Source of the DNA: an uncultured Fodinibius sp.
GTDB lineage: Bacteria > Bacteroidota > Rhodothermia > Balneolales > Balneolaceae
Assembly (NCBI GenBank): GCA_913056235.1
Contig: CAJXMW010000006.1
Location: 1-64,000 of the forward strand
Reading direction: 5' to 3'
Length of the DNA: 64,000 bases
The notes under the pieces are model-generated. The model was not told where the DNA came from. It did no database searches and saw nothing but the letters and a program-made list of their open reading frames with translations. The position numbers were made by a program, and so were the translations under genes. Position 1 is the first letter of the stretch; each line of letters starts with the position of its first letter. This document shows, piece by piece, positions 1 through 64,000 of this stretch.

Positions 1-70
1 TAGCCGCTTAAAAGCTAGCAGAATTTTTTGGCCAACCTTTTGACAAAACGAGGTGGCCTTTCGCCGCGCA

Positions 71-77
71 GCCTAAC
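71..77 (-). other. Candidate attI core recombination site (GTTAGGC)
   Basis: On the minus strand this reads GTTAGGC, a match to the GTTRRRY core at which integron integrases cut between G and TT. It is preceded by AAG and lies about 205 bp from the intI start, on the side and at roughly the distance known for attI1 from intI1. A 7-bp degenerate motif also occurs by chance, so the position relative to intI is the main support. Confidence 0.45.
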
Positions 78-175
78 CTTTAATTATCTCAAGTAGGTAA
101 TAGTATAAATTTTTATCGTTCAAGTGAATAGTGTCTCAAATAAATGCTTAAAGTTCAAAATGTTTATTATAACGG

Positions 176-207
176 AATATTATATCACAGCTAATTGATA
201 TAATATT
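176..207. repeat. Perfect 12-bp inverted repeat upstream of intI
   Basis: The left arm 176-187 (AATATTATATCA) is exactly complementary to the right arm 196-207 (TGATATAATATT), with an 8-nt spacer. It ends 75 bp before the integrase start codon and the right arm contains TATAAT. It could be an operator or part of attI; it matches no LexA box that I can name. Confidence 0.55.
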
Positions 208-282
208 GAAACATAATATTTACTTGTAAGGATAGCTCTGGCTGAGGGTCTTACTCCTAAAACATACATCAAGGGAGTAGCT

Positions 283-1248
283 ATGGCAAAATCAGCCTTG
301 TTGGGACAAATGCGAACGGAAATAAGAAGGCAAAACTATAGCTATCGAACGGAGCAGGCCTATACCAAATGGGTGGTTAGATTTGTGAAATTCCACAATC
401 TCAGGCATCCCAAAAAAATGGGTGAGCAGGAAGTTGAGGAATACCTCAATTACTTGGCGGATGAACGCAATGTAGCGGCATCAACCCAAAACCAAGCCTT
501 GTGTGCTATACTGTTTCTTTATAAGCACGTTCTCGATCAGCCGCTGGAAGAGATGATCGATTTCGAGAGGGCAAATACACCTAAAAAATTGCCGGTGGTG
601 CTAACAGCCGAAGAGGCTCAGCAGATACTGGCAATGATGGATGGAATGGCTAAACTGATTGCCCAGTTACTTTATGGTTCTGGATTGCGGATCTCTGAAT
701 GCCTACGTCTAAGGGTGCTGGATCTTGATTTTAGTTATAATCAAATTCAAGTGCGCTCTGGCAAGGGTAAGAAAGATCGTATCACCATCATGCCACAATC
801 CTGTAAGAGCAAGCTTAAACAGCAGGTCGAACGGGTAAAAAAGCTGCATCGCAAAGATGCAGCCCAGGGATATGCTGAAACGCTACTTCCCAAAGCATTG
901 TCTAAAAAATATCCCAATGCAGCCTCTGAATTCAAATGGCAATATTTATTTCCTTCACCAAAACGAGCCAAAGACCCGAGGTCGGGACTCGTCCACCGAC
1001 ATCATATTTCTGATTCTACGATCCAGCGCAAAGTCAAAAAGGCGGTGCAAGCTGCCGATATCAGTAAGCATGCTACCTGTCACACTCTGCGGCACAGTTT
1101 TGCCACGCATCTGCTAGAGGACGGATACGATATTCGCACCGTGCAGGAGCTGCTGGGCCATAAAAACGTGAACACAACCATGATCTATACGCACGTGATC
1201 AAGAATAAAGGAAGTGTAGTTAAATCTCCTATTGACGCTGGAGTTTAG
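283..1248 (+). CDS. intI: Integron integrase, tyrosine recombinase
   Basis: Site-specific tyrosine recombinase of the IntI family, which inserts and excises gene cassettes at attI and attC. The N-terminal SAM-like core-binding domain spans about residues 5-90 and the catalytic domain about 104-310. Visible catalytic residues are R136 (in LRISE), a lysine near 161-164 (GKGKKDR), H267 and R270 (HTLRH), H293 (LGHK) and Y302 (MIYTH). Residues about 203-225 (LPKALSKKYPNA...) followed by DPRSGLVHRHH are the extra segment that separates IntI from XerC/XerD. Length 321 aa is normal for the family. ATG is preceded by GGGAG. Nothing looks broken. Cassettes are not visible to the right; they would be expected to the left of the window. 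Confidence 0.93.
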   Translation: MAKSALLGQMRTEIRRQNYSYRTEQAYTKWVVRFVKFHNLRHPKKMGEQEVEEYLNYLADERNVAASTQNQALCAILFLYKHVLDQPLEEMIDFERANTPKKLPVVLTAEEAQQILAMMDGMAKLIAQLLYGSGLRISECLRLRVLDLDFSYNQIQVRSGKGKKDRITIMPQSCKSKLKQQVERVKKLHRKDAAQGYAETLLPKALSKKYPNAASEFKWQYLFPSPKRAKDPRSGLVHRHHISDSTIQRKVKKAVQAADISKHATCHTLRHSFATHLLEDGYDIRTVQELLGHKNVNTTMIYTHVIKNKGSVVKSPIDAGV

Positions 1249-1331
1249 GGGAAGATGGGTTAATGACGTAATAGTTTCAAGGTGTTTAATCTATTCCTAA
1301 GAATTGCGAGTCATAGCTGAGGATGTGGGGA

Positions 1332-1378
1332 GCATTTTACGGGTTCCTCATTGTATTTGAGAACCATAGAAGAATGCA
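1332..1378. terminator. Imperfect hairpin between convergent intI and CPBP genes
   Basis: Outer arms GCATTTT and AGAATGC enclose inner arms GGTTC and GAACC. It lies between the intI stop and the stop of the convergent protease gene, where a bidirectional terminator would sit. There is no U-tract, so the assignment is weak. Confidence 0.25.
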
Positions 1379-1392
1379 GAACGGCTGGGAAA

Positions 1393-1980
1393 TTAATTCT
1401 TAAGCCCCAAAAGTTCGGGACGGTGACTAAAAACCCACATCACCAGCATATCGTAAACGGCATGCCAGATCATGATCATCAACAGGCTGTTGCTAAACAC
1501 ATAGGTGATGCCGAACAGGGTTCCGAGCGCGAAGGTTAGGGTAAAGTAGCTTAACGAGGCGAAGTGCAGCAGCCCAAATACCAGTGCAGCTAATAAAATA
1601 GCAATCTCCATTGACATAAATCCCGCCAGCCACTGCTGCAAAAAACCGCGAAACAGTAGCTCTTCGCCAGTGCCCGCTGCCAGCGAAAGGGTAAACACTT
1701 TCCACAGCGGCAGTCCATCAAAAATGGGAACCAGTTTTTTGCAAATCTCGCGTAGTGATGTTGAAAAGGGCAGTCGGGTGAGCAATATTACGATAGCAAA
1801 AGTGACGATAGCCAGGAGTATGCCCCAAGTCAGCGAGCCAGCTAGGTTGTCAAGTCCCAAATGATAAGGAATAGCAGTGATAAAAATTAGCACAGTTCCG
1901 ATCAGCAAAGCAACAATGGGAGCTAACATCAGTTGCTCAAAAGATAAGTTAAGCTCGGTAGTTGAATCATCAATATTCAT
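1393..1980 (-). CDS. CPBP family intramembrane metalloprotease (CAAX protease-like)
   Basis: Polytopic membrane protein of the CPBP/Abi family (type II CAAX-prenyl-endopeptidase fold). The three family motifs are present: EELLFR (E106, E107, R111), FGLLH (H139) and HAVYD (H173, D177), counted from the ATG at 1980. About six hydrophobic segments are visible. A TTG three codons upstream is also open, but the ATG is the more likely start. The substrate is unknown; bacterial members often process peptides or act in immunity to peptides. It follows tadA on the same strand with a 26-bp gap that contains two copies of ACTCAATAC. Confidence 0.85.
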   Translation of the reverse strand: MNIDDSTTELNLSFEQLMLAPIVALLIGTVLIFITAIPYHLGLDNLAGSLTWGILLAIVTFAIVILLTRLPFSTSLREICKKLVPIFDGLPLWKVFTLSLAAGTGEELLFRGFLQQWLAGFMSMEIAILLAALVFGLLHFASLSYFTLTFALGTLFGITYVFSNSLLMIMIWHAVYDMLVMWVFSHRPELLGLKN

Positions 1981-2006
1981 AACACTCAATACCCACTACT
2001 CAATAC

Positions 2007-2504
2007 TCATTCTCCAACCTGCCCGTTACCACCAGAGCGCCGCTCCTGGAAAAACTGCTTTAGAATCCACTCACAGTCTTTCTCCATAAATCCTTGCATC
2101 ACATTAACTTGGTGGTTTAGCTTATCGTTGGATGAAAGGTTGAATACGCTTCCACAACTGCCAGCCTTGGCATCCCAGGCGCCAATCACCACCCGGTCGA
2201 TTTTGGACCACACCAGGGCGCCGGCACACATGGGGCAGGGCTCCAGGGTGACATACATCGTGCAGTCTTGCAGGTACTTCTGACCCAGCGTAGAGCATGC
2301 GGCTGATATTGCCAACATCTCGGCATGGGCGGTGGGATCATTGAGCCGCTCCGTTTGGTTATATCCCTTTCCGATGATGCTTTCATCTTTAACGATCACT
2401 GCACCTACCGGGACCTCTTTTTCCTCATAGGCCTGTTCAGCCAGGAAGAAGGCCTGCTGCATAAATCGAAGGTGTTTCTGTGTACCGGGAATATTGCCAG
2501 ACAT
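2007..2504 (-). CDS. tadA: tRNA-specific adenosine deaminase TadA
   Basis: Zinc deaminase that converts A34 to inosine in the tRNA anticodon wobble position. The zinc and catalytic motifs are clear: HAE (H60, E62) and PCPMC (C90, C93). The 165-aa length fits the family. ATG at 2504 follows an AAGGAAG element; a second ATG at residue 15 is possible. It is divergent from apt with 67 bp between the starts. Guanine deaminase-like paralogs share the fold, but the VPVGAVIV and EPCPMCAGA signatures favour TadA. Confidence 0.93.
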   Translation of the reverse strand: MSGNIPGTQKHLRFMQQAFFLAEQAYEEKEVPVGAVIVKDESIIGKGYNQTERLNDPTAHAEMLAISAACSTLGQKYLQDCTMYVTLEPCPMCAGALVWSKIDRVVIGAWDAKAGSCGSVFNLSSNDKLNHQVNVMQGFMEKDCEWILKQFFQERRSGGNGQVGE

Positions 2505-2571
2505 TCTAATTTGCTTCCTTGGGTTTCAAATAGCTATTATCAACTCGAAATTTAAATTGAAGATACAGCAT

Positions 2572-3114
2572 ATGGACGAGGTAAGACAACAAATAATTGA
2601 CCTGCTCAGGCGAAACATCCGCAACATCCCCGATTTCCCCAAACAGGGTATCCAATTCAAGGATATCACGCCGCTGCTAAAGAATCCCGATACGCTCGAG
2701 CTTACCTCGCAGGTGCTGGCCCGGCCATTTCGTCATTTGGATATCGATTATGTGGTGGGACTCGAGTCACGTGGCTTTTTATTTGGTACCAACCTGGCTC
2801 AGGACCTACATGCCGGATTCATTCCCATCCGAAAGCCCGGCAAACTGCCGGCTGATACCATTTCAGCTACGTACGCGCTTGAATATGGAGAGGACACCAT
2901 CGAAATGCATACCGATGCTTTCAACGATGGCTCTCGCATCCTTATTCATGATGATTTGATTGCCACTGGCGGATCAGCAAAGGCGGCCACAGAGCTGGTC
3001 GAAAAGCTAGGCGGCCAAGTGGTGGGCTATTCTTTTATCGTGGAATTAGCTGATTTGAACGGCAAGAAAAACTTACCTGGCGACCCCAAGATGGATATTT
3101 TGATTTCGCTGTGA
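2572..3114 (+). CDS. apt: Adenine phosphoribosyltransferase
   Basis: Type I phosphoribosyltransferase that makes AMP from adenine and PRPP in purine salvage. The PRPP-binding motif RILIHDDLIATGGSA covers residues 122-136, and ESRGFLFG (65-72) and the RKPGKLP flexible-loop segment (87-93) are typical of APRT. The start is set at the ATG of 2572, giving 180 aa, the normal length; the reading frame is open further upstream from a TTG but that part overlaps the divergent tadA start and is not conserved-looking. Confidence 0.95.
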   Translation: MDEVRQQIIDLLRRNIRNIPDFPKQGIQFKDITPLLKNPDTLELTSQVLARPFRHLDIDYVVGLESRGFLFGTNLAQDLHAGFIPIRKPGKLPADTISATYALEYGEDTIEMHTDAFNDGSRILIHDDLIATGGSAKAATELVEKLGGQVVGYSFIVELADLNGKKNLPGDPKMDILISL

Positions 3115-3432
3115 TTTTCTAGCTCTTTGTAGAGATTTAATAGATTAAATTCTTACTTAATAACCACCGAAATATAACCCAGAGCGGTATCAAATACTGG
3201 TCTAATGAATTCTGAGTAAAAAACGGAAAACGAAACTGAGTTTTACGTACTAGCGTTTATCTTGCTATTGCACAACGATGTGTGATCGTTTGCTTAGCTT
3301 TACGGTTTTTAACGGGGTCTGGGGCGAATCGGCTGGAATATTGAGCTCAGCATAATTACTAATGTAGAAGACCTATCCCTGAATTCCTGTTTTAGGAAGA
3401 ACAAAATCTACGATTCCCCCAGCACTTTTTTC

Positions 3433-3461
3433 GTCCATTTTTTGGTGACAAAAAAATGGAC
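3433..3461. repeat. Inverted repeat GTCCATTTTTT / AAAAAATGGAC
   Basis: Left arm 3433-3443 and right arm 3451-3461 are exact complements around a 7-nt centre. It could be a bidirectional terminator for apt (runs of T on either strand) or a dispersed intergenic element. Only one copy was noticed in this window. Confidence 0.5.
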
Positions 3462-3670
3462 ATCCCATAAATCACAAGAGAAAACACGACATAGTTTTCT
3501 GCATTGTATAATGTACCAACCAATTGGTTATTAAGACAAAATAAGTATCCATTTATAGGGCATTAAATCCTTCCATCACTAACTCTAATAAACGATCCTC
3601 ACTGTCGATAATTATTAGCCCGGCAAAAAGTCGGTATTCATTAACGGTGACCATCCTTAACAAGCTGTTA

Positions 3671-3684
3671 ATCAATTAATTGAT
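3671..3684. promoter_or_regulatory. Perfect 14-bp palindrome, candidate operator
   Basis: ATCAATTAATTGAT reads the same on both strands and is flanked by GTTA and AAATTAAC, extending partial symmetry to 3667-3692. It lies about 85 bp before the lipoprotein gene at 3770, a plausible operator position. The binding protein is unknown. Confidence 0.35.
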
Positions 3685-3711
3685 AAATTAACGAGGAACA
3701 AAACATAAAAT

Positions 3712-3766
3712 ACCGTCTATAATTAGTTGTACACAAGCTTGTACTAGCATTGAACAAAAAGACGGT
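3712..3766 (+). promoter_or_regulatory. Leader hairpin reaching the start codon of the lipoprotein gene
   Basis: ACCGTCT (3712-3718) pairs with AGACGGT (3760-3766), which ends 3 nt before the ATG at 3770, and a 10-bp palindrome ACAAGCTTGT (3733-3742) sits in the loop. If transcribed, the stem would cover the ribosome-loading region. Confidence 0.3.
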
Positions 3767-3769
3767 CAT

Positions 3770-4267
3770 ATGAAATCATTGATACAAACAATTCCTGCAA
3801 TAGGTCTGATAGCCGTACTGTCACTCACAGGCTGTAAACAGTCTATGGTTATCAGCAAGGTTGACTATTCGCAATCAATAGAGTCGGTTTTAACCCCCAA
3901 CGAAGATGGGGTAGTGAGGGATGTGCAGCATGGCCTTACTTTTAACATCAAGCCTTTGCAATACGCCGAGATGCAAGATACATCCTCGGTAACAACTAGC
4001 CAGGTGCGATATATCAGGGGCAAAGAAGGCTTCTATTATATCACAGCGCCTAATTACAAAAACGTGTATGTGATGATTCCTGAAAAAGGGAGGCTTAAGC
4101 TTGAGAAAAAACTCAAGATATCAGAAACGGGCCTTGAGCAGCCGGCACTTAACCAGCGTACGTCTCATATACAGCTGATCAACCAAAGCTCGGGTGAAGC
4201 CTGGAAGCTGAATCCGGAAAGCGTTGAAAAGCAAGAATCGCAAATGGCTAACAAACAGGAAAAATAG
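3770..4267 (+). CDS. Lipoprotein of unknown function
   Basis: Not recognised. The N-terminus is a lipoprotein signal ending at a lipobox LTGC (Cys about residue 22), so the mature 143-aa protein is probably membrane anchored in the periplasm or outer membrane. The mature part has alternating hydrophobic strands (VRYIRGKEGFYYI, NVYVMIPEKG) suggesting a beta-rich domain, then a polar Gln/Ser/Lys-rich tail. It is followed after 2 nt by the coiled-coil protein gene, so the two are very likely co-expressed and may act together at the envelope. Confidence 0.8.
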   Translation: MKSLIQTIPAIGLIAVLSLTGCKQSMVISKVDYSQSIESVLTPNEDGVVRDVQHGLTFNIKPLQYAEMQDTSSVTTSQVRYIRGKEGFYYITAPNYKNVYVMIPEKGRLKLEKKLKISETGLEQPALNQRTSHIQLINQSSGEAWKLNPESVEKQESQMANKQEK

Positions 4268-4269
4268 CT

Positions 4270-5514
4270 ATGACATTACGAATATCATTCCTTGCATTCT
4301 TATTCGGATTATTCTCGTTTGGAGCTGTTGCACAGTCAACGCAATCCGATTATGAAATTCAGAAATCATTTAAAAAGCAATATGCCGAGTACCAGGAGAG
4401 GGTAGAGCAAGTCTCGTCGCCCGACAGCGCGGAGGCACTTATTGCCTCAATTCGAGACTTTGATCAGGAATACAGCAAGCATTCAGAACTGCTTAACAAT
4501 GCTCTCTATCCTGATACCTACCGCCAGCGCATCGAGGAGCTCAAAGAATCTTCGGTTGTGGCCATGAACCGCCTGAAGACGATTAAACAACAAACTCAGA
4601 AGCTGGACAAGTTGGAAACGCAGCTCAGCAGCTATAAAAATGATTTACAGCAGCTGAATCACCACACTGATTCGCTGAAACGAGCGATGGAAGAATCCAT
4701 CCAGAGCGAGAAGAAGCTCTCGGGCATGGTTCGTGAGTATCGCCAGAGCCTGGAAAAACGCGATGAACTGATTATGACCTTTATCGACTCCATGGTGATC
4801 GCATACGAGCAGATGGATCTGCAGTCGCTTAAGGATCTGGAAAATGTTGATCGAAAATCACGTCTGGAATCAAATGGCGATGCGTTAAAGATGATCCATG
4901 ACATCTCGGCCGAGAACCTGGACATTCTGCAGAAGAACGCCGACAAGCTCCGTCTGCAGGATTATATGCGTATGGCGGATGTACAACAACAGTTTGAGAC
5001 CATGTGGACTCGGTTAGGAAGTAAAATTGAGGAGGTCTATAACGGCAAAAATGCGGAGGACATGGCCAACGAGGTTGATCAGAATATCAGCAAGTGGAAT
5101 CAGATGCTGAAACAGCAAACGCTGGCTGCACTAAAAGATACGCTTGCCCAGAGCGATATCGCCGTTAGTGGTTTTTCAACGGCTGATGAGTTTTACAGCT
5201 CGCTCAATTCGTACCTAGATAACCATATCCAGAAAAGTAAGAAGAACACTTCAGAAGCCGGCTACAGCAATTTCAAAAGCTTTCAGAAGTTCTGGAACGA
5301 GGTAGAAGTGCAATGGTCCAGCAATTTTGTTGATGCGGGACTCTTGACCAAGCCGCAAATGGCCACGCTCAATGAGAAAGTGGATACCTGGGCCGAAAAT
5401 GCTCAGCCACGCTCCAATAACTTGTTAGTATATCTCTTGGGAGCAACGGCACTTCTTGCTGTAGCCCTTGGCGTTATGTTGATAAGAGAAAAGAAGAATA
5501 AGCCCAGCGCTTAG
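4270..5514 (+). CDS. Secreted coiled-coil protein with C-terminal membrane anchor
   Basis: Not assigned to a family. It has an N-terminal signal peptide (about residues 1-21, cleavage after AVA), a long alpha-helical, Gln/Leu/Lys-rich region predicted as coiled coil (roughly 85-200), a second helical segment (200-370) and a single C-terminal transmembrane helix (about 385-405) with a short basic tail (REKKNK). The topology implied is a long periplasmic rod anchored in the inner membrane. It lies 2 nt after the lipoprotein gene and is followed by a good terminator, so the pair forms a self-contained transcription unit. A structural or tethering role is possible but unproven. Confidence 0.8.
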   Translation: MTLRISFLAFLFGLFSFGAVAQSTQSDYEIQKSFKKQYAEYQERVEQVSSPDSAEALIASIRDFDQEYSKHSELLNNALYPDTYRQRIEELKESSVVAMNRLKTIKQQTQKLDKLETQLSSYKNDLQQLNHHTDSLKRAMEESIQSEKKLSGMVREYRQSLEKRDELIMTFIDSMVIAYEQMDLQSLKDLENVDRKSRLESNGDALKMIHDISAENLDILQKNADKLRLQDYMRMADVQQQFETMWTRLGSKIEEVYNGKNAEDMANEVDQNISKWNQMLKQQTLAALKDTLAQSDIAVSGFSTADEFYSSLNSYLDNHIQKSKKNTSEAGYSNFKSFQKFWNEVEVQWSSNFVDAGLLTKPQMATLNEKVDTWAENAQPRSNNLLVYLLGATALLAVALGVMLIREKKNKPSA

Positions 5515-5525
5515 ATTAGATATTA

Positions 5526-5567
5526 AAAGCATCTCGGCAGTCCCTAGTCGGGATGCTTTCTTATTTT
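5526..5567 (+). terminator. Rho-independent terminator after the coiled-coil gene
   Basis: AAAGCATC (5526-5533) pairs with GATGCTTT (5552-5559), the stem continues imperfectly through CGGC/GTCG, and a T-rich stretch follows. It starts 12 nt after the stop codon. Confidence 0.75.
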
Positions 5568-5849
5568 GGGACAAAGAAGCGAAAGGCAGAATATAGCGCG
5601 CAACTTCATCTTAAAATAAATAAAGTCCACTACTCATTTTACAGAGAATTTAACTCTGGTACTTATATATCTTTCGACGTTATATATGCTGATGACAGAT
5701 GGACTTTAACAGTACCTAAACAGTACCTAAGGGAAATCAGCATCGCCCTCCGGTGTAAGTGTGATTCCAAAGCTGAGACCTATACGCGGATGAAAACCTG
5801 TCTTGGTGATTACAGGCGTAAAAGCAGCCTTAAAAGTGAAATGACTTGA
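5553..5849 (+). CDS. Doubtful small reading frame, possible remnant
   Basis: A 98-codon frame starts inside the terminator and its last 41 codons overlap the convergent barrel gene. The middle part (about residues 25-65, with FNSGTYISFDVIY and WTLTVPKQYL) looks protein-like and may be a leftover of an older gene. A tandem 11-bp duplication lies at 5709-5730. I do not recognise it and expression is unlikely. Confidence 0.2.
   Translation: MLSYFGTKKRKAEYSAQLHLKINKVHYSFYREFNSGTYISFDVIYADDRWTLTVPKQYLREISIALRCKCDSKAETYTRMKTCLGDYRRKSSLKSEMT
5709..5730. repeat. Tandem 11-bp duplication (ACAGTACCTAA x2)
   Basis: Two exact adjacent copies, 5709-5719 and 5720-5730. The second copy contains the stop codon of the minus-strand barrel gene, so it looks like a recent slippage event at the gene end. 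Confidence 0.7.
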
Positions 5850-6296
5850 TTCCACTGGGTAATAGCGATAGCCGATTGAAAAGGTGGCACCGGGCGGCTC
5901 AATAAAATCCCACTCATCGTGATCGTAGATTGTCCCAAAAAGCAGCCCGCCGCCTACTTCTAGCTTGTGTGCCGTTTCACCCCAGCTGCGTTTCCCCATT
6001 ATGAGCCCTATAAAAGCTAAAGAACCGCCTTCGGCCTGTTGGTTATTATCTTGGTCGCTAAAGGCTGGAGGATAGACTGCTCCGCCGAGCCTTAGGCCCC
6101 AGTTACTTTTAAACAGAACGTCGTAATTCAGGGAGTAAAATAGTCCATTGCCGCCAAGTTCAAGATATACGCTTTGCTGTGGAATATCCCCCGCAGTAGG
6201 TGGTTCAGGTAATTGAGCCGGGGAAGTTACGGTCAATCCCAAAACCAGAAACAGTGCAAGTAAACCCTCTCTTGATGCTGGTATTTGATCGGGCAT
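5727..6296 (-). CDS. Small outer-membrane beta-barrel-like protein
   Basis: A 189-aa protein with an N-terminal hydrophobic export signal (about residues 8-27) and a series of amphipathic strands rich in Gly and aromatic residues (YLELGGNGLFYSLNY, GLRLGGAVYP, FSIGYRYYPV, PRIGLSFGITL) as seen in eight-stranded barrels of the OmpA/OmpW-like size class. No specific family is recognised. Its ATG abuts the stop of the upstream phosphatase gene (TAAATG), so it is translated from the same message. The 11-bp tandem duplication at 5709-5730 overlaps its stop codon. Confidence 0.7.
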   Translation of the reverse strand: MPDQIPASREGLLALFLVLGLTVTSPAQLPEPPTAGDIPQQSVYLELGGNGLFYSLNYDVLFKSNWGLRLGGAVYPPAFSDQDNNQQAEGGSLAFIGLIMGKRSWGETAHKLEVGGGLLFGTIYDHDEWDFIEPPGATFSIGYRYYPVESSHFTFKAAFTPVITKTGFHPRIGLSFGITLTPEGDADFP

Positions 6297-7145
6297 TTAA
6301 TCCTGCTTTGTATCAAGTTTGGCTTTTTTAGCACTATCTATTTGACTGGGAGACAATGAATTATCAAAATCATATAGTGCACTTTCCCAGGACCCATATG
6401 TTGGATTGGGCAACATAAACCACTTGCGTCCCCATTTATCCTGATTTTTTTCGACAAGCTGATAACGCTCTTGCTGGGTAATATCTTCGGCGTGGAGAAA
6501 ATCGTTTAGATTATCACCGAACAACATCAAAATGCGGTGATCTTTGGCTACGTATGCTCGGCGCTCAGTTTTCACTGACGTCCAGTTTGAGCGCTCGTTT
6601 TTGCTTAGAATATGATCGCCTTCTTCCGGTAGCGGAAAGCCCAGCTTCTGCAGATTTTGACGAGTACCTTCTTCTACTTTGGCTTCTCTGTTGGTCAGGT
6701 AGTAAATGGTAATACCTTCTTTGGCAGCGCGCTTGGTAAACGCCAGGGCACCGGGTACAGCATCAGCGTTGGCTTCCATAACCCATTGGTTCCACTGCTC
6801 AGGATTAAAGCTGCTGTTCTTTTTGATCATCCGTGCTTCAAAAGCCGAGTTGTTGAGGACCGTTTCGTCAATATCTAAAATAACGGCTGGTGGTTTCTTA
6901 TTGGGTGTATTGGTACTGTCATACGCACTCCAGAAAGAATCTTCAATAGCCAGCCCTAGGTTAGCGGTGGCAGATTGATATATTGAAGTGGTCAAAGCAC
7001 GGTATTCGGCGGCATTCTGCATCCAGAGTGTACTTTTTGTGGAGGGATGCTGCAACACAGAAGAACTACTGCAGGATGAAATTACGAATACAATAAGAAG
7101 GGCAGAGAGCGATTTCGTGATCAGTTCTTGATGTATATTTCGCAT
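6297..7145 (-). CDS. 5'-nucleotidase, lipoprotein e(P4) family (HAD acid phosphatase)
   Basis: HAD-superfamily class C acid phosphatase related to Haemophilus e(P4), which removes phosphate from nucleotides at the cell surface. A lipoprotein signal ends at C25 (VISSC). The DDDD-type motifs are present: DIDET (D91, D93), TNR (151-153) and GDNLNDF (D211, D215). The 282-aa length fits. The downstream barrel-like gene abuts it. Release of nucleosides here would fit with the tdk/nucleoside-transporter genes elsewhere in the window, an inference only. Confidence 0.9.
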   Translation of the reverse strand: MRNIHQELITKSLSALLIVFVISSCSSSSVLQHPSTKSTLWMQNAAEYRALTTSIYQSATANLGLAIEDSFWSAYDSTNTPNKKPPAVILDIDETVLNNSAFEARMIKKNSSFNPEQWNQWVMEANADAVPGALAFTKRAAKEGITIYYLTNREAKVEEGTRQNLQKLGFPLPEEGDHILSKNERSNWTSVKTERRAYVAKDHRILMLFGDNLNDFLHAEDITQQERYQLVEKNQDKWGRKWFMLPNPTYGSWESALYDFDNSLSPSQIDSAKKAKLDTKQD

Positions 7146-7298
7146 AAATCCATTTAGTTGGGTTGATTGTTACCAGCTTAAGTTATCAAAAAGTAGCGAA
7201 GGTTTCTGCCCAGATTTTATCCCTGTTTCAGATGATACAAAGCTTAGAAACTTGTATACTTAGACGAGTTCCTCGTAGGCAAAAAATGTGAAGTAGAT

Positions 7299-7760
7299 AT
7301 GGCTAAAAAAGCGCACGACCTGAAGGTTATTGGGCGGCTCGAAAGTATCGACTTTCCGGAATGGGATCTCATTGATATTGATGCCAAAATTGATACTGGT
7401 GCTTATACTTCGAGCCTGCATTGCCATCACATCCAGTCGTACGAGGAGGATGGAAACGAATACGTCCGGTTTAACCTGCTGGATCCGTCCCACGACACTT
7501 ATAACGACAAGCTTTTTAAGCTGCCTATTCATCGCAAAAAAGTAGTAAAGAGCTCGAATGGATCAACCGAAGAGCGATTTGTCGTCAAAACCAAGGTACG
7601 ACTTTTTGACAAACTACTGACGGCTGAATTATCGCTGACAGACCGCTCGGAGATGCGTTATCCCGTGCTGGTTGGACGCAAGCTTATTAACGGTCGTTTT
7701 TTGGTGGACGTGTCTCAAAAGTACCTCACAAACAAAGAAACCAAGAAAACGAAGAAGTAA
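7299..7760 (+). CDS. RimB-type retropepsin-like protein ('ATP-dependent zinc protease' family)
   Basis: Member of the family annotated as putative ATP-dependent zinc protease (PF05618), actually predicted to have an aspartyl (retropepsin-like) protease fold. The DTGA signature is at residues 32-35, followed by TSSLH, and VLVGRKLI near residue 126 matches the second conserved strand. It lies 4 nt before rimK, an association known from many genomes, and is thought to trim or process products of RimK-type ligation. The zinc-protease name has little experimental support. Length 153 aa is typical. Confidence 0.85.
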   Translation: MAKKAHDLKVIGRLESIDFPEWDLIDIDAKIDTGAYTSSLHCHHIQSYEEDGNEYVRFNLLDPSHDTYNDKLFKLPIHRKKVVKSSNGSTEERFVVKTKVRLFDKLLTAELSLTDRSEMRYPVLVGRKLINGRFLVDVSQKYLTNKETKKTKK

Positions 7761-7764
7761 TTAT

Positions 7765-8688
7765 ATGCACATAGTTGTTCTCTCCCGAAACTCTAAACTC
7801 TATTCTACATCCCGGCTGGTCGAGGCTATTGAAAATGCTGGTCATAATGCTACAGTGCTCGATCATTTGAAATGTGATATTGTCAGCGAGGAAGATAATC
7901 CTTGTATCTACTATCGCGGTACCAAGGTGGAAGGCGTTGATGCGGTAATTCCCCGGATCGGTGCTTCGGTAACATTTTATGGATCGGCAGTGGTGCGCCA
8001 GTTTGAAATGATGAAAGTATTTACCGCGGTTGAATCGCAAGCGCTGGTACGATCAAGGGATAAGCTGCGCAGCCTGCAAATTATGGCACGAGCAGGCGTA
8101 GGCATGCCCAAAACGGTATTTACCAACTACTCTACGGAGGTACGAAAAATTATTGAATCGGTAGGCGGACCGCCGCTCATTGTCAAACTCCTGGAAGGCA
8201 CTCAGGGTGTGGGAGTTGTGCTGGCTCCAACTTTTAAGGCGGCTGAGTCTATCATCCAGGCCTTCCACAGTATGAAGGCACGTGTCATAGTACAGGAGTT
8301 TATTTCCGAAGCCAAGGGCGAAGACATTCGTGCTTTTGTTGTGGATGGCAAAGTCGTTGGTGCTATGAAACGGACGGGTGTGGAGGGAGAATTTCGGTCT
8401 AACATTCATCGCGGCGGATCCGGCGAACTCATCAAGCTGAGCAAACAGGAGCGCAAGGCCGCGCTTATTGCTGCAAAAGCGATGGGATTGTCGGTAGCTG
8501 GCGTAGATATGCTACAATCCGAACGCGGCCCATTGGTGCTCGAGGTCAACTCTTCACCCGGATTAGAAGGTATCGAATCCGCCACCGGTGAGAATATTGC
8601 CGCACGCATTATCTCGTTTGTCGAACGTAAAGCCATAGAAACAAAGAACAATCCCAATAAACGTCGCAACTTAACGAGAAATGCCTGA
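7765..8688 (+). CDS. rimK: RimK-family ATP-grasp amino-acid ligase
   Basis: ATP-grasp ligase; RimK adds glutamate residues to the C-terminus of ribosomal protein S6, and relatives add amino acids to other acceptors. From the ATG at 7765 the protein is 307 aa, with a pre-ATP-grasp domain (about 1-95), then ATP-grasp with IVKLLEGTQGVGV (about 138-150), a D-I-R-A-F strand and the metal-binding VNSSPGLEG near residue 270. An upstream in-frame extension inside the RimB gene is not conserved-looking. The next gene overlaps by 8 nt. The actual acceptor in this organism cannot be read from sequence. Confidence 0.92.
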   Translation: MHIVVLSRNSKLYSTSRLVEAIENAGHNATVLDHLKCDIVSEEDNPCIYYRGTKVEGVDAVIPRIGASVTFYGSAVVRQFEMMKVFTAVESQALVRSRDKLRSLQIMARAGVGMPKTVFTNYSTEVRKIIESVGGPPLIVKLLEGTQGVGVVLAPTFKAAESIIQAFHSMKARVIVQEFISEAKGEDIRAFVVDGKVVGAMKRTGVEGEFRSNIHRGGSGELIKLSKQERKAALIAAKAMGLSVAGVDMLQSERGPLVLEVNSSPGLEGIESATGENIAARIISFVERKAIETKNNPNKRRNLTRNA

Positions 8689-9625
8689 TACAATCACGAT
8701 CAACAAGCACAAGATTGATCCGGGAGAGCAAAAAGAAATTCAGTTGAACATAGCCCGTCTTCCGACCTATACCAATATTGATTTGCCGGTACACGTTTTT
8801 CGGGCCGAGGAAGAAGGACCGGGGCTTTTATTGACCGGCGCCCTGCATGGTGATGAGCTTAATGGCGTGGAAATTATTCGCCGGATGGTATCAAAGAAGA
8901 TGTTGATACCTCAGAAAGGAACGGTTATTGCCATTCCTATAGTCAATGTGTATGGATTTATTCAGAATGTACGTGGCTTGCCCGATGGCAAGGATATCAA
9001 TCGAAGTTTCCCTGGGGTTAAAGGTGGTTCGCTGGCACGTTTGTTGGCTTACACGCTGATGAATGAAATCGTTCCAAAGATCGATTATGGTATCGATTTT
9101 CATACAGGTGGTTCGGCCCGTGCCAATTATCCACAGATCCGCTGTGTGCTGGATGATGAGGAAAATTTGGAACTGGCCCGTGCTTTTGATGCGCCGTTTA
9201 CTATTCACTCTTCGCTGATTGACAAATCATTCCGGAAGGCTGCTCACAAGAAGGGGAAACACATTCTTGTCTTTGAGACAGGTGAATCTACCCGTTTTGA
9301 TGAGCCGGGAATACAGGAAGGCATCGATGGCACTTTACGGTTAATGAAGTACTTGGGAATGAAAGAGGGAGAACCTGAAACGGATCATGAGACGGAAATT
9401 TACAAAAAGACGACCTGGGTCAGGGCTAAATACGCCGGTCTGTTTCAGCCAAAAGTTGAGCTTGGAGAAAAGGTTAACAAGAAGCAGATATTAGGACACA
9501 TCACTGATCCGTACGGAAACGAACGATTTAAAGCTGTAGCTCCCCAAACCGGCCGAATTATTGGATTGAATTATGCGCCGGTTGTACATAAAGGGGATGC
9601 CTTACTTCATTTAGCATATCAGTAA
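8681..9625 (+). CDS. Succinylglutamate desuccinylase/aspartoacylase family zinc hydrolase
   Basis: M14-like zinc amidohydrolase of the AstE/AspA family. Zinc ligands HGDE (H56, E59) and DFH (H141) are present, as is the substrate-binding DINRSFPG (105-112, R108). The C-terminal barrel-like domain (about 230-314) is complete. The gene overlaps rimK by 8 nt, and RimK, RimB and this family are known to co-occur; a role in removing an acyl or amino-acid group linked to RimK chemistry is an inference. It is not obviously an arginine-succinyltransferase pathway gene because no ast genes are near. Confidence 0.88.
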   Translation: MPDTITINKHKIDPGEQKEIQLNIARLPTYTNIDLPVHVFRAEEEGPGLLLTGALHGDELNGVEIIRRMVSKKMLIPQKGTVIAIPIVNVYGFIQNVRGLPDGKDINRSFPGVKGGSLARLLAYTLMNEIVPKIDYGIDFHTGGSARANYPQIRCVLDDEENLELARAFDAPFTIHSSLIDKSFRKAAHKKGKHILVFETGESTRFDEPGIQEGIDGTLRLMKYLGMKEGEPETDHETEIYKKTTWVRAKYAGLFQPKVELGEKVNKKQILGHITDPYGNERFKAVAPQTGRIIGLNYAPVVHKGDALLHLAYQ

Positions 9626-9647
9626 TTTTAACGCTTAAACACGATTT

Positions 9648-9998
9648 ATGCGCGAAGATCTATTATTCCATTTAACCACAAAAGAGAACTGGAACCAGTA
9701 TAAACAAAGTGGAAACTATGAGCCAGAATCCCTTGAAGATCAAGGATTTATCCATTGTTCCTCTGGTAACCAGGTAGAGAATACGGCTAACCGTATTTTT
9801 TCCGGAGAGGATCAAATTTTGTTGCTTGTCATTGATGCATCAATGATCAGAGAGGATGTGAAATATGAAGAGGATGAGGAAGTCGGCGAAAAATTCCCTC
9901 ATATCTATGGACCGATTAGCGTTAATGCGATTATTGACAAGATTGAAATTCAGGCCGAAGATGACGGCCAATTTAAAATTGCATTTACCTCAGACTAG
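9648..9998 (+). CDS. DUF952 family protein
   Basis: Small 116-aa protein of DUF952 (PF06108). Family hallmarks visible are LFHLTTKENW at the N-terminus, GFIHCSSGNQV (33-43) and FPHIYGPI (84-91). The fold resembles ADP-ribosyltransferase-like proteins but the biochemical role is unknown. It sits in the plus-strand run after the aspartoacylase gene and its stop codon is followed directly by the next start (TAGTGATG). Confidence 0.85.
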   Translation: MREDLLFHLTTKENWNQYKQSGNYEPESLEDQGFIHCSSGNQVENTANRIFSGEDQILLLVIDASMIREDVKYEEDEEVGEKFPHIYGPISVNAIIDKIEIQAEDDGQFKIAFTSD

Positions 9999-10000
9999 TG

Positions 10001-10858
10001 ATGATTCAATCTGCCATAAAACATATCACCAACACAGCCGAAGTCCCTTCCTTTAGTACCTATGAGGAGCGTTTACATCCATATATTCGGTCGGTTTTTG
10101 AGGATATTCCCGGCTCCCAGGAAATTGAGGTAGAAGGTAATAGTCTGATATTTCAAATAGGAGATAACAGCGATAAGCCGTTCATTGCTGTGGCCGCTCA
10201 CCTCGATAAAATAAATCATTATGGGGTTGATTATCCTAAAAAACTACCAGTAGAGATTACGACCGGCCAAATTGAAGGAGCAATGGACGACTGTGCCGGT
10301 TTGGGGATGGTGCTGGCACTGGCCGAGAAATCAGCAGAGGAAGATTGGCCGAATATGTTATTTTTCTTTTCTGAGATGGAGGAGAGCAAAGGCCTTAAAG
10401 AGCATCCCGAACTGTTGCGCAACAATGGCAAGGGATACGATTATGGCATGGGCGCAAAACGCATCGCAAACCGATGCCTGGAGCTCGATCTATTGCCCGA
10501 GCTAGCCATTACCCTTGATACCACGCCGCTATTTAAGGGGAAGCAGGGCTTGGCATTGTATTCCAAGCACTGGGAACTCAATGACTTGGATCCCTCCGGG
10601 GAGCTTATCGAACAGACCGAAAAAACGGTGGCCCGGTTCATAGCAATCGATCCTAAAATAAAATTGGATAATAATACCAACGATTTTCTTCATTATGGTG
10701 AGGAATTTAATCAGCAAACTACTGCTCAGCCGGTGGTGTCGGTAGCATTGGAACCGGCGATTTATCCCTATCATCAACGGGGAGAACGAGTCTTTATCGA
10801 CGATATCGAACGGGGACTTGACATTGTCTCAGCCTACCTGAGTGATACTGTTTCGTGA
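10001..10858 (+). CDS. M28/M20-like zinc aminopeptidase
   Basis: Predicted di-zinc exopeptidase of the M20/M28 clan. Candidate metal ligands and catalytic residues are H67 and D69 (AAHLDK), D96/D97 (GAMDDCAG) and the E-rich SEMEESKG (E125-E128). It is 285 aa from the ATG at 10001; a GTG one codon earlier overlaps the previous stop. No signal peptide, so probably cytoplasmic. Substrate is unknown. The stop overlaps the GTG of the next gene (GTGA), indicating translational coupling. Confidence 0.75.
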   Translation: MIQSAIKHITNTAEVPSFSTYEERLHPYIRSVFEDIPGSQEIEVEGNSLIFQIGDNSDKPFIAVAAHLDKINHYGVDYPKKLPVEITTGQIEGAMDDCAGLGMVLALAEKSAEEDWPNMLFFFSEMEESKGLKEHPELLRNNGKGYDYGMGAKRIANRCLELDLLPELAITLDTTPLFKGKQGLALYSKHWELNDLDPSGELIEQTEKTVARFIAIDPKIKLDNNTNDFLHYGEEFNQQTTAQPVVSVALEPAIYPYHQRGERVFIDDIERGLDIVSAYLSDTVS

Positions 10859-11730
10859 AGTGCTACGCCTTTATATACAATCCCGCGGCACGAGGAGGTA
10901 AATCAGGGTATCAGATTGAAACACTCGAGCAAAAAATTGAACAGCTGCCGGGAGCAAAATTATTCCGTTCAAAACGCAAAGGTGATATCTCCGACCTTGT
11001 AAATAATTTATTGCCCGACTATGATATCTTTGTAGCCTGTGGTGGCGATGGGACTGTTCGTGAAGTAGCCTCACAGCTTGTAAATACCGACAAAACCATG
11101 GGTATTATACCATTGGGAACCGGCAATGATCTGTGCAAAACACTTGATATCCCGATCGATTTAAAGCGTTCATTCCAGCTGGTAGAGCAGGGAAAAAGTG
11201 TGGCTATTGATGTGGGACAATGCAACGATTTTTACTTTCTGAATTCGCTGGGCTTCGGATTTGACGGCTTGACCAACCGCTATGCACTTGAAATGGACAG
11301 GCTGCCGTCGTTTCTTCGATATATGATTGCTGCACTTAAAGCTACGTTTCAACAAGAAAAATTTGAACTATCATTGGAGTACAATAAAGAAGAAAAATCA
11401 CAAGAGCTTATTATGGCCACAGTGGCAAATGGAAGGGTAGAGGGCGGTGCTTTCTGGGTTGCTCCCCAAGCCTCGGTGACAGACGGGAAGCTAAATTTAG
11501 TGACCATCCGGCCAATTACGAGGTGGCTGATACCACTGTTGCTACCTCTTATACTGGTGAAAAAGCCGGGCTGGATATCGCATGTACAAACATCAGAAAT
11601 TGAAAAAATATTTCTCTCTTTTACTACAGTACCCGAAATTCATGCCGATGGAGAAGTAATTAAAACAAATCGAAGCGAGTTTAATATCCAGTTGATTCCC
11701 AATGGATTAGAAGTCCTTTGCGGAATTTAA
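10855..11730 (+). CDS. Diacylglycerol/lipid kinase family protein
   Basis: Lipid kinase of the DAGK catalytic family (YegS/DgkB-like). The nucleotide-binding GGDGT motif is at 63-67, with PLGTGNDL (about 86-93) and the C-terminal EIHADGE strand also conserved. 291 aa is a normal length. Start is GTG at 10855, overlapping the upstream TGA. It probably phosphorylates diacylglycerol or a related lipid at the inner membrane. It is the last gene of the plus-strand run and converges on the fasciclin gene with only 2 nt between stops. Confidence 0.88.
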   Translation: MKCYAFIYNPAARGGKSGYQIETLEQKIEQLPGAKLFRSKRKGDISDLVNNLLPDYDIFVACGGDGTVREVASQLVNTDKTMGIIPLGTGNDLCKTLDIPIDLKRSFQLVEQGKSVAIDVGQCNDFYFLNSLGFGFDGLTNRYALEMDRLPSFLRYMIAALKATFQQEKFELSLEYNKEEKSQELIMATVANGRVEGGAFWVAPQASVTDGKLNLVTIRPITRWLIPLLLPLILVKKPGWISHVQTSEIEKIFLSFTTVPEIHADGEVIKTNRSEFNIQLIPNGLEVLCGI

Positions 11731-11732
11731 AA

Positions 11733-12185
11733 CTACTTGATAACCCCATCAATAATATGGATGACACCATTTGATGTCCGGATGTTGGCCGTTGATATTG
11801 GGACGGAATTTACCATCACCTGATCGTTACTGTTGGTTTTAATGTTAATAGTTCGACCGCTCAGGCAGGTGACTTCAGACATGGCTTTAAGGCTTCGTTC
11901 GGTAGCCATACCAGTGAAAATATGGTTTAACAATAGGTCATTATTATTTTTTTGTCCGATTGAGAGCTTGTCAAAAGCACTATTTGATGGGGCAAAAAGG
12001 GTAAAGGGACCATTTTGATTAAGCTTCTCGTGCAGGTTGGCATCAACGAGTGCCTGCGCAAAATGGCTGGTTTGTCTGTTGGACTGCAGCTTTTGCATCA
12101 CGTTTTGGGCCTCGGAAACAGCGAAGCAGGAAATAAATCCCAAAAAAAGTGTTAAGCGGATAATATTTCTGGTTTCTCGCCTCAT
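11733..12185 (-). CDS. Fasciclin (FAS1) domain protein, exported
   Basis: A 150-aa exported protein consisting of a signal peptide (about 1-27, ending near SEA) and one FAS1 domain. FAS1 marks are GPFTLFAPSNSAFDKL and the terminal SNGVIHIIDGVI. Such domains mediate adhesion at the cell surface or in the matrix. ATG at 12185 is preceded by a clear AGGAG 6 nt upstream, which decides the start over an upstream in-frame TTG. Confidence 0.88.
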   Translation of the reverse strand: MRRETRNIIRLTLFLGFISCFAVSEAQNVMQKLQSNRQTSHFAQALVDANLHEKLNQNGPFTLFAPSNSAFDKLSIGQKNNNDLLLNHIFTGMATERSLKAMSEVTCLSGRTINIKTNSNDQVMVNSVPISTANIRTSNGVIHIIDGVIK

Positions 12186-12397
12186 AATTTCTCCTGATTT
12201 GGAGTTATAAGTTTTCCTGATGAATAGTTGCTGTACTGCCAAATCGATTACCTTGTATTATAATGCGTTTTTGTACAGATGCAAACGAATTATGGTTATT
12301 AATTTCCAAATAGACAGTGGGTACTTTAAATGCATATTCGAGTTCTGAATTTAATATATCAGTTATACTATATTAGTAGTAATAAAGGAAATAAATT

Positions 12398-12929
12398 ATA
12401 AGGAAAGCGATTAGCCCACTAATATTACTGTTACTTTTAGCGCATATTCAGTTAATACTCAACCGATGCTGAAAGATATGTCGCAATCCAACTACTTGGA
12501 TTTTTGGGTTGGCCAATGGGATTTCGCTTGGAAAGCATCTGATGGTACCACTGATCATGGCACTAACACTACTGAACGCATTCTTAACGGAAAGGTTACC
12601 AAAGATAATTTTGAAGCTACATCGGGACAAATGACTGAATATATCGACAAAAGCTATTCGGTTAATAAACCGAAAACAAAAAGTGGCAATAAATTTGGGT
12701 TTATAATCAAAGTGCTTATCTGGATTTTACAAAAACTTTTGAAGCAAAGAAGCGCATGCTTGTTCGGTAGAGAAAAGATTCCTTAGGCAATACTGTGATG
12801 AAGCACATAGTATTTTATGATATCAAACCGAATTCTTTTAGCTGGGATTGGGAATGCTCCACCGATAATGGAGAAAGTTGCTAATTTAGGTGGAAAATAG
12901 CCTACCGAAGACATTATAAAGTTTTTTGA
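12398..12929 (+). pseudogene. Decayed DUF1579-like secreted protein gene
   Basis: The pieces of one protein are spread over three frames. A signal peptide (RKAISPLILLLLLA) starts at 12398 with ATA where a start would be expected. The body then moves to the frame with NYLDFWVGQWDFAWKASDG (from about 12450), a pattern typical of DUF1579-type proteins. A second shift near 12681 leads to IWVYNQSAYLDFT and then VFYDIKPNSFSWDWECSTDNGES. In that last frame there are in-frame stops at 12690 (TAA), 12768 (TAG) and 12882 (TAA). Two frameshifts, three stops and a lost start leave no functional product. The family name rests on my recognition of the W-V-G-x-W-D pattern. Confidence 0.8.
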
Positions 12930-13460
12930 GCCGCTTAGAATCGAAATTTGGAGGCATACTCCTGCAGAGGCTATAAACGGCGATTTTGCCGCATTATCGG
13001 TTTGAACCAGCCAATTCGTTTTAAAAATAGCTTCCAGATGAAAAAAGAGAGCGGGAAGTTGGATTTTTAGAATGTCGCAAGACAACTGAGCTATTCCCAC
13101 TTATAAATAGAAAGAATATATTTATCAGTTAAGCAAATTTTCAAAAATGTCCTATAATTGATGAATAATTTTATAAGATATTTTATGTGATAAGGGTTTT
13201 AATCGTATTCACAATGTTGAAATCTATTATGTGATAAAATTTACACAAGTTACAGTTAGCGGCAGTTATAGAAGTCAATAGCTTATACTTGATAAAAGTA
13301 GGGATCGTTATCGTTAATGAAATTTTAATACTCCATACATGTAATATTTAGATGACTTTTGTTTCATATAGTATATTGTCGTATAATTTATATTATGTAA
13401 AGTAAAGTTATTTTCAACTCTTGCCATTTTCTTTAATGCACCAACTATTATTCCCTTCTG
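12930..13460. other. AT-rich non-coding stretch
   Basis: About 530 nt of AT-rich sequence between the pseudogene and the peroxiredoxin gene. A fragment near 12955-13000 reads WRHTPAEAINGDFAALSV in one frame and may be a further gene remnant, but it is not identifiable. No RNA gene or strong terminator was seen. Confidence 0.4.
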
Positions 13461-13931
13461 TTAACTTAGGTTACGTAAAGTGTCTTGGATAGCATCAAAA
13501 TCAGGAAGTTCACCGGAGTCTTCCAAGACCTCGCGATGTCGTATGGTCCCCTCTTTGTCAATCACCAGGGATGCACGCTTTGACACGCCTTCCATTCCAA
13601 AATAATTATCATACAACACATCGTACTCCCTCGAGACTTCTTTATTAAAGTCACTCAGAAGTGTAAAATTTAAGTTTTCAGCTTTTTTGAAGGCTCTGAG
13701 CGTAAAAAAGCTGTCCACGCTTATACCGAAAACTTTTGCATCCATGGAGTTATAGAGTTTCATATTGTCTCTGGTGCTACAGAGTTCTTCGGTACAAGTA
13801 CCTGAGAAAGCCAGCGGAAAAAAGAGCAATACAATATTTTTCTTTTCACGAAAGTCGGAAAGCCTGACTTTCTCTCCCTCTGTGTTTTGCAATTCAAAAT
13901 CGGGCGCCTTGGAATCCAAATATGTACTCAT
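13461..13931 (-). CDS. Peroxiredoxin (AhpC/TSA family)
   Basis: Thiol peroxidase that reduces hydroperoxides in the cytoplasm. The active-site strand FPLAFSGTCTEELC carries the peroxidatic C46 with T43/G44-type surroundings (SGTC instead of the usual TPVC) and a second Cys C51, an arrangement seen in AhpE- and BCP-like enzymes. 156 aa. It is the last gene of a minus-strand run, 4 nt after the 7-TM protein, so peroxide defence is expressed together with nuoI. Confidence 0.9.
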   Translation of the reverse strand: MSTYLDSKAPDFELQNTEGEKVRLSDFREKKNIVLLFFPLAFSGTCTEELCSTRDNMKLYNSMDAKVFGISVDSFFTLRAFKKAENLNFTLLSDFNKEVSREYDVLYDNYFGMEGVSKRASLVIDKEGTIRHREVLEDSGELPDFDAIQDTLRNLS

Positions 13932-13935
13932 AAAT

Positions 13936-14571
13936 CTAGTTATCTTCTTTAGATGTTGCAGCTACTTTGGGGTCAGCCTGTTCATATCCCAAAACAGTTG
14001 TTATCATTGCCACACCAATAAGTGCTTTCCAGATCCATTGATAAGACTCGCTAATGCCTGGAATATACCAGAACAAAATGTGAGCCATCAGAAAAATTAC
14101 CACTCCGGATAATACTAGCATATAATCATTTCTCTTATAAGTATATACCCCGTACATCAACAGTGAGACAACGATCGCCCCTCCCTGGTATATGGTTAGA
14201 AGCCATCTTTTAATTGCATAGGTATCATTTACAAGGATATATGAGATCACAATGAGAAGTGGAAATGCAGTGTAAAGCATCGGAAATTGAGCGAAACCCG
14301 GTTTTGATTCCCGGATAAAAACGGCCAGTGAACTCAATATTAATGCCAGGCATGTAACATGTCCCCATTCTATGACAAAATTAGTCGCAGCAGCAAATGA
14401 GGCGTTATCTGTCACACTGTTGGTGAATACCAGTAACTGCATCAGAGTAAAAATGGCGGCTGCAATGGTGAGTCCTAAGAACTTGAGTCGTCCGCGATTA
14501 TTGGTAAGTCCTAAAAGTTTTGAAACAACAAATACGCTGACCAGCGCCAATAAAAATGATGCCCAAGGCAT
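13936..14571 (-). CDS. Seven-helix membrane protein, unknown
   Basis: Not recognised. A 211-aa protein with about seven hydrophobic helices (roughly 1-22, 28-50, 66-88, 98-116, 126-147, 152-172, 180-196) and a short polar C-terminal tail. Acidic or His residues lie in or near helices (E69, H72, H165), which could matter for ligand or metal binding. It lies between the DinB-like gene (11 nt gap) and the peroxiredoxin gene (4 nt gap), suggesting a redox or respiratory connection by context only. Confidence 0.7.
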   Translation of the reverse strand: MPWASFLLALVSVFVVSKLLGLTNNRGRLKFLGLTIAAAIFTLMQLLVFTNSVTDNASFAAATNFVIEWGHVTCLALILSSLAVFIRESKPGFAQFPMLYTAFPLLIVISYILVNDTYAIKRWLLTIYQGGAIVVSLLMYGVYTYKRNDYMLVLSGVVIFLMAHILFWYIPGISESYQWIWKALIGVAMITTVLGYEQADPKVAATSKEDN

Positions 14572-14582
14572 ATATTATAATT

Positions 14583-15149
14583 TTAGGAGTTTTCGGTGGC
14601 CTGTGGACCTTCGCGCTGTGAGCGTCGTTGTTCTATCTCTCGTTTTTGTTGCTTCTCCTGATTATAAACACGTACCTGATCGGCAATATCTTTAAGCATT
14701 CCTCGCTCAAAACGGATCATCTCCTTCATAAAATCGAACAATAATATTTGCTGCCCATCTCGGTAAACTGTTGTTTCCCAATCGATTAAGGGAGTATTCT
14801 TTATAGCATTAACGAGTCCAGCCCGGTGCTTCGATATTTTGCGAAGCATCTTCTGGATATCTTTCATTTTGTCTTCATCAATCTCGAAGCTTTCGCGGAA
14901 ATGTGTAAAGTTATCCAGATGGGTGGGCCGGGAGCTTTCGACGGCCTTTTCGAGGATGGGGCGATAGTACGAGAGCTGCGCGTGGTCTATAAGAAGCAGC
15001 ATTTCGGCAATGGATCGTCCCTCAGGCGGGCTCTTGGTGTACGGCACGCTCTCAATCACATACTGCATTGCTTCTGCCTCATCTTGGAGGTAGGATGCAT
15101 CATCAACGAGATTGTCGAGCTCTTCTTGAGATATTTCCCGATCAGCCAT
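14583..15149 (-). CDS. DinB-like helical protein, unknown function
   Basis: A 188-aa mostly helical protein. The segment RSIAEMLLLIDHAQLSYYRPIL (about 45-66), followed by a long helical middle and FDFMKEMIRFERGMLKDIA (about 138-156), resembles the four-helix DinB/YfiT fold, but the metal-binding His triad of that fold is not obvious. It has a charged C-terminal tail. It begins 6 nt after nuoI, so it is co-transcribed with it. Function cannot be assigned. Confidence 0.6.
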   Translation of the reverse strand: MADREISQEELDNLVDDASYLQDEAEAMQYVIESVPYTKSPPEGRSIAEMLLLIDHAQLSYYRPILEKAVESSRPTHLDNFTHFRESFEIDEDKMKDIQKMLRKISKHRAGLVNAIKNTPLIDWETTVYRDGQQILLFDFMKEMIRFERGMLKDIADQVRVYNQEKQQKREIEQRRSQREGPQATENS

Positions 15150-15155
15150 TTTTAT

Positions 15156-15854
15156 TTATCTCACCCATTCAGATTCTGGCTCAACATTGTCGTTATGTTT
15201 TTGCTGCTCAATCATTTCAACGAGCGAGAGACCTGAATTAAATTCGCGATCGCGGTCACGAACAGAATGTATATTATTTTCTTCCTGAAAATCCCAGAAT
15301 TGACCAAATTGCCGATTTTTATATTCGCGTAGAAACTCCAGGCGCTCTTCAAGGTCCTCTTTGGGAACCAGTAGTCGTTGTTTATCGTATATAGCCTCTT
15401 CCCTGGATTCAAAGACAATATCGTAGTCCTTACTCATGACAATCGCTTCCTCAGGACAAACCTCTTCGCAATAGCCGCAGTAAATACAACGCAGCATATT
15501 GATTTCAAAGAAATCGGGGTACCGTTCTTTGGGATCGTCGGAATCCTCATTGGCTTGCATGCTGATGGCCAGCGGCGGACAGGCACGAGCACACAATCCA
15601 CATGCCACACAGCGTTCTTTGCCATTATCTTCCACCAATACCGGACGACCTCGGAAAATAGATGGTGGGTCCCACTTTTCTTCGGGATACTGTAGGGTTA
15701 CCGAAGGCTGAAACATCTGCTTCAGCGTATACCAGAGTGCTTTAAAGATTTCAGGCAGGTACAGGTTCTCGAGAAAAGAAAACGAGCGTTCACGATCAAA
15801 GTCTTCGTTAAGTGCGTTGGCCCTTGGTTGCTCTAGATTCTGTGGTGTTGGCAT
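15156..15854 (-). CDS. nuoI: NADH-quinone oxidoreductase subunit I (NuoI)
   Basis: Peripheral-arm subunit of respiratory complex I that carries clusters N6a and N6b. Two complete 4Fe-4S motifs are visible: C82, C85, C88, C92 ([11 protein letters not shown]) and C123, C126, C129, C133 ([11 protein letters not shown]). The protein has a C-terminal extension of about 95 aa after the second motif. No other nuo gene lies within the window; it follows der after 87 nt and precedes the DinB-like gene by 6 nt. It could serve a dispersed nuo gene set, which is the simplest reading. Confidence 0.92.
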
Positions 15855-15941
15855 GAGTACTGCTGTTAAAGTTGTTATAGCTCAACGTAATATCGCTGGA
15901 AAAATAACTGATTCAATGATTCACGTCAAAAGGAATATCGA

Positions 15942-17249
15942 TTATTTCTGAACGAACCGCATAGTTATAGGAACGCCTTTAAAACCGTATTCATCGCGTA
16001 TGCGGTTCTCTATAAACCGTCTATAGTTAGCCGGAAGTTCCTCGGGCTTATTCATAAAGAATTTAAATACCGGCGGATTTGATTTAACCTGGGTGCCGTA
16101 TTTGATTTTTAAGGGTACGCCGCGTCGCACTGGCAACGGTTTTTCTTTTAAAATCCGTTTAATAAAGTTGTTAAAGGGAGATGTTTTAATCGTTTTCTTG
16201 CGCTCCTGAAGCACCTCATCGGCCATGTCAATAACACGGTGAATACGTTGTCGATTAAGCGACGAAGCCGAAATGATGGGCACATACCTCATCATCGGCA
16301 CGCGTTCATAGACGTATTGTTCAAACTCGCGATGCACATTCGTGTCTTTGTCAGGCACCAAATCCCATTTATTTAATACGATAACAATGCCCTTGTTGTA
16401 ATTGGCGGCTTCGCGCAGAATTCGCTTGTCTTGCTCCTCAAAGCCACGCATAGCATCCAGCATCAAAATAGCGACGTCGCACTCTTTAAGCGCTCGGTCA
16501 GTGCGTACAGTGCTATAAAATTCTACATTTTCTTTAACCTTGGCTTTCTTGCGCAGACCAGCGGTATCAATAAGAATATAATCTTTACCATTGTAGGTCA
16601 TCTTGCTGTTGATAGAATCCCGCGTAGTCCCGGGGATATCAGTAACTAGACAGCGCTCGTCATCCAGCAAGGCATTGATAAAGCTACTTTTGCCCACATT
16701 GGGACGACCTACTATTGAAAGTTTGGGAATCGGCGACTTGGGCTCATCCTTTTCTTCCGGCAGCAGTTCTACAATTCGGTCCGACAGATCACCCGTTCCC
16801 CGACCGCTCAGTGCCGAAATCGGATACAGTTCCTTAAATCCCAGGGAATAAAATTCGGTGGCATTGAGCTCTCGTTCCTTGTTATCAGCCTTGTTGGCCA
16901 CCAGCAGTACCGGCTTATTCTGTTGGCGCAGCACCTGCGATACAGCCTCATCGAGGCTAGTGATTCCGGCTTCAGTGTCAACTACAAACAGGATTACATC
17001 GGATTCTTCGATCGCAATATGAACTTGCTCACGGATACCCGAAATCATGACGTCCGTTTCTTCTGGCAGGTATCCACCGGTGTCTATGACATTAAATTCA
17101 CGTCCGTTCCAAAAAGATTCGCCATAGTGGCGGTCCCGGGTAACACCGTACTGATCATCAACAATAGCCTTGCGGCTACCGATAAAACGATTAAAAATAG
17201 TAGATTTGCCAACGTTAGGGCGCCCTACAATAGAAACGACAGGGAGCAT
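15942..17249 (-). CDS. der: Ribosome assembly GTPase Der (EngA)
   Basis: Double-GTPase needed for maturation of the 50S ribosomal subunit. From the ATG at 17249 it is 435 aa, the normal length, with GRPNVGKS P-loops near residues 8 and about 185, DTGG and DTAG switch motifs, two NKxD motifs (NKAD, NKWD), and the C-terminal KH-like domain ending in GVPITMRFVQK. An in-frame GTG 15 codons upstream is open but adds a non-conserved stretch. Intact. Confidence 0.97.
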   Translation of the reverse strand: MLPVVSIVGRPNVGKSTIFNRFIGSRKAIVDDQYGVTRDRHYGESFWNGREFNVIDTGGYLPEETDVMISGIREQVHIAIEESDVILFVVDTEAGITSLDEAVSQVLRQQNKPVLLVANKADNKERELNATEFYSLGFKELYPISALSGRGTGDLSDRIVELLPEEKDEPKSPIPKLSIVGRPNVGKSSFINALLDDERCLVTDIPGTTRDSINSKMTYNGKDYILIDTAGLRKKAKVKENVEFYSTVRTDRALKECDVAILMLDAMRGFEEQDKRILREAANYNKGIVIVLNKWDLVPDKDTNVHREFEQYVYERVPMMRYVPIISASSLNRQRIHRVIDMADEVLQERKKTIKTSPFNNFIKRILKEKPLPVRRGVPLKIKYGTQVKSNPPVFKFFMNKPEELPANYRRFIENRIRDEYGFKGVPITMRFVQK

Positions 17250-17333
17250 GTGGGGAATATTATTTATATTTTGTGTTGTTTTGATAAGCCACAAAAATAA
17301 TGAATTTACAGCTTAAAGTAGAGAAAAAACTCT

Positions 17334-17582
17334 ATGTTAGAGACCTTTTATAATAGCTTCGGTTTTATCGGTTCTATTTCCCTGGCTTTCTTCATATTTC
17401 TAAGTTTCATTTTCTGGATGGCGGGTGTAGCTGGTATATCACAGCTTCCTCAATCGACTAAAAAGAATCTTAAGCTGGTATGTTCTGTACTCTTCCCCCC
17501 CTATCCTATTGTTTGGGTTTTTGTTGATATGTATCGGCAGAGCCAGTATATGAAGGAAACTGACATTCATCCTAATGGCTGA
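17334..17582 (+). CDS. Small membrane protein
   Basis: An 82-aa protein with two hydrophobic segments (about 11-35 and 46-63). Not recognised. The sequence YPIVWVFVDMYRQSQYMKE resembles the cytoplasmic end of small two-helix membrane proteins common in this phylum. Its stop overlaps by 8 nt with the start of the downstream oxidase gene, so it is probably translated from the same message. Confidence 0.6.
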   Translation: MLETFYNSFGFIGSISLAFFIFLSFIFWMAGVAGISQLPQSTKKNLKLVCSVLFPPYPIVWVFVDMYRQSQYMKETDIHPNG

Positions 17583-18854
17583 TCCTTCCTCTGAAAAATC
17601 ATTTGCCCGTAAGCGCCAATCTGAAATTTTCTTGGGCAACTTGCGGGGCAAAAATCGCACTATTCCGGTCTCTTTTGAAAAGCTGCGTGCCAAAGCCAAG
17701 AACGAAATTTCTAAAGAAGCTTATGCTTATATAGCGGGATCAGCCGGCCGTGAGAGCACCAAGCGAGCAAATCGTCGCGGATTCAACAACTGGCAGATCG
17801 TGCCTCGCATGCTACGTGATGTTTCTGACTGTGATACCAGTATATCACTATTTGGGCACCGTTACCCTGTTCCCTTTTTACTTGCACCCATAGGTGTGCT
17901 GGAAATGGCACATAATCAGGCAGACCTCGCTGTCTCAAAGGCGGCCGCTTCCGAAGGGGTCCCTTTTATATTCTCCAGTCAGGCTTCGGTATCAATGGAA
18001 AAATGCAGTAGTGTTATGGGCGATGCTCCGCGTTGGTTTCAGCTTTACTGGAGCACAAACAACGATCTGGTGGAGAGCTTTGTGCATCGTGCCGAGGAAT
18101 GTGGCTGCCAGGGAATTGTGCTTACTCTTGATACTACCATGCTGGGATGGCGACCTCGTGACCTTGACTTGGATTACCTGCCCTTTCTGCGTGGCATGAG
18201 ATTGCTCAATACACCAGCGACCCGGTTTTTCAGAAGATGATGCAGACGCCCATTGCCGAGTCAGATGAATCGTCGAAGCTTACGTTAAATTCGGTAAAAG
18301 CACTTATCCAGATGGCCCAAAACTATCCCGGTGGATTTTGGAGCAACCTGTTATCGGATAATCCCCGCCGTGCCGTCAAGACGTTTATAGAGTGCTACTC
18401 ACGTCCCTCTTTAACTTGGGATGATCTTTCCTTTCTGCGCTCACTGACTGATTTGCCGATCATCCTCAAAGGTATTTTGAATCCAGATGATGCGCGCAAA
18501 GCCATTGATTGTAATATGGATGGTATCATTGTATCGAATCACGGCGGACGACAAGTAGACGGGGCCATCAGTTCTATGGAAGCATTGCCTGCGATTGCCG
18601 ATGAAGTGGGTAGTAATATCCCAGTATTGCTGGATAGTGGCATACGCTCCGGGGGCGATATTTTTAAAGCGCTCGCACTAGGTGCTGATGCGGTTTTGCT
18701 GGGACGTCCCTATGTGTATGCGCTGGCTTTGGGTGGAGAACAAGGTGTCCGCGAACTCATCCAAAACTACCGAGCCGATTTTGAACTGACGATGGGGCTC
18801 TCTGGTTGCCAATTTACTAATCAAATTGCTCGAGATCATCTTAAAGCAATTTAA
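17575..18854 (+). pseudogene. FMN-dependent alpha-hydroxy-acid oxidase, frameshifted
   Basis: Two adjacent frames together encode one FMN-dependent alpha-hydroxy-acid dehydrogenase (lactate 2-monooxygenase/glycolate oxidase family). The first part (17575-18240) has the N-terminal half with LLAPIG and TLDTTMLGWRPRDLDL; the second part (from about 18200) has the catalytic SNHGGRQVDGA and the FMN-binding DSGIRSGGDIFKALALGADAVLLGRPY. Reading the DNA at 18201-18240 in the second frame gives IAQYTSDPVFQKMM, the expected continuation, so one base is missing near 18197-18201. Apart from this the gene looks intact, so it is either a very recent mutation or a sequencing error. Confidence 0.85.
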
Positions 18855-18937
18855 TTTCTCCTTTTTATTTCTACCCTTACACAAATATATTCCATGCTTT
18901 AACTGGCACACCATAAACCATGCTATAAATAAATTCT

Positions 18938-19573
18938 ATGCTTAATGAACCGTCATTCGTACCACAAAAGGTTGGCTGGATCGAGGTGATCTGTGGTGGA
19001 ATGTTCAGCGGCAAAACTGAAGAACTGATCCGAAGAGCAAAACGGGCACACATCGCCGGACAAAAGGTGGTGGTTGTAAAACCCAAAGTCGATAACCGCT
19101 ATGATGAGGAAGATGTTGTCTCGCACAACGAAAATAAATTGCCTGGTTTAGTGGTAGATACGGCTGACCAAATTGTGCTGCTAACCGGTGAAGCTCAGGT
19201 TATTTGCATTGACGAGGCGCAGTTTTTCGACAAGCAACTTATGAATGTGGCCAATACGCTGGCAAACGACGACAAACGGGTTATTGTAGCAGGTCTCGAT
19301 ATGGATTATGAAGGAAATCCCTTTGAGCCAATGCCCCAAATGTTAGCCATTGCAGAATATGTGACAAAGCTGCACGCCGTGTGTGCGGAAAGTGGAACCA
19401 TGGCCCATTATTCGCAGCGCGTAGTAGAAAGCAATGATCGTGTACTGGTTGGTGAAGCAGATGCATACGAGCCCCGCTCACGCCATTGCTACCGCCCTCC
19501 TGTTGACAAACGACGCGGCAAGCCCATTACCCCGATTTCCAAACAAGAGAATCACAAAGAAGAACAAGATTAA
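18938..19573 (+). CDS. tdk: Thymidine kinase
   Basis: Type II (TK1-like) thymidine kinase of the pyrimidine salvage pathway. The P-loop GGMFSGKT is at 20-27 and the Walker B-like DEAQFF at 92-97. In the lasso/zinc region the usual CxxC...CxxC is reduced: C149-A-E-S152 and S181-R-H-C184, so two of four zinc cysteines are serines. The rest (YEPR, HCY) is conserved. It lies 3 nt upstream of a concentrative nucleoside transporter, which fits nucleoside uptake and phosphorylation as a unit. 211 aa. Confidence 0.92.
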   Translation: MLNEPSFVPQKVGWIEVICGGMFSGKTEELIRRAKRAHIAGQKVVVVKPKVDNRYDEEDVVSHNENKLPGLVVDTADQIVLLTGEAQVICIDEAQFFDKQLMNVANTLANDDKRVIVAGLDMDYEGNPFEPMPQMLAIAEYVTKLHAVCAESGTMAHYSQRVVESNDRVLVGEADAYEPRSRHCYRPPVDKRRGKPITPISKQENHKEEQD

Positions 19574-19576
19574 GAA

Positions 19577-20911
19577 ATGATTGACGTACTTCGTGGTATT
19601 ACCGGTATGGCGGCTATTGTTGGTATTGCCTACCTGTTTAGTAAACACAAGAAAGATATTAACTGGAGAACGGTGGGCACTGGTCTGGGAATACAGTTTG
19701 TGCTGGCGGTTTTTATTCTTAAAGGTCGCGTCATGGAAGACTACTGGTCGCCTCTGGGATGGCCGAAAGACTTCTTTAGCTGGGTATCGTCCTTTTTTGT
19801 GATAGTGTTGGATTTTACGACCGAAGGTGCCAAATTTATCTTTGGAGACTTAGCCAAAAGTCCCGGTATGGAAGGTAGCATGGGTAACTTTTTTGCCTTC
19901 CAGGTACTGCCTACCATCGTCTTTTTCGCTTCGTTGACCGCTATATTATACCATTATGGAATATTGCAGCGTATTGTGAAATATTTAGCTAAAGGCATGC
20001 AGAAACTGATGGGTACTTCTGGAGCTGAGTCGCTGTCGGTTATTTCGAATATCTTTGTCGGGCAGACAGAAGCGCCATTGGTTGTAGAACCCTATATTAA
20101 AAAGATGACTAAATCGGAGCTATTGGCTGTTATGACTGGTGGTATGGCAACCATTGCTGGTGGTGTGATGGCCGCTTATGTTCAGATGCTGGGTAATTCA
20201 TATGCGCAGGCACATGACGTTGCCCTTGATGTTGGACGATTGATGTTTGCCGAACAACTGCTTGGGGCCAGTCTGATGGCTGCTCCCGCTGCTTTGGTAA
20301 TCGCGAAGATTATGTACCCCGAGGTGGATGAACCCGCCACCAAGGGCGATGTCAAAATTGAGATTGAACAAACTGATGCTAACGGTATTGACGCAGCAGC
20401 AAGCGGCGCCAGTACTGGACTAAAATTGGCTGCAAATGTTGGTGCTATGCTTTTGGCCTTCATCGCATTATTGGCAATGGGCAACTATTTTCTGGAAAGC
20501 TTTGGGAGTTTAACCGGTATTAATGCCATGATCCCTGAAGGCAGTCTCCGGATTGAAAAAATCCTCGGTTGGGTGATCTCTCCTATTGCTTTCATAGTGG
20601 GCGTACCCTGGGCCGATGCCATCAATATGGGATCACTACTGGGTACAAAAGTGGTACTCAACGAATTTTTGGCCTATACTCAACTATCAGAAATGGTTAA
20701 CAATGGTATGCTGTCGGATAAAACAATTACGATGGCTACTTTTGCACTTTGCGGCTTTGCAAATTTTTCTTCCATTGCTATTCAAATTGGCGGTATCGGT
20801 GGATTGGCACCGAGCCGGAAATCAGAATTGGCTAAATTTGGCCTTCGTGCAGTCCTAGCAGGAACTTTAGCAAACTTGATGACGGCTACAATTGCCGGGA
20901 TGTTATTTTAA
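19577..20911 (+). CDS. Concentrative nucleoside transporter (NupC/CNT family)
   Basis: Inner-membrane cation-coupled nucleoside importer. The protein is 444 aa with about ten membrane segments; the family signature regions [12 protein letters not shown](EP) (about residues 156-168) and [16 protein letters not shown], and NEFLAY plus [15 protein letters not shown] near the C-terminus, are clear. It starts 3 nt after tdk, so imported thymidine would be phosphorylated by the neighbouring enzyme. Nucleoside specificity cannot be read directly. Confidence 0.93.
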
Positions 20912-20917
20912 TCTCTC

Positions 20918-21850
20918 ATGTATAAATCTTGTTTCAACATATCGATTCTTTGTTACATCCTGGGGCTAGGATTGTTGTTGGGATCTTGCAAGACTTCCCC
21001 AAGCAATCAAAAAGAAAACGCCTTGGCCCGGGTCGGCAACAAGTATCTTACGATCGAAGAGGCAAAAGCCCATATCCCTGACTTTGTACTTGCTGAGGAT
21101 AGTACAAACGCTTTACATCGTTACAGAGAAAACTGGGTTCGCCAGCAGTTGCTGCTACAGGAGGCAAATCGGCTGGGACTCATGCAGAAGGAAGAAGTGC
21201 AGCAAAAGTTGGAGCAAGCCCGGCAAGAGGTATTGCGGGAAGCTCTAAAGAACTATGTCATCCAGACAAAAGAGGATGATCTGAATATTACAGATAACGA
21301 AGCTCGTTCTTATTATCAAAGCCACAAAAAACAGTTTGAGCTGAATGAAGCCTTTGTTCAGTTTCGCCATATGAAAACGAACACTATTAAAGAGGCTCGG
21401 GCTGCACGTCAGGATTTGCTTGATGGTATACCCTGGCCGGAAGTAGCCCAACAGTATGCCATCAATCCTGATGTTGCGATTAATGAATCAAAGCAGTATT
21501 GGCCTATTTCTATGGCAGCCCAGGGCATTGACATTATGCATCGATACCTGAACATAATCGGTCAGAGCGAAATATCACCAATTCAGCGGGTCAACGGCGT
21601 CTATCATTTTGTACAGCTTATGGATAAACGCTCTGAGGGCGAACAACCAAATCTCGACTGGTTGATTGAACAGATCAAAGATTGGATGATTTTAAATAAA
21701 AGGCGTCGAAATTTCAGTTCCTATGTAAAGAATCTTTATCTTAAGGCGAAATCGAATAATGAAGTGGAAACGTTTAACGTTTTACCTTCTAAGTTTAATC
21801 CCAAAAATACGACTGAAGATACCCTTGAAAGTAACTCAGCAAATGAATAA
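20918..21850 (+). CDS. SurA/parvulin-like lipoprotein, periplasmic chaperone
   Basis: A 310-aa lipoprotein (lipobox LLGSC, Cys near residue 24) with a SurA/PrsA N-terminal-like helical region (about 35-130, with ARVGNKYLTIEEAK) and a degenerate parvulin domain (about 140-240). It lacks the clear parvulin core residues seen in the next gene, so PPIase activity is uncertain. The downstream surA-like gene overlaps its end (ATGAATAA). Both probably help fold outer-membrane proteins. Confidence 0.78.
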   Translation: MYKSCFNISILCYILGLGLLLGSCKTSPSNQKENALARVGNKYLTIEEAKAHIPDFVLAEDSTNALHRYRENWVRQQLLLQEANRLGLMQKEEVQQKLEQARQEVLREALKNYVIQTKEDDLNITDNEARSYYQSHKKQFELNEAFVQFRHMKTNTIKEARAARQDLLDGIPWPEVAQQYAINPDVAINESKQYWPISMAAQGIDIMHRYLNIIGQSEISPIQRVNGVYHFVQLMDKRSEGEQPNLDWLIEQIKDWMILNKRRRNFSSYVKNLYLKAKSNNEVETFNVLPSKFNPKNTTEDTLESNSANE

Positions 21851-23225
21851 GGCATTTTTTCTGCTACTTTTCACAGTTTCACTATTTTTAATTTCCCCTT
21901 CTTTATACGCACAACAACAATCTTCTGACAAGAAACTTGATCAGATTGTTGCCATTGTCAACGATCACATCGTCTTAAAGTCTGATGTGAATCAACAAGT
22001 GCAGCAATATATGATGCAGATGCAGCGGCAACAGAATCGCCAGATCGAGTTTGGCAAGGACATCTGGTACACTGTGCTGCAAAACACTATTGATCGCTAT
22101 GTGATGCTCGACCAGGCCAAAAGAGACTCTATTACGGTCAGCGATGCCATGGTGGATCAGCAAATTGACCAACGAATCAACTCCTTTATTCAACAGGTAG
22201 GTAGCGAAGAAGCCCTTGAAGAACAAATGGGTAAAAGTATCGTACAAATTCGTGCTGATCTACGAGAAAGCTATCGCGAGCAAATGATTGTGCAGCAGTT
22301 TCAACGTACTAAGCGGCAAAATATTAAAATCACACGTCCTGAGGTACGGGAGTACTTCGAAAAGATTCCGAAAGATTCCCTGCCAACTATTCCCGAGCAG
22401 GTGGCCGTATCCCAAATTGTAGCAGTCCCCCCTGCCCTCGAGAATGCTGACCAGCAGGCCCGTAAGCTGGCTGAACAGTTACGTGATTCGGTAATGAATC
22501 ACGGTAAAACCATTGAAGAGATGGCTAAAAAGTATAGCGATGGGCCAAATGCTTCCAATGGTGGACGCGTGCCGATGATGGCTCTAAATGATCTTGTTGC
22601 TGAGTATTCAGCGGCAGCAAGTGCTCTTGACCAAGGACAGATATCGCAGGTAATTAAAACCAATTTCGGTTATCACGTCATTCGCCTAAATAAACGACAA
22701 GGTGACAAGATTGACACTAACCAGATTCTGATTAAGGTTCAGGGCAAAAGTTTTGATGAAGAAGCAGCCAAGGAGAAACTGAGAGCCATAAAAGACAGTG
22801 TTCAAAATAATAAGGACATCACCTTTGCCAAGATGGCACGTAAGCACTCCGATGATCCAAATACCGCTTCACAAGGTGGACGCGTGTTGAATCCGGAATC
22901 GGGAGAACGGCTTATATCTCTTGATAAGCTCGATCCGGCAATGTACCGCATTGTACTTCTGCTTGATGATGTAGGTGATATTTCAGAGCCCAAGCCATTT
23001 ACGATGGGCGAAGAAAACAACACCAAGCAGGCGTTCCGGATTGTTCAGCTCGATCAACGAGTGCCTGAACACGTGGCTAATCTCGACCAGGATTATCAGC
23101 GAATAAAAAGTTTTGCATTACAAGAGAAGCAGAGCCGTAAGATGCGTAACTTGCTTGCGAAGCTTCGAAAAGAGATGTATGTAGAGTACAAGATTCCCGT
23201 CCCTGATCGATACATAAATTCTTAA
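21843..23225 (+). CDS. surA: SurA-type peptidyl-prolyl isomerase
   Basis: Periplasmic chaperone for outer-membrane barrel assembly. From the ATG at 21843 it is 460 aa: signal peptide about 1-24 (ending YAQ), SurA N-domain (LDQIVAIVNDHIVLKSDV onward), and two parvulin-like domains. The first (about 172-275) has SQIVAVP, KYSDGPNASNGGRVP and GYHVIRL; the second (about 280-390) has KHSDDPNTASQGGRV. The start overlaps the end of the preceding lipoprotein gene. An upstream in-frame extension would lie within that gene and lacks a signal peptide. Confidence 0.9.
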   Translation: MNKAFFLLLFTVSLFLISPSLYAQQQSSDKKLDQIVAIVNDHIVLKSDVNQQVQQYMMQMQRQQNRQIEFGKDIWYTVLQNTIDRYVMLDQAKRDSITVSDAMVDQQIDQRINSFIQQVGSEEALEEQMGKSIVQIRADLRESYREQMIVQQFQRTKRQNIKITRPEVREYFEKIPKDSLPTIPEQVAVSQIVAVPPALENADQQARKLAEQLRDSVMNHGKTIEEMAKKYSDGPNASNGGRVPMMALNDLVAEYSAAASALDQGQISQVIKTNFGYHVIRLNKRQGDKIDTNQILIKVQGKSFDEEAAKEKLRAIKDSVQNNKDITFAKMARKHSDDPNTASQGGRVLNPESGERLISLDKLDPAMYRIVLLLDDVGDISEPKPFTMGEENNTKQAFRIVQLDQRVPEHVANLDQDYQRIKSFALQEKQSRKMRNLLAKLRKEMYVEYKIPVPDRYINS

Positions 23226-23234
23226 CACAGCGAT

Positions 23235-24227
23235 ATGAGCAACATACCTCAGGATTCCATCGAAGCGGTTGATTTTTTTCAGGATTCGGTTGAAAGAATT
23301 CGAGATGAGGTGGGCAAAGTTATTGTCGGCCAAAAAGATATCTTGAATCAGCTATTAATATGCCTTTTTTCGCGTGGGCACTGCGTTCTCATTGGGGTAC
23401 CGGGTCTTGCCAAGACATTGTTGATTCGGACTATTTCGCAAACCCTGGATTTGAGTTTCAGTCGTATACAGTTTACGCCTGATCTGATGCCTGGTGATAT
23501 TACCGGCACCGAAGTGATTGAAGATGATCGGGAGACCGGTCACAAATCATTCAAGTTTGTTAAAGGGCCCATTTTCGCCAACATTGTATTGGCGGATGAG
23601 ATTAACCGTACGCCGCCGAAAACGCAGGCCGCTTTGCTTGAAGGTATGCAAGAATTCCATATTACCGCAGCGGGACACACCTACCCCCTGGAGCCGCCGT
23701 TTTTCGTACTTGCTACGCAGAATCCGATCGAGCAGGAAGGAACCTATCCTCTGCCCGAAGCGCAACTTGACCGCTTCATGTTTAACCTTTGGCTTGATTA
23801 TCCGTCCCTCGAGGAAGAACAGGACATTGTAAGCCAGACGACATCGCTGGGAGAAGCGGAAATTCAACCGGTTTTGAATGCCAAGCAAATTGTAGAATTA
23901 CAGGATCTTGTTCGTGAAGTACCGGTGCCAGAAGGTGTGCTGAACTCAGCGGTGCAGCTCGTTACCAAAACACGTCCACAGGCCGAAATTGCTCCTGAAT
24001 TTATTAAAAAGTACATGAGTTGGGGGGCTGGGCCGCGGGCATCGCAATATCTAGTGTTGGGGGGTAAAGCGCGCGCGCTGATGCATGGACGATATAATGT
24101 TGCCGAAGAAGATATTCGAGCGCTGGCCAAACCGGTCCTTCGCCACCGTATTGTCAATAATTATGCAGCAGAAGCCGAAGGGCTGTCTTCCGACAAGCTG
24201 ATCGAAATGTTGCTGGATGAAATGTAA
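23235..24227 (+). CDS. MoxR family AAA+ ATPase
   Basis: AAA+ chaperone ATPase of the MoxR family, which usually acts with VWA-domain proteins to mature or regulate envelope complexes. Walker A is GVPGLAKT (about 55-62), Walker B is VLADEIN, sensor 1 is ATQNP and the arginine-finger region follows PEAQLDRF. The 330-aa length is standard. It is followed after 12 nt by a membrane VWA protein; the DUF58 gene that commonly sits between them is absent. Confidence 0.93.
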
Positions 24228-24239
24228 GCACTGACCATT

Positions 24240-26363
24240 GTGGATTTTATTTTCCAAGGTTTCCAGTCTTCGCTTCCCATATGGGTTTACCTGCTGATTT
24301 TTATCGGTACTTCCCTCCTTTCCTGGTGGTCGTATCGGAGCATTAGCGGAATTCGTAAAATCTATCGATACATTCTGATTGGTATTCGATCGGCCGTCTT
24401 TTTTGTGCTGTTGGTTCTTTTGGTTAATCCCTTCCTCAAAACGGAGGATCCGTACTTTAAACAGCCCAGCATTCTGGTTATGCTGGATAACTCCGCAAGT
24501 ACCGCCATCGAAAAAAGCACCTATCAGGGCGCCAGTACTTATAAAGAAGTACTGGAAAAGCTCAACTTCAGCGATTCTTCTGATGTGAACTTTGATTTCT
24601 TTGGGATTGGCAATGAGACTGCGCCCATAACTATTGACCAGCTAACTTTTGATGCTGATCAGACTAATCTCTCCAGTGCGATGCAAGCCTTGCAAACAAA
24701 CCAGACGGAGGCCGGAGCTGCCATCCTGATCAGTGATGGTGTGTTTACCAAGGGACAAAACCCGGTATTTGAAGCGCAAGACCTGGAACTACCGGTTTTT
24801 ACAGTTGGCTTGGGTGATACCACCTTTCAGAAGGATGTGCTGGTATCGTCAGTTGCTACCAATTCCACCGGTTATCTCAACAGTACTCAGCCAGTCACGG
24901 CCACAGTTAAGACCAAGGGATTCAAGGGACAGTCGTTCCCTGTTGAACTTCGTAAAGGTAATGAGGTGATCACTACACAAACGATCACTCCCGATATTTC
25001 CAACAGCTCACAGGAAATTACTTTTGAGTTGCCCCTGGAAACCGAGGGGCTTCAGCAGTATCATATTGAAATTCCCAAGCTGAGTGATGAGTGGACCGAA
25101 GCTAACAATACTCAGCGTTTTTCTATTGATGTTAAAGATGCCAAGCAGCAGATTCTGTCACTGGCATTCGAAGTCCATCCCGATGTAAAATTAGTACGCT
25201 CTCTGCTGTTGGCCGATCAAAATACCAACCTGACTACGCGGACCTGGTTACAGGGGAAAAAGTTTGTTGAAGGCAACTTTTCGCTTGATCCGGATACCGT
25301 TGATTTGGCTATCATTCATGGATATCCACAGTCAGGGTTGTCCAGTTCGGTGCAACAGAACATAAAGGCCCTGGCCGAGAATGTTCCGCTGATTATCGTA
25401 TCCACTCCACTATTTAGTCCACAACGTTTTGAACAGCAAGTGGCCTCGCTACCAGTAACGGTGACCGGGAGTTGGGATTTCGTGCAAGTAACACCAAATC
25501 CTGAGGTCGAGTCCACAGCTCATCCTATAATGGAGCTTCCGCCCGTAACGTATGATCAACTGCCAAGGATATCGGCACCGATTGAAAATCTCGACAATGC
25601 TCCTGGCGCTACCAAGCTGTTTAGCAGTAGTTATCAGGGACGAGATACTCAGAAACCTATTCTGATTGCCCGAGAGCTGGGAAACAGGCGTAGATCGCTT
25701 GTCACCGGCTTTAATTGGTTTCGCATGGATCAGAGCAGTAGTGCTAATGTTCGGGAGTTTGTACGCCAGCTATGGCTTAATATTGTGAGTTGGACTGCTA
25801 CCAGTCCTGAAAACCAACTTCTTGAGGTTCAGCCGGCTCAAACTTCTTTCACCGGTTCCGAGCCGGTGGTAATCAATGCGTTTCTCAACAACGAACGTGG
25901 GGAAGTAGAAGCCAATGCCTCGATTGGTATTTCCGTCTCTTCAGACTCGATGGATGCGCGTTTTTATTCCATGGAAAACAGAGGTGGTGGGCAGTATCGG
26001 CTAGACTTGGGTACCATGCCTGAAGGGCTATACTCATTTGAGGCGACGGCTCAGAAAGGCGACCGAACCATGGATACGCAAAAAGGTGAATTCGCTGTTG
26101 CCCGATCTAATGCCGAATTCCTCAATACTAATCGAAATGATCAACTCTTGCGACAAATTGCTCAGCGATCTGGCGGCGAATATCTGCCCTTCGATTCGCT
26201 TGATGGCTTCTGGAATCAGCTGCAGCAACGCGAACTTCTCGATCAACAGAAAAAGGTACAAACAACCTTCTTCTATCCCTACCAGCACATTGGATGGTTC
26301 ATCTTGGTACTGTTGCTATTGTGTGCTGAATGGATTTTCAGGAAATATCTATCACTGCCCTGA
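24240..26363 (+). CDS. Membrane-anchored VWA domain protein
   Basis: A 707-aa membrane protein with N-terminal helices (about 13-32 and 43-64), a von Willebrand A-like domain with a MIDAS motif DNSAS (D83, S85, S87), a beta-sandwich region (about 200-310), a glutamine-amidotransferase-like Rossmann region (about 310-420) and a C-terminal transmembrane helix (about 683-703). Start is GTG at 24240. This architecture is common downstream of moxR in this phylum. A partner complex is likely but unknown. Confidence 0.8.
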   Translation: MDFIFQGFQSSLPIWVYLLIFIGTSLLSWWSYRSISGIRKIYRYILIGIRSAVFFVLLVLLVNPFLKTEDPYFKQPSILVMLDNSASTAIEKSTYQGASTYKEVLEKLNFSDSSDVNFDFFGIGNETAPITIDQLTFDADQTNLSSAMQALQTNQTEAGAAILISDGVFTKGQNPVFEAQDLELPVFTVGLGDTTFQKDVLVSSVATNSTGYLNSTQPVTATVKTKGFKGQSFPVELRKGNEVITTQTITPDISNSSQEITFELPLETEGLQQYHIEIPKLSDEWTEANNTQRFSIDVKDAKQQILSLAFEVHPDVKLVRSLLLADQNTNLTTRTWLQGKKFVEGNFSLDPDTVDLAIIHGYPQSGLSSSVQQNIKALAENVPLIIVSTPLFSPQRFEQQVASLPVTVTGSWDFVQVTPNPEVESTAHPIMELPPVTYDQLPRISAPIENLDNAPGATKLFSSSYQGRDTQKPILIARELGNRRRSLVTGFNWFRMDQSSSANVREFVRQLWLNIVSWTATSPENQLLEVQPAQTSFTGSEPVVINAFLNNERGEVEANASIGISVSSDSMDARFYSMENRGGGQYRLDLGTMPEGLYSFEATAQKGDRTMDTQKGEFAVARSNAEFLNTNRNDQLLRQIAQRSGGEYLPFDSLDGFWNQLQQRELLDQQKKVQTTFFYPYQHIGWFILVLLLLCAEWIFRKYLSLP

Positions 26364-26369
26364 TAACAA

Positions 26370-27395
26370 TTAGACTGTTGCTGGCTCGGGCAACGTGATG
26401 GTTCCCTGCTGGGCATTCATCTCGGCCGGCATCCCAACAGGCAGCGTTACCATTTTATTTATGTGACCAAACATGGCACCGGAATATGCGGGAATGCCAA
26501 AGGGCTTGATGTGATCGTCAAACACCTGCTCTAGAGTAAGACTGTAGGAATTGGCCCGATCGCAGGAAGAGCACTGGCCAAATACAAGTCCGGAAATTTT
26601 ATCAAAAACGCCATTGAGTTTGAGTTGCGTCAGCATACGATCGATGCGGTACACATCTTCGCCTACATCCTCAAGCAGCAGAATATTCCCTTCCCAATCG
26701 GGAGTGTAATCCGAGCCCATCATAGCCGTTAAAACGCTTAAATTTCCGCCAAGAAGCCTTCCTGTTGCTTTTCCCGGGGATATAACACTCAGACTATTGC
26801 AATCTTCGCAAAGGTCATTTTTAGGGATATCCAGCGTATATGGATCCTGATAGCTCAGTCCCTTGCGGAAGTGTTTGGTTGTGTAGTCGGTCCAATCGAC
26901 CTTACCTACGGGGCCGTGAAATGTAATGAGTCCTGTTTTGGCATAAATGGCGTTGAGTAGCGAGGTGATATCACTAAATCCCACCAGTATTTTGGGATTA
27001 TTGCGAATTACATCGTAATCAATCAGATTCAGGATACGGTTGCAGCCCCATCCGCCGCGGAACGGCAAAATTGCATCTACGGAATCGTCGGCAAACATGC
27101 GGTTCAGATCGGCGGCACGCTGCTCATCGTGTCCGGCAAAGTAACCATAAGTATCGCGGGCATTTTTGCCAACCTTCACCTTATATCCAAGCTCTTTGAC
27201 TTGCTTAATGATTTTGTCGTATTGCTTTTTCTTGGGCAGCCGGCTAGCGGGACTGATCAGGCCTATAGTATCTCCCTGCTGTAGTTTTTTGGGCCTAATC
27301 ATTTTTTGGGATTTGGTCCTGCCGACTACTGACTGACCAACAATAGATCCAACGCTACCATATCCCAATAACTTTAAAAATGACGTACGGTCCAT
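26370..27395 (-). CDS. LD-carboxypeptidase (peptidase family S66)
   Basis: Muramoyl-tetrapeptide LD-carboxypeptidase that trims D-Ala from peptidoglycan tetrapeptides during murein recycling. The nucleophile is S141 (GFSDIT); the Glu of LLEDVGE and His of FGHINKMVTLPVG complete the triad. The N-terminus MDRTSFLKLLG looks like a Tat signal with one of the two arginines replaced by Thr, followed by a hydrophobic stretch, so export is possible but uncertain. It ends the idi2-bamD-nadD run. Confidence 0.88.
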   Translation of the reverse strand: MDRTSFLKLLGYGSVGSIVGQSVVGRTKSQKMIRPKKLQQGDTIGLISPASRLPKKKQYDKIIKQVKELGYKVKVGKNARDTYGYFAGHDEQRAADLNRMFADDSVDAILPFRGGWGCNRILNLIDYDVIRNNPKILVGFSDITSLLNAIYAKTGLITFHGPVGKVDWTDYTTKHFRKGLSYQDPYTLDIPKNDLCEDCNSLSVISPGKATGRLLGGNLSVLTAMMGSDYTPDWEGNILLLEDVGEDVYRIDRMLTQLKLNGVFDKISGLVFGQCSSCDRANSYSLTLEQVFDDHIKPFGIPAYSGAMFGHINKMVTLPVGMPAEMNAQQGTITLPEPATV

Positions 27396-27401
27396 AACGC
27401 A

Positions 27402-28004
27402 CTAATTTTTGTAGAGGTTAAAGTGTTGAATGAGGTGATGAACTTGAGAAGGAACGAGAGACGAAATATCCTGTCCCTTGATTACTGAACGCCTGATACG
27501 GGTCGAAGATATATCAACCACATCGTGATCCACAAAATGTGTTTGTTGGCTAATTACTGGATCCAGTTCAAGGGCATTACTCTCTGGTCGGCGGGCTACC
27601 AACAGTTCACAATAGTCCAGAATTGACTCCCAATTTTTCCACTGCTTAAACTCCCGCAGTGAATCTTCTCCAATGCATAGATAGAACTTTTCAGTGGGGT
27701 ATTTATCTGCCAGATGTCTTAGTGTTTGAATCGTGTATGACGGCTTTGGTAATTGCTGCTCAATATCGCTTACCATTACCCCCTCAACATCTTGAAAAGC
27801 TGCTTTTGACATTTCAAGTCGCAGATCATAATCAGAAAGCTTCTGATCGGTTTTGTGGGGCGGATTGGGGGTAAGCAGCAGCCAAAGTTCTGCCAGATAA
27901 CCCGATTCTAAAAACGATTGAGCTATGGCTAAGTGTCCGTTGTGTACGGGATCGAAGGTACCGCCGAGTAGACCAATCCCCTTCTCTTCCTCAGCGCGTG
28001 TCAT
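27402..28004 (-). CDS. nadD: Nicotinate-nucleotide adenylyltransferase
   Basis: Converts nicotinate mononucleotide to deamido-NAD in NAD synthesis. The nucleotidyltransferase motif GGTFDPVHNGH is at about 14-24 and SSTRIR at about 170-175. 200 aa. Its start overlaps the stop of bamD by one base (TAATG), and its stop is 6 nt before the LD-carboxypeptidase start. Confidence 0.95.
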   Translation of the reverse strand: MTRAEEEKGIGLLGGTFDPVHNGHLAIAQSFLESGYLAELWLLLTPNPPHKTDQKLSDYDLRLEMSKAAFQDVEGVMVSDIEQQLPKPSYTIQTLRHLADKYPTEKFYLCIGEDSLREFKQWKNWESILDYCELLVARRPESNALELDPVISQQTHFVDHDVVDISSTRIRRSVIKGQDISSLVPSQVHHLIQHFNLYKN

Positions 28005-28882
28005 TATTGAGACTCTGAGGTCCCGGCACTGCTGTTGGCACTTACAGTATCATTCTCCGATTGGGAGCTTTTACTAAGATTAGCCAAAGCCGCCCGGGCT
28101 TCATCAACATATTTTTCGGCTTGAGAACGGTACTTTCCTTCTGGAAACAGTTGAATAAACTTTTCATAAGTTTCAATAGCCTTTCGATAGCGTTGCTGCT
28201 GTTTACTTTGCACACTTCGACCGGCATAGGTGTTATAAGCATTGATCTCATCTACCAACGACCGTTGTGCCCAAACCGTCTCAGGATAGTTATCGATAGT
28301 TAGATCGTAATAAATTACAGCTGCTTCATACTGATCAGTACGCATATACAAGTCTGCAGAATAGTAGAGCTTTTTTGCAAGTTTTTCGCGCAGTTCAACA
28401 ATCAGCTTATCAGCTTTGTCAACTTGCTCAGAGTTTGGGTATCGTGAGTTAAAAATCCGGAATTTCTCAACAGCCTTGCGCGTATATTTTTGGTCGAGCT
28501 TGTAGCGGGGACTCAGTTCATAATAGCAGTAAGCCTCTTGAAATTGTGCTTGCTGTCGTTTATCCGACCGAGGATAGAGTGAGATATATCGCTCATATTC
28601 CGAGGCTGCCAGCAAAAAGCGATCGTTATTGAAATATGACTCGGCCAGATAAAATTGAGCCTCCTGACCGTAATCGGTACCGCGCCCAATTTCGATCACC
28701 GTTTCAAAGGCATTTGCCGCATCGGAATATTTTTCACTTTGGTAGAGCTGCATTGCCTTCTTATAAGCCGTTTGAAGGGAATCGCCCGGCTTAATCAAGG
28801 CCTGGTTTCTACATGAGGAAATCACAAATAGGATTAAAAAGAGGCAGGAAATTCGGTAAAAATAAGTTGAGATCTTATTCAT
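28004..28882 (-). CDS. bamD: Outer membrane assembly lipoprotein BamD
   Basis: TPR-type lipoprotein of the BAM complex that inserts outer-membrane barrels. From the ATG at 28882 it is 292 aa with a lipobox VISSC (Cys near residue 24) and several TPR units (EKYSDAANAFETVIE, DRFLLAASEYERYISLYP, KAIETYEKFIQLFP). A GTG nine codons earlier would overlap the upstream gene and spoil the signal peptide, so the ATG is preferred. BamA is not in the window. Confidence 0.9.
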   Translation of the reverse strand: MNKISTYFYRISCLFLILFVISSCRNQALIKPGDSLQTAYKKAMQLYQSEKYSDAANAFETVIEIGRGTDYGQEAQFYLAESYFNNDRFLLAASEYERYISLYPRSDKRQQAQFQEAYCYYELSPRYKLDQKYTRKAVEKFRIFNSRYPNSEQVDKADKLIVELREKLAKKLYYSADLYMRTDQYEAAVIYYDLTIDNYPETVWAQRSLVDEINAYNTYAGRSVQSKQQQRYRKAIETYEKFIQLFPEGKYRSQAEKYVDEARAALANLSKSSQSENDTVSANSSAGTSESQ

Positions 28883-28898
28883 TATGGTTGTTTGAATT

Positions 28899-29927
28899 TC
28901 AATATTCACGAGAAATCAATCGATTTAAAAATGCAATAATTTCTTTTTTGTACGAGGATGATTCAAACTCTTTCAGGTGATCCATTGCAGCGTGGTAATG
29001 ATACTGAATTGCATCCTCAGTGTCTTTGATAACTCCTAACGTTTCATATAGTTCGATAACATCTTGAATGTCATCAGAGTCTGCATTATTGTCACCTAAA
29101 ACGTCGAGCAAAGCCTTTTTTTGTCCTTCATCACACCGTTGTAACGCAAGCAAGGTGAGATATGTTTTCTTGCCTTCCAGAATATCTCCACCGCGTTTTT
29201 TACCAAACTTATCAGGATCGGCCGTGGCGTCGAGCAGATCATCCTGAATCTGAAAGGCTACACCAATTTTCTGTCCAACAAATTTCAGTTCTTCAATATG
29301 ATTGTTGTCAGCTCCGGCCACAGCTCCTCCCAAGGCCAGCGAGCCGCTAATCAACGCAGCGGTCTTTCCTTCAATCATATGGATATATTCATCAATCGAT
29401 ACATTATCAGAACGATTTTCAAATTCCAAGTCGAACGCCTGGCCCTCACAAACGGTTTCGGCGCTTTCCAAAAAAATGTCCATTATCGTGCTGTACTGGG
29501 ATTTGGAGTACCAGTCTTTTTTTCCATAATACTGCAGCTGCTTAAAAGCTTTGGCATACATAGCATCCCCGGAAAGGATAGCTGTATTTTGATTCCACTT
29601 TTTAAATACGCTGGGTTCGCCCCGACGTGTTTCAGCGCGATCCATAATGTCATCGTGCAGCAGCGTAAAGTTGTGTAGCAGTTCAATCGCAATTGCTGCA
29701 GGAAGGGCTTCTTCAGTTTCTCCGCTGCATAACCCGCAGCCAATGAGCGTCAAATAAGGACGGATTCTTTTGCCAGATAATCCAAGGGTGTACCGTACTG
29801 GCTCATAGAGCAACGAAGGGGTTGCTGGCAGATTTAGTTCGGCCAGTTTTTGATCTATCAGGTCTGAAAGTTGTTGCTGTTGTTCCGTGATTTCCAAATC
29901 CTTGTGCTGTATTTTACAAAAGGCCAA
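28899..29927 (-). CDS. Polyprenyl synthetase (farnesyl/geranylgeranyl diphosphate synthase type)
   Basis: Trans-isoprenyl diphosphate synthase. Both aspartate-rich motifs are present, DDIMD (92-96) with the following RRGEP, and DDLLD (about 228-232) near FQIQDD. Located 24 nt after idi2, so isomerase and chain elongation are coupled. Start is unclear: the longest frame begins at TTG 29927, where the DNA also reads TATATTTG, a promoter-like box, so translation may begin at a later TTG. Chain length cannot be told reliably. Confidence 0.9.
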   Translation of the reverse strand: MAFCKIQHKDLEITEQQQQLSDLIDQKLAELNLPATPSLLYEPVRYTLGLSGKRIRPYLTLIGCGLCSGETEEALPAAIAIELLHNFTLLHDDIMDRAETRRGEPSVFKKWNQNTAILSGDAMYAKAFKQLQYYGKKDWYSKSQYSTIMDIFLESAETVCEGQAFDLEFENRSDNVSIDEYIHMIEGKTAALISGSLALGGAVAGADNNHIEELKFVGQKIGVAFQIQDDLLDATADPDKFGKKRGGDILEGKKTYLTLLALQRCDEGQKKALLDVLGDNNADSDDIQDVIELYETLGVIKDTEDAIQYHYHAAMDHLKEFESSSYKKEIIAFLNRLISREY

Positions 29928-29951
29928 ATATAAACATTTTAAGCCAATATG

Positions 29952-30983
29952 TTACCCTTTATATCGACCTAATTTTAGATGTTTAGGCTCTAATTCTTCA
30001 AGCCGTTCGCAACCTAACAGAGTAAGAATAGTGATCATCTGCTTTCGCCACTGTTGATACAATTTTTCCAGTCCGTCAAACCCATCGTCAACCACCGCTT
30101 TGATTACCGGCTGGGCAGCAGCTGCAAAATCGGAACCCAGGCAAAGTGATTTTGCAATATCCTGGCTGGACCGAATGCCACCTGATGCAATCAGTTCGAA
30201 ATCGTATTCTCCTTTAAGCTCCTGCACTTCACGAACACAATGAAGAGTTGGCACCCCCCAGTCATCAAAATCGGGATCAGGGTTGTTATTGGTAGAACGT
30301 TCATTTTCTACCTTTGCCCAGCTGGTTCCACCGGCTCCGGCTACATCAATGACCTTCACTCCTGACTTCAGCAAACGCTCAGCCACTTCGGCCGAAATAC
30401 CGGCACCGGTTTCTTTTACTATAACGGGTACTGGACTGTTAGAACAGAGCTGACTAATTCCATCCTCAATACCTTTAAACCTGCGGTCCCCTTCCGGTTG
30501 CATAAGCTCCTGCAGGGGATTCAAATGCACGATTACCGCATCGGCTTCGATAGAATTTATTAGCAGATCCTGGTTTTCTTGAGATAAGCCGCCGACCAGT
30601 TGTGCCCCACCAATATTGGCTGCAATAAAAGCATCGGGCGCCCTTTGACGTACCACTGAAAATGAAGAAATGGCATCGGGGTCCTCCAGCATAATCCGTT
30701 GACTGCCCACCCCAAACGGTAGATTGTATTCTTGGCAAAATTCGGCAATGATAGCGTTGACTGCGCCGGCATCGGTATAGCCTCCAGTCATGGAGGAAAT
30801 GAATAATGGAAAGGAGAAGGTTCGTCCCAAAAATTTCGCTTCAGTTGAGACTTCTTCTACATTAACTTCTGGCAGAGCATTGTGTATAAAGTCATAGTCT
30901 TCAAAACCGGTGGAAGTACGATAGTTTACTTCTCCGGAGGTGGTCAGAGCTACATGATCTTTTTTTCGCTGCTTGATGCTCAT
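29952..30983 (-). CDS. fni: Type 2 isopentenyl-diphosphate delta-isomerase
   Basis: FMN- and NADPH-dependent isomerase interconverting IPP and DMAPP. Family features: RKKDHV at the N-terminus, ISSMTGGY (about 63-70), GVGSQR, NIGGAQL, and the phosphate-binding DVAGAGGTSWAKVE and ASGGIRSSQDIAK segments. 343 aa. First gene of the idi2-synthase-bamD-nadD-LD-carboxypeptidase run. Confidence 0.95.
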   Translation of the reverse strand: MSIKQRKKDHVALTTSGEVNYRTSTGFEDYDFIHNALPEVNVEEVSTEAKFLGRTFSFPLFISSMTGGYTDAGAVNAIIAEFCQEYNLPFGVGSQRIMLEDPDAISSFSVVRQRAPDAFIAANIGGAQLVGGLSQENQDLLINSIEADAVIVHLNPLQELMQPEGDRRFKGIEDGISQLCSNSPVPVIVKETGAGISAEVAERLLKSGVKVIDVAGAGGTSWAKVENERSTNNNPDPDFDDWGVPTLHCVREVQELKGEYDFELIASGGIRSSQDIAKSLCLGSDFAAAAQPVIKAVVDDGFDGLEKLYQQWRKQMITILTLLGCERLEELEPKHLKLGRYKG

Positions 30984-30985
30984 TT

Positions 30986-31094
30986 CGTTATTGTTTAATA
31001 ATTATTTGATATCTTGAGGATTCATCAATAACGAGTTTGACTTCATAATCTATCCTTAACTGTTATTGAGTGTTAGTAATGAATAACAATAACG
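30986..31094. repeat. Nested inverted repeats between the SDR gene and fni
   Basis: CGTTATTGTT (30986-30995) is exactly complementary to AACAATAACG (31085-31094). Inside lies a second pair, TCAATAAC and GTTATTGA. The 109-bp segment fills the intergenic gap; it may fold as a transcript terminator for the SDR gene or be a small mobile-element remnant. Confidence 0.4.
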
Positions 31095-31095
31095 A

Positions 31096-31824
31096 TTATA
31101 TCATATAACTGCCGCCGTTGATATGAAAGGTTGCACCGGTCATATGCGGTACTTTTCCTGATGCCAAAAAGGCAACCAGTTCGCCCACTTCATCCGGAGA
31201 GGTGATCTCATCAAACGCCATACCTTCGGTCAGATAATCTTCACCGTAAATTTCAATGGAATCCATCGCCATGTCGGTTTTGATGAAGCCGGGTGCAATG
31301 GAATAGGCTGAGATATCATCTTTGCCAAAATCCCTGGCAATGCTTTTGGTGAGAGCTACCATTCCTCCCTTGGAAGCGGCATAGGAGGCATATTCTTGGG
31401 TATCACCACGATAGGCAGCGCGGGAAGCGATATTAATAAGATAGCCGCCTTCCTCCTTTTTCCATCGGTTTAAGGCCCATTTGGAGAGCAGCGCCGGTGC
31501 GCGCAGATTTACTTGCATGGTGTTATCCCAGTTTTGGAGCCATGACTCATCATCCTCCTCGAAATCCACATCCCGAAAAATACCTGCGTTATTGATGAGT
31601 ACTTTGGGAGCTTCATCTCGTTGGAAGATAGGTTTTAGCTTTGTCTCTACTGCAATTGGATCACTTAAATCCACATGCAGCCCTTCAAAGTCTTCATTTT
31701 CGGTAAACTCAGCAGGAAATTCAGAACTGCGAGCCGTACCAATAACTCGTCCGTCTTCTTTCAATAATGATTTAGTAATGCTTTTTCCAATTCCCCGCGA
31801 TGCGCCAGTGACAAGTGCGTACAA
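31096..31824 (-). CDS. SDR family oxidoreductase
   Basis: Short-chain dehydrogenase/reductase with NAD(P)-binding TGASRGIG (6-13), NNAG (78-81) and the catalytic S134, Y148 and K152 (YAASK). 242 aa. Close to the FabG subgroup but not near fatty-acid genes; substrate unknown. Start is TTG at 31824, the only in-frame start that keeps the full Rossmann strand. It lies upstream of fni with a 112-nt gap. Confidence 0.88.
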   Translation of the reverse strand: MYALVTGASRGIGKSITKSLLKEDGRVIGTARSSEFPAEFTENEDFEGLHVDLSDPIAVETKLKPIFQRDEAPKVLINNAGIFRDVDFEEDDESWLQNWDNTMQVNLRAPALLSKWALNRWKKEEGGYLINIASRAAYRGDTQEYASYAASKGGMVALTKSIARDFGKDDISAYSIAPGFIKTDMAMDSIEIYGEDYLTEGMAFDEITSPDEVGELVAFLASGKVPHMTGATFHINGGSYMI

Positions 31825-31989
31825 TGATACCCTGTTTTTTGGTTGAAATTAGGTGGCTTAATTTAATGTAGCGGAGGTGTTCTTACAAGTTTTTTAGCGA
31901 TCCACAATAGCTCGTGTCATCCTTGATCTAGTATCAGCGGAAGGGCAAAAAATGCTTTTAATAGGTTAAACCATATAAATAAAGAGCTC

Positions 31990-32021
31990 TATCCCTAAAG
32001 GGTTGAAATGACCCTTGGATA
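31990..32021 (-). terminator. Candidate terminator hairpin after the SUF operon
   Basis: TATCC (31990-31994) and AAGGGT (31998-32003) pair with ACCCTT (32011-32016) and GGATA (32017-32021), 7 nt beyond the DUF2480 stop. On the minus strand it is followed by a moderately T-rich run, so it may end the SUF transcript. Confidence 0.45.
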
Positions 32022-32028
32022 AGCGACT

Positions 32029-32553
32029 TTAGCCGCGATAGACAGGCACGTTAGAGCACGCCTCACCGTACATCAATTTCTTGACGTGAGGAATAAGTTT
32101 CTGAGTTGCATGCAGATAAACACTCTCTGGTACAGGCTTTTCTTTGCTCGAGCAACCTTTTAGAATGACAAACTTATCTTCGTATTCATGCCAGCTGACA
32201 TCCTCAAGCTTACGTCGATATAATTCAAAAAGCATATCGTCTTCCCTGCCCTTGAAAACCTCTTTAGCATGTGGAGCGAGATGTTGTCCAACAAGCATAT
32301 AAGCCCATTTGGAAATAATAGCATCCGTGGAGCAGTAAACGCCAACATACTTGCCGTCAAACTGGCTCCAGTCAAAATTTTCAAGCTGATCGCGGAAATC
32401 CTCCTCTTTCAAAATCATCCCCTTGAAAAGGAATTGCTTAAGATCCAGGGCCGCCTTTGGCGTCTCGTCGAAATATTTCTGCAGATCGATTGTTACGAGC
32501 TTATCGGACTGCTTGATCTTATTTACAATTTCGCCGGATGTATCTGTAGCCAT
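32029..32553 (-). CDS. DUF2480 family protein
   Basis: A 174-aa protein of DUF2480, a family found almost only in Bacteroidota and relatives and often next to SUF genes. Recognisable parts are VTIDLQKYFD near the N-terminus, LFKGMILKEEDFR and the middle YVGVYCSTDAIISKWAYMLV. Conserved cysteines (e.g. in KGCSSKEKPVPESVY and GEACSN) could bind Fe-S or zinc. It begins 3 nt after sufA, pointing to a role in Fe-S assembly, but its activity is unknown. Confidence 0.85.
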   Translation of the reverse strand: MATDTSGEIVNKIKQSDKLVTIDLQKYFDETPKAALDLKQFLFKGMILKEEDFRDQLENFDWSQFDGKYVGVYCSTDAIISKWAYMLVGQHLAPHAKEVFKGREDDMLFELYRRKLEDVSWHEYEDKFVILKGCSSKEKPVPESVYLHATQKLIPHVKKLMYGEACSNVPVYRG

Positions 32554-32556
32554 AAT

Positions 32557-32895
32557 TTATATTGAAAACGATTCTCCGCAAGAACAGGTGCGATTAGCAT
32601 TTGGGTTATGAAAGTGAAATCCCTCGCCGTCTAGCCCTTCCGTGTAGTCGAGCTGAGTTCCGGATAGGTAAAGGAAACTGCGCATATCAACGACAAGTTT
32701 GACGCCTTTTTCTTCGAACTCTTGATCTTCCTCTTCGTCGTTCGAGATATCGGTATCAAACTCAAGATCGTATGTCAGTCCCGAACATCCGCCGCTAACG
32801 ACACCAACACGCAGCTTCGCCTCATCCGGAATCTGTTGCTCTTTCCGGATTTTCTTGATGCGGTCTGCTGCCCTGTCAGTAATTGAAATAGACAT
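32557..32895 (-). CDS. sufA: Iron-sulfur cluster assembly accessory protein (SufA/IscA/ErpA type)
   Basis: A-type Fe-S carrier with the three conserved cysteines in GGCSGL (Cys about 37) and CSCGESF near the C-terminus. 112 aa. An acidic insert NDEEEDQEFEE (about 51-62) is slightly longer than in E. coli homologs. It lies 15 nt after nfu within the SUF operon and should pass clusters to target proteins such as NuoI. Confidence 0.92.
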   Translation of the reverse strand: MSISITDRAADRIKKIRKEQQIPDEAKLRVGVVSGGCSGLTYDLEFDTDISNDEEEDQEFEEKGVKLVVDMRSFLYLSGTQLDYTEGLDGEGFHFHNPNANRTCSCGESFSI

Positions 32896-32910
32896 AAATC
32901 AGAACCTATC

Positions 32911-33462
32911 TTAGACTGAAACCACTTGGATTTCAGGATCGATTCGTTTCACCATACTTTCGATGGCATAAAGCGTACCGCTCGTGGCTGTGGGACATGT
33001 TCCACAAGCACCCTGGTAGTGAACTTTCAGGCGATCGCCGTCAAGCCCCAGGATCTTCAAACCGCCGCCATCAGCTAACAGATACGGACGAACCTGTTCG
33101 TCTAACATTTTATTGATTTCCTGCAGACGAGGATCGCTGGTCTCTTGCACCTCTTTCGTAGCATGAACCTCATCATCTTCTTCGATATCGCTTTGAGGTT
33201 GTGCTTCTCGGATAGGTGGTGCAAGCTGACGTAGGAGTTCAGACCAAACCGCGTCACCGTCTTGTGTTACGGTCACGTATTTGTCCACATAATAGACGTT
33301 GATTACATGATCGATAGCGAAAAGCGACGAGGCTAGTTCGTCACCTTCTGCATCGCTGGCTTTTTCGTATGATTTGGTTACTCCGTTTGTCAGAGGTTCG
33401 CCCAACACAAAACGCATCGCATCGGGATTGGGCGTCCGTTCAATTTCTTTGATCTTTGGCAT
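32911..33462 (-). CDS. Nfu-type iron-sulfur scaffold protein
   Basis: A 183-aa two-domain protein: an N-terminal Nfu_N domain (about 1-85, TPNPDAMRFVLGEP) and a C-terminal NifU-like domain (about 110-180) with the cluster-binding CGTCP. It acts as a Fe-S scaffold or carrier. It is separated from sufS by 97 nt that contain a promoter-like sequence and a palindrome, so it may be separately regulated. Confidence 0.93.
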   Translation of the reverse strand: MPKIKEIERTPNPDAMRFVLGEPLTNGVTKSYEKASDAEGDELASSLFAIDHVINVYYVDKYVTVTQDGDAVWSELLRQLAPPIREAQPQSDIEEDDEVHATKEVQETSDPRLQEINKMLDEQVRPYLLADGGGLKILGLDGDRLKVHYQGACGTCPTATSGTLYAIESMVKRIDPEIQVVSV

Positions 33463-33497
33463 ATCGTTGAGGGTAAATACCTTTTTAGGATTTCACT

Positions 33498-33516
33498 ATT
33501 TAGAACGAGTCTAAAT
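33498..33516. promoter_or_regulatory. Palindrome over the internal nfu promoter, candidate operator
   Basis: ATTTAGA (33498-33504) and TCTAAAT (33510-33516) are exact complements with a 5-nt centre, 36 nt upstream of the nfu start and overlapping the -10 region described at 33515-33543. An iron- or redox-sensing repressor is a reasonable guess; the regulator is unknown. Confidence 0.45.
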
Positions 33517-33543
33517 ATAATCTATTATAGCTAAAAGTGTCAA
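33515..33543 (-). promoter_or_regulatory. Internal promoter before nfu-sufA-DUF2480
   Basis: On the minus strand TTGACA (33543-33538) is followed after exactly 17 nt by TTATAT (33520-33515), a good sigma-70-like arrangement in the sufS-nfu gap. Confidence 0.4.
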
Positions 33544-33559
33544 TATTGATGAGATATTT

Positions 33560-34813
33560 TTAATCGACAAAGAACGTCTTAGCTTCTTTAATACCAGCTA
33601 CAAGCCGGTCGATATCTTTCTTGTTATTATAGAATGAGATCGATGCACGGGCTGTTGCAGGGATATCGAAGCGTCGCATGGTAGGTTGTGCGCAATGATG
33701 CCCCGTGCGGATAGCTATGCCCTGCTGATCAAGAATCGTACCAATATCAGTGGCATGAATATCATCAAATACAAAAGAGAGCACCGAAGCTTTATCTTTG
33801 GCGGTACCAATAATTCGCAACCCGTCAATGTTGAGAAGCTCATCGGTTGCATACTCCAGAAGCTCTTGTTCGTACAAGGCAATATTTTTCATGCCGATAT
33901 CGCTGAGGTAATCAATTGCAGCGCCCAGTCCAATTCCAGCTGCAATAGGTGGTGTTCCGGCCTCAAATTTATGCGGAGTAATATTATAGGTGGTCTCCTC
34001 AAATGAGACCTTGTCAATCATATCACCGCCCCCGCGATATGGTGGCATCTCATCGAGATACTTTTTCTTGCCATACAGGATACCAAATCCGGTAGGTCCG
34101 CACATTTTATGTGCTGAAAAGGCATAGAAATCAGCATCCAGATCCTGTACATCCACCGCGCTATGCGGAACAGCCTGCGCCCCATCAATCAAGACGGGAA
34201 TATGGCGTTGGTGGGCAGCTTCTATCATCTTTTTAACGGGATGGACAGTGCCCAGAGCGTTGGAAACATGCCCAATAGCTAGAATAGCCGTGTTCTCATT
34301 GAGTAGATCCAGGTATTCATCCCAGATGATTTCACCGTCGTCATTGACGGGGATCACACGTAGTTTAGCATCATGCTTCTCAGCAGCCATCTGCCAAGGC
34401 ACAATGTTCGCGTGATGCTCAATCTCGGAGATCAATATTTCATCTCCTTGTTCCACGTAGCATTCGCAAAAGCTGTTAGCTACCAGGTTGATAGAATCGG
34501 TTGTACCGGTGGTAAAAATAATTTCATCTTTATCCCCGGCGTTAATAAAATCACGGACTTTCTTGCGCGTAGCTTCGTACGAATCCGTCGCCTTCTGGCT
34601 CAAAGTATGAATACCCCGGTGAACATTGGAATGCTCGTTCCGATGGTAGTTATCTATGCGATCAGCGACCTGCGAAGGAATTTGACTTGAAGCTGCATTA
34701 TCAAAGTAAACCAACGGATGGCCTTTGACCTGTTGTTGTAAAACAGGGAAATCCTTACGGATCTTGTCAAAGTCCACTTTTTCCGTTGATATAGATTGTG
34801 CAGCTTCAGCCAT
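33560..34813 (-). CDS. sufS: Cysteine desulfurase SufS
   Basis: PLP enzyme that takes sulfur from cysteine for Fe-S assembly. The PLP lysine lies in FSAHKMCGPTG (about residue 230), and the persulfide cysteine in RTGHHCAQP near the C-terminus. 417 aa, typical of class II desulfurases. No SufE or SufU gene is in the operon, so the sulfur acceptor partner is encoded elsewhere or replaced. It follows sufD by 9 nt. Confidence 0.95.
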   Translation of the reverse strand: MAEAAQSISTEKVDFDKIRKDFPVLQQQVKGHPLVYFDNAASSQIPSQVADRIDNYHRNEHSNVHRGIHTLSQKATDSYEATRKKVRDFINAGDKDEIIFTTGTTDSINLVANSFCECYVEQGDEILISEIEHHANIVPWQMAAEKHDAKLRVIPVNDDGEIIWDEYLDLLNENTAILAIGHVSNALGTVHPVKKMIEAAHQRHIPVLIDGAQAVPHSAVDVQDLDADFYAFSAHKMCGPTGFGILYGKKKYLDEMPPYRGGGDMIDKVSFEETTYNITPHKFEAGTPPIAAGIGLGAAIDYLSDIGMKNIALYEQELLEYATDELLNIDGLRIIGTAKDKASVLSFVFDDIHATDIGTILDQQGIAIRTGHHCAQPTMRRFDIPATARASISFYNNKKDIDRLVAGIKEAKTFFVD

Positions 34814-34822
34814 AAATCATTG

Positions 34823-36160
34823 TTAGACCGTTAATTCAGAATCGAGCTGACGCTCGGTATATCTGTGTACTTCGTCAACCAAGAGTTCTTGCACTGAATC
34901 GACCGTAATATTTTCAATCGTTTCAAGTGCAAAGGCGTAAATCAAAAGCTCGCGTGCCTGTTGTTCGTCGAGCCCACGGCTCTTAAGGTAGAAGAGCTCA
35001 TCTTCTTCAAGCTGTCCAACGGTAGCACCGTGCGTACAGACAACGTCGTCGGCAAAAATCTCGAGCTGTGGCTTGGTGTTCACTAATCCCTTGCGAGAAA
35101 GTAGCAGATTCCGGTTTTCCTGGAAGGAATCAATCTTCTGCGCATCTTTCTGCACATAAATTTTACCATTGAACACCGAGTGCGCCTTGCCATTGATCAC
35201 ACATTTGTGCAACTGGTGACTTTCGGCATGTGAGAAACGATGATCCATCACGGAGTGTGTGTCCGAAACCTGATCGCCATCAATGAGGACAAGTCCGTCA
35301 ACGGTGAATTCAACCTCCTCATCCATCTGAAAAATACGTGGCTCATTGCGTGAAAGCTTAGCGCCCCGCGTGATGGTATAAGACTCGTAATTAGCGTGCT
35401 GAGCAACCGATGCGGCCGTACGAGCAATGTGAATAGCTTCAAAACTATCACGCTGAATCTTGGTGTGCTTGACAAACGACCGGTCTTCGAGGTTCAACTC
35501 AACGACCGGCAAATTAAAGTACTTATTGTCACCAAGTCCAATATGATCCTCAACAAGCGTGATCTCGGAATCTTCATCGGCAACTACCACAGTTCGCGAA
35601 GTGGTGAAGTAATTTTTGTCGGCATCCGTTTGTATAAATAACAGATGCACCGGTGCTTCTACAGTCACATCCTTTGGGACGTAGATAAACGCACCATCTT
35701 CCAGGAAAGCGCTATTAAAGGAAGTAAATACATCATCCTCAAAGTCAGCATGCTTATGCAAATGCTCTTTGAGTTGTTCGTTACCTTCGGCCGCTAAATT
35801 AGCGATATTGCCAATAACGACTTCTTCTGGCAGTGCTTTGGTGGAAGAATGCTCCGCTGAAAAGCTGCCGTTAATAAATACTAAGCGAGATTCTTTGCTT
35901 TCTGGAAGAAAATGCTCACTAAAATCAGGGAAATCCACTTCCAGATTGGAAGCCAGCTCGTAAGAATCTCTATAGAGATCGCGGAGACTGATAAATTTCC
36001 AGTCCTCTAGTTTCTTCGTAGGAAACGGAGTGTTACGTACTTCTTCCGCTCCCTTCAGGCGAACCTCGTCAAGGAATTCAGATTTCCCGTTAAGTGAACC
36101 TTGGAAGTCCAGTAAATCTTGTAAAAAGGTTTGTTCTGTTTGTTGCTTCACTTTAGCCAT
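34823..36160 (-). CDS. sufD: Fe-S assembly protein SufD
   Basis: Component of the SufBC2D scaffold complex. It has the N-terminal helical region, the right-handed beta-helix core and the C-terminal FADDVVCTHGATVGQLEEDELFYLKSRG segment with the conserved His. 445 aa. It is 8 nt after sufC and 9 nt before sufS. Confidence 0.95.
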   Translation of the reverse strand: MAKVKQQTEQTFLQDLLDFQGSLNGKSEFLDEVRLKGAEEVRNTPFPTKKLEDWKFISLRDLYRDSYELASNLEVDFPDFSEHFLPESKESRLVFINGSFSAEHSSTKALPEEVVIGNIANLAAEGNEQLKEHLHKHADFEDDVFTSFNSAFLEDGAFIYVPKDVTVEAPVHLLFIQTDADKNYFTTSRTVVVADEDSEITLVEDHIGLGDNKYFNLPVVELNLEDRSFVKHTKIQRDSFEAIHIARTAASVAQHANYESYTITRGAKLSRNEPRIFQMDEEVEFTVDGLVLIDGDQVSDTHSVMDHRFSHAESHQLHKCVINGKAHSVFNGKIYVQKDAQKIDSFQENRNLLLSRKGLVNTKPQLEIFADDVVCTHGATVGQLEEDELFYLKSRGLDEQQARELLIYAFALETIENITVDSVQELLVDEVHRYTERQLDSELTV

Positions 36161-36168
36161 CGTAATAA

Positions 36169-36945
36169 TTACTGTTCTCCATTTACTGATACAGATGCAA
36201 CGTCGGTAAGCCAGTCATAACCTTGTTCTTCAAGCTTGACAGCCAGATCTTTATCTCCTGACTTGGCAATTTTACCGTCGATCATCACATGAACGTGATC
36301 CGGCGTAACATAATCCAGGATACGCTGGTAGTGCGTAACCAAGCATACTGCTTTATCTTCGTCAGCTATTTGATTGATACCATTGGCCACTGTTTTCAGG
36401 GCATCGATATCCAGGCCTGAGTCTGTTTCATCCAAGAATGAAAGCTTGGGATTCAAGACGGCCATCTGGAAAATCTCGTTGCGCTTTTTCTCACCGCCAC
36501 TAAATCCGGCGTTGATACTGCGATCGAGAAATTCCTCCTTCATGTCAATCAGGTCGAGTTTGTCCTTGGCATAATCCTCAAACTGCAGCGGATCAAGTTC
36601 TTCTCTGCCCTGCTCCCGAGCAATGGTGTTGTAAGCCTGACGCAATAACGTCTTATTGGTTACACCGGGCACTTCCACGGGATACTGGAATGCAAGAAAG
36701 ACTCCGAGATGAGCGCGTTCTTCTGGCTCGAGCTCGAGAATACTTTCTCCTTCAAACAGGATGTCGCCCTGCGTCACTTCATAAGCCTCGTGACCGGCAA
36801 CAGCCTTGGAGAGCGTACTCTTGCCGCTTCCATTGGGACCCATAATCGCATGGATTTCGCCTTTGTTAATAGTCAAGTTAACTCCTTTGAGGATTTCCGT
36901 TCCATCCTCTTCTACGCAAACATGTAAATCTTTTATTTCTAACAC
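36169..36945 (-). CDS. sufC: Fe-S assembly ATPase SufC
   Basis: ABC-type ATPase of the SufBC2D complex. Walker A GPNGSGKS (about 36-43), signature [10 protein letters not shown], Walker [13 protein letters not shown] with the D-E-T-D variant typical of SufC, and the switch His in LVTHYQR are present. 258 aa. Start is GTG at 36945. Confidence 0.96.
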
Positions 36946-37002
36946 GTTAGATAATTCCTTTTAATGTTAATTTCAGCTTTTAATTTGATTATTGTTAGAA
37001 GC

Positions 37003-38454
37003 TTATCCTACGCTTCCTTCCAGCTTGATACCAAGCAGCTTGTCGGCCTCAACTGCGAATTCCATCGGCAGTTTTTGAAGTACTTCTTTGGCAAAGCCAT
37101 TGACAATCATCGAAATGGCATCATCTTCATCCATGCCGCGCTGTTGCAGATAAAAAATCTGCTCTTCTCCTACCCGGCTTGTACTGGCTTCATGTTCAAC
37201 TTTGGCCGTAGGATTGGCGGACTCAATGTATGGAAAGGTATGAGCTCCGCAGGTCTGACCGATAAGCATAGAGTCGCAAACCGAATAATTCTGAGCGCCA
37301 TCGGCACGCGGACTAATTTTAACGAGTCCACGGTAACTATTGTTGGATTCACCGGCAGAAATACCTTTCGAAATAATCGTGCTCTTGGTGTTCTTGCCAA
37401 CATGAATCATCTTGGTGCCGGTATCTGCCTGCTGACGCTGGTTGGTGACAGCTACCGAGTAAAATTCACCAGTGGAGTTATCTCCCTGCAAGATTACGCT
37501 GGGATACTTCCACGTAATGGCAGAGCCAGTTTCAACCTGTGTCCAGGATATTTTGGAATTGTCTCCGCGGCAGTGTCCTCGTTTGGTCACGAAGTTGAAA
37601 ATGCCGCCATTCCCCTCTTCATCACCAGAATACCAGTTCTGAATGGTGGAGTATTTGATTTCAGCATCTTCAAGAGCAACCAGCTCCACGACCGCAGCGT
37701 GCAGTTGATTTTCTTGATACATCGGAGCAGTACAGCCTTCAAGGTAACTTACCTGGCTGTTGTCTTCGCAGATGATGAGCGTTCGCTCAAACTGGCCCGA
37801 CTGCATATTATTAATACGGAAATAGGTGGAGAGCTCCATTGGACAAACCGTATCTTCCGGAACGTACACAAATGATCCGTCCGAAAATACCGCAGAGTTC
37901 AGTGCTGCATAGAAGTTATCTCCTTTGGGCACAACCGATCCCATATACTGTTTAACCAACTCGGGATGATCTTGAATAGCTTCCGAAATAGAGCAAAATA
38001 TAACGCCCGCTTCGGCAAGTTTTTCCTTGAATGTGGTAAAAATGGATTCACTGTCAAAGACTGCATCCACAGCAATGCCCTGCAACTGTTTCTGCTCTTC
38101 CAGCGGGATACCTAGTTTTTCATAAGTTTCCAGAATTTCTGGATCAACATCATCCAGACTTTCTGGTTTCTTCTTCCCGTCTTTCTTCTTGGTAGAAGAA
38201 TAGTACTGGATGTTGTCAAAATCAGGGCGATCATATTCGACGTTTGGCCAGTCTGGCTCTTCCATCTCTTTCCACTTTTCAAAAGCTTCCAGACGAAATT
38301 CTGTTACCCATTCCGGCTCATCTTTACGACGCGATATTTCCCGAATAATTTCTTCATTTATGCCCGTCGGGAAATCTTCATATTCTACATCAGTGGTAAA
38401 GCCATACTTGTACTCACCACCAACCATAGATTCAAGTGCTTCACTTTCACTCAT
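37003..38454 (-). CDS. sufB: Fe-S assembly scaffold SufB
   Basis: Main scaffold on which the Fe-S cluster is built. The protein is 483 aa with the characteristic beta-helix core and the C-terminal [21 protein letters not shown] and [21 protein letters not shown] motifs, including conserved Cys and His. First gene of the operon; a Bacteroidota-type promoter lies about 140 nt upstream. Confidence 0.96.
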
Positions 38455-38792
38455 AATTGGTTTACTGCGGTCTATTATTGTTATTTAACAATTCGTATAT
38501 CAAAACACTACAACAAGATGCTACGTTCCAAAGTGAATTTGGACTAATTCTATTTTAGCAGATCCAAACCTTAGTTGAACACGCCATCTCGGAGCCTCAA
38601 ATATAAGCAACTTTTGAAGCAACTTAAACTTATTAGCGAAATGAGGAAGTGGTTCATTATTTCCATTTCGCACTCCTAAAATCAGTAACAATTACCCTTG
38701 AAACCAATAGATTACACCTATTTACTGAATAGTTTTAGTAGATAGTGCCCTTCTCTTAAAATCGTTTGCTATGCTTTAGTAACGCGATGGCT
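38455..38792. other. Upstream region of the SUF operon
   Basis: No gene is seen in these 338 nt between sufB and mscS. It contains the sufB promoter candidate and a short run of AT-rich sequence toward mscS. Confidence 0.5.
38598..38628 (-). promoter_or_regulatory. Bacteroidota-type promoter of the SUF operon
   Basis: On the minus strand TTTA (38628-38625) is followed after 19 nt by TATATTTG (38605-38598), a perfect TAnnTTTG -7 box with one mismatch in the TTTG -33 box. It would give a leader of roughly 135 nt before sufB. Confidence 0.45.
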
Positions 38793-39656
38793 TTAGTTCT
38801 GATTATTCTCAATCCTGAAGGGAGCCAGCTGAATGGTTTCATAGGGCATATTGATATCTGCATCACGAAAGGCATTATAAATTGTTTCCCTGAGTGCATA
38901 TCGTTCTGCAATGTGTTCCCTCTCATTTTTTATCCAAACCTGTAGCTCGAGCAAAACGTTATAATCGTTAAGTTCTTCAACAACCACCCGTGGAGCTGGG
39001 TTATGCATAGCGTTACGATTTTTAGCTATTTCTAGCAATAATTTACGTGCTTTTTCTATATCCTCTTCTACCCCAATTGTTACCTGTAGATTAATACGGA
39101 TATGAGGGAAATTGGTATAGGAAGTTACTGTTTTATTTACCACATCAAGATTGGGTACAGCTAGCATTTTTCCATCTACCGTAATAATACGAGTAGACCG
39201 AAGAGTAATACGATCTACCTTCCCATATTGCCCATCTACTTCTACGAGATCGCCAATTACAAACGGTCGATCAAGAAATATTATGACTCCCGAAATGAGA
39301 TTAGACAGTGAATCGCGTGCTGCAAACCCAATAGTAAGACCAACAATACCCAGCGAAGCCAGTACGGCCGATGTTTTGATTCCGGCTGAATCCAACGCCG
39401 TGACAAAACCAAGAATAAAAATGCCATATTTGACGAGTGAATTGACAAAAACAGTAGTCGTTTCATCAATATTGCTTCTACTGAAAACAGGCTGAAGAAC
39501 CCATTGAAGCAATTTCCAAAGCAAATAGAAGGCAAAGAAAACAGCAAGAATTACAATGATATTAATTATCCCTGAAGCGAGCAGTGAACCAATGGTTGTA
39601 GGATCAAAAACCTCTGACAATCGCGTAGAAATTTCACCTGCTATCTTTTCAAACAT
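38793..39656 (-). CDS. MscS-family mechanosensitive channel
   Basis: Small mechanosensitive channel that releases solutes on osmotic downshock. Three N-terminal helices are visible (about 20-48, 66-88, and the pore helix ASLGIVGLTIGFAARDSLSNLISG at about 94-117), then the beta domain with IFLDRPFVIGDLVEV and the mixed C-terminal domain. 287 aa, the short MscS form. It follows the DinB-like gene after 69 nt. Confidence 0.93.
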   Translation of the reverse strand: MFEKIAGEISTRLSEVFDPTTIGSLLASGIINIIVILAVFFAFYLLWKLLQWVLQPVFSRSNIDETTTVFVNSLVKYGIFILGFVTALDSAGIKTSAVLASLGIVGLTIGFAARDSLSNLISGVIIFLDRPFVIGDLVEVDGQYGKVDRITLRSTRIITVDGKMLAVPNLDVVNKTVTSYTNFPHIRINLQVTIGVEEDIEKARKLLLEIAKNRNAMHNPAPRVVVEELNDYNVLLELQVWIKNEREHIAERYALRETIYNAFRDADINMPYETIQLAPFRIENNQN

Positions 39657-39725
39657 ATGATATACATCGGATTATTTTAGATTGTACCGGGGTTTTCCCA
39701 ACTGATTATTCCAACTCGTAATTTA

Positions 39726-40238
39726 CTATTTTTCGCTAAAAATTTTCTCAAGATCTCTACTCTGGCGAATATGTCGCCGGCTGTGTAAAATATTGAAGTA
39801 AATCCACTCTACGCGCGTCATGGGACCAAACAGCGGATGGGCAAAACTGCTAATGAGTTCTGTCAGATCCTCTATTTCAACTAGGCTGATCAGGCGCTGT
39901 CGGATATCCTGAAGTTTTTTCAGCACACTCTCCTTGTCTTTGGGTTTATCATCCGGGATGATCGGTTCGTTGGCATTCATCCTCAGGTCGTCGTTTAACA
40001 AACGCTCTTTAACTTTGCTGATCTTTTGCAAGGGATCGCGATCAGTCGGTTCTGTTTCTCCGGTAAAGAAATGTACGGTTCCGGTTTCTACTTTAATCAG
40101 ATGCTCGGCAATTTGTCCTGCTGTCCAACGACCTTCTTTGGCATGGGTGTTGAAGTACTCTTCAGGAAAATTGGAAATCGTGGTTAAAAGCTCACGCGTA
40201 CTCTTTTTTAAATCACTGCGAACTACTGACTTTACCAT
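39726..40238 (-). CDS. DinB-family protein (DinB_2)
   Basis: Four-helix-bundle protein of the DinB/YfiT superfamily. GRWTAGQIAEHLIKVE (about 36-51) and HPLFGPMTRVEWIYFNILHSRRHIRQ (about 130-155) carry the usual metal-binding histidines (H46, and H in HSRRH). These proteins are often thiol S-transferases using bacillithiol or similar. 170 aa. It is 36 nt downstream of pta. Confidence 0.85.
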   Translation of the reverse strand: MVKSVVRSDLKKSTRELLTTISNFPEEYFNTHAKEGRWTAGQIAEHLIKVETGTVHFFTGETEPTDRDPLQKISKVKERLLNDDLRMNANEPIIPDDKPKDKESVLKKLQDIRQRLISLVEIEDLTELISSFAHPLFGPMTRVEWIYFNILHSRRHIRQSRDLEKIFSEK

Positions 40239-40274
40239 AGCTATACCTCAAAATTACGGTGAATCAACTCCAAG

Positions 40275-41261
40275 CTATTCATTTCCCATCAATATTGCCA
40301 CGCAAGCTGCATTTACAATATCCTGCCAGTTACAACCTCGGGACAAATCCATCATCGGTTTGGCCAATCCCTGCAAGATCGGTCCTGTTGCCGTTGCACC
40401 GGCCAGTCGCTCAGTGATCTTATAAGCAATATTTCCCGCATCCAGGTTTGGAAAGATAAATACGTTGGCCTTGCCCGCCACTTTTGATGCTGGCGCCTTT
40501 CGCTTGGCCACTTCCGGCACAAAGGCCGCATCAAACTGGAATTCGCCATCGATCTGTAGTTTAGGTGCCTTATTCCGGGTTATTTCCAGGGCTTCTGTGA
40601 CCAACTCCGTGCGTTCGTGTTTAGCACTGCCCTTTGTTGAAAACGACAGCATTGCTACAATGGGCTCTTCCTGGGTCAGAAGTCGATGTGTCCTAGCGGA
40701 TTCTATTGCGATATCGGCAAGCTGGTTAGCATCGGGATACGGAACCACACCACAATCGGCGTAGGTTAGCACCCTACCCTCTCTGAGTGCCATCAGAAAT
40801 GTGCTTGAGACGATATCGGTCGTTTTTCGAAGTCCTATGCTGTGTATTGCTGCCCGGATGACTTCGCCCGTTGTGGCTACCGAACCGGCTACACAGCCAT
40901 CAGCTTTACTAGTGGCCACCAGGCCAGCGCTAAAATATAGCGAATCTCGCAACGCCTCTTCGGCATCCGCTTTGGAGATACCTTTATGTTTGCGACGCTC
41001 AAATAGATTATTCACTAATTCATCAGCAAATGAAATAGTATCCAGAGAAATTATTTCTATGGACTTGGGAAGCGTAATACCTTCTTTTTCTGCCTGTTGT
41101 CGAATTCGTTTTTCTTTTCCCGTCAATATCACCGAGCAGATCTCCTGATCATCCAAAAAGGAAGCTGCCTTCAGCACCCGTGGATCATCCGTTTCGGGAA
41201 GAATAATCGTTTTTTCAAATTTCGTAGCTCGATTACGTATATTTTTAATGATGTTGGTCAT
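40275..41261 (-). CDS. pta: Phosphate acetyltransferase
   Basis: Interconverts acetyl-CoA and acetyl phosphate. The 328-aa protein (from ATG 41261) is the single-domain Pta form; motifs include ILPETDDPRVLKAASFL, VAGSVATTGEVIRAA and YADCGVVPYPDANQLADIAI. The start codon overlaps the stop of the transporter gene (ATGA), which settles the start over a longer GTG/ATG-like upstream frame. No ackA is in the window. A phosphate butyryltransferase function cannot be fully excluded. Confidence 0.92.
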   Translation of the reverse strand: MTNIIKNIRNRATKFEKTIILPETDDPRVLKAASFLDDQEICSVILTGKEKRIRQQAEKEGITLPKSIEIISLDTISFADELVNNLFERRKHKGISKADAEEALRDSLYFSAGLVATSKADGCVAGSVATTGEVIRAAIHSIGLRKTTDIVSSTFLMALREGRVLTYADCGVVPYPDANQLADIAIESARTHRLLTQEEPIVAMLSFSTKGSAKHERTELVTEALEITRNKAPKLQIDGEFQFDAAFVPEVAKRKAPASKVAGKANVFIFPNLDAGNIAYKITERLAGATATGPILQGLAKPMMDLSRGCNWQDIVNAACVAILMGNE

Positions 41262-42115
41262 ATGAGTAAAATAATTGCTAAAATTGCGACTGCTATTCCG
41301 CCCCACTGTCTAGTGGTTACGGTATCGGTCCAGATGAGTAGCCCCAGAAAGGTGCCACCCAGCACATTAATTGTATTTACAACAGGGAAAGCAACGGCCC
41401 CACTGATTCCATTTAGTGCATAAATTAAGAAGATAGATGAATATAAATTAGGGATGCCAATACTGGCTCCAAGTAGAGCTTCATCCTTTTTTATTAGTGG
41501 TCCTTTTCGGATCAGGCAGAGTACCAGCCCGATCACAAAAGCCCCTACAAAGACCATCCCCATAAACATTGATTCGTTCAGGTTGATGCTGAAATCCTCA
41601 TTATAAATTTTGAGCGAAGCATCGGCAAAGCCGGAGAGCAAGAATATAATTAATAGTAGCCACGAAGCGTCCATTTTCCCAATTTTAACACCGTTTTTCT
41701 TCGGTATGAGCAGGATCATCGCTCCAAAAACCAAAAGTACACCAACAATTTTTAAGGGACTCAGAAACTCCCCGTACATCAGTATTGAGATAAGTACGGG
41801 CACCAGCAGTGAGAGACGCATGGCGGCGATGGTAATCCCAACGCCGTTGGTATGCACCGATTTGCCATACACCACGAAGTTACCGATAAAAAAGGCACCG
41901 ACCACGATACAGAACAGCAATAAGTAGAAAGGCATCGAGGCAAGGTTTAGGCTTCCCCCTTCTAACATTCCTACCGAGAAGGCCACGATAAAAGCTACCA
42001 AGTAGTTAACGGTGAGCGTATTTAAGGTTCGCAGTTCTCTTACTTCGGTTAGTTTAAGCAGGTGGGCGATTGTCAGGGAGCAAACCGAGCTTAGCAGAAG
42101 GTAAACAAAAGCCAT
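41258..42115 (-). CDS. EamA/DMT-family transporter
   Basis: Inner-membrane protein of the drug/metabolite transporter superfamily with about ten helices in two EamA-like halves (residues about 1-140 and 145-285). 285 aa. Substrate unknown. The start overlaps the stop of the caspase-like gene (TAATG) and its own stop overlaps pta (ATGA), so all three are translationally coupled. Confidence 0.82.
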   Translation of the reverse strand: MAFVYLLLSSVCSLTIAHLLKLTEVRELRTLNTLTVNYLVAFIVAFSVGMLEGGSLNLASMPFYLLLFCIVVGAFFIGNFVVYGKSVHTNGVGITIAAMRLSLLVPVLISILMYGEFLSPLKIVGVLLVFGAMILLIPKKNGVKIGKMDASWLLLIIFLLSGFADASLKIYNEDFSINLNESMFMGMVFVGAFVIGLVLCLIRKGPLIKKDEALLGASIGIPNLYSSIFLIYALNGISGAVAFPVVNTINVLGGTFLGLLIWTDTVTTRQWGGIAVAILAIILLI

Positions 42116-43875
42116 TATTGAGAAATCAGATCAATTGAGGTATTGCCAAGCAGCAATGGATCCTGTGGGCGATCATAAAGTCGACGGGCCGTATAAGAAA
42201 CATTACGTTCCAGGTATTGGTAAATAGCCGATATATTAGTTCTGCGCTGCTGTAGAGCTTTTGCAAAGAAATATGGAAAAATGTAGTGCTTCTTATCTTC
42301 CTCTCCTGAGGATACATACAGGCTTGATGGATAATTTAACCGTGTACCCATCAGGACAGAAGCTTGCATGTCGGTGCTTAGTGGAGTGGTATTCGCCTCA
42401 ATAATACGCTGCGACTGGTTGCCAGAAAACTGATTAGAACCCATTGTGCTGCTAAAGTCAATATCGGCAAGTACAACCGTTTTGTTTGAAGAAAGAGTGG
42501 CGATTTGTTCGTAAAGCTTAGTAAGTGAAATAGCAGGATTCTGTTGTCCATCCTCAGCCACCCCCAGAAGCTCGAGTTTGGGCTCGTCAGCCTGGACGTT
42601 AACATTTCCATAGCCACTTAAATAAACAAAGAGTTCCGTACTGTCATTAGCCGCAAATCGAATCTCTGAGAGTTGACGATATAAATCTGAGGAGCTCTTT
42701 ATGTCAGTTATTGAATAAATATTTTGTGGGTTATACCCCAATGCATTTTTAAGATAAGCTTCCATCAGTCGGCCATCCCGATGGGCGTAATTGCGCTCCT
42801 CAAATTTACCAGAATAGTTTTCATTGGTCACAATCAGCGCAATCGCATTTGGAGTCGGACCTCTCAGAATGGGAATATTGCTCTCCACATCAATATTGCC
42901 AAACGGGACGCGAGGTAGGGTTACAACATCGCTGTCTTGCACAAAGCCTGTTGATCGCCATATTAATTCCGCATCTTCTTTGGGGATATAGTTCTCAGAG
43001 ATACCATATAGTACCTGATACCAATCTTCATTGTCGGAACTTTTTATTTTAAGCCTGCTGCCTCGCACCAGATCGGCCAAAACATTGTCAGGGTTCTCAT
43101 TGGGACTGTTACGCAATTCGGTCAATTTTGAAGTAATACGAGCGTAGGGCTGCAAAACTTGTTCGACAGGATAGGAATAATTATAACTCGAATCTTTAAA
43201 AGTGACCTCAATATCAATGATCCCTGGGTCTGGACCCGCAAGCTCTAGTTCTTCAAGTTCATTTCCCAATGGGATTTCAAGTTTGCCTGAAAATGTTCGC
43301 TGCTCTTTACTAAAGACCACTTTCTCATTATGCCGAACGACTATCGAAGCCAGCGCGCTGGAGTTTTGATCGGTATCCACCGTGTCAACAACTGTAGTTG
43401 TACCTGTACTCCGGAGGTACCGTTCTTCCCCAGTGGGCCGTGGATTACCAACAGGTTTCATGTTTAAAAATCCGGATGCTATAAACAGGGCTCCTGCAGC
43501 GTTGAGTGCCCAGGATTTCGTAGAGCTCATGCTTGTCAGAGCGTTGCTGTTGGCCAGATAAAAAGACATAGCTGCTCCTCCTAATCCCAGGGTTACGAAA
43601 CCAGCACGCAGGCGGTAATCCTGAATATTGCGTTGCATAAGCACCCGCTGTGTATATTCGTATTTGTTTTTTGAATATACATCAAGCTTTAGCACTGGGT
43701 TTTCTGGAGAGATCTTTCCGGAGGGAACTAAAAAACTTTCTTGTTCTAGCACACGGTAATCAGTTTGATCAACCGCTGCCTTTTCCTCGACAGTCCACCG
43801 AGCACTGGTACAGGAGGCTAATACCAATAGAACCAGCCCTAGTGTTATTATGTGATTGAATCGTATCAAAAACAT
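42115..43875 (-). CDS. Lipoprotein with SH3-like and caspase-like domain, catalytic residues lost
   Basis: A 586-aa lipoprotein (lipobox LASC, C22). Between about 90 and 140 there are two weakly hydrophobic segments; residues about 255-307 resemble a bacterial SH3 module (VRGSRLKIKSSDNEDWYQVLYG); residues about 340-580 match a caspase/peptidase C14 fold (AIALIVTNENYSG, YAHRDGRLMEAYLKNALGY, LFVYLSGYGN, TVVLADIDFSS). At the catalytic positions the SGHG histidine is Y422 and the DACFSG cysteine is D473, so the domain is predicted inactive as a protease. It overlaps the DMT gene and lies 6 nt after a barrel gene. A binding or scaffolding role at the outer membrane is an inference. Confidence 0.78.
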   Translation of the reverse strand: MFLIRFNHIITLGLVLLVLASCTSARWTVEEKAAVDQTDYRVLEQESFLVPSGKISPENPVLKLDVYSKNKYEYTQRVLMQRNIQDYRLRAGFVTLGLGGAAMSFYLANSNALTSMSSTKSWALNAAGALFIASGFLNMKPVGNPRPTGEERYLRSTGTTTVVDTVDTDQNSSALASIVVRHNEKVVFSKEQRTFSGKLEIPLGNELEELELAGPDPGIIDIEVTFKDSSYNYSYPVEQVLQPYARITSKLTELRNSPNENPDNVLADLVRGSRLKIKSSDNEDWYQVLYGISENYIPKEDAELIWRSTGFVQDSDVVTLPRVPFGNIDVESNIPILRGPTPNAIALIVTNENYSGKFEERNYAHRDGRLMEAYLKNALGYNPQNIYSITDIKSSSDLYRQLSEIRFAANDSTELFVYLSGYGNVNVQADEPKLELLGVAEDGQQNPAISLTKLYEQIATLSSNKTVVLADIDFSSTMGSNQFSGNQSQRIIEANTTPLSTDMQASVLMGTRLNYPSSLYVSSGEEDKKHYIFPYFFAKALQQRRTNISAIYQYLERNVSYTARRLYDRPQDPLLLGNTSIDLISQ

Positions 43876-43881
43876 TCCAAT

Positions 43882-45138
43882 TTATAGTGATATAATTGCC
43901 CCAATGCCGATAACATTACGGAATGCAAAAGATTTCTTCGAACCAGGATTTGAAAGCCACAATGGCAGATCATAACGTATGGCCACGCCTCGTGATTTTC
44001 CAAGATAGTCAGGAATATCAATAGAAAACAGAAAACCTACTCCGGCATCAGAAAGGGTCCGACTTTCTTCAAATTGCGTTAATCCAAGAGAGGTTCCAGC
44101 ATCAAAAAACAGATACGACCGCAGGTTTACAAAGCCACCGAATATTGGAATTTCGTCAATGGCTTTATCAAGTGGATTGGGATAGTCCAGCTCCAGGTTC
44201 AACGAAGACAGAGACGTGTAAATGGGGGCAAGCCCGTTATTTAAGCTTGTGATATCTTGCGAAAGATATCCCCTTAAATTTGGTCCACCTGTTACCTGTA
44301 TATTGCCTATCTGCATCCAGTTAGGTGGTATAGTTCCCCGTGCCCTGGTTAATCCCTGGTTCATCCAGTAACGGGCCGATCGGATGCTATTAGTAAATAA
44401 ATATTCAGGTGCGGTATCCTCTGTCGCCAAGCCGGAATACAACCGACTATATAACGTAAAATGCTCCGAAAGTTCGGCTTTTTGTCGGAACGCGATATCA
44501 GTACGCAGGAAATGGGAGGCATTGCCAGCAATATTGGCATCAGCAGAAAGAGCAAAGTGATAACGACCGAGCGAATTTTGATTGGTCAGGTCAAAAGTCG
44601 CCGAGGCTAGATAAAGCCACTGATCCTGCCAAAGTTGTGGATATAGTACGTACTCGCTGTCAAAACGGTGCTCAGTCCGGAATCCAACAGAAAGCTCCTT
44701 GTAGTTCATCTCATTGAAGCCCGTTTGCCAGCGTTTATTGAATGTAATACCGTGTTGCTGGAATCCTGTTCGGAACGAAGTTTCCAATGAAATACTGGCT
44801 TCACTGCCAAAATCCGAGATCGCAGGAATGGGTTCAGTAAACTTTAGATAATACGAGACTGGATTTTCTGGAAAATTAGTGGCAAGCCAGACACCGGCAT
44901 TCAACCTATGTGGTCCATCCCCAAAAGAATTAGGATCTTGTCCCAAAATGCGCCCGCCCACTCGTACTCCATCGACACTGTTGTACCAGACATCGGGTGC
45001 GGGCAACAGTTGATAAGATGTAGGGGCTGAGGTTGTATCAGACTGGGCAACGCTTTCTGTTGGCTTGGCTAGTAATGCCAATATTAGCACCAACAGTGCA
45101 AAAATGCCGTCTACTAATTTTGAGTTCTTATTATCCAA
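43882..45138 (-). CDS. Outer-membrane beta-barrel protein
   Basis: A 418-aa protein with an N-terminal hydrophobic signal (about 9-31, ending SVAQ) and many amphipathic strands typical of a 16-strand-like barrel, with Arg-Gly turns such as TGGPNLRGYL (about 287-296) that recall the BamA/surface-antigen barrel. The sequence resembles the C-terminal barrel of larger proteins but here it stands alone. Start is taken as TTG 45138, which overlaps the nudix stop by 25 nt; no ATG is available near the signal peptide. It lies 6 nt before the caspase-like lipoprotein gene. Confidence 0.75.
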   Translation of the reverse strand: MDNKNSKLVDGIFALLVLILALLAKPTESVAQSDTTSAPTSYQLLPAPDVWYNSVDGVRVGGRILGQDPNSFGDGPHRLNAGVWLATNFPENPVSYYLKFTEPIPAISDFGSEASISLETSFRTGFQQHGITFNKRWQTGFNEMNYKELSVGFRTEHRFDSEYVLYPQLWQDQWLYLASATFDLTNQNSLGRYHFALSADANIAGNASHFLRTDIAFRQKAELSEHFTLYSRLYSGLATEDTAPEYLFTNSIRSARYWMNQGLTRARGTIPPNWMQIGNIQVTGGPNLRGYLSQDITSLNNGLAPIYTSLSSLNLELDYPNPLDKAIDEIPIFGGFVNLRSYLFFDAGTSLGLTQFEESRTLSDAGVGFLFSIDIPDYLGKSRGVAIRYDLPLWLSNPGSKKSFAFRNVIGIGAIISL

Positions 45139-45569
45139 TCGTCTAAAATTTGATTATTTGTGATAAGCGAGTAAGCCAACCGCATCAGGCGCTGTTGCTC
45201 CGGCCAGGATATAAAATCATTAATCTCGTCCTTTAATATCCACTGGTAATCAGAGTGTTCGTGATTAAGCCTGATAGATTGATTGGCAGCTAATTTTGCA
45301 GCAAATGCCGGAACTTGTTGAATGGTGTCTGTTTTTGGATTGTAAAATTGGTTCAACGAAGGGATAGCCCAAAACAAGTTGGGGATAGCGGAGGTTTCTT
45401 CCTCTAGTTCGCGTAATGCAGCCTCATAAGAAGTTTCGGATTTGTTAACCTTGCCGCCGACCATTCGCCATTGACCAGCATAAATTACGTTATCACTTCG
45501 CTTCAATACCAAAAACTGTTCCTTGCCATCAACTTCCCGATATGGATACACATCGACAAGGCCGTTCAT
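45114..45569 (-). CDS. NUDIX hydrolase
   Basis: Hydrolase of nucleoside diphosphate-type substrates. The nudix box is complete: GGKVNKSETSYEAALRELEEETS (about 38-60) with the REL-EEE core. 151 aa. Its ATG abuts the uxs stop (TAGATG). The aromatic residues (WRMVGGK) resemble dihydroneopterin-triphosphatase-like members, but substrate cannot be assigned. Confidence 0.88.
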   Translation of the reverse strand: MNGLVDVYPYREVDGKEQFLVLKRSDNVIYAGQWRMVGGKVNKSETSYEAALRELEEETSAIPNLFWAIPSLNQFYNPKTDTIQQVPAFAAKLAANQSIRLNHEHSDYQWILKDEINDFISWPEQQRLMRLAYSLITNNQILDDWIIRTQN

Positions 45570-46514
45570 CTAATCTTCTCCAACTTTCTGTTGAAAGTAA
45601 TCTAAAGCCATTCTCAAACCTTTCTTGCGATCATATCGGGGCTCCCAGTCTAATTCTTTTTTGGCCCGACTAATATCTGGCTGTCTAACCTGTGGGTCAT
45701 CTTTTGGCAGTTCCTGGAAGATGATTTCGCTGTTAGAATCGGTCAAATCAATAATCTCTTCAGCAAAATCGAGAATAGTAGTTTCTTCTGGATTCCCAAT
45801 ATTTATGGGATCCACATAATCCGACTGTGATGACCTCCACACTCCTTCTACGAGATCATCAACGTACATGAACGAACGTGTTTGGGATCCATCGCCATAC
45901 ACAGTCAGCGGATTATTTTTTAATGCCTGACGCATAAACGTCGGTAGCGCGCGACCATCATGTAGTCGCATTCGCGAACCGTAAGTATTAAATATACGCA
46001 CGATGCGCGTGTCCACCCGGTGGTAACGGTGGTACGCCATGGTCATTGCCTCGGCAAAACGCTTGGCTTCGTCATAAACCCCGCGGTCGCCGATGGGATT
46101 GACGTTGCCCCAGTAATCTTCGGCTTGGGGATGGGTCAATGGATCACCATACACCTCGCTAGTGGAAGCCAACAAAAAACGAGCATTTTTAGCTTTTGCC
46201 AATCCCAAAGCTTTATGAGTTCCCAGCGAGCCAACCTTGAGCGTCTGAATGGGCATTTTGAGATAATCAATCGGTGAGGCTGGAGATGCAAAATGTAAAA
46301 TAAGATCCAGATCACCACTAACATGGATATAATTTGTTACATCATGCTTAATAAATTCAAAGGAATCATTGCCTATCAGATGAGCAATATTATCAGCATT
46401 ACCTGTTATCAAGTTATCCATACAAATAACCCGATAACCTTCCGACAAATAACGATCGCATAGGTGAGAGCCAAGAAAGCCAGCCCCGCCCGTGATTAAA
46501 ACTCGTTTTGACAC
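45570..46514 (-). CDS. UDP-glucuronate decarboxylase (UDP-xylose synthase)
   Basis: Extended SDR enzyme making UDP-xylose from UDP-glucuronate. Motifs are [11 protein letters not shown] (8-18), [11 protein letters not shown] (about 76-86, typical of UXS), [10 protein letters not shown] with catalytic Y and K (about 147-151), and the C-terminal [15 protein letters not shown]. 314 aa. Start is GTG at 46514. It follows UDP-glucose dehydrogenase by 13 nt, so the two genes give UDP-glucose to UDP-xylose for glycan synthesis. Confidence 0.93.
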
Positions 46515-46527
46515 TATAAATTAGTTC

Positions 46528-47892
46528 CTATTGTGTGTTTTCTTCTATCAGACTTTCCTTGTTTATTCCTACTGATGGCCGTCCCACACTGATGTAAGTG
46601 ATACCGGCCTTGCGGGCGCGCTCGAGGTCGTAGAGGTTGCGGCCGTCAAAGATCACCGGCTGTTTCATCACGTCATTGAAGTTGTCGACCGTCGGGCGGC
46701 GAAACTCATTCCACTCGGTGCAGATCACCAGCGCGTCGATGTTATCGAGGGCTTCTTCCTGTTTGTGGACGAAGGTGGTAGCCTCGAGCACCTGCTGGCT
46801 GGTGGCCTTTTTGAAGGTACCGATCGCCTCGGGGTCGTAGGCCAGCAGCTTGGCCCCTTGCTTTACCAGTTCTTCGGCAATATACAGTGCCGGGGCTTCG
46901 CGGATGTCGTCGGTCTCAGGCTTGAAACTCAGGCCCCACATCCCAAATGTTTTGCCGGAAAAGTCATCGGTGCCAAAGTAGTTCTCCATCTTGCGGACGA
47001 TAGAGGTTTTCTGGGACTCGTTCACCTTCATCACCGAGTCCACAATCTTAAAGTCGTAACCATGCTGGCCGGCCGTGTGGTGGATGGCCTGCACGTCTTT
47101 GGGGAAGCAGCTGCCGCCATAGCCGATACCGGCAAACAGGAACCGCTTGCCGATGCGGGAGTCGGTGCCAATCCCGCGGCGGACGTTGTCGACGTTGGCG
47201 CCGACCCGCTCACAGATGTTCGCAATTTCGTTCATAAAGGTAATTTTGGTGGCCAACATCGCATTGGCGGCGTACTTGGTCAGCTCGGAGCTTCGCGGGT
47301 CCATCACAATGATTGGGTTACCTGAGCGTACAAATGGCTCGTAGAGAGTCGTCATCATCTCGGCCGCCCGGTCGCTGTCGGTGCCGATCACGACGCGTTC
47401 GGGTTTCATAAAGTCATCGACGGCGGCCCCTTCGCGCAAGAATTCGGGGTTGGAAACCACGTCGAACAGCTCCTCGTCGGCCTGCTTAGCTATGGCCTTG
47501 CGAACGCGGTTGGCGGTGCCGACCGGTACGGTGGACTTGTTGACAATGACGGTGTAGTCGTCGAGCAGCGGGCCCAACTGGCCGGCTACGGTCATCACCG
47601 CGCTGAGGTCGGCTTGCCCGTCGCCGCCCGGTGGGGTCGGCAGGCACAAAAAGACGATATCGGCCTCGCGGACCGCCCGATCCATGTCAGTGGTAAATGA
47701 CAGCCGTTCTTCCCGCCGGCACCGTTTGAAGATCGGCTCCAGGCCGGGTTCGTAAATCGGGATGTTGCCTTCGCGGAGCTGGGCGACTTTCTGCTCATCA
47801 ATGTCTACGCACGTAACATCGTTGCCGGAGTCGGCGAAACAGGTCCCGCTGACCAGCCCCACATATCCGGTGCCTATAACTGCTAACTTCAT
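46528..47892 (-). CDS. ugd: UDP-glucose 6-dehydrogenase
   Basis: Oxidises UDP-glucose to UDP-glucuronate. From the ATG at 47892 it is 454 aa; it has the Rossmann motif GTGYVG (7-12), CLPTPPGGDGQADLS, and the catalytic cysteine in GYGGSCFPKD (about 260). The TTG five codons upstream would overlap greA, so the ATG is preferred. Base use is strikingly different from flanking genes: stretches such as 47161-47220 are about two thirds GC while greA and the nudix gene are near 40-45%. That suggests acquisition from a GC-rich donor or unusual codon selection. Confidence 0.95.
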   Translation of the reverse strand: MKLAVIGTGYVGLVSGTCFADSGNDVTCVDIDEQKVAQLREGNIPIYEPGLEPIFKRCRREERLSFTTDMDRAVREADIVFLCLPTPPGGDGQADLSAVMTVAGQLGPLLDDYTVIVNKSTVPVGTANRVRKAIAKQADEELFDVVSNPEFLREGAAVDDFMKPERVVIGTDSDRAAEMMTTLYEPFVRSGNPIIVMDPRSSELTKYAANAMLATKITFMNEIANICERVGANVDNVRRGIGTDSRIGKRFLFAGIGYGGSCFPKDVQAIHHTAGQHGYDFKIVDSVMKVNESQKTSIVRKMENYFGTDDFSGKTFGMWGLSFKPETDDIREAPALYIAEELVKQGAKLLAYDPEAIGTFKKATSQQVLEATTFVHKQEEALDNIDALVICTEWNEFRRPTVDNFNDVMKQPVIFDGRNLYDLERARKAGITYISVGRPSVGINKESLIEENTQ

Positions 47893-47896
47893 TTGA

Positions 47897-48367
47897 TTAC
47901 CGTTCAATTTTTTTGACTTCTAATTTTAATGTACCAGCCGGGACATCCACTTCTACAACCTCTCCTTGTTCAGAGCCGAGAATGGCTTGTCCAATAGGAG
48001 AATCAACAGAGATTTTATTCTCCTTAAAATCAGCCTCATCTTTCGAGACCAAAGTATATTTCACTTCTTTTTCAACAGTGTGATTGTAAATAGTAACCGT
48101 TGAGAGCAAATATGCTTTATCGGTGTTAATGTCCTCTTCATCCAGAATTCGGGCATTGGCCAAGGCATTTTCCAGTTCAGCAATGCGCTTCTCCAGCATT
48201 CCTTGTGCTTCTTTAGCCGCATCATATTCGGCATTTTCACTTAAATCGCCTTTTGCCCTGGCCTCAGCAATTTCTTCGGCAATTTCTCTTCTGCCACGAC
48301 CTTTTAAATCTTCTAGCTCGGCCTCTAACTTCTCATAACCTTCACGTGACAAATAATTCTTTTCCAC
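47897..48367 (-). CDS. greA: Transcription elongation factor GreA
   Basis: Rescues backtracked RNA polymerase by stimulating transcript cleavage. 156 aa with the N-terminal coiled coil (about 8-75, containing DLSENAEYDAAKE at its tip, with the D and E that act in the catalytic site) and the C-terminal FKBP-like domain (SPIGQAILGSEQGEVVEV). Start is GTG at 48367. A hairpin followed by a U-run in the leader (48395-48432) is noted separately. First gene of the greA-ugd-uxs run. Confidence 0.95.
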   Translation of the reverse strand: MEKNYLSREGYEKLEAELEDLKGRGRREIAEEIAEARAKGDLSENAEYDAAKEAQGMLEKRIAELENALANARILDEEDINTDKAYLLSTVTIYNHTVEKEVKYTLVSKDEADFKENKISVDSPIGQAILGSEQGEVVEVDVPAGTLKLEVKKIER

Positions 48368-48394
48368 GGTACTTCGGGTTTAATTCAAAATCTA

Positions 48395-48432
48395 CTGCAC
48401 ACAAAAAACAAATGTCAGCCAAATAGCTGACA
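48395..48432 (-). terminator. Terminator-like hairpin in the greA leader, possible attenuator
   Basis: TGTCAGC (48413-48419) and GCTGACA (48426-48432) form a perfect 7-bp stem with a 6-nt loop. On the minus strand it is followed by TTTGTTTTTTGTG, a U-run, and lies about 45 nt before the greA start. A leader terminator limiting greA transcription is known in E. coli (GraL), so a similar arrangement is possible. Confidence 0.45.
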
Positions 48433-48524
48433 TAGTGTTGTTTAGAAAACGCCATAAAATACCATGATTAAACTTCTTATACCAAATATAAATTGGAGAG
48501 TTCCCATTAAAGTCAACGACTCAT

Positions 48525-48555
48525 ATAGTTTCATATCGATTAGGCATGAAACTAT
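48525..48555. repeat. Perfect 10-bp inverted repeat between divergent genes
   Basis: ATAGTTTCAT (48525-48534) and ATGAAACTAT (48546-48555) are exact complements with an 11-nt spacer. Its place between two divergent genes suggests an operator or regulatory hairpin. Confidence 0.4.
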
Positions 48556-48673
48556 TTCTCGTCTTTACATTTTGATGGCCATCATACAAGATAGTTGTAT
48601 GACATAAACTTAATGCCAAATCTAAATTTCTTATCTTTAAGAGGTTAATGTATAACTGTCCAACCAAAGATTG

Positions 48674-49201
48674 ATGGAAAAACTGAGCACCAAAGAAATC
48701 CTTAAACAAAACCTTGATCGTTCGGTACCAAAACGATTGGGAGAGCTAAAAATTCTGCTTCACAATGTGCGGAGTATGCATAATGTGGGCGCTGCTTTCC
48801 GGAGTGCTGATGCGTTTGGCATTGATGAAATCCTGATTTCAGGCTTTACGCCCCACCCTCCTCGGCCTGAGATCTCCAAAACTGCTATTGGCGCGGAAAA
48901 ACATGTAGAGTGGGATAAGATATCTGATTTTGAGAACGATCTCTCTAATTTAAAGAAATCAGGTTATCGATTAGTTGGACTGGAGCAAACTACCGAAAGT
49001 GTTCTTTTGCCAAATTATCGACTATCGAAAGATCAAAAAATTTGTCTTGTATTTGGCAATGAGGTCACTGGTGTAGATGAAGAAATCCTTCCTTATATTG
49101 ATGACTTTGTTGAAATTCCCCAGTACGGCCACAAGCACTCACTGAATGTTTCTGTTACGGTTGGAGTGGCCCTCTACGCTTTCCTGGAAAAATACTGGTG
49201 A
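48674..49201 (+). CDS. TrmH/SpoU-family RNA methyltransferase
   Basis: SPOUT-type 2'-O-methyltransferase acting on tRNA or rRNA. The knot motifs are visible: NVRSMHNVGAAFRSADAFGIDEI (about 30-52), CLVFGNEVTGVDEEIL (about 134-149), and SLNVSVTVGVALY (about 163-172). 175 aa from ATG 48674; a TTG one codon earlier is also open. The specific site cannot be given; TrmL- or TrmH-like. Confidence 0.9.
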   Translation: MEKLSTKEILKQNLDRSVPKRLGELKILLHNVRSMHNVGAAFRSADAFGIDEILISGFTPHPPRPEISKTAIGAEKHVEWDKISDFENDLSNLKKSGYRLVGLEQTTESVLLPNYRLSKDQKICLVFGNEVTGVDEEILPYIDDFVEIPQYGHKHSLNVSVTVGVALYAFLEKYW

Positions 49202-49345
49202 GCAAACTCAGTGTGAATCAGGACCTTTTTATAAATAAGTCTGAATTTTTCTTAGCTTGGCAATTAACAATAAGGATATTCTTTATTGCTAATATAGTTT
49301 GCCTCTCTTTACACATGAATGACTTAGCAAAAACGGCGGAGTGAT

Positions 49346-49807
49346 ATGGAAAATATAACCAAAGTTGACGACGAAAATTTTTGTGGTTATTGGGTTCGCA
49401 TCCAACGTGACCACCGAAGAGTAAGTAAACGATTTCGACGCAGGAATTATGAGAGTTGGGAAGAAGCCAAAGACGCAGCAATAGAATTTCGTGACCAGTG
49501 GCTTGCCGATTGGAAGGCGACAGCTCGCAATGCAGATGAGAAAATACAGTATAAAAACAGTGTTACGGGTGTGCTGGGTGTTCATCTAACGACAGGTAGT
49601 GATGGGGATGCACTGGCTGTCAGCTATAAAGATGAAGACGGCAATCAAAAGATCAAGAACTTCTGGGTCGGAAGTCGTGATAAGAAAGATTACCAAAAAT
49701 GCTATGACAAGGCGATGGAAAAGGCCAAAAAATTTCGGGATAAGGTCAATATGAAACGCTTTGGGGTGCGATGGATTAACTATAAAAAAAGAAAGGGACT
49801 GCTATAG
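49346..49807 (+). CDS. AP2-domain protein with two tandem modules
   Basis: A 153-aa basic protein. The N-terminal segment (about 1-57) has the AP2 pattern of three strands and a helix: GYWVRIQRDHRRVSKRF then EEAKDAAIEFRDQWLADW. The C-terminal part (about 72-135) repeats it: TGVLGVHLTTG, a YKDEDGNQKIKNFWVG strand, then an alpha helix ending KAMEKAKKFRD. AP2 is a DNA-binding domain best known from plant ERF factors; in bacteria it occurs with HNH endonucleases and as stand-alone proteins. No nuclease motif is present. ATG is preceded by GGAG. Possible regulator or ex-mobile-element protein. Confidence 0.75.
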   Translation: MENITKVDDENFCGYWVRIQRDHRRVSKRFRRRNYESWEEAKDAAIEFRDQWLADWKATARNADEKIQYKNSVTGVLGVHLTTGSDGDALAVSYKDEDGNQKIKNFWVGSRDKKDYQKCYDKAMEKAKKFRDKVNMKRFGVRWINYKKRKGLL

Positions 49808-49918
49808 TTGTTTTTAAGTAGTATCCCCCTGCCCTAATAAAAAGGGGACATAGGATCTACATCCTAACAGGAGGATAAAACTCAGATCAATTTTAGAAGT
49901 TTAATACCCATCTGAACA

Positions 49919-50875
49919 TCAGGGTATAACCACCGTCTTGCCTCGTGAGTGTAACGATTCGATATCCTTCAGCGCCTGATCGGTTTCTTCCAGTGAATAG
50001 GTTTTGGATACCGGTACCCTAATCTTATCATCATCCACCATCTCCCGGATATGATTAAGTTGTTTAGCATTTGGCTCCACAAAAACATACTGGAATTGGA
50101 TATCATCCGGGCGTTTAGGGTCGCTGTTAGTGATTGATATCAGCTGTCCACCGCTCTTGAGCGTATCAATACTCTGCTGGAGGGAGTCGCCACGAGAGCA
50201 GTGCAAAATAAAGTCAATGCCTTCCGGAGCTATTTCGCGAACCGCATTGCCTACGTTTCCGGCCGAATAATCAATGGTTTCCTCCGCCCCCAGTTTTGTC
50301 ATATAATCTTGATTGTTTTCACCGGCTACGGCAATTACGGATGCACCAACTGCTTTTGCCATCTGAATGGCTAAGGTGCCCACGCCACCAGATCCACCTA
50401 ATACTAGTAATGTTTGCCCTTTTTGCAGATTACCAAACTGAAACAGCGACTGATAAGCCGTTAATCCAACCAACGGAATCCCTGCCGCCTCTTCAATGCT
50501 TATCGACTGAGGTTTTTGAGATAAGTAGCTTTCGGGTATAGCAACATATTCAGCAAAAGTACCGTGTTCAACTACCGGTCGCCGTGCATAGGCATACACT
50601 TCATCGCCTTCGTCAAAGCGACGAGCCGAATAGCCCCGTTCCTTGACCACTCCGGCCATATCCCATCCAGGAATGGCTGGGAACTCAGTGGGAATTACTT
50701 CATTAAGCATCCCACGTGCTACAGCGGCATCCACGGGATTTACACCGGCGGCTTCCACTTTAACAAGCACTTCTCCTTCTCCTTCTCCTAGCTCGGGTCG
50801 ATCAAAAGTTCCAGTCTTTATCTGATTTAGATCTCCAAACTCATCGAAATAAGCAGCATTCATCTGTTCACTCAT
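49919..50875 (-). CDS. Zinc-independent quinone oxidoreductase (MDR superfamily)
   Basis: NADPH:quinone oxidoreductase-like medium-chain reductase. GroES-like N-terminal domain with AAGVNPVDAAVARG and FPAIPGWDMAGVV, then Rossmann domain with VLGGSGGVGTLAIQMAKAVGASVIAVA (about 160-185). No zinc-ligand cysteine pattern. 318 aa. A second Met at residue 5 is possible as start. No close functional neighbours. Confidence 0.88.
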   Translation of the reverse strand: MSEQMNAAYFDEFGDLNQIKTGTFDRPELGEGEGEVLVKVEAAGVNPVDAAVARGMLNEVIPTEFPAIPGWDMAGVVKERGYSARRFDEGDEVYAYARRPVVEHGTFAEYVAIPESYLSQKPQSISIEEAAGIPLVGLTAYQSLFQFGNLQKGQTLLVLGGSGGVGTLAIQMAKAVGASVIAVAGENNQDYMTKLGAEETIDYSAGNVGNAVREIAPEGIDFILHCSRGDSLQQSIDTLKSGGQLISITNSDPKRPDDIQFQYVFVEPNAKQLNHIREMVDDDKIRVPVSKTYSLEETDQALKDIESLHSRGKTVVIP

Positions 50876-51121
50876 ATAAGTGTCTATCCTTAAATATTTG
50901 TTTTAATATCGGGTGGAATAACGTCTTGAACCTTAATAGCGTTCAATGTTTTAATAGGATCTGCTCAAAACCCCTATCCAGAGTTTTGATGATTTTTCCA
51001 TCTTCTACAAGTAGTCATAGATATCGGTAATCATTGCAAATCTGCCCAATACCGTATTGTCATTTTAAGCCGGATACTCTTATTTTCGTTTTCAGCAAAT
51101 TAAACCATTAAAATTATATTC

Positions 51122-53149
51122 ATGTCCAAACGTACGCTTGTCACTTCTGCGCTACCTTATGCTAACGGTCCCATCCACTTAGGGCATCTGGCCGGTGCGT
51201 ATCTGCCGGCAGATTTATATGTCCGCTATAAACGTCTCACCGACGAAGACGTCATTCATATTTGCGGATCGGATGAGCATGGTGTCCCCATTACTATTGC
51301 TGCTGAGAAAAAAGGCGTGAGTCCACAGGATATCGTGGATACGTTTCACGAGCAGAACAAGCAGATATTTGAAGATTTTGGTATTGATTTCGACTATTAC
51401 GGACGCACAAGTTCTTCCACCCATCATAAAACCTCGCAAGAGTTTTTTACCAAGCTCTATGAGGATGGCGTGTTTGTGCAGAAAACAGAGGAACAGCTCT
51501 ATGATCCCGAAGCAGAGATGTTCCTGCCCGACCGCTATGTCCGTGGCACCTGTCCAAATTGTGGGTACGAAGATGCCTACGGCGACCAGTGTGAAAGCTG
51601 CGGGACCTCCCTTTCCCCTACCGAGCTGATCGATCCCAAAAGTGCCATTACCGGTGATACCCCAGAGACCAAGAAAACCACACACTGGTATCTACCACTG
51701 GGTGATTTTCAAGAACGTCTCGAAAAATGGCTTGATACCCGCGAAAACTGGAAACCAAATGTAGCCGGACAGGTTAAAAGCTGGCTCAATGATGGGCTAA
51801 AAGACCGAGCAGTAACGCGCGATCTCACATGGGGAGTGCCCGTTCCGCTTGATGATGCCGAAGGTAAAGTCTTGTATGTATGGTTCGACGCACCAATTGG
51901 CTATATCTCGGCCACCAAAGAATGGGCTGAACAACAAGAGGATCCTGAGCGCTGGAAAACCTACTGGCAGGATGAGGACACCGACCTCATTCACTTCATT
52001 GGCAAAGATAATATTGTATTTCACTGCATTATGTTCCCCGCCACGTTGATGGCACACGGCGATTACGTACTTCCGAAAAACGTGCCGGCCAATGAATTCC
52101 TCAATCTTGAAGGCAAGAAACTTTCTACCTCACGTGGCTGGGCCGTCTGGCTTGATGAATATCTCGAGGATTTTGAGCCCGATTTGTTGCGCTATGTGCT
52201 AGGTACTATTCTACCAGAGACCAAAGATTCCGATTTTTCATGGGAATACTTCCAAAATAAGGTGAACAGCGAGCTGGCCGACGTATTGGGCAATTTCGTC
52301 TATCGTACCACTTCATTTACCGAAAATTATTTCGATGGCACAGTGCCAGAGCTGACTAACCCTACGGATAAAGACCGCGAAACACTAGCGCAGATCACTG
52401 CTCAAAAAGAAAAAATAAGTACTGCTTATGAAGAGTTTAAACTTCGTGAGGCTATTTCAGAAACGATGAATCTGGCCCGAATAGGCAATAAATACTTTAC
52501 CGAGATGGAGCCGTGGCAAACGCGCAAAGACGACCGCGAAACCTGTGGCAATACCCTGCATGTTTGCCTGCAGATTACGGCAGCTCTGAGTATCCTGTTT
52601 GATCCTATCCTGCCCAACAAGATGGCGGAGCTTCGGGATGAGCTTAATATTGCTGACAAGCCCGACTGGGGTGAAGTCTCAGATAGTATCCTTGATAGTG
52701 GTTCTTCTATTAATAAAGGGGCTATTCTCTTTGAAAAGATTGAGGATGAAGTTGTGGAAGAACAGCTACAAAAGCTGCGTGATCGTGCCAATGAGCAGAC
52801 AGAGGAGCCTGACCATGAGCCGATTAAAGAAAACATGCAGTTCGAGGATTTTATGAAGATGGATCTGCGAGCCGGCAAAATTGTAAGTGCTTCTCATATC
52901 GAAAATGCCAATAAACTGTTGAAACTAGAAGTAGATCTGGGATTTGAACAACGTACTATCGTTTCAGGCATTTCTAATGACTTTGATCCTGAAAAAGTGG
53001 TGGGACAGAACGTTTGTGTGGTAGCTAACCTGGCTCCCAAGAAGCTGATGGGTATTGAAAGCAACGGCATGATTCTGATGGCTGAAGAAGAGGATGGTGC
53101 TCTCAAGTTTGTGGAAACCGATGCCAAGCCGGGCAGCCCTATCACATAA
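51122..53149 (+). CDS. metG: Methionyl-tRNA synthetase
   Basis: Charges tRNA-Met. Class I signatures HLGH (19-22) and KKLSTSRG (the KMSKS site, near 335), zinc-binding CPNCGYEDAYGDQCESCG (about 141-158), and a C-terminal tRNA-binding OB domain (about 570-675, MKMDLRAGKIVSASHIENA and GISNDFDPEKVVG). 675 aa, the long dimeric form. Intact. Confidence 0.97.
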   Translation: MSKRTLVTSALPYANGPIHLGHLAGAYLPADLYVRYKRLTDEDVIHICGSDEHGVPITIAAEKKGVSPQDIVDTFHEQNKQIFEDFGIDFDYYGRTSSSTHHKTSQEFFTKLYEDGVFVQKTEEQLYDPEAEMFLPDRYVRGTCPNCGYEDAYGDQCESCGTSLSPTELIDPKSAITGDTPETKKTTHWYLPLGDFQERLEKWLDTRENWKPNVAGQVKSWLNDGLKDRAVTRDLTWGVPVPLDDAEGKVLYVWFDAPIGYISATKEWAEQQEDPERWKTYWQDEDTDLIHFIGKDNIVFHCIMFPATLMAHGDYVLPKNVPANEFLNLEGKKLSTSRGWAVWLDEYLEDFEPDLLRYVLGTILPETKDSDFSWEYFQNKVNSELADVLGNFVYRTTSFTENYFDGTVPELTNPTDKDRETLAQITAQKEKISTAYEEFKLREAISETMNLARIGNKYFTEMEPWQTRKDDRETCGNTLHVCLQITAALSILFDPILPNKMAELRDELNIADKPDWGEVSDSILDSGSSINKGAILFEKIEDEVVEEQLQKLRDRANEQTEEPDHEPIKENMQFEDFMKMDLRAGKIVSASHIENANKLLKLEVDLGFEQRTIVSGISNDFDPEKVVGQNVCVVANLAPKKLMGIESNGMILMAEEEDGALKFVETDAKPGSPIT

Positions 53150-53240
53150 TCACTTAGACACTTAATACACTAGACATACATTCGAATACCCTTAGTGTAT
53201 CAATTGGAGAATTGCCCTTAACATTTTTTCAAAAATTCTA

Positions 53241-53270
53241 TTTGTAAGTGATGTTCTTGCATTACATTTT
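53241..53270 (+). promoter_or_regulatory. Candidate promoter of the NSS transporter gene
   Basis: TTTG (53241-53244) is followed after 18 nt by TACATTTT (53263-53270), one base from the TAnnTTTG -7 consensus of Bacteroidota. Confidence 0.35.
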
Positions 53271-53330
53271 AAGACAAAATTTGGATTGATCTGTATCAGC
53301 GAAAAGAATCTTAATTAAAAGAATAAAGCA

Positions 53331-54680
53331 TTGGCACAGACAGACACGGCAACAAGGGGTAACTGGAACTCAAAATTGGGATTTATTTTGGCTGCTGCTG
53401 GGTCTGCAGTCGGACTCGGGAATATTTGGCGCTTTCCTACTGAGGCTGCATCCAATGGGGGCGGTGCTTTTTTGATTATCTATCTGATTTGCTGCTTCCT
53501 TATCGGATTTCCTGTGATGATGGCAGAAATCAGTATGGGTCGCAAAACAGGTAAAAATCCTGTAGGCGCTTTTAAAGCGTTGAGTTCCAACAAGTTTTAT
53601 CCACTTATTGGTATGTGGGGCGTGTTGTGCGGTGTGATGATCCTTTCTTTTTATACGGTTGTAGCCGGGTGGACTGTCAGCTATGTTCTTGAAGAAATAC
53701 TTTTTTTTGCAGGTAATCCCGAATGGGCAACCTGGATTGGTAATACCGGCAATGGCTGGCTCAATGCTATTTTTTCAGTAGCATTTATGTCGGCCACTGT
53801 CTCTATTATTATGGGAGGGGTAAGTGACGGTATTGAACGTGCTACTAAAACATTAATGCCACTTCTGTTTGTGATCTTAATTGTACTCATTGGTTATGTT
53901 GTCATGCAACCCGGAAGTGGTAAAGGGCTGGCAACTTATCTGAGACCCGACTTTTCGATGGTTACTCCGGCCCTGATTTTCGATGCCATGGGACAGGCCT
54001 TCTTCTCACTATCACTGGGGATGGGCGCCTTGATAACGTACGGATCCTACCTGAGTAAAAAAGAAAATGTGCCACAGGCTGCCGCATTGGTGACCACTAC
54101 TGATACTATTGTGGCCTTCCTTGCAGGACTACTTATTATCCCCACCATGTATATGGCCCAGGCTCAGGGAATTACGATTTTTAATGCTAGTGGTGATCTT
54201 ATAGCTGGCCCTGCGCTCATTTTCCAAGTCCTTCCCTCCCTCTTTCATGAACTAGGGGGGCTCTGGGGGGCAATGTTAGGCATCACCTTTTTCGTCTTAC
54301 TTAGCGTAGCTGCACTCACGTCGACAATTTCTCTACTTGAAGTACCTGTGTCCTACGCCATCGATGAATTTCAGATCAAGCGTAAAAAAGCAGCAATGTA
54401 TATCGGACTTGGAATTTTGGCGGTCTCGCTTGTTATCTCCTTTCAAACTTCACTCATTGGGGTACTGGATACTATTTTCAGCCAAATTGGCTTGCCACTG
54501 GGCGGTATTCTTATTTGCCTGTTCTTAAGTTATGAGTGGAAAGTGCAAAATGCTTTTGAAGAGCTTGATACCGGCAATCCCGGTTTCAGTCAAAGTCTGG
54601 TTGGTAAAGTGTGGAAAGTTATGGTGATGATCGTCTGTCCCATTGTCATTTTATACAATTTGCTTAGTCCATACCTCTAA
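53331..54680 (+). CDS. Sodium-dependent transporter (NSS/SNF family)
   Basis: Inner-membrane Na+-coupled importer of amino acids or related amines. The N-terminal AAAGSAVGLGNIWRFP (about 20-35) is the NSS signature for TM1 and the ligand site, followed by about 11 helices; NGGGAFLIIYLI and FFSLSLGMGALITYGSY are further hallmarks. 449 aa. Start is TTG at 53331; it keeps the short polar N-terminus typical of the family. Confidence 0.93.
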   Translation: MAQTDTATRGNWNSKLGFILAAAGSAVGLGNIWRFPTEAASNGGGAFLIIYLICCFLIGFPVMMAEISMGRKTGKNPVGAFKALSSNKFYPLIGMWGVLCGVMILSFYTVVAGWTVSYVLEEILFFAGNPEWATWIGNTGNGWLNAIFSVAFMSATVSIIMGGVSDGIERATKTLMPLLFVILIVLIGYVVMQPGSGKGLATYLRPDFSMVTPALIFDAMGQAFFSLSLGMGALITYGSYLSKKENVPQAAALVTTTDTIVAFLAGLLIIPTMYMAQAQGITIFNASGDLIAGPALIFQVLPSLFHELGGLWGAMLGITFFVLLSVAALTSTISLLEVPVSYAIDEFQIKRKKAAMYIGLGILAVSLVISFQTSLIGVLDTIFSQIGLPLGGILICLFLSYEWKVQNAFEELDTGNPGFSQSLVGKVWKVMVMIVCPIVILYNLLSPYL

Positions 54681-54756
54681 ACTTTTTTCTGCTTGTTATC
54701 CTTCATCCGACATGGTATTTTTGTGCCACTAAATTTGAAGATTATTAAAGACATTT

Positions 54757-55332
54757 ATGGCGAAAGTTTCTACATCTGAATTTCGAACTGGGATGGTGAT
54801 CAGAATTGAGAATGATCTCTATTCTATCGTTGACTACCAACATGTAAAACCCGGCAAGGGCGGCGCTTTTCTTCGGACAAAGCTCAAAGGGGTCGTTAAC
54901 GACAAGAATATTGAGAAAAAATTCCGCTCAGGCGAAGATGTTGAGGAAATTCGGGTTGAACATCAGCCCTATCAGTACCTCTATAAAGATGGTGGACTGT
55001 ATTATTTCATGCATCAGGAAACCTATCGCCAACTGCCTGTTGATGAGGACAATGTCAAGAAAGCAGAATTTCTTGCCGAAGGACAAGAATGCACGCTCGT
55101 CATTAATGTAGAAGATGAGCAAGTATTGTATGCCTATCCCCCTGATCAGATTGTGGCTAAGGTTGCTGATACGCGTCCTGGTCTCAAAGGTGATACGGCT
55201 CAGGGCGGCAGTAAACCTGCTACACTAGAATCGGGTGCTACTATTCAGGTTCCCTTATTTATCGACATTGGCGAAGAAATAAAAGTGGATACCCGCACTT
55301 CGGAATACATTGAACGTGTAACATCTAACTAA
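54757..55332 (+). CDS. efp: Translation elongation factor P
   Basis: Rescues ribosomes stalled at poly-proline stretches. The conserved loop PGKGGAF carries K34, the site modified in many bacteria, and the C-terminal OB domain ends TSEYIERV. 191 aa. The gene starts the efp-accB-accC-gcvH unit, 9 nt before accB. The lysine-modifying enzymes are not in the window. Confidence 0.96.
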   Translation: MAKVSTSEFRTGMVIRIENDLYSIVDYQHVKPGKGGAFLRTKLKGVVNDKNIEKKFRSGEDVEEIRVEHQPYQYLYKDGGLYYFMHQETYRQLPVDEDNVKKAEFLAEGQECTLVINVEDEQVLYAYPPDQIVAKVADTRPGLKGDTAQGGSKPATLESGATIQVPLFIDIGEEIKVDTRTSEYIERVTSN

Positions 55333-55341
55333 TTATTTATC

Positions 55342-55842
55342 ATGGATTTAGAAGTTATAAAAAACCTCTTGGACCTCATTGCTGAAAGCGAAGTCAATGA
55401 AGTGTCTATCGAGGAAGGTGATTTTAAAATTAAGGTTAAAAAGAAACCGGACGTTGAACAGCAATCGGCTCCACAAATGCCGGTACAATATCAGATGCCG
55501 GCTCAGCCGCAGCAAGCAGCACCCCAGCAACAGCCTGCTCAACAACCGGCACAGACCGCACAATCAGGTGGGGACGACTCTGCAGATCAGGAGGAATCTC
55601 AGCCTTCTGGTGATGTTGTCAAATCGCCTATTGTGGGTACATTTTACCGGTCACCTTCTCCGGATGACGATGCCTTCGTATCTGTGGGTGATCAGGTTGA
55701 AAAAGGTCAGACGTTATGCATCGTCGAAGCCATGAAAATAATGAATGAAATTGAATCTGAGTACTCCGGTGAAGTCAAGAAAATTCTTGTTGACAATGAG
55801 GAACCGGTAGAATACGATCAACCCCTATTTATCATCGGGTAA
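55342..55842 (+). CDS. accB: Acetyl-CoA carboxylase biotin carboxyl carrier protein
   Basis: Carries biotin for fatty-acid synthesis. The biotinyl domain is at about 92-166 with the biotin lysine K132 in EAMKIMNEI. Between the N-terminal helix and this domain is a long flexible linker rich in Gln, Pro and Ala (about 36-90). 166 aa. It is 16 nt before accC. Confidence 0.95.
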
Positions 55843-55858
55843 AGGAGACAACTTATTC

Positions 55859-57205
55859 ATGTTTAATAAAATTCTTATCGCCAACCGCGGCGAAATCGCA
55901 CTTCGTATTATTCGTACATGCAAAGAAATGGATATTCCCACGGTTGCGGTATATTCTACCGCAGACGAGGATAGCCTGCACGTGAAATTTGCCGACGAGG
56001 CGGTCTGTATTGGTCCGCCCCCCAGCAAAGAAAGCTATCTAAAGATTCCCAATATTATGGCAGCAGCCGAGATTACCAATGCTGATGCCATCCACCCGGG
56101 CTATGGATTCCTTTCCGAAAAGGCCGAATTCAGCCGAATTTGTGCTGAGCATGACCTTAAATTTATTGGCCCATCCCCTGAAGCTATCGACGCAATGGGG
56201 AATAAATCGATGGCCAAAGAAACCATGGAAGACAGTGGTGTTCCCACGGTACCAGGTAGCGAGGGCGTGGTTGAAAGCCTTGAAGAGGCCCGCAAAATCT
56301 GTAATGACATTGGCTATCCCTGTATCATTAAGGCATCATCCGGTGGCGGTGGACGTGGCATGCGCGTGGTCCAGGAAGAAGCCAATCTGAAGCAGGCCTA
56401 CAGCATGTGTAAGACTGAGGCCGAGACAGCTTTTGACGATCCGGATGTGTATATCGAAAAATTTGTCGCGGATCCGCATCATGTCGAAATACAGATTTTG
56501 GGCGACCAGCACGGCAATGCTATCCATATGGGAGAACGCGATTGTTCGTTACAACGACGCCACCAAAAGATTTTGGAGGAGTCCCCCTCTCCCCTGATGA
56601 CACCAGAGCTCCGCGAAGAGATGGGGCAAGCCGCCATTAATGCGGCGCTGGCTGTAGACTATGAAGGTGCCGGCACGGTGGAGTTCTTGGTCGACAAGGA
56701 CAAAAATTTCTACTTCATGGAGATGAACACCCGCATACAAGTAGAACATCCGGTGACTGAAGAGATCACTAATTATGATCTTGTTGCTGAGCAAATCAAA
56801 GCAGCGGCTGGTCAGGAAATCGAAGACAAGGAACTGAAGATGCGGGGACATGCCATTGAATGTCGTATTAACGCTGAGGATCCCGCACACAACTTCCGCC
56901 CCTCGGCTGGTACTATCAATGTATTCCATACACCGGGCGGCCATAGTGTTCGTGTTGACACGCACGCTTATGCAGGATATCGCATTCCGCCGCATTACGA
57001 CTCGATGATCGGCAAGCTTATTGTGAGCGCACCAACCAGAAAAGAAGCTATAAAACGCATGAAGCGGTCGCTTGAAGAGTTTATCATTGAAGGGATTAAA
57101 ACAACTATTCCCTATCATATCCAGCTAATGGAGGATGAGAATTTCAAGAAGGGTACCTTCAATACCAAATACCTCGAGAATTTTGAATTCAATCCCGAAA
57201 ACTGA
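55859..57205 (+). CDS. accC: Acetyl-CoA carboxylase biotin carboxylase subunit
   Basis: ATP-grasp enzyme that carboxylates biotin on BCCP. Motifs: [11 protein letters not shown] at the N-terminus, [12 protein letters not shown] (ATP loop), [28 protein letters not shown] and AECRIN-like ECRINAEDP. 448 aa. Intact, co-transcribed with accB. Confidence 0.97.
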
Positions 57206-57221
57206 TTAGAACATTTTTGTT

Positions 57222-57602
57222 ATGAGCAATCCCACAGATTTGAAGTACACAAAAGAACATGAATGGATCCGGGACAATGGTGACGGTACAGCCACCGTGG
57301 GCGTGACCGATTTTGCCCAGAGCGAGCTTGGAGATATTGTGTTTGTAGAACTTGAGCCGGAAGGCTTTGAATTTGACCAAGATGAGGTTTTTGGAACGGT
57401 TGAGGCAGTCAAGACCGTTTCTGAGCTCTTTGCCCCTGTAGCCGGTGAAATCGTTGAGATTAATGACAAATTAGAGATGGAACCGGAACTGGTCAATGAT
57501 GATCCCTATGGTGACGGATGGATGGTTAAAATATCGATGAGCGATGAATCGCAACTCGATGACTTAATGTCATCGGATGAATACGATGAAGTAATAGCCT
57601 AA
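57222..57602 (+). CDS. gcvH: Glycine cleavage system H protein
   Basis: Lipoyl carrier of the glycine cleavage system. The lipoyl lysine is K64 in TVEAVKTVSELFAPV, and YTKEHEWI at the N-terminus is typical. 126 aa. It is 16 nt after accC and followed by a strong terminator, so it is expressed with the acetyl-CoA carboxylase genes; no gcvT or gcvP is nearby. Confidence 0.95.
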   Translation: MSNPTDLKYTKEHEWIRDNGDGTATVGVTDFAQSELGDIVFVELEPEGFEFDQDEVFGTVEAVKTVSELFAPVAGEIVEINDKLEMEPELVNDDPYGDGWMVKISMSDESQLDDLMSSDEYDEVIA

Positions 57603-57609
57603 ATGAACC

Positions 57610-57639
57610 GGCACCCATTTTCGGGTGCCATTTTTCTTT
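57610..57639 (+). terminator. Rho-independent terminator after gcvH
   Basis: GGCACCC (57610-57616) and GGGTGCC (57623-57629) form a perfect stem with a 6-nt loop, followed by ATTTTTCTTT. It separates the efp-accBC-gcvH unit from guaA and argues for the guaA start at 57657. Confidence 0.92.
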
Positions 57640-57656
57640 ACACCTTTTCTGCCTTT

Positions 57657-59207
57657 ATGCAACACCGACCGACCGATTGGATACTCATTCTCGATTTTGG
57701 ATCTCAATATACGCAGTTAATTGCCCGACGGGTTCGCGAACTCAATATCTATTGCGAGATCCATCCTTTTAATAAAAATCTGAGTAGCTTTTCTGATAAT
57801 CCTCCCAAGGGTATCATATTATCTGGAGGTCCCAGCAGTGTAAACGACGAAGAAGCTCCAGCACTTAATGAGGATATTTTTGACTGGAATGTACCTGTCC
57901 TCGGCATTTGCTACGGCTTGCAGATTTTAGCTCATCAAGAGATTCCCGGCAGCGTTGAACAGGCAGAGCGACGTGAATTTGGACGCTCCGAACTCATCGT
58001 GGATAATGCCGCTGACCTGTTCAAAGAAATCCCACAGGAATCCGTTGTGTGGATGAGTCATGCTGATCATATCAAGGAACTAGCAGATGATTATGAAATT
58101 ATTGCTCATACCGATAACGCGCAGGTAGCTGCTGTACGGCATAAAAATAAGCCGATTTTTGGGGTCCAATTTCACCCCGAAGTGGTCCACACAGTGTATG
58201 GAGCACAGATTCTAAAAAATTACGTGCGTTCAATTTGTGGCTTAGAAGGCACTTGGACGGCCAAATCTTTTATTGAATCCACCATTAAAGAGATCCGCGA
58301 AAAAGTGGGGAATGACCGCGTTATTTGTGGCCTCAGCGGCGGTGTGGATTCTACCGTAGTGGCAACACTGGTGCACGAGGCGATTGGTGATCAGCTGCAA
58401 TGTATCTTTGTGGACAATGGAGTGTTGCGCAAAAACGAGTTTAATGACGTGCTGGATGTGTATGAAGATCAGCTACATCTGCCCGTAAAAGGTATTGATG
58501 CTAGCCAAAAGTTTCTGGAGCGTCTGAAAGGGGTTATTGATCCCGAAAAAAAACGTACCATCATTGGTGAAACATTCATCGAGGTGTTTGATGATGCTAT
58601 TTCCCATGACAATTCCTACAAATATCTGGCGCAGGGTACCCTCTATCCCGATGTCATTGAGAGTATCTCTTTTAAAGGACCATCAGCTACGATCAAATCG
58701 CACCACAATGTAGGTGGGCTGCCCGAGGAAATGAACTTGGATCTTATTGAGCCTGTTCGCGAACTATTTAAAGACGAAGTCCGCAATGTGGGACGCGAGC
58801 TGGGCATCCCCGAACATTTTATTAAGCGACACCCCTTCCCCGGTCCCGGATTGGCTATTCGCATTCTATCAGACGTAGATGAAGAGAAGCTGGAAATGGT
58901 TCGTGAAGCTGATGATATTTTTATCAGCGAATTGCGAAAAAATGATCTTTACGACGAAGTCTGGCAGGCGCTTGCTGTGTTACTTCCAGTACAAAGTGTA
59001 GGCGTCATGGGCGATGAACGTACGTATGAATTTACCGCCGGCCTGCGAGCTGTCACCAGCGTTGATGGCATGACGGCCGACTGGGCGCATCTTCCGCAGC
59101 CGTTTCTTGCCCATGTTTCTAACCGTATTATCAACGAAGTAAGAGGCATTAATCGAGTGGTTTATGATATAAGCTCAAAACCTCCCTCAACCATTGAATG
59201 GGAATAA
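57657..59207 (+). CDS. guaA: GMP synthase (glutamine-hydrolysing)
   Basis: Makes GMP from XMP. The amidotransferase domain (about 8-195) has the nucleophile in GICYGLQ and the HPEV-type His (FHPEVVHT); the ATP-pyrophosphatase P-loop is SGGVDSTV (about 222-229); the C-terminal dimerisation domain ends [11 protein letters not shown]. From the ATG at 57657 it is 516 aa; the frame is open upstream but that part contains the gcvH terminator. Confidence 0.97.
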
Positions 59208-59234
59208 GTTAGAGAACATTTTTTCATAAGAGTA

Positions 59235-59246
59235 GTTAGTACTAAC
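59235..59246. promoter_or_regulatory. Perfect 12-bp palindrome before the TPR/binding-protein gene
   Basis: GTTAGTACTAAC reads the same on both strands and ends 29 nt before the ATG at 59276, a likely operator position. The regulator is unknown. Confidence 0.3.
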
Positions 59247-59275
59247 GAACCCTTTCTGTAAATAGATTTTAATGT

Positions 59276-61030
59276 ATGAGGCTTTCTAGAAAATTTTTCA
59301 TTTCCATTTTTACCCTGCTTTTTTTGTCGTTGGCAACCCAACAGCTAAGTGCTCAGTCATTTGATGAAGGACTTAAGCTGTACAAACAGGGTAAATATTC
59401 TCAAGCGGTAAATATTTTTAACCAAATCAATTCTGAGAAGGCGAAACTGTTCTCGGGTAAGGCTTATTTTGGGATGGGGCAATACCTTACCGCAAAATCG
59501 TATTTGGGACAGGTGTCCAAGCAGGCTTCAACTGACCTGTATTTAGAGGCCCAATACACCCTGGCTTTGTCGGATTTTCAGCTTGGTTTGTTTGGAAATG
59601 CGTTGAACCGATTGTACCGGATGAAGCAGCAGGAGGTAAAAACACAAGTTGTTACTGATGGAATTCAGTTGTATAAGGATATTACGAACTATTTAACTCT
59701 AAACCAGCGCAAGAAGGCCTTCCAGGAAGCGGAATACCCCCAGATCAAATATGATCTTGTAGATGCGTCCTTTGGCTCTGTCCCCTATCCGGTAGCAAAA
59801 ACGTTGTATTCACAACTTGTCAAGTCAAAAGTGGACACTACCGGGGAAGCTATGCAGAATTTGTCAAAAGTAATCAGCGACTCGTTGAATTACGCTGTGA
59901 AGATGGCTTATGGTAACCAGCTGCGTGCGCCAGAAGGTATTACGTACAACATAGGCGCTGCTCTGCCCACCTATAAAACGGATGCCCCAGAATTCGATGT
60001 GTCGCAGGGCTTGTACTTCGGTTATGTGTTAGCGGCCGAAGAATTTAATCAGCAACATTCCGATAAGAAAGCATTCATCCGTTACGAAAATACCGGAGCG
60101 AAGATGGATTCAGCGGGCTATGCCATGACAAACCTGGCCTGGAATTACAATGCTGATGCTGTACTGGGTCCCCTCTTTTCTGAACCGGCACAACGAATGG
60201 CGGACTTGGCTGAGCAGTACCAAATTCCGATGATTGCCCCGCTGGCCAACTCTGATACGTTGAATATTGATAATCCATATGTGTACCAGGCAAACCCCAC
60301 ATTTACCTCTCATGGACGCAGGATGGCTGAATATGCCGTCAATAAGCTTAATATGGATACACTTGCAGTTTTGGTTGATAGTAAATCACTGGGCAAAGCT
60401 TCCGCATATGCTTTCCGTGACCGAGCCGAGAAACTAGGAGCGAAGGTAGTTCACTTTTTTTCGGATAACCTTGAATCCAAGGGTTATGAGCTAACGGATT
60501 ACACGAAGTATTTTACTTCTGATTCTGCAAAAATCGATAGTCTTGGAAATTATCATCATCTGGACGCGGTGTATGCCCCTTTTACCGGACAGCCCGCCTC
60601 TACCCTTGCTGAACTTCTACTGGTTGAACTAAAAGCCATGGATAGTAAGGTGTCAGTACTCGGCTCCCAGGAATGGGGTAACTTCGAAATTCCTGAAACG
60701 CAGAAAGCGGGTCGGAATATTTATTTTTCTGAGAGCTATTACATCGACAAGAAAAGCCCGAAGGTTAAACAGTTTAAAGAGCGATTTAAACGCCGCTTTG
60801 AAATGGAACCAAACCGATTTGCAATGATTGGTTATGATGCGGCCTCATTTCTGTTGAAAACCCTGGACCGTATCAATAATTCGGCCCTGCTTAAAGATGC
60901 CTTGCGTAATCAGCCCAAATATGAAGGACTCATTGGCAACATTAACTTCGGTGGAACACATATCAATCGAGAGGTTAAAATATTTAAAATAACTGGAGAA
61001 GGCATTCAACCGGTGCTTTCGCAACAGTAG
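59276..61030 (+). CDS. TPR plus periplasmic-binding-fold protein (LpoA-like architecture)
   Basis: A 584-aa exported protein. Signal peptide about 1-26 (ending LSAQ), TPR-like helical repeats about 28-200 (LYKQGKYSQAVNIFNQI), and a type I periplasmic-binding domain about 220-580 (YFGYVLAAEEFNQQ, VLGPLFSEPAQRMADLAEQYQIPMIAPLAN, FAMIGYDAASFLLKTLD). The TPR-plus-PBP1 layout is that of E. coli LpoA, activator of PBP1a, although that match is by architecture only. It is tail to tail with mltG, a murein enzyme, with no gap between the stops. Confidence 0.8.
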   Translation: MRLSRKFFISIFTLLFLSLATQQLSAQSFDEGLKLYKQGKYSQAVNIFNQINSEKAKLFSGKAYFGMGQYLTAKSYLGQVSKQASTDLYLEAQYTLALSDFQLGLFGNALNRLYRMKQQEVKTQVVTDGIQLYKDITNYLTLNQRKKAFQEAEYPQIKYDLVDASFGSVPYPVAKTLYSQLVKSKVDTTGEAMQNLSKVISDSLNYAVKMAYGNQLRAPEGITYNIGAALPTYKTDAPEFDVSQGLYFGYVLAAEEFNQQHSDKKAFIRYENTGAKMDSAGYAMTNLAWNYNADAVLGPLFSEPAQRMADLAEQYQIPMIAPLANSDTLNIDNPYVYQANPTFTSHGRRMAEYAVNKLNMDTLAVLVDSKSLGKASAYAFRDRAEKLGAKVVHFFSDNLESKGYELTDYTKYFTSDSAKIDSLGNYHHLDAVYAPFTGQPASTLAELLLVELKAMDSKVSVLGSQEWGNFEIPETQKAGRNIYFSESYYIDKKSPKVKQFKERFKRRFEMEPNRFAMIGYDAASFLLKTLDRINNSALLKDALRNQPKYEGLIGNINFGGTHINREVKIFKITGEGIQPVLSQQ

Positions 61031-62095
61031 CTATTCTGAATTTCGTTGACGTTCCTTCTTGATTTGATATTGTTTTTGTAGCCAGCGGCGCCATTTTTCA
61101 CTCTTCCGTTTGTGTTCTTCAAAGGTCTCCGAAAAAGCATGGCTGCCATCGGGACTTGCAACCATGTATAAATAATCGTGTTTGGCAGGATAGAGTGCTG
61201 CTTTGATGGAACTCAAACTGGGATTTGTGATGGGCCCCGGTGGCAATCCACGATGCAGATAGGTGTTATAGGGATGATCAACACGATAATCTTCATACAG
61301 AAGCCTTCGCCGCTCTCCTACCGCAAAGTTAACTGTTGGATCGGCTTGCAGGCGCATGCCACGTTCTAACCGGTTCCAATATAATCCACTAATAACCGGC
61401 TTTTCATTATTGTTATTAGCCTCCCATTCCACAATTGAGGCAAGGGTCACAATTTCATTGACGGTATGATCAAGTTTTTCAAAACGGTTTTGGTGCGCAC
61501 TGACAACTGATTTATCAAATTCTTTCAAGATACGCTTGAAAAAAGCTTTAGGTGTGGTGGTCCAGTACACGGAATAAGTATTGGGGAATAATCGGCCAAT
61601 CACCTCTTTGGGTTTTATGTTAACCTCCGAAAGAAAACTGCTATCGGTGATGGTCTGATGAAATGACAGCGAATCGAACTGCAGATTGTTTGCAATAGAT
61701 TGAACAATAAGAGGTTTCGTCTTGCCAGGAAGAATGGTTACAGAAACAGGATCCTGAATTCCACGTGCAAGTTTTGACAGGAATTGATCGTAAGAAAATC
61801 CGTCACCGACCAAGTAATGCCCCTCCCTGAATCGCCGCCAGCCAAATATTTGCGCTGCCCATCGAAATTCTTCTGGATTACGAACCAGGCTTGAGTCTGC
61901 CAAGATGTTTGTTAATTCGCTAAGGTCGGTGCGTTTTTCCAGATATAAGTGAACAGGCTTATCGTCCGCTGAAACAGCCTGTTCATTATATTGTCGCGAC
62001 CAGCGTGATTCTGCAACTAAGAATGTAGTCAGAAAAAGTAACAGTACTCCAAGGATCAATTCATCACTCGAGAGTATTTTAAACGGAGTACGCAA
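61031..62095 (-). CDS. mltG: Endolytic murein transglycosylase MltG
   Basis: Cuts nascent glycan strands at the inner membrane. A single N-terminal TM helix (about 12-28), then the YceG domain with the catalytic Glu E223 in ASIVEWEA and the LQADPTVNFA motif near 249-258. 354 aa. Start is TTG at 62095, which is the only in-frame start that includes the TM helix. It follows the Bax-inhibitor-like gene by 12 nt. Confidence 0.92.
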   Translation of the reverse strand: MRTPFKILSSDELILGVLLLFLTTFLVAESRWSRQYNEQAVSADDKPVHLYLEKRTDLSELTNILADSSLVRNPEEFRWAAQIFGWRRFREGHYLVGDGFSYDQFLSKLARGIQDPVSVTILPGKTKPLIVQSIANNLQFDSLSFHQTITDSSFLSEVNIKPKEVIGRLFPNTYSVYWTTTPKAFFKRILKEFDKSVVSAHQNRFEKLDHTVNEIVTLASIVEWEANNNNEKPVISGLYWNRLERGMRLQADPTVNFAVGERRRLLYEDYRVDHPYNTYLHRGLPPGPITNPSLSSIKAALYPAKHDYLYMVASPDGSHAFSETFEEHKRKSEKWRRWLQKQYQIKKERQRNSE

Positions 62096-62107
62096 AACAG
62101 CCAGTAT

Positions 62108-62827
62108 CTATCGATTTTGAAGCTTGGAAAGTAGACGGAGCATCTCGAGGTACAACCAGACCAGCGTCACAATAAGGCCAAATGAGGTGTACCACTCAAA
62201 GTATTTTGGCGCATTGGCCTCGGCGCCACGCTCAATCATGTCAAAATCCAGTACCAGGTTCAGCGCTGCCACACCTACAATAATTAAACTAAAGCCGATC
62301 CCCATGAGTCCGTCGCCATGTATCAGGCTCAGATTAATACCAAAAAAACTTAGAATAAAGCTGGCAACATAGACGAGTGCAATACCACCGGTGGCAGCAA
62401 CAACGCCCATCCGAAAACGTTTAGTAACTTGTATCCAGCCGGATCGATAGGCCAGCAGCATCACCGCAAAGGTGCCAAGGGTAAGCATTACCGCATTATA
62501 CACGATACCGCTGTAGGCACCTTCGTACATGACAGAAACGCCACCTAGCATCAACCCTTCGAGTGCAGCATACAGTGGCGCTGTTACCGGCGACCACTCT
62601 TTTTTAAACACCGTAACCATTGCCACAATAAAACCGCCAATGGCTCCACCCCAAATAAATAGTTGTGACGGCTGATACCAGCTTATTGAGGCACCAATCA
62701 TCAGGATAAAAAAGAGGATGCCTGTCTTATTGATGGTGCCGCTGACCGTCATGGCTCCCTCTTGGGAAGCCGATCGTTCGAGATTCTGAAATGTTTTTTC
62801 GCTTAGTGTTGGATTACCTGATCTCAT
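62108..62827 (-). CDS. Bax inhibitor-1/YccA family membrane protein
   Basis: A 239-aa membrane protein with about seven helices. The YccA/BI-1 fold is indicated by NKTGILFFILMIGASISW, EWSPVTAPLYAALEGLMLGG and NLVLDFDMIERGAEANAPKYFEWYTSFGLIVTLVWLYLEMLRLL. Bacterial members may be Ca2+ or proton leak channels; role here unknown. It is co-directional with mltG. Confidence 0.88.
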   Translation of the reverse strand: MRSGNPTLSEKTFQNLERSASQEGAMTVSGTINKTGILFFILMIGASISWYQPSQLFIWGGAIGGFIVAMVTVFKKEWSPVTAPLYAALEGLMLGGVSVMYEGAYSGIVYNAVMLTLGTFAVMLLAYRSGWIQVTKRFRMGVVAATGGIALVYVASFILSFFGINLSLIHGDGLMGIGFSLIIVGVAALNLVLDFDMIERGAEANAPKYFEWYTSFGLIVTLVWLYLEMLRLLSKLQNR

Positions 62828-62944
62828 AGCCGTTGTTCAATTAAAATTATGGTGGTTAATATACTACCTCACCGCTAGGAATAACAACATTCGCGACAAA
62901 AAATTTTCTTTGTCAATACTGTAACATTTTGCGAATAGTATCGT

Positions 62945-63043
62945 AGGGCATTATGGAAGAGCAACAGTTTGGAAGCTACTTTAGCTCCAAATGCCCTAAA
63001 GAAAAAGCTCCCAGCCTTGATCGGTTGGGAGCTTTTATTTTTT
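62945..63043 (+). ncRNA. Candidate structured small RNA ending in a terminator
   Basis: AGGGCAT (62945-62951) pairs with ATGCCCT (62991-62997); inside is a 10-bp stem TTTGGA(A)GCTA (62968-62978) with TAGCTCCAAA (62982-62991) carrying one bulged A. A 5-nt linker leads to a perfect 11-bp terminator stem and U-run. The segment lies in a gap, on the plus strand, away from genes. No known RNA family is recognised. Confidence 0.35.
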
Positions 63044-63046
63044 ATC
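63003..63046. terminator. Strong bidirectional terminator
   Basis: AAAAGCTCCCA (63003-63013) pairs perfectly with TGGGAGCTTTT (63026-63036), with further GCC/GGT pairing toward the loop. The plus strand continues ATTTTTTTAT and the minus strand TTTCTTTAG. It lies downstream of the barrel gene at the right edge. Confidence 0.85.
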
Positions 63047-63122
63047 CTATCTAAGTTCGAGCAGGCACAAAGTAACTCTGGATTACAACACCCTGATGGC
63101 TCAAAATCATTCTCATCTAGTA

Positions 63123-64000
63123 CTAGAAGGTAGGATTAAATCGCAGCCAGAAAACCGGTGCTCGGTCAATATTGTTGAGGTCCCACGCCAGTTCACAGCG
63201 TATCAGACTAGATCCTATTCCAATGCCACCGTTATGCTTTAGATCATCAAAGTTAAACCGATCAAAGCCCGACAGTGGCCCGGCAGATTCTAAGAGATCG
63301 GGATCAAAATCTGTCCAGCCAGAATCGAGGAAAAGCGTAAAGTAGAAGTCGTCAAAGTCAATCCAGTTGCCGGAGCTGTGCATTGGACTACCAAACTGCA
63401 ATTCTGCGTTGCTTAGCAGCATTTGATTGCCCGGTCCCATCGACTTGAATGGCAGTGCACGCATGGTTCCCACCCCGCCCAGGTACAGCTGTTTAAAACG
63501 CGGGGCCTCCCCTGTGATGCTCGACATGCGAAGCCGATACTTTAGGACACCGCCGGGTTCAAAGTTGAGGTATGAAATCAGCTCAGTTGTATATTTGGAG
63601 TAATCAAAATCAGAGGAGCGGCCAATACCCGGATCAGCGAACTCTGCCTGGCCGTTTAAAGCGAAGGTGAAATTTCTCGACAATACCAACCGTTTGGGAT
63701 TGAAGGAGGCCGAAACAGTAAGGGCTGATATATTGGTTGTATCCATTGCAGCACCATTTTGGAAGTCGATCGGAGGATTAGTGCGGAAACGATCGTTCGC
63801 TCCAAAGAGCGCCCAGTTGGTTTCTTTCTGGAGGCTGTTAAATCGGTCATCACTAAAGGCAATACCACCCTCGAAATAACGCTTCGATCGAGCAAGCATA
63901 TAGAGCCCCCATCCTTTTTGTTTATAGTAATCCATGAAGTCATAGCCACCCATAAAAGCTGTAAGCGTCGTTTCGGTCATTCCTACACGCCACTCGTCGT
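63123..64000 (-). CDS. Outer-membrane beta-barrel (BamA/surface-antigen-like), 3' part
   Basis: The frame is open to the window edge, so the 5' end lies outside. The visible ~290 residues are barrel strands (YFEGGIAFSD, LTVSASFNP, YRLRMSSIT) and contain YLGGVGTMRALPF, like the G-x-x-x-x-R-G/A turn of the Omp85/D15 barrels, and end with an aromatic C-terminal residue (F), the usual insertion signal. It may be the barrel of a larger enzyme, for example a patatin or peptidase with a C-terminal barrel. A terminator follows at 63003-63046. Confidence 0.75.
   Translation of the reverse strand, partial: DEWRVGMTETTLTAFMGGYDFMDYYKQKGWGLYMLARSKRYFEGGIAFSDDRFNSLQKETNWALFGANDRFRTNPPIDFQNGAAMDTTNISALTVSASFNPKRLVLSRNFTFALNGQAEFADPGIGRSSDFDYSKYTTELISYLNFEPGGVLKYRLRMSSITGEAPRFKQLYLGGVGTMRALPFKSMGPGNQMLLSNAELQFGSPMHSSGNWIDFDDFYFTLFLDSGWTDFDPDLLESAGPLSGFDRFNFDDLKHNGGIGIGSSLIRCELAWDLNNIDRAPVFWLRFNPTF

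Follow-up and report, generated by a model that had tools for sequence, protein, structure and literature searches.

Integrons typically have one attI site, located close to the integrase gene, and a complete integron has been found in Salinibacter ruber M1, as stated in passages of PMC9024848, according to which attI sites outside class 1 also go undetected by IntegronFinder 2.0. Arrays of attC sites away from intI, at recurrent chromosomal positions, are reported from Xanthomonas in a section of PMC12444791, and CALINs are defined by attC sites alone. In the delta-attI type gene cassettes of mobile integrons, attI or fragments of it are situated downstream of a cassette gene within one array, and passages of PMC12901181 describe these sites as usable by IntI1.

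The integron described here is located at the start of a 64,000-bp stretch, below called the window, which comprises the first 64 kb of contig C6 (149,415 bp) in a Fodinibius genome (G000) of 3.97 Mb and nine contigs. It belongs to the sedentary chromosomal integrons, its host being a Fodinibius species, and resembles those of Vibrio and Xanthomonas in having an intI of the same family, an adjacent attI and attC cassettes with matching core repeats, and also in that the cassette proteins are mostly uncharacterised. In contrast to those integrons, most Fodinibius genomes carry attI copies at several loci. The attC arrays located away from intI (orphan arrays) occupy recurrent chromosomal positions, as CALINs do, but they are headed by a recognisable attI. 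Also the delta-attI type cassettes have an attI sequence away from the intI-proximal position, whereas in Fodinibius near-complete attI sites head separate chromosomal arrays. Dispersed attI sites, mostly without an integrase gene beside them, are not expected from existing integron descriptions. No description of attI-headed arrays without intI was found in the accessible sections of the open-licence literature on multiple attI sites, CALINs and Balneolota integrons, and no paper on a Fodinibius integron was found in the open-licence literature. The word stem Balneol is absent from the main text, as accessible, of a survey of hypersaline integrons (PMC7923331).

The integrase gene and its attI site

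The features at the start of the window are the following:
1–76, minus strand: start of the first gene cassette, of an ORF-less family, running leftward from attI and truncated where the contig ends.
71–77, minus strand: attI core GTTAGGC (crossover site), which reads GCCTAAC on the plus strand and was aligned with the intI-adjacent cores of congeners.
72–222, plus strand: attI region of about 150 bp, recognised by alignment, by an nhmmer profile and by the attI model R2 described below (76.5 bits, this copy being in the training set).
225–254, plus strand: intI leader TGTAAGG-N-GGTCTTAC, with one match in the window and none in 100 shuffles.
283–1248, plus strand: intI, an intact integron integrase gene of 321 aa with an ATG start.

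The product of the open reading frame at 283–1248 matched TIGR02249 (integron integrase) with 467 bits (cut-off 265, E 3e-140) over model positions 2–314 of 315. Its residues 9–317 matched the solved Vibrio IntI4 (PDB 2a3v; E 2e-93), and the alignment also covered the stretch between the catalytic halves. The protein belongs to the IntI family, its tyrosine recombinase residues being intact and the region specific to IntI being present. A tree of 77 proteins placed it among the IntI sequences, together with 31 from the same order and family (support 94/84), and separately from the two other, putatively Xer-type, tyrosine recombinases of the same genome (support 100/99). R136, H267, R270, H293 and Y302 were computed to stand at the expected catalytic places, their catalytic roles being assumed by us from the tyrosine recombinase family. 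The genome contained one strong IntI match.

The attI core at 71–77 lies 205 bp from the start codon of intI. The core motif alone is weak evidence, since a GTTRRRY core turned up by chance in 29% of cases when the first 282 bp were shuffled 1000 times. The approximately 150 bp beside the core aligned with the sequences that precede nine further copies of intI in the genus, so that this attI is homologous to nine other intI-adjacent sites. The leader (225–254) is kept before the aligned intI copies, G007 and the divergent copy G008c carrying variants of it. These results bear out what the first-pass annotation had read from the window, namely an intact IntI with its family-specific insert and a GTTRRRY core on the expected side at a distance of about 205 bp, and the check that it had proposed, the placement of IntI in a phylogeny, put the protein with the integron integrases, in agreement with TIGR02249.

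A LexA site of the Balneolota type, the motif being taken from a section of PMC7739468, was not supported before intI in G000, where the best candidate had six mismatches in 20 positions and was equalled in 21% of the shuffles. When the sequences before 11 intI copies were scanned, G003 and G005 had the best candidates, with five mismatches, equalled in 4% of the shuffles.

Cassettes of the intI-linked array and the contig ends

The window's left edge is the end of contig C6 and lies inside the first cassette. Bases 1–76 matched cassettes in L025, L151 and L125 with identities of 79.7–84.9% over 45–74 bp, and the starts of other cassettes in G000 with 82.6–84.9% over 46–53 bp. The attC model gave no match in the window at E values up to 0.01. 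A scan for the attC motif, covering the window and 10–20 kb from each other contig end of G000, located the motif at the ends of contigs C2, C4 and C6, while an additional match at the start of C2 was not attC-like. With the attC model R1, constructed from 14 aligned attC sites of 126–131 bp, at least 32 matches (E up to 0.1) were obtained in the genome, a few of them weak or partial. Contig C1 contains five attC sites at 1281–1287 kb and one at 1208 kb. The cassettes had been predicted to begin near base 76 and to run leftward beyond the window, where attC sites were to be searched for; the contig end at the left edge and the match of bases 1–76 to cassette starts agree with the prediction, and the search found its attC sites elsewhere in the genome.

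The attC sites, represented by the 14 aligned ones, all located outside the window, have R'', L'', L' and R' and a foldable bottom strand. The bottom strands of five of the 14 were folded and each formed a hairpin, with modest z-scores from -0.89 to -2.65. The junction tests used 148 of the 162 attC rows, and 14 partial or edge rows were left out. For successive attC sites separated by less than 1.5 kb, the core triplet with which a cassette begins was compared with the triplet of its own R'', and the two were identical in 63 of the 81 pairs (mean 7.3 and maximum 17 in 1000 shuffles), as expected of an integron if the cassettes were inserted as circles.

Thirteen of 16 proteins examined from the C2, C4 and C6 arrays were without a Pfam family, and the other three were a GNAT acetyltransferase, an Mrr-type nuclease and an IS110 transposase. 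PADLOC gave no match for six cassette proteins, and an Rfam search of the window and two array loci gave none either.

In G000 a DUF1499 gene is located 10 kb from the end of C2, and recC at the right end of C6. The end of C2 probably belongs together with the right end of C6, since the DUF1499 gene and recC are neighbours in G001, G003, G005, G006 and G009. The array of the window's intI presumably continues at the end of C4, as judged from synteny and by elimination. A join of the C2 end to the window's left edge, suggested by an 85% match of window positions 26–77, was dropped because the cassette type is repeated and because the DUF1499–recC synteny pairs the C2 end with the right end of C6.

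The ORF-less cassette family includes window positions 1–70, L025:15697-16362 and 16491-16865, L151:2743-3120, L125:485-716 and L083:9446-9675. Its members are about 68–75% identical between species over the longer matches and occur both in intI-linked and in orphan arrays. The family was also matched in G002 and, as short pieces, in G003. An RNA structure was not supported in five sequences of the family (covariation term +1.92).

Copies of attI away from intI

A second attI was found at the right end of C6, the far end of the window's contig. It is homologous to window positions 72–245 with an alignment score of 145 (mean 49 and maximum 67 in 200 shuffles), and a cassette and an attC follow it, while recC occupies the place of intI.

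The attI model R2 was built from 10 intI-adjacent attI sites only, and 12 genomes of the genus were searched with it, the assemblies compared being drafts. A match of at least 24 bits was counted as an orphan attI when the flank tested contained no complete intI; the limit was chosen with the best score of the control (22.4 bits) in view. Up to 150 candidates per genome were scored in the model searches, and the counts are lower bounds. At least 38 orphan attI sites were detected, in 10 of the 12 genomes: at least seven in G006, at least six each in G004 and G008, at least four each in G000 and G010, at least three each in G005 and G007, at least two each in G003 and G009, and at least one in G001. 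Among the matches listed for G002 and G011, no orphan attI of 24 bits was present, and in G011 there was no IntI match at 1e-60 either. Under a second set of filters, 34 of the 38 sites were listed again. Twenty-five scored 38 bits or more, the highest score being 77 bits. Three of the four orphan sites of G000 are weak (24–30 bits) and may have decayed. Contig C1 of G006, 1.83 Mb in length, carries five attI copies.

The control consisted of 18 relatives that lacked an IntI match at 1e-60; its best R2 scores were 22.4 and 18.2 bits. Relatives from outside the genus that do possess IntI, 15 in number, also remained below 24 bits, the best score being 20.1. With no score above 22.4 bits in these relatives, R2 itself shows the pattern of orphan attI sites in this genus only.

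The orphan loci are without an intact intI of their own next to attI, no complete intI being present within 2.4 kb on the intI side of the 38 sites (within 880 bp for G004_C32, where the contig ends). An N-terminal intI remnant of about 100 aa was found at two of the sites, while none was detectable in the flank tested at the other 36; the flank of G004_C31 had a 25% match to another recombinase. Sequence resembling the intI leader was left at four of the 38 sites. Loci such as A–D of G000 are clusters of attC sites, and some orphan attI sites are without two attC sites in the stretch taken.

An attC in the expected orientation was present on the cassette side of the core at 33 of the 38 orphan sites. 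Of the remaining ones, G004_C32 had only one attC, in the opposite orientation, and four had no attC in the stretch taken. In the 26 pairs within 1.6 kb, the core triplet of the orphan attI was identical to the triplet of the first attC in 16 (mean 3.2 and maximum 10 in 20,000 shuffles), and two or three of the three positions agreed in 23, ten of the 26 not being exact. Over all the orphan attI–attC pairs the triplet was exact in 20 of 33, and at the intI-adjacent sites in eight of nine. The three worst near pairs have an R'' without an intact AAC end, and one of them, G010_C2, has AAAGATC. Judging from the orientation and the triplet signature at the junctions, cassettes have been inserted at orphan attI sites at some time, past or present.

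Comparison of the flanks revealed that all four orphan loci of G000 recur in other species. Locus A was detected in three genomes (G000, G007 and G010), locus B in four (G000, G007, G005 and G009), locus C in four (G000, G009, G005 and G003), where the distance between attI and the shared flank differs between species by up to 1.3 kb, and locus D in three (G000, G004 and G010). Locus A is situated between the DUF1499 gene and recC, which in the five genomes named above adjoin each other with no attI detected. The distance between the two genes at locus A is 21 kb in G007 and 30 kb in G010; it is approximately 2.4 kb in G002, 5.9 kb in G008 and 9.3 kb in G011, and in G004 the genes are on different contigs. 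When the parts of the locus A array of three species (7.9, 19.2 and 21.6 kb) were compared, only one common protein match was found, with 31% identity. The content of the cassettes or flanks does not differ everywhere, because one 494-aa protein at locus B is 94% identical between G000 and G005.

Some further sequences were observed around these loci. In G000, katG (L025:10188-12422) separates the DUF1499 gene from the locus A array. G005 has a katG with 90% identity to it (L235:3123-5339), situated some kilobases past attC sites on the side of the intI array. The attI-less DUF1499–recC site of G009 (L221) contains a short stretch, TATAATGTTATGATATAATATT, which by eye resembles the far end of attI and is perhaps a remnant of it. 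A weak attI match of 14.3 bits precedes recC in G004.

The gene of the IS110-family transposase in G000 (L029:4852-5900) lies beside an attC in which AAAGATC stands in the place of R''. The same replacement is present at the first attC of the orphan arrays G004_C2, G005_C2 and G010_C2, and proteins 84–85% identical to the G000 transposase are encoded in arrays of G005 and G010. The pattern of R'' replacement looks as if an insertion sequence targets attC.

Origin and possible role of the dispersed attI sites

The integrase probably serves several dispersed attI platforms, the copies of which would have spread together with intI and been left behind after its decay. Beside intI, cassettes would be inserted at the core 71–77 and pushed leftward from attI, and the copies of approximately 150 bp at other chromosomal loci head arrays with the same attC family. 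The copies would most likely have arisen by duplication of attI together with a part or the whole of intI, after which the intI part would have decayed and attI stayed. The resident integrase, one in G000 and up to three in a congener, would most likely insert cassettes in trans, one enzyme thus feeding several arrays. It is about an even chance that the system is a multi-platform integron in the full sense, with one integrase and several attI sites heading arrays of their own, in which attI is a small repeated element copied or homogenised within the genome and kept by selection. Action in trans at the present day, selection on the attI sites and the way in which the copies spread are what we infer from comparison of the sequences.

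An attI can be more similar to another attI of the same genome than to the one at the corresponding locus of another species. For 24 of the 38 orphan attI sites the closest relative was in the same genome (mean 3.6 and maximum 12 in label shuffles). The attI of locus A in G007 is 0.93 identical to the attI of its own intI and 0.57 identical to that of locus A in G010, which in turn is 0.99 identical to another orphan site of G010, the between-genome median being 0.60. Either the attI copies have been exchanged or duplicated within the genomes, or insertion at the same places has recurred. In 29 orphan sites compared with the nearest intI-adjacent attI, the attI end tested had a mean identity of 0.75 and the adjoining leader one of 0.52, as if only attI was kept. 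As to a spread of attI by transposons, no flank common to all the copies was seen in the flank comparison.

In G028, which belongs to another genus, five attI copies were detected by DNA similarity and one more by the model (C67). The copies on C70 and C77 are accompanied by short 5' stubs of intI, and the one on C74 by a truncated intI. Duplication of attI together with intI and subsequent decay of intI are suggested by these stubs and by the intI remnants at the orphan sites.

An IntI match at 1e-60 was obtained in 10 of the 11 congeners, G008 having three. According to the tree, the genus has three IntI lineages, two of them in G008, and replacement of the integrase is therefore plausible. 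The IntI of G004, G009 and G010 belongs to lineage II, yet some of the orphan attI sites in these genomes are most similar to lineage I sites, and they may be relics of a lost integrase.

Lineage mismatches of this kind, together with the low scores of some orphan sites, the intI remnants at two of the 38 and the stubs in G028, would also fit a reading in which the orphan arrays are ordinary CALINs, relics of complete integrons with attI as a fossil at which nothing is inserted today; CALINs have been proposed to be degraded integrons in passages of PMC9024848. This reading is rather unlikely, as 25 of the 38 attI sites still score 38 bits or more although no intI was detected beside 36 of them in the flank tested, three species have different proteins in the compared parts of their locus A arrays, and the attI end of the 29 orphan sites is better kept than the adjoining leader. 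Off-target insertion at chance sites, one of the origins proposed for CALINs in a section of PMC8618304, would make the resemblance to attI coincidental and is highly improbable in view of the homology of about 150 bp on the side of the core away from the cassettes, with scores of up to 77 bits against 22.4 in the 18 IntI-less genomes. That only the intI-linked array is real and the others are its pieces misplaced by assembly can hardly be the case either: contigs C2, C4 and C6 of G000 do break inside arrays, and similar attC sites hamper assembly according to passages of PMC9024848, but orphan attI sites lie inside long contigs, such as the 1.83-Mb contig of G006 with its five copies, and have flanks common to several species.

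With one attI beside the integrase, an array is a single queue of which the front alone is near the entry point. If the integrase does serve dispersed attI platforms, a genome with several of them would have several fronts, and some CALINs would be entry points and not debris; such platforms would escape IntegronFinder 2.0. Fodinibius offers a direct way of testing whether CALINs are dead or are supplied in trans.

Apart from the orphan loci, partial N-terminal copies of intI were also observed close to complete ones. In both G007 (L078) and G010 (L082) the full intI is accompanied, no more than 2.4 kb away, by a second copy that is N-terminal and partial, and the identities of these second copies are 72% over 100 aa and 53% over 91 aa.
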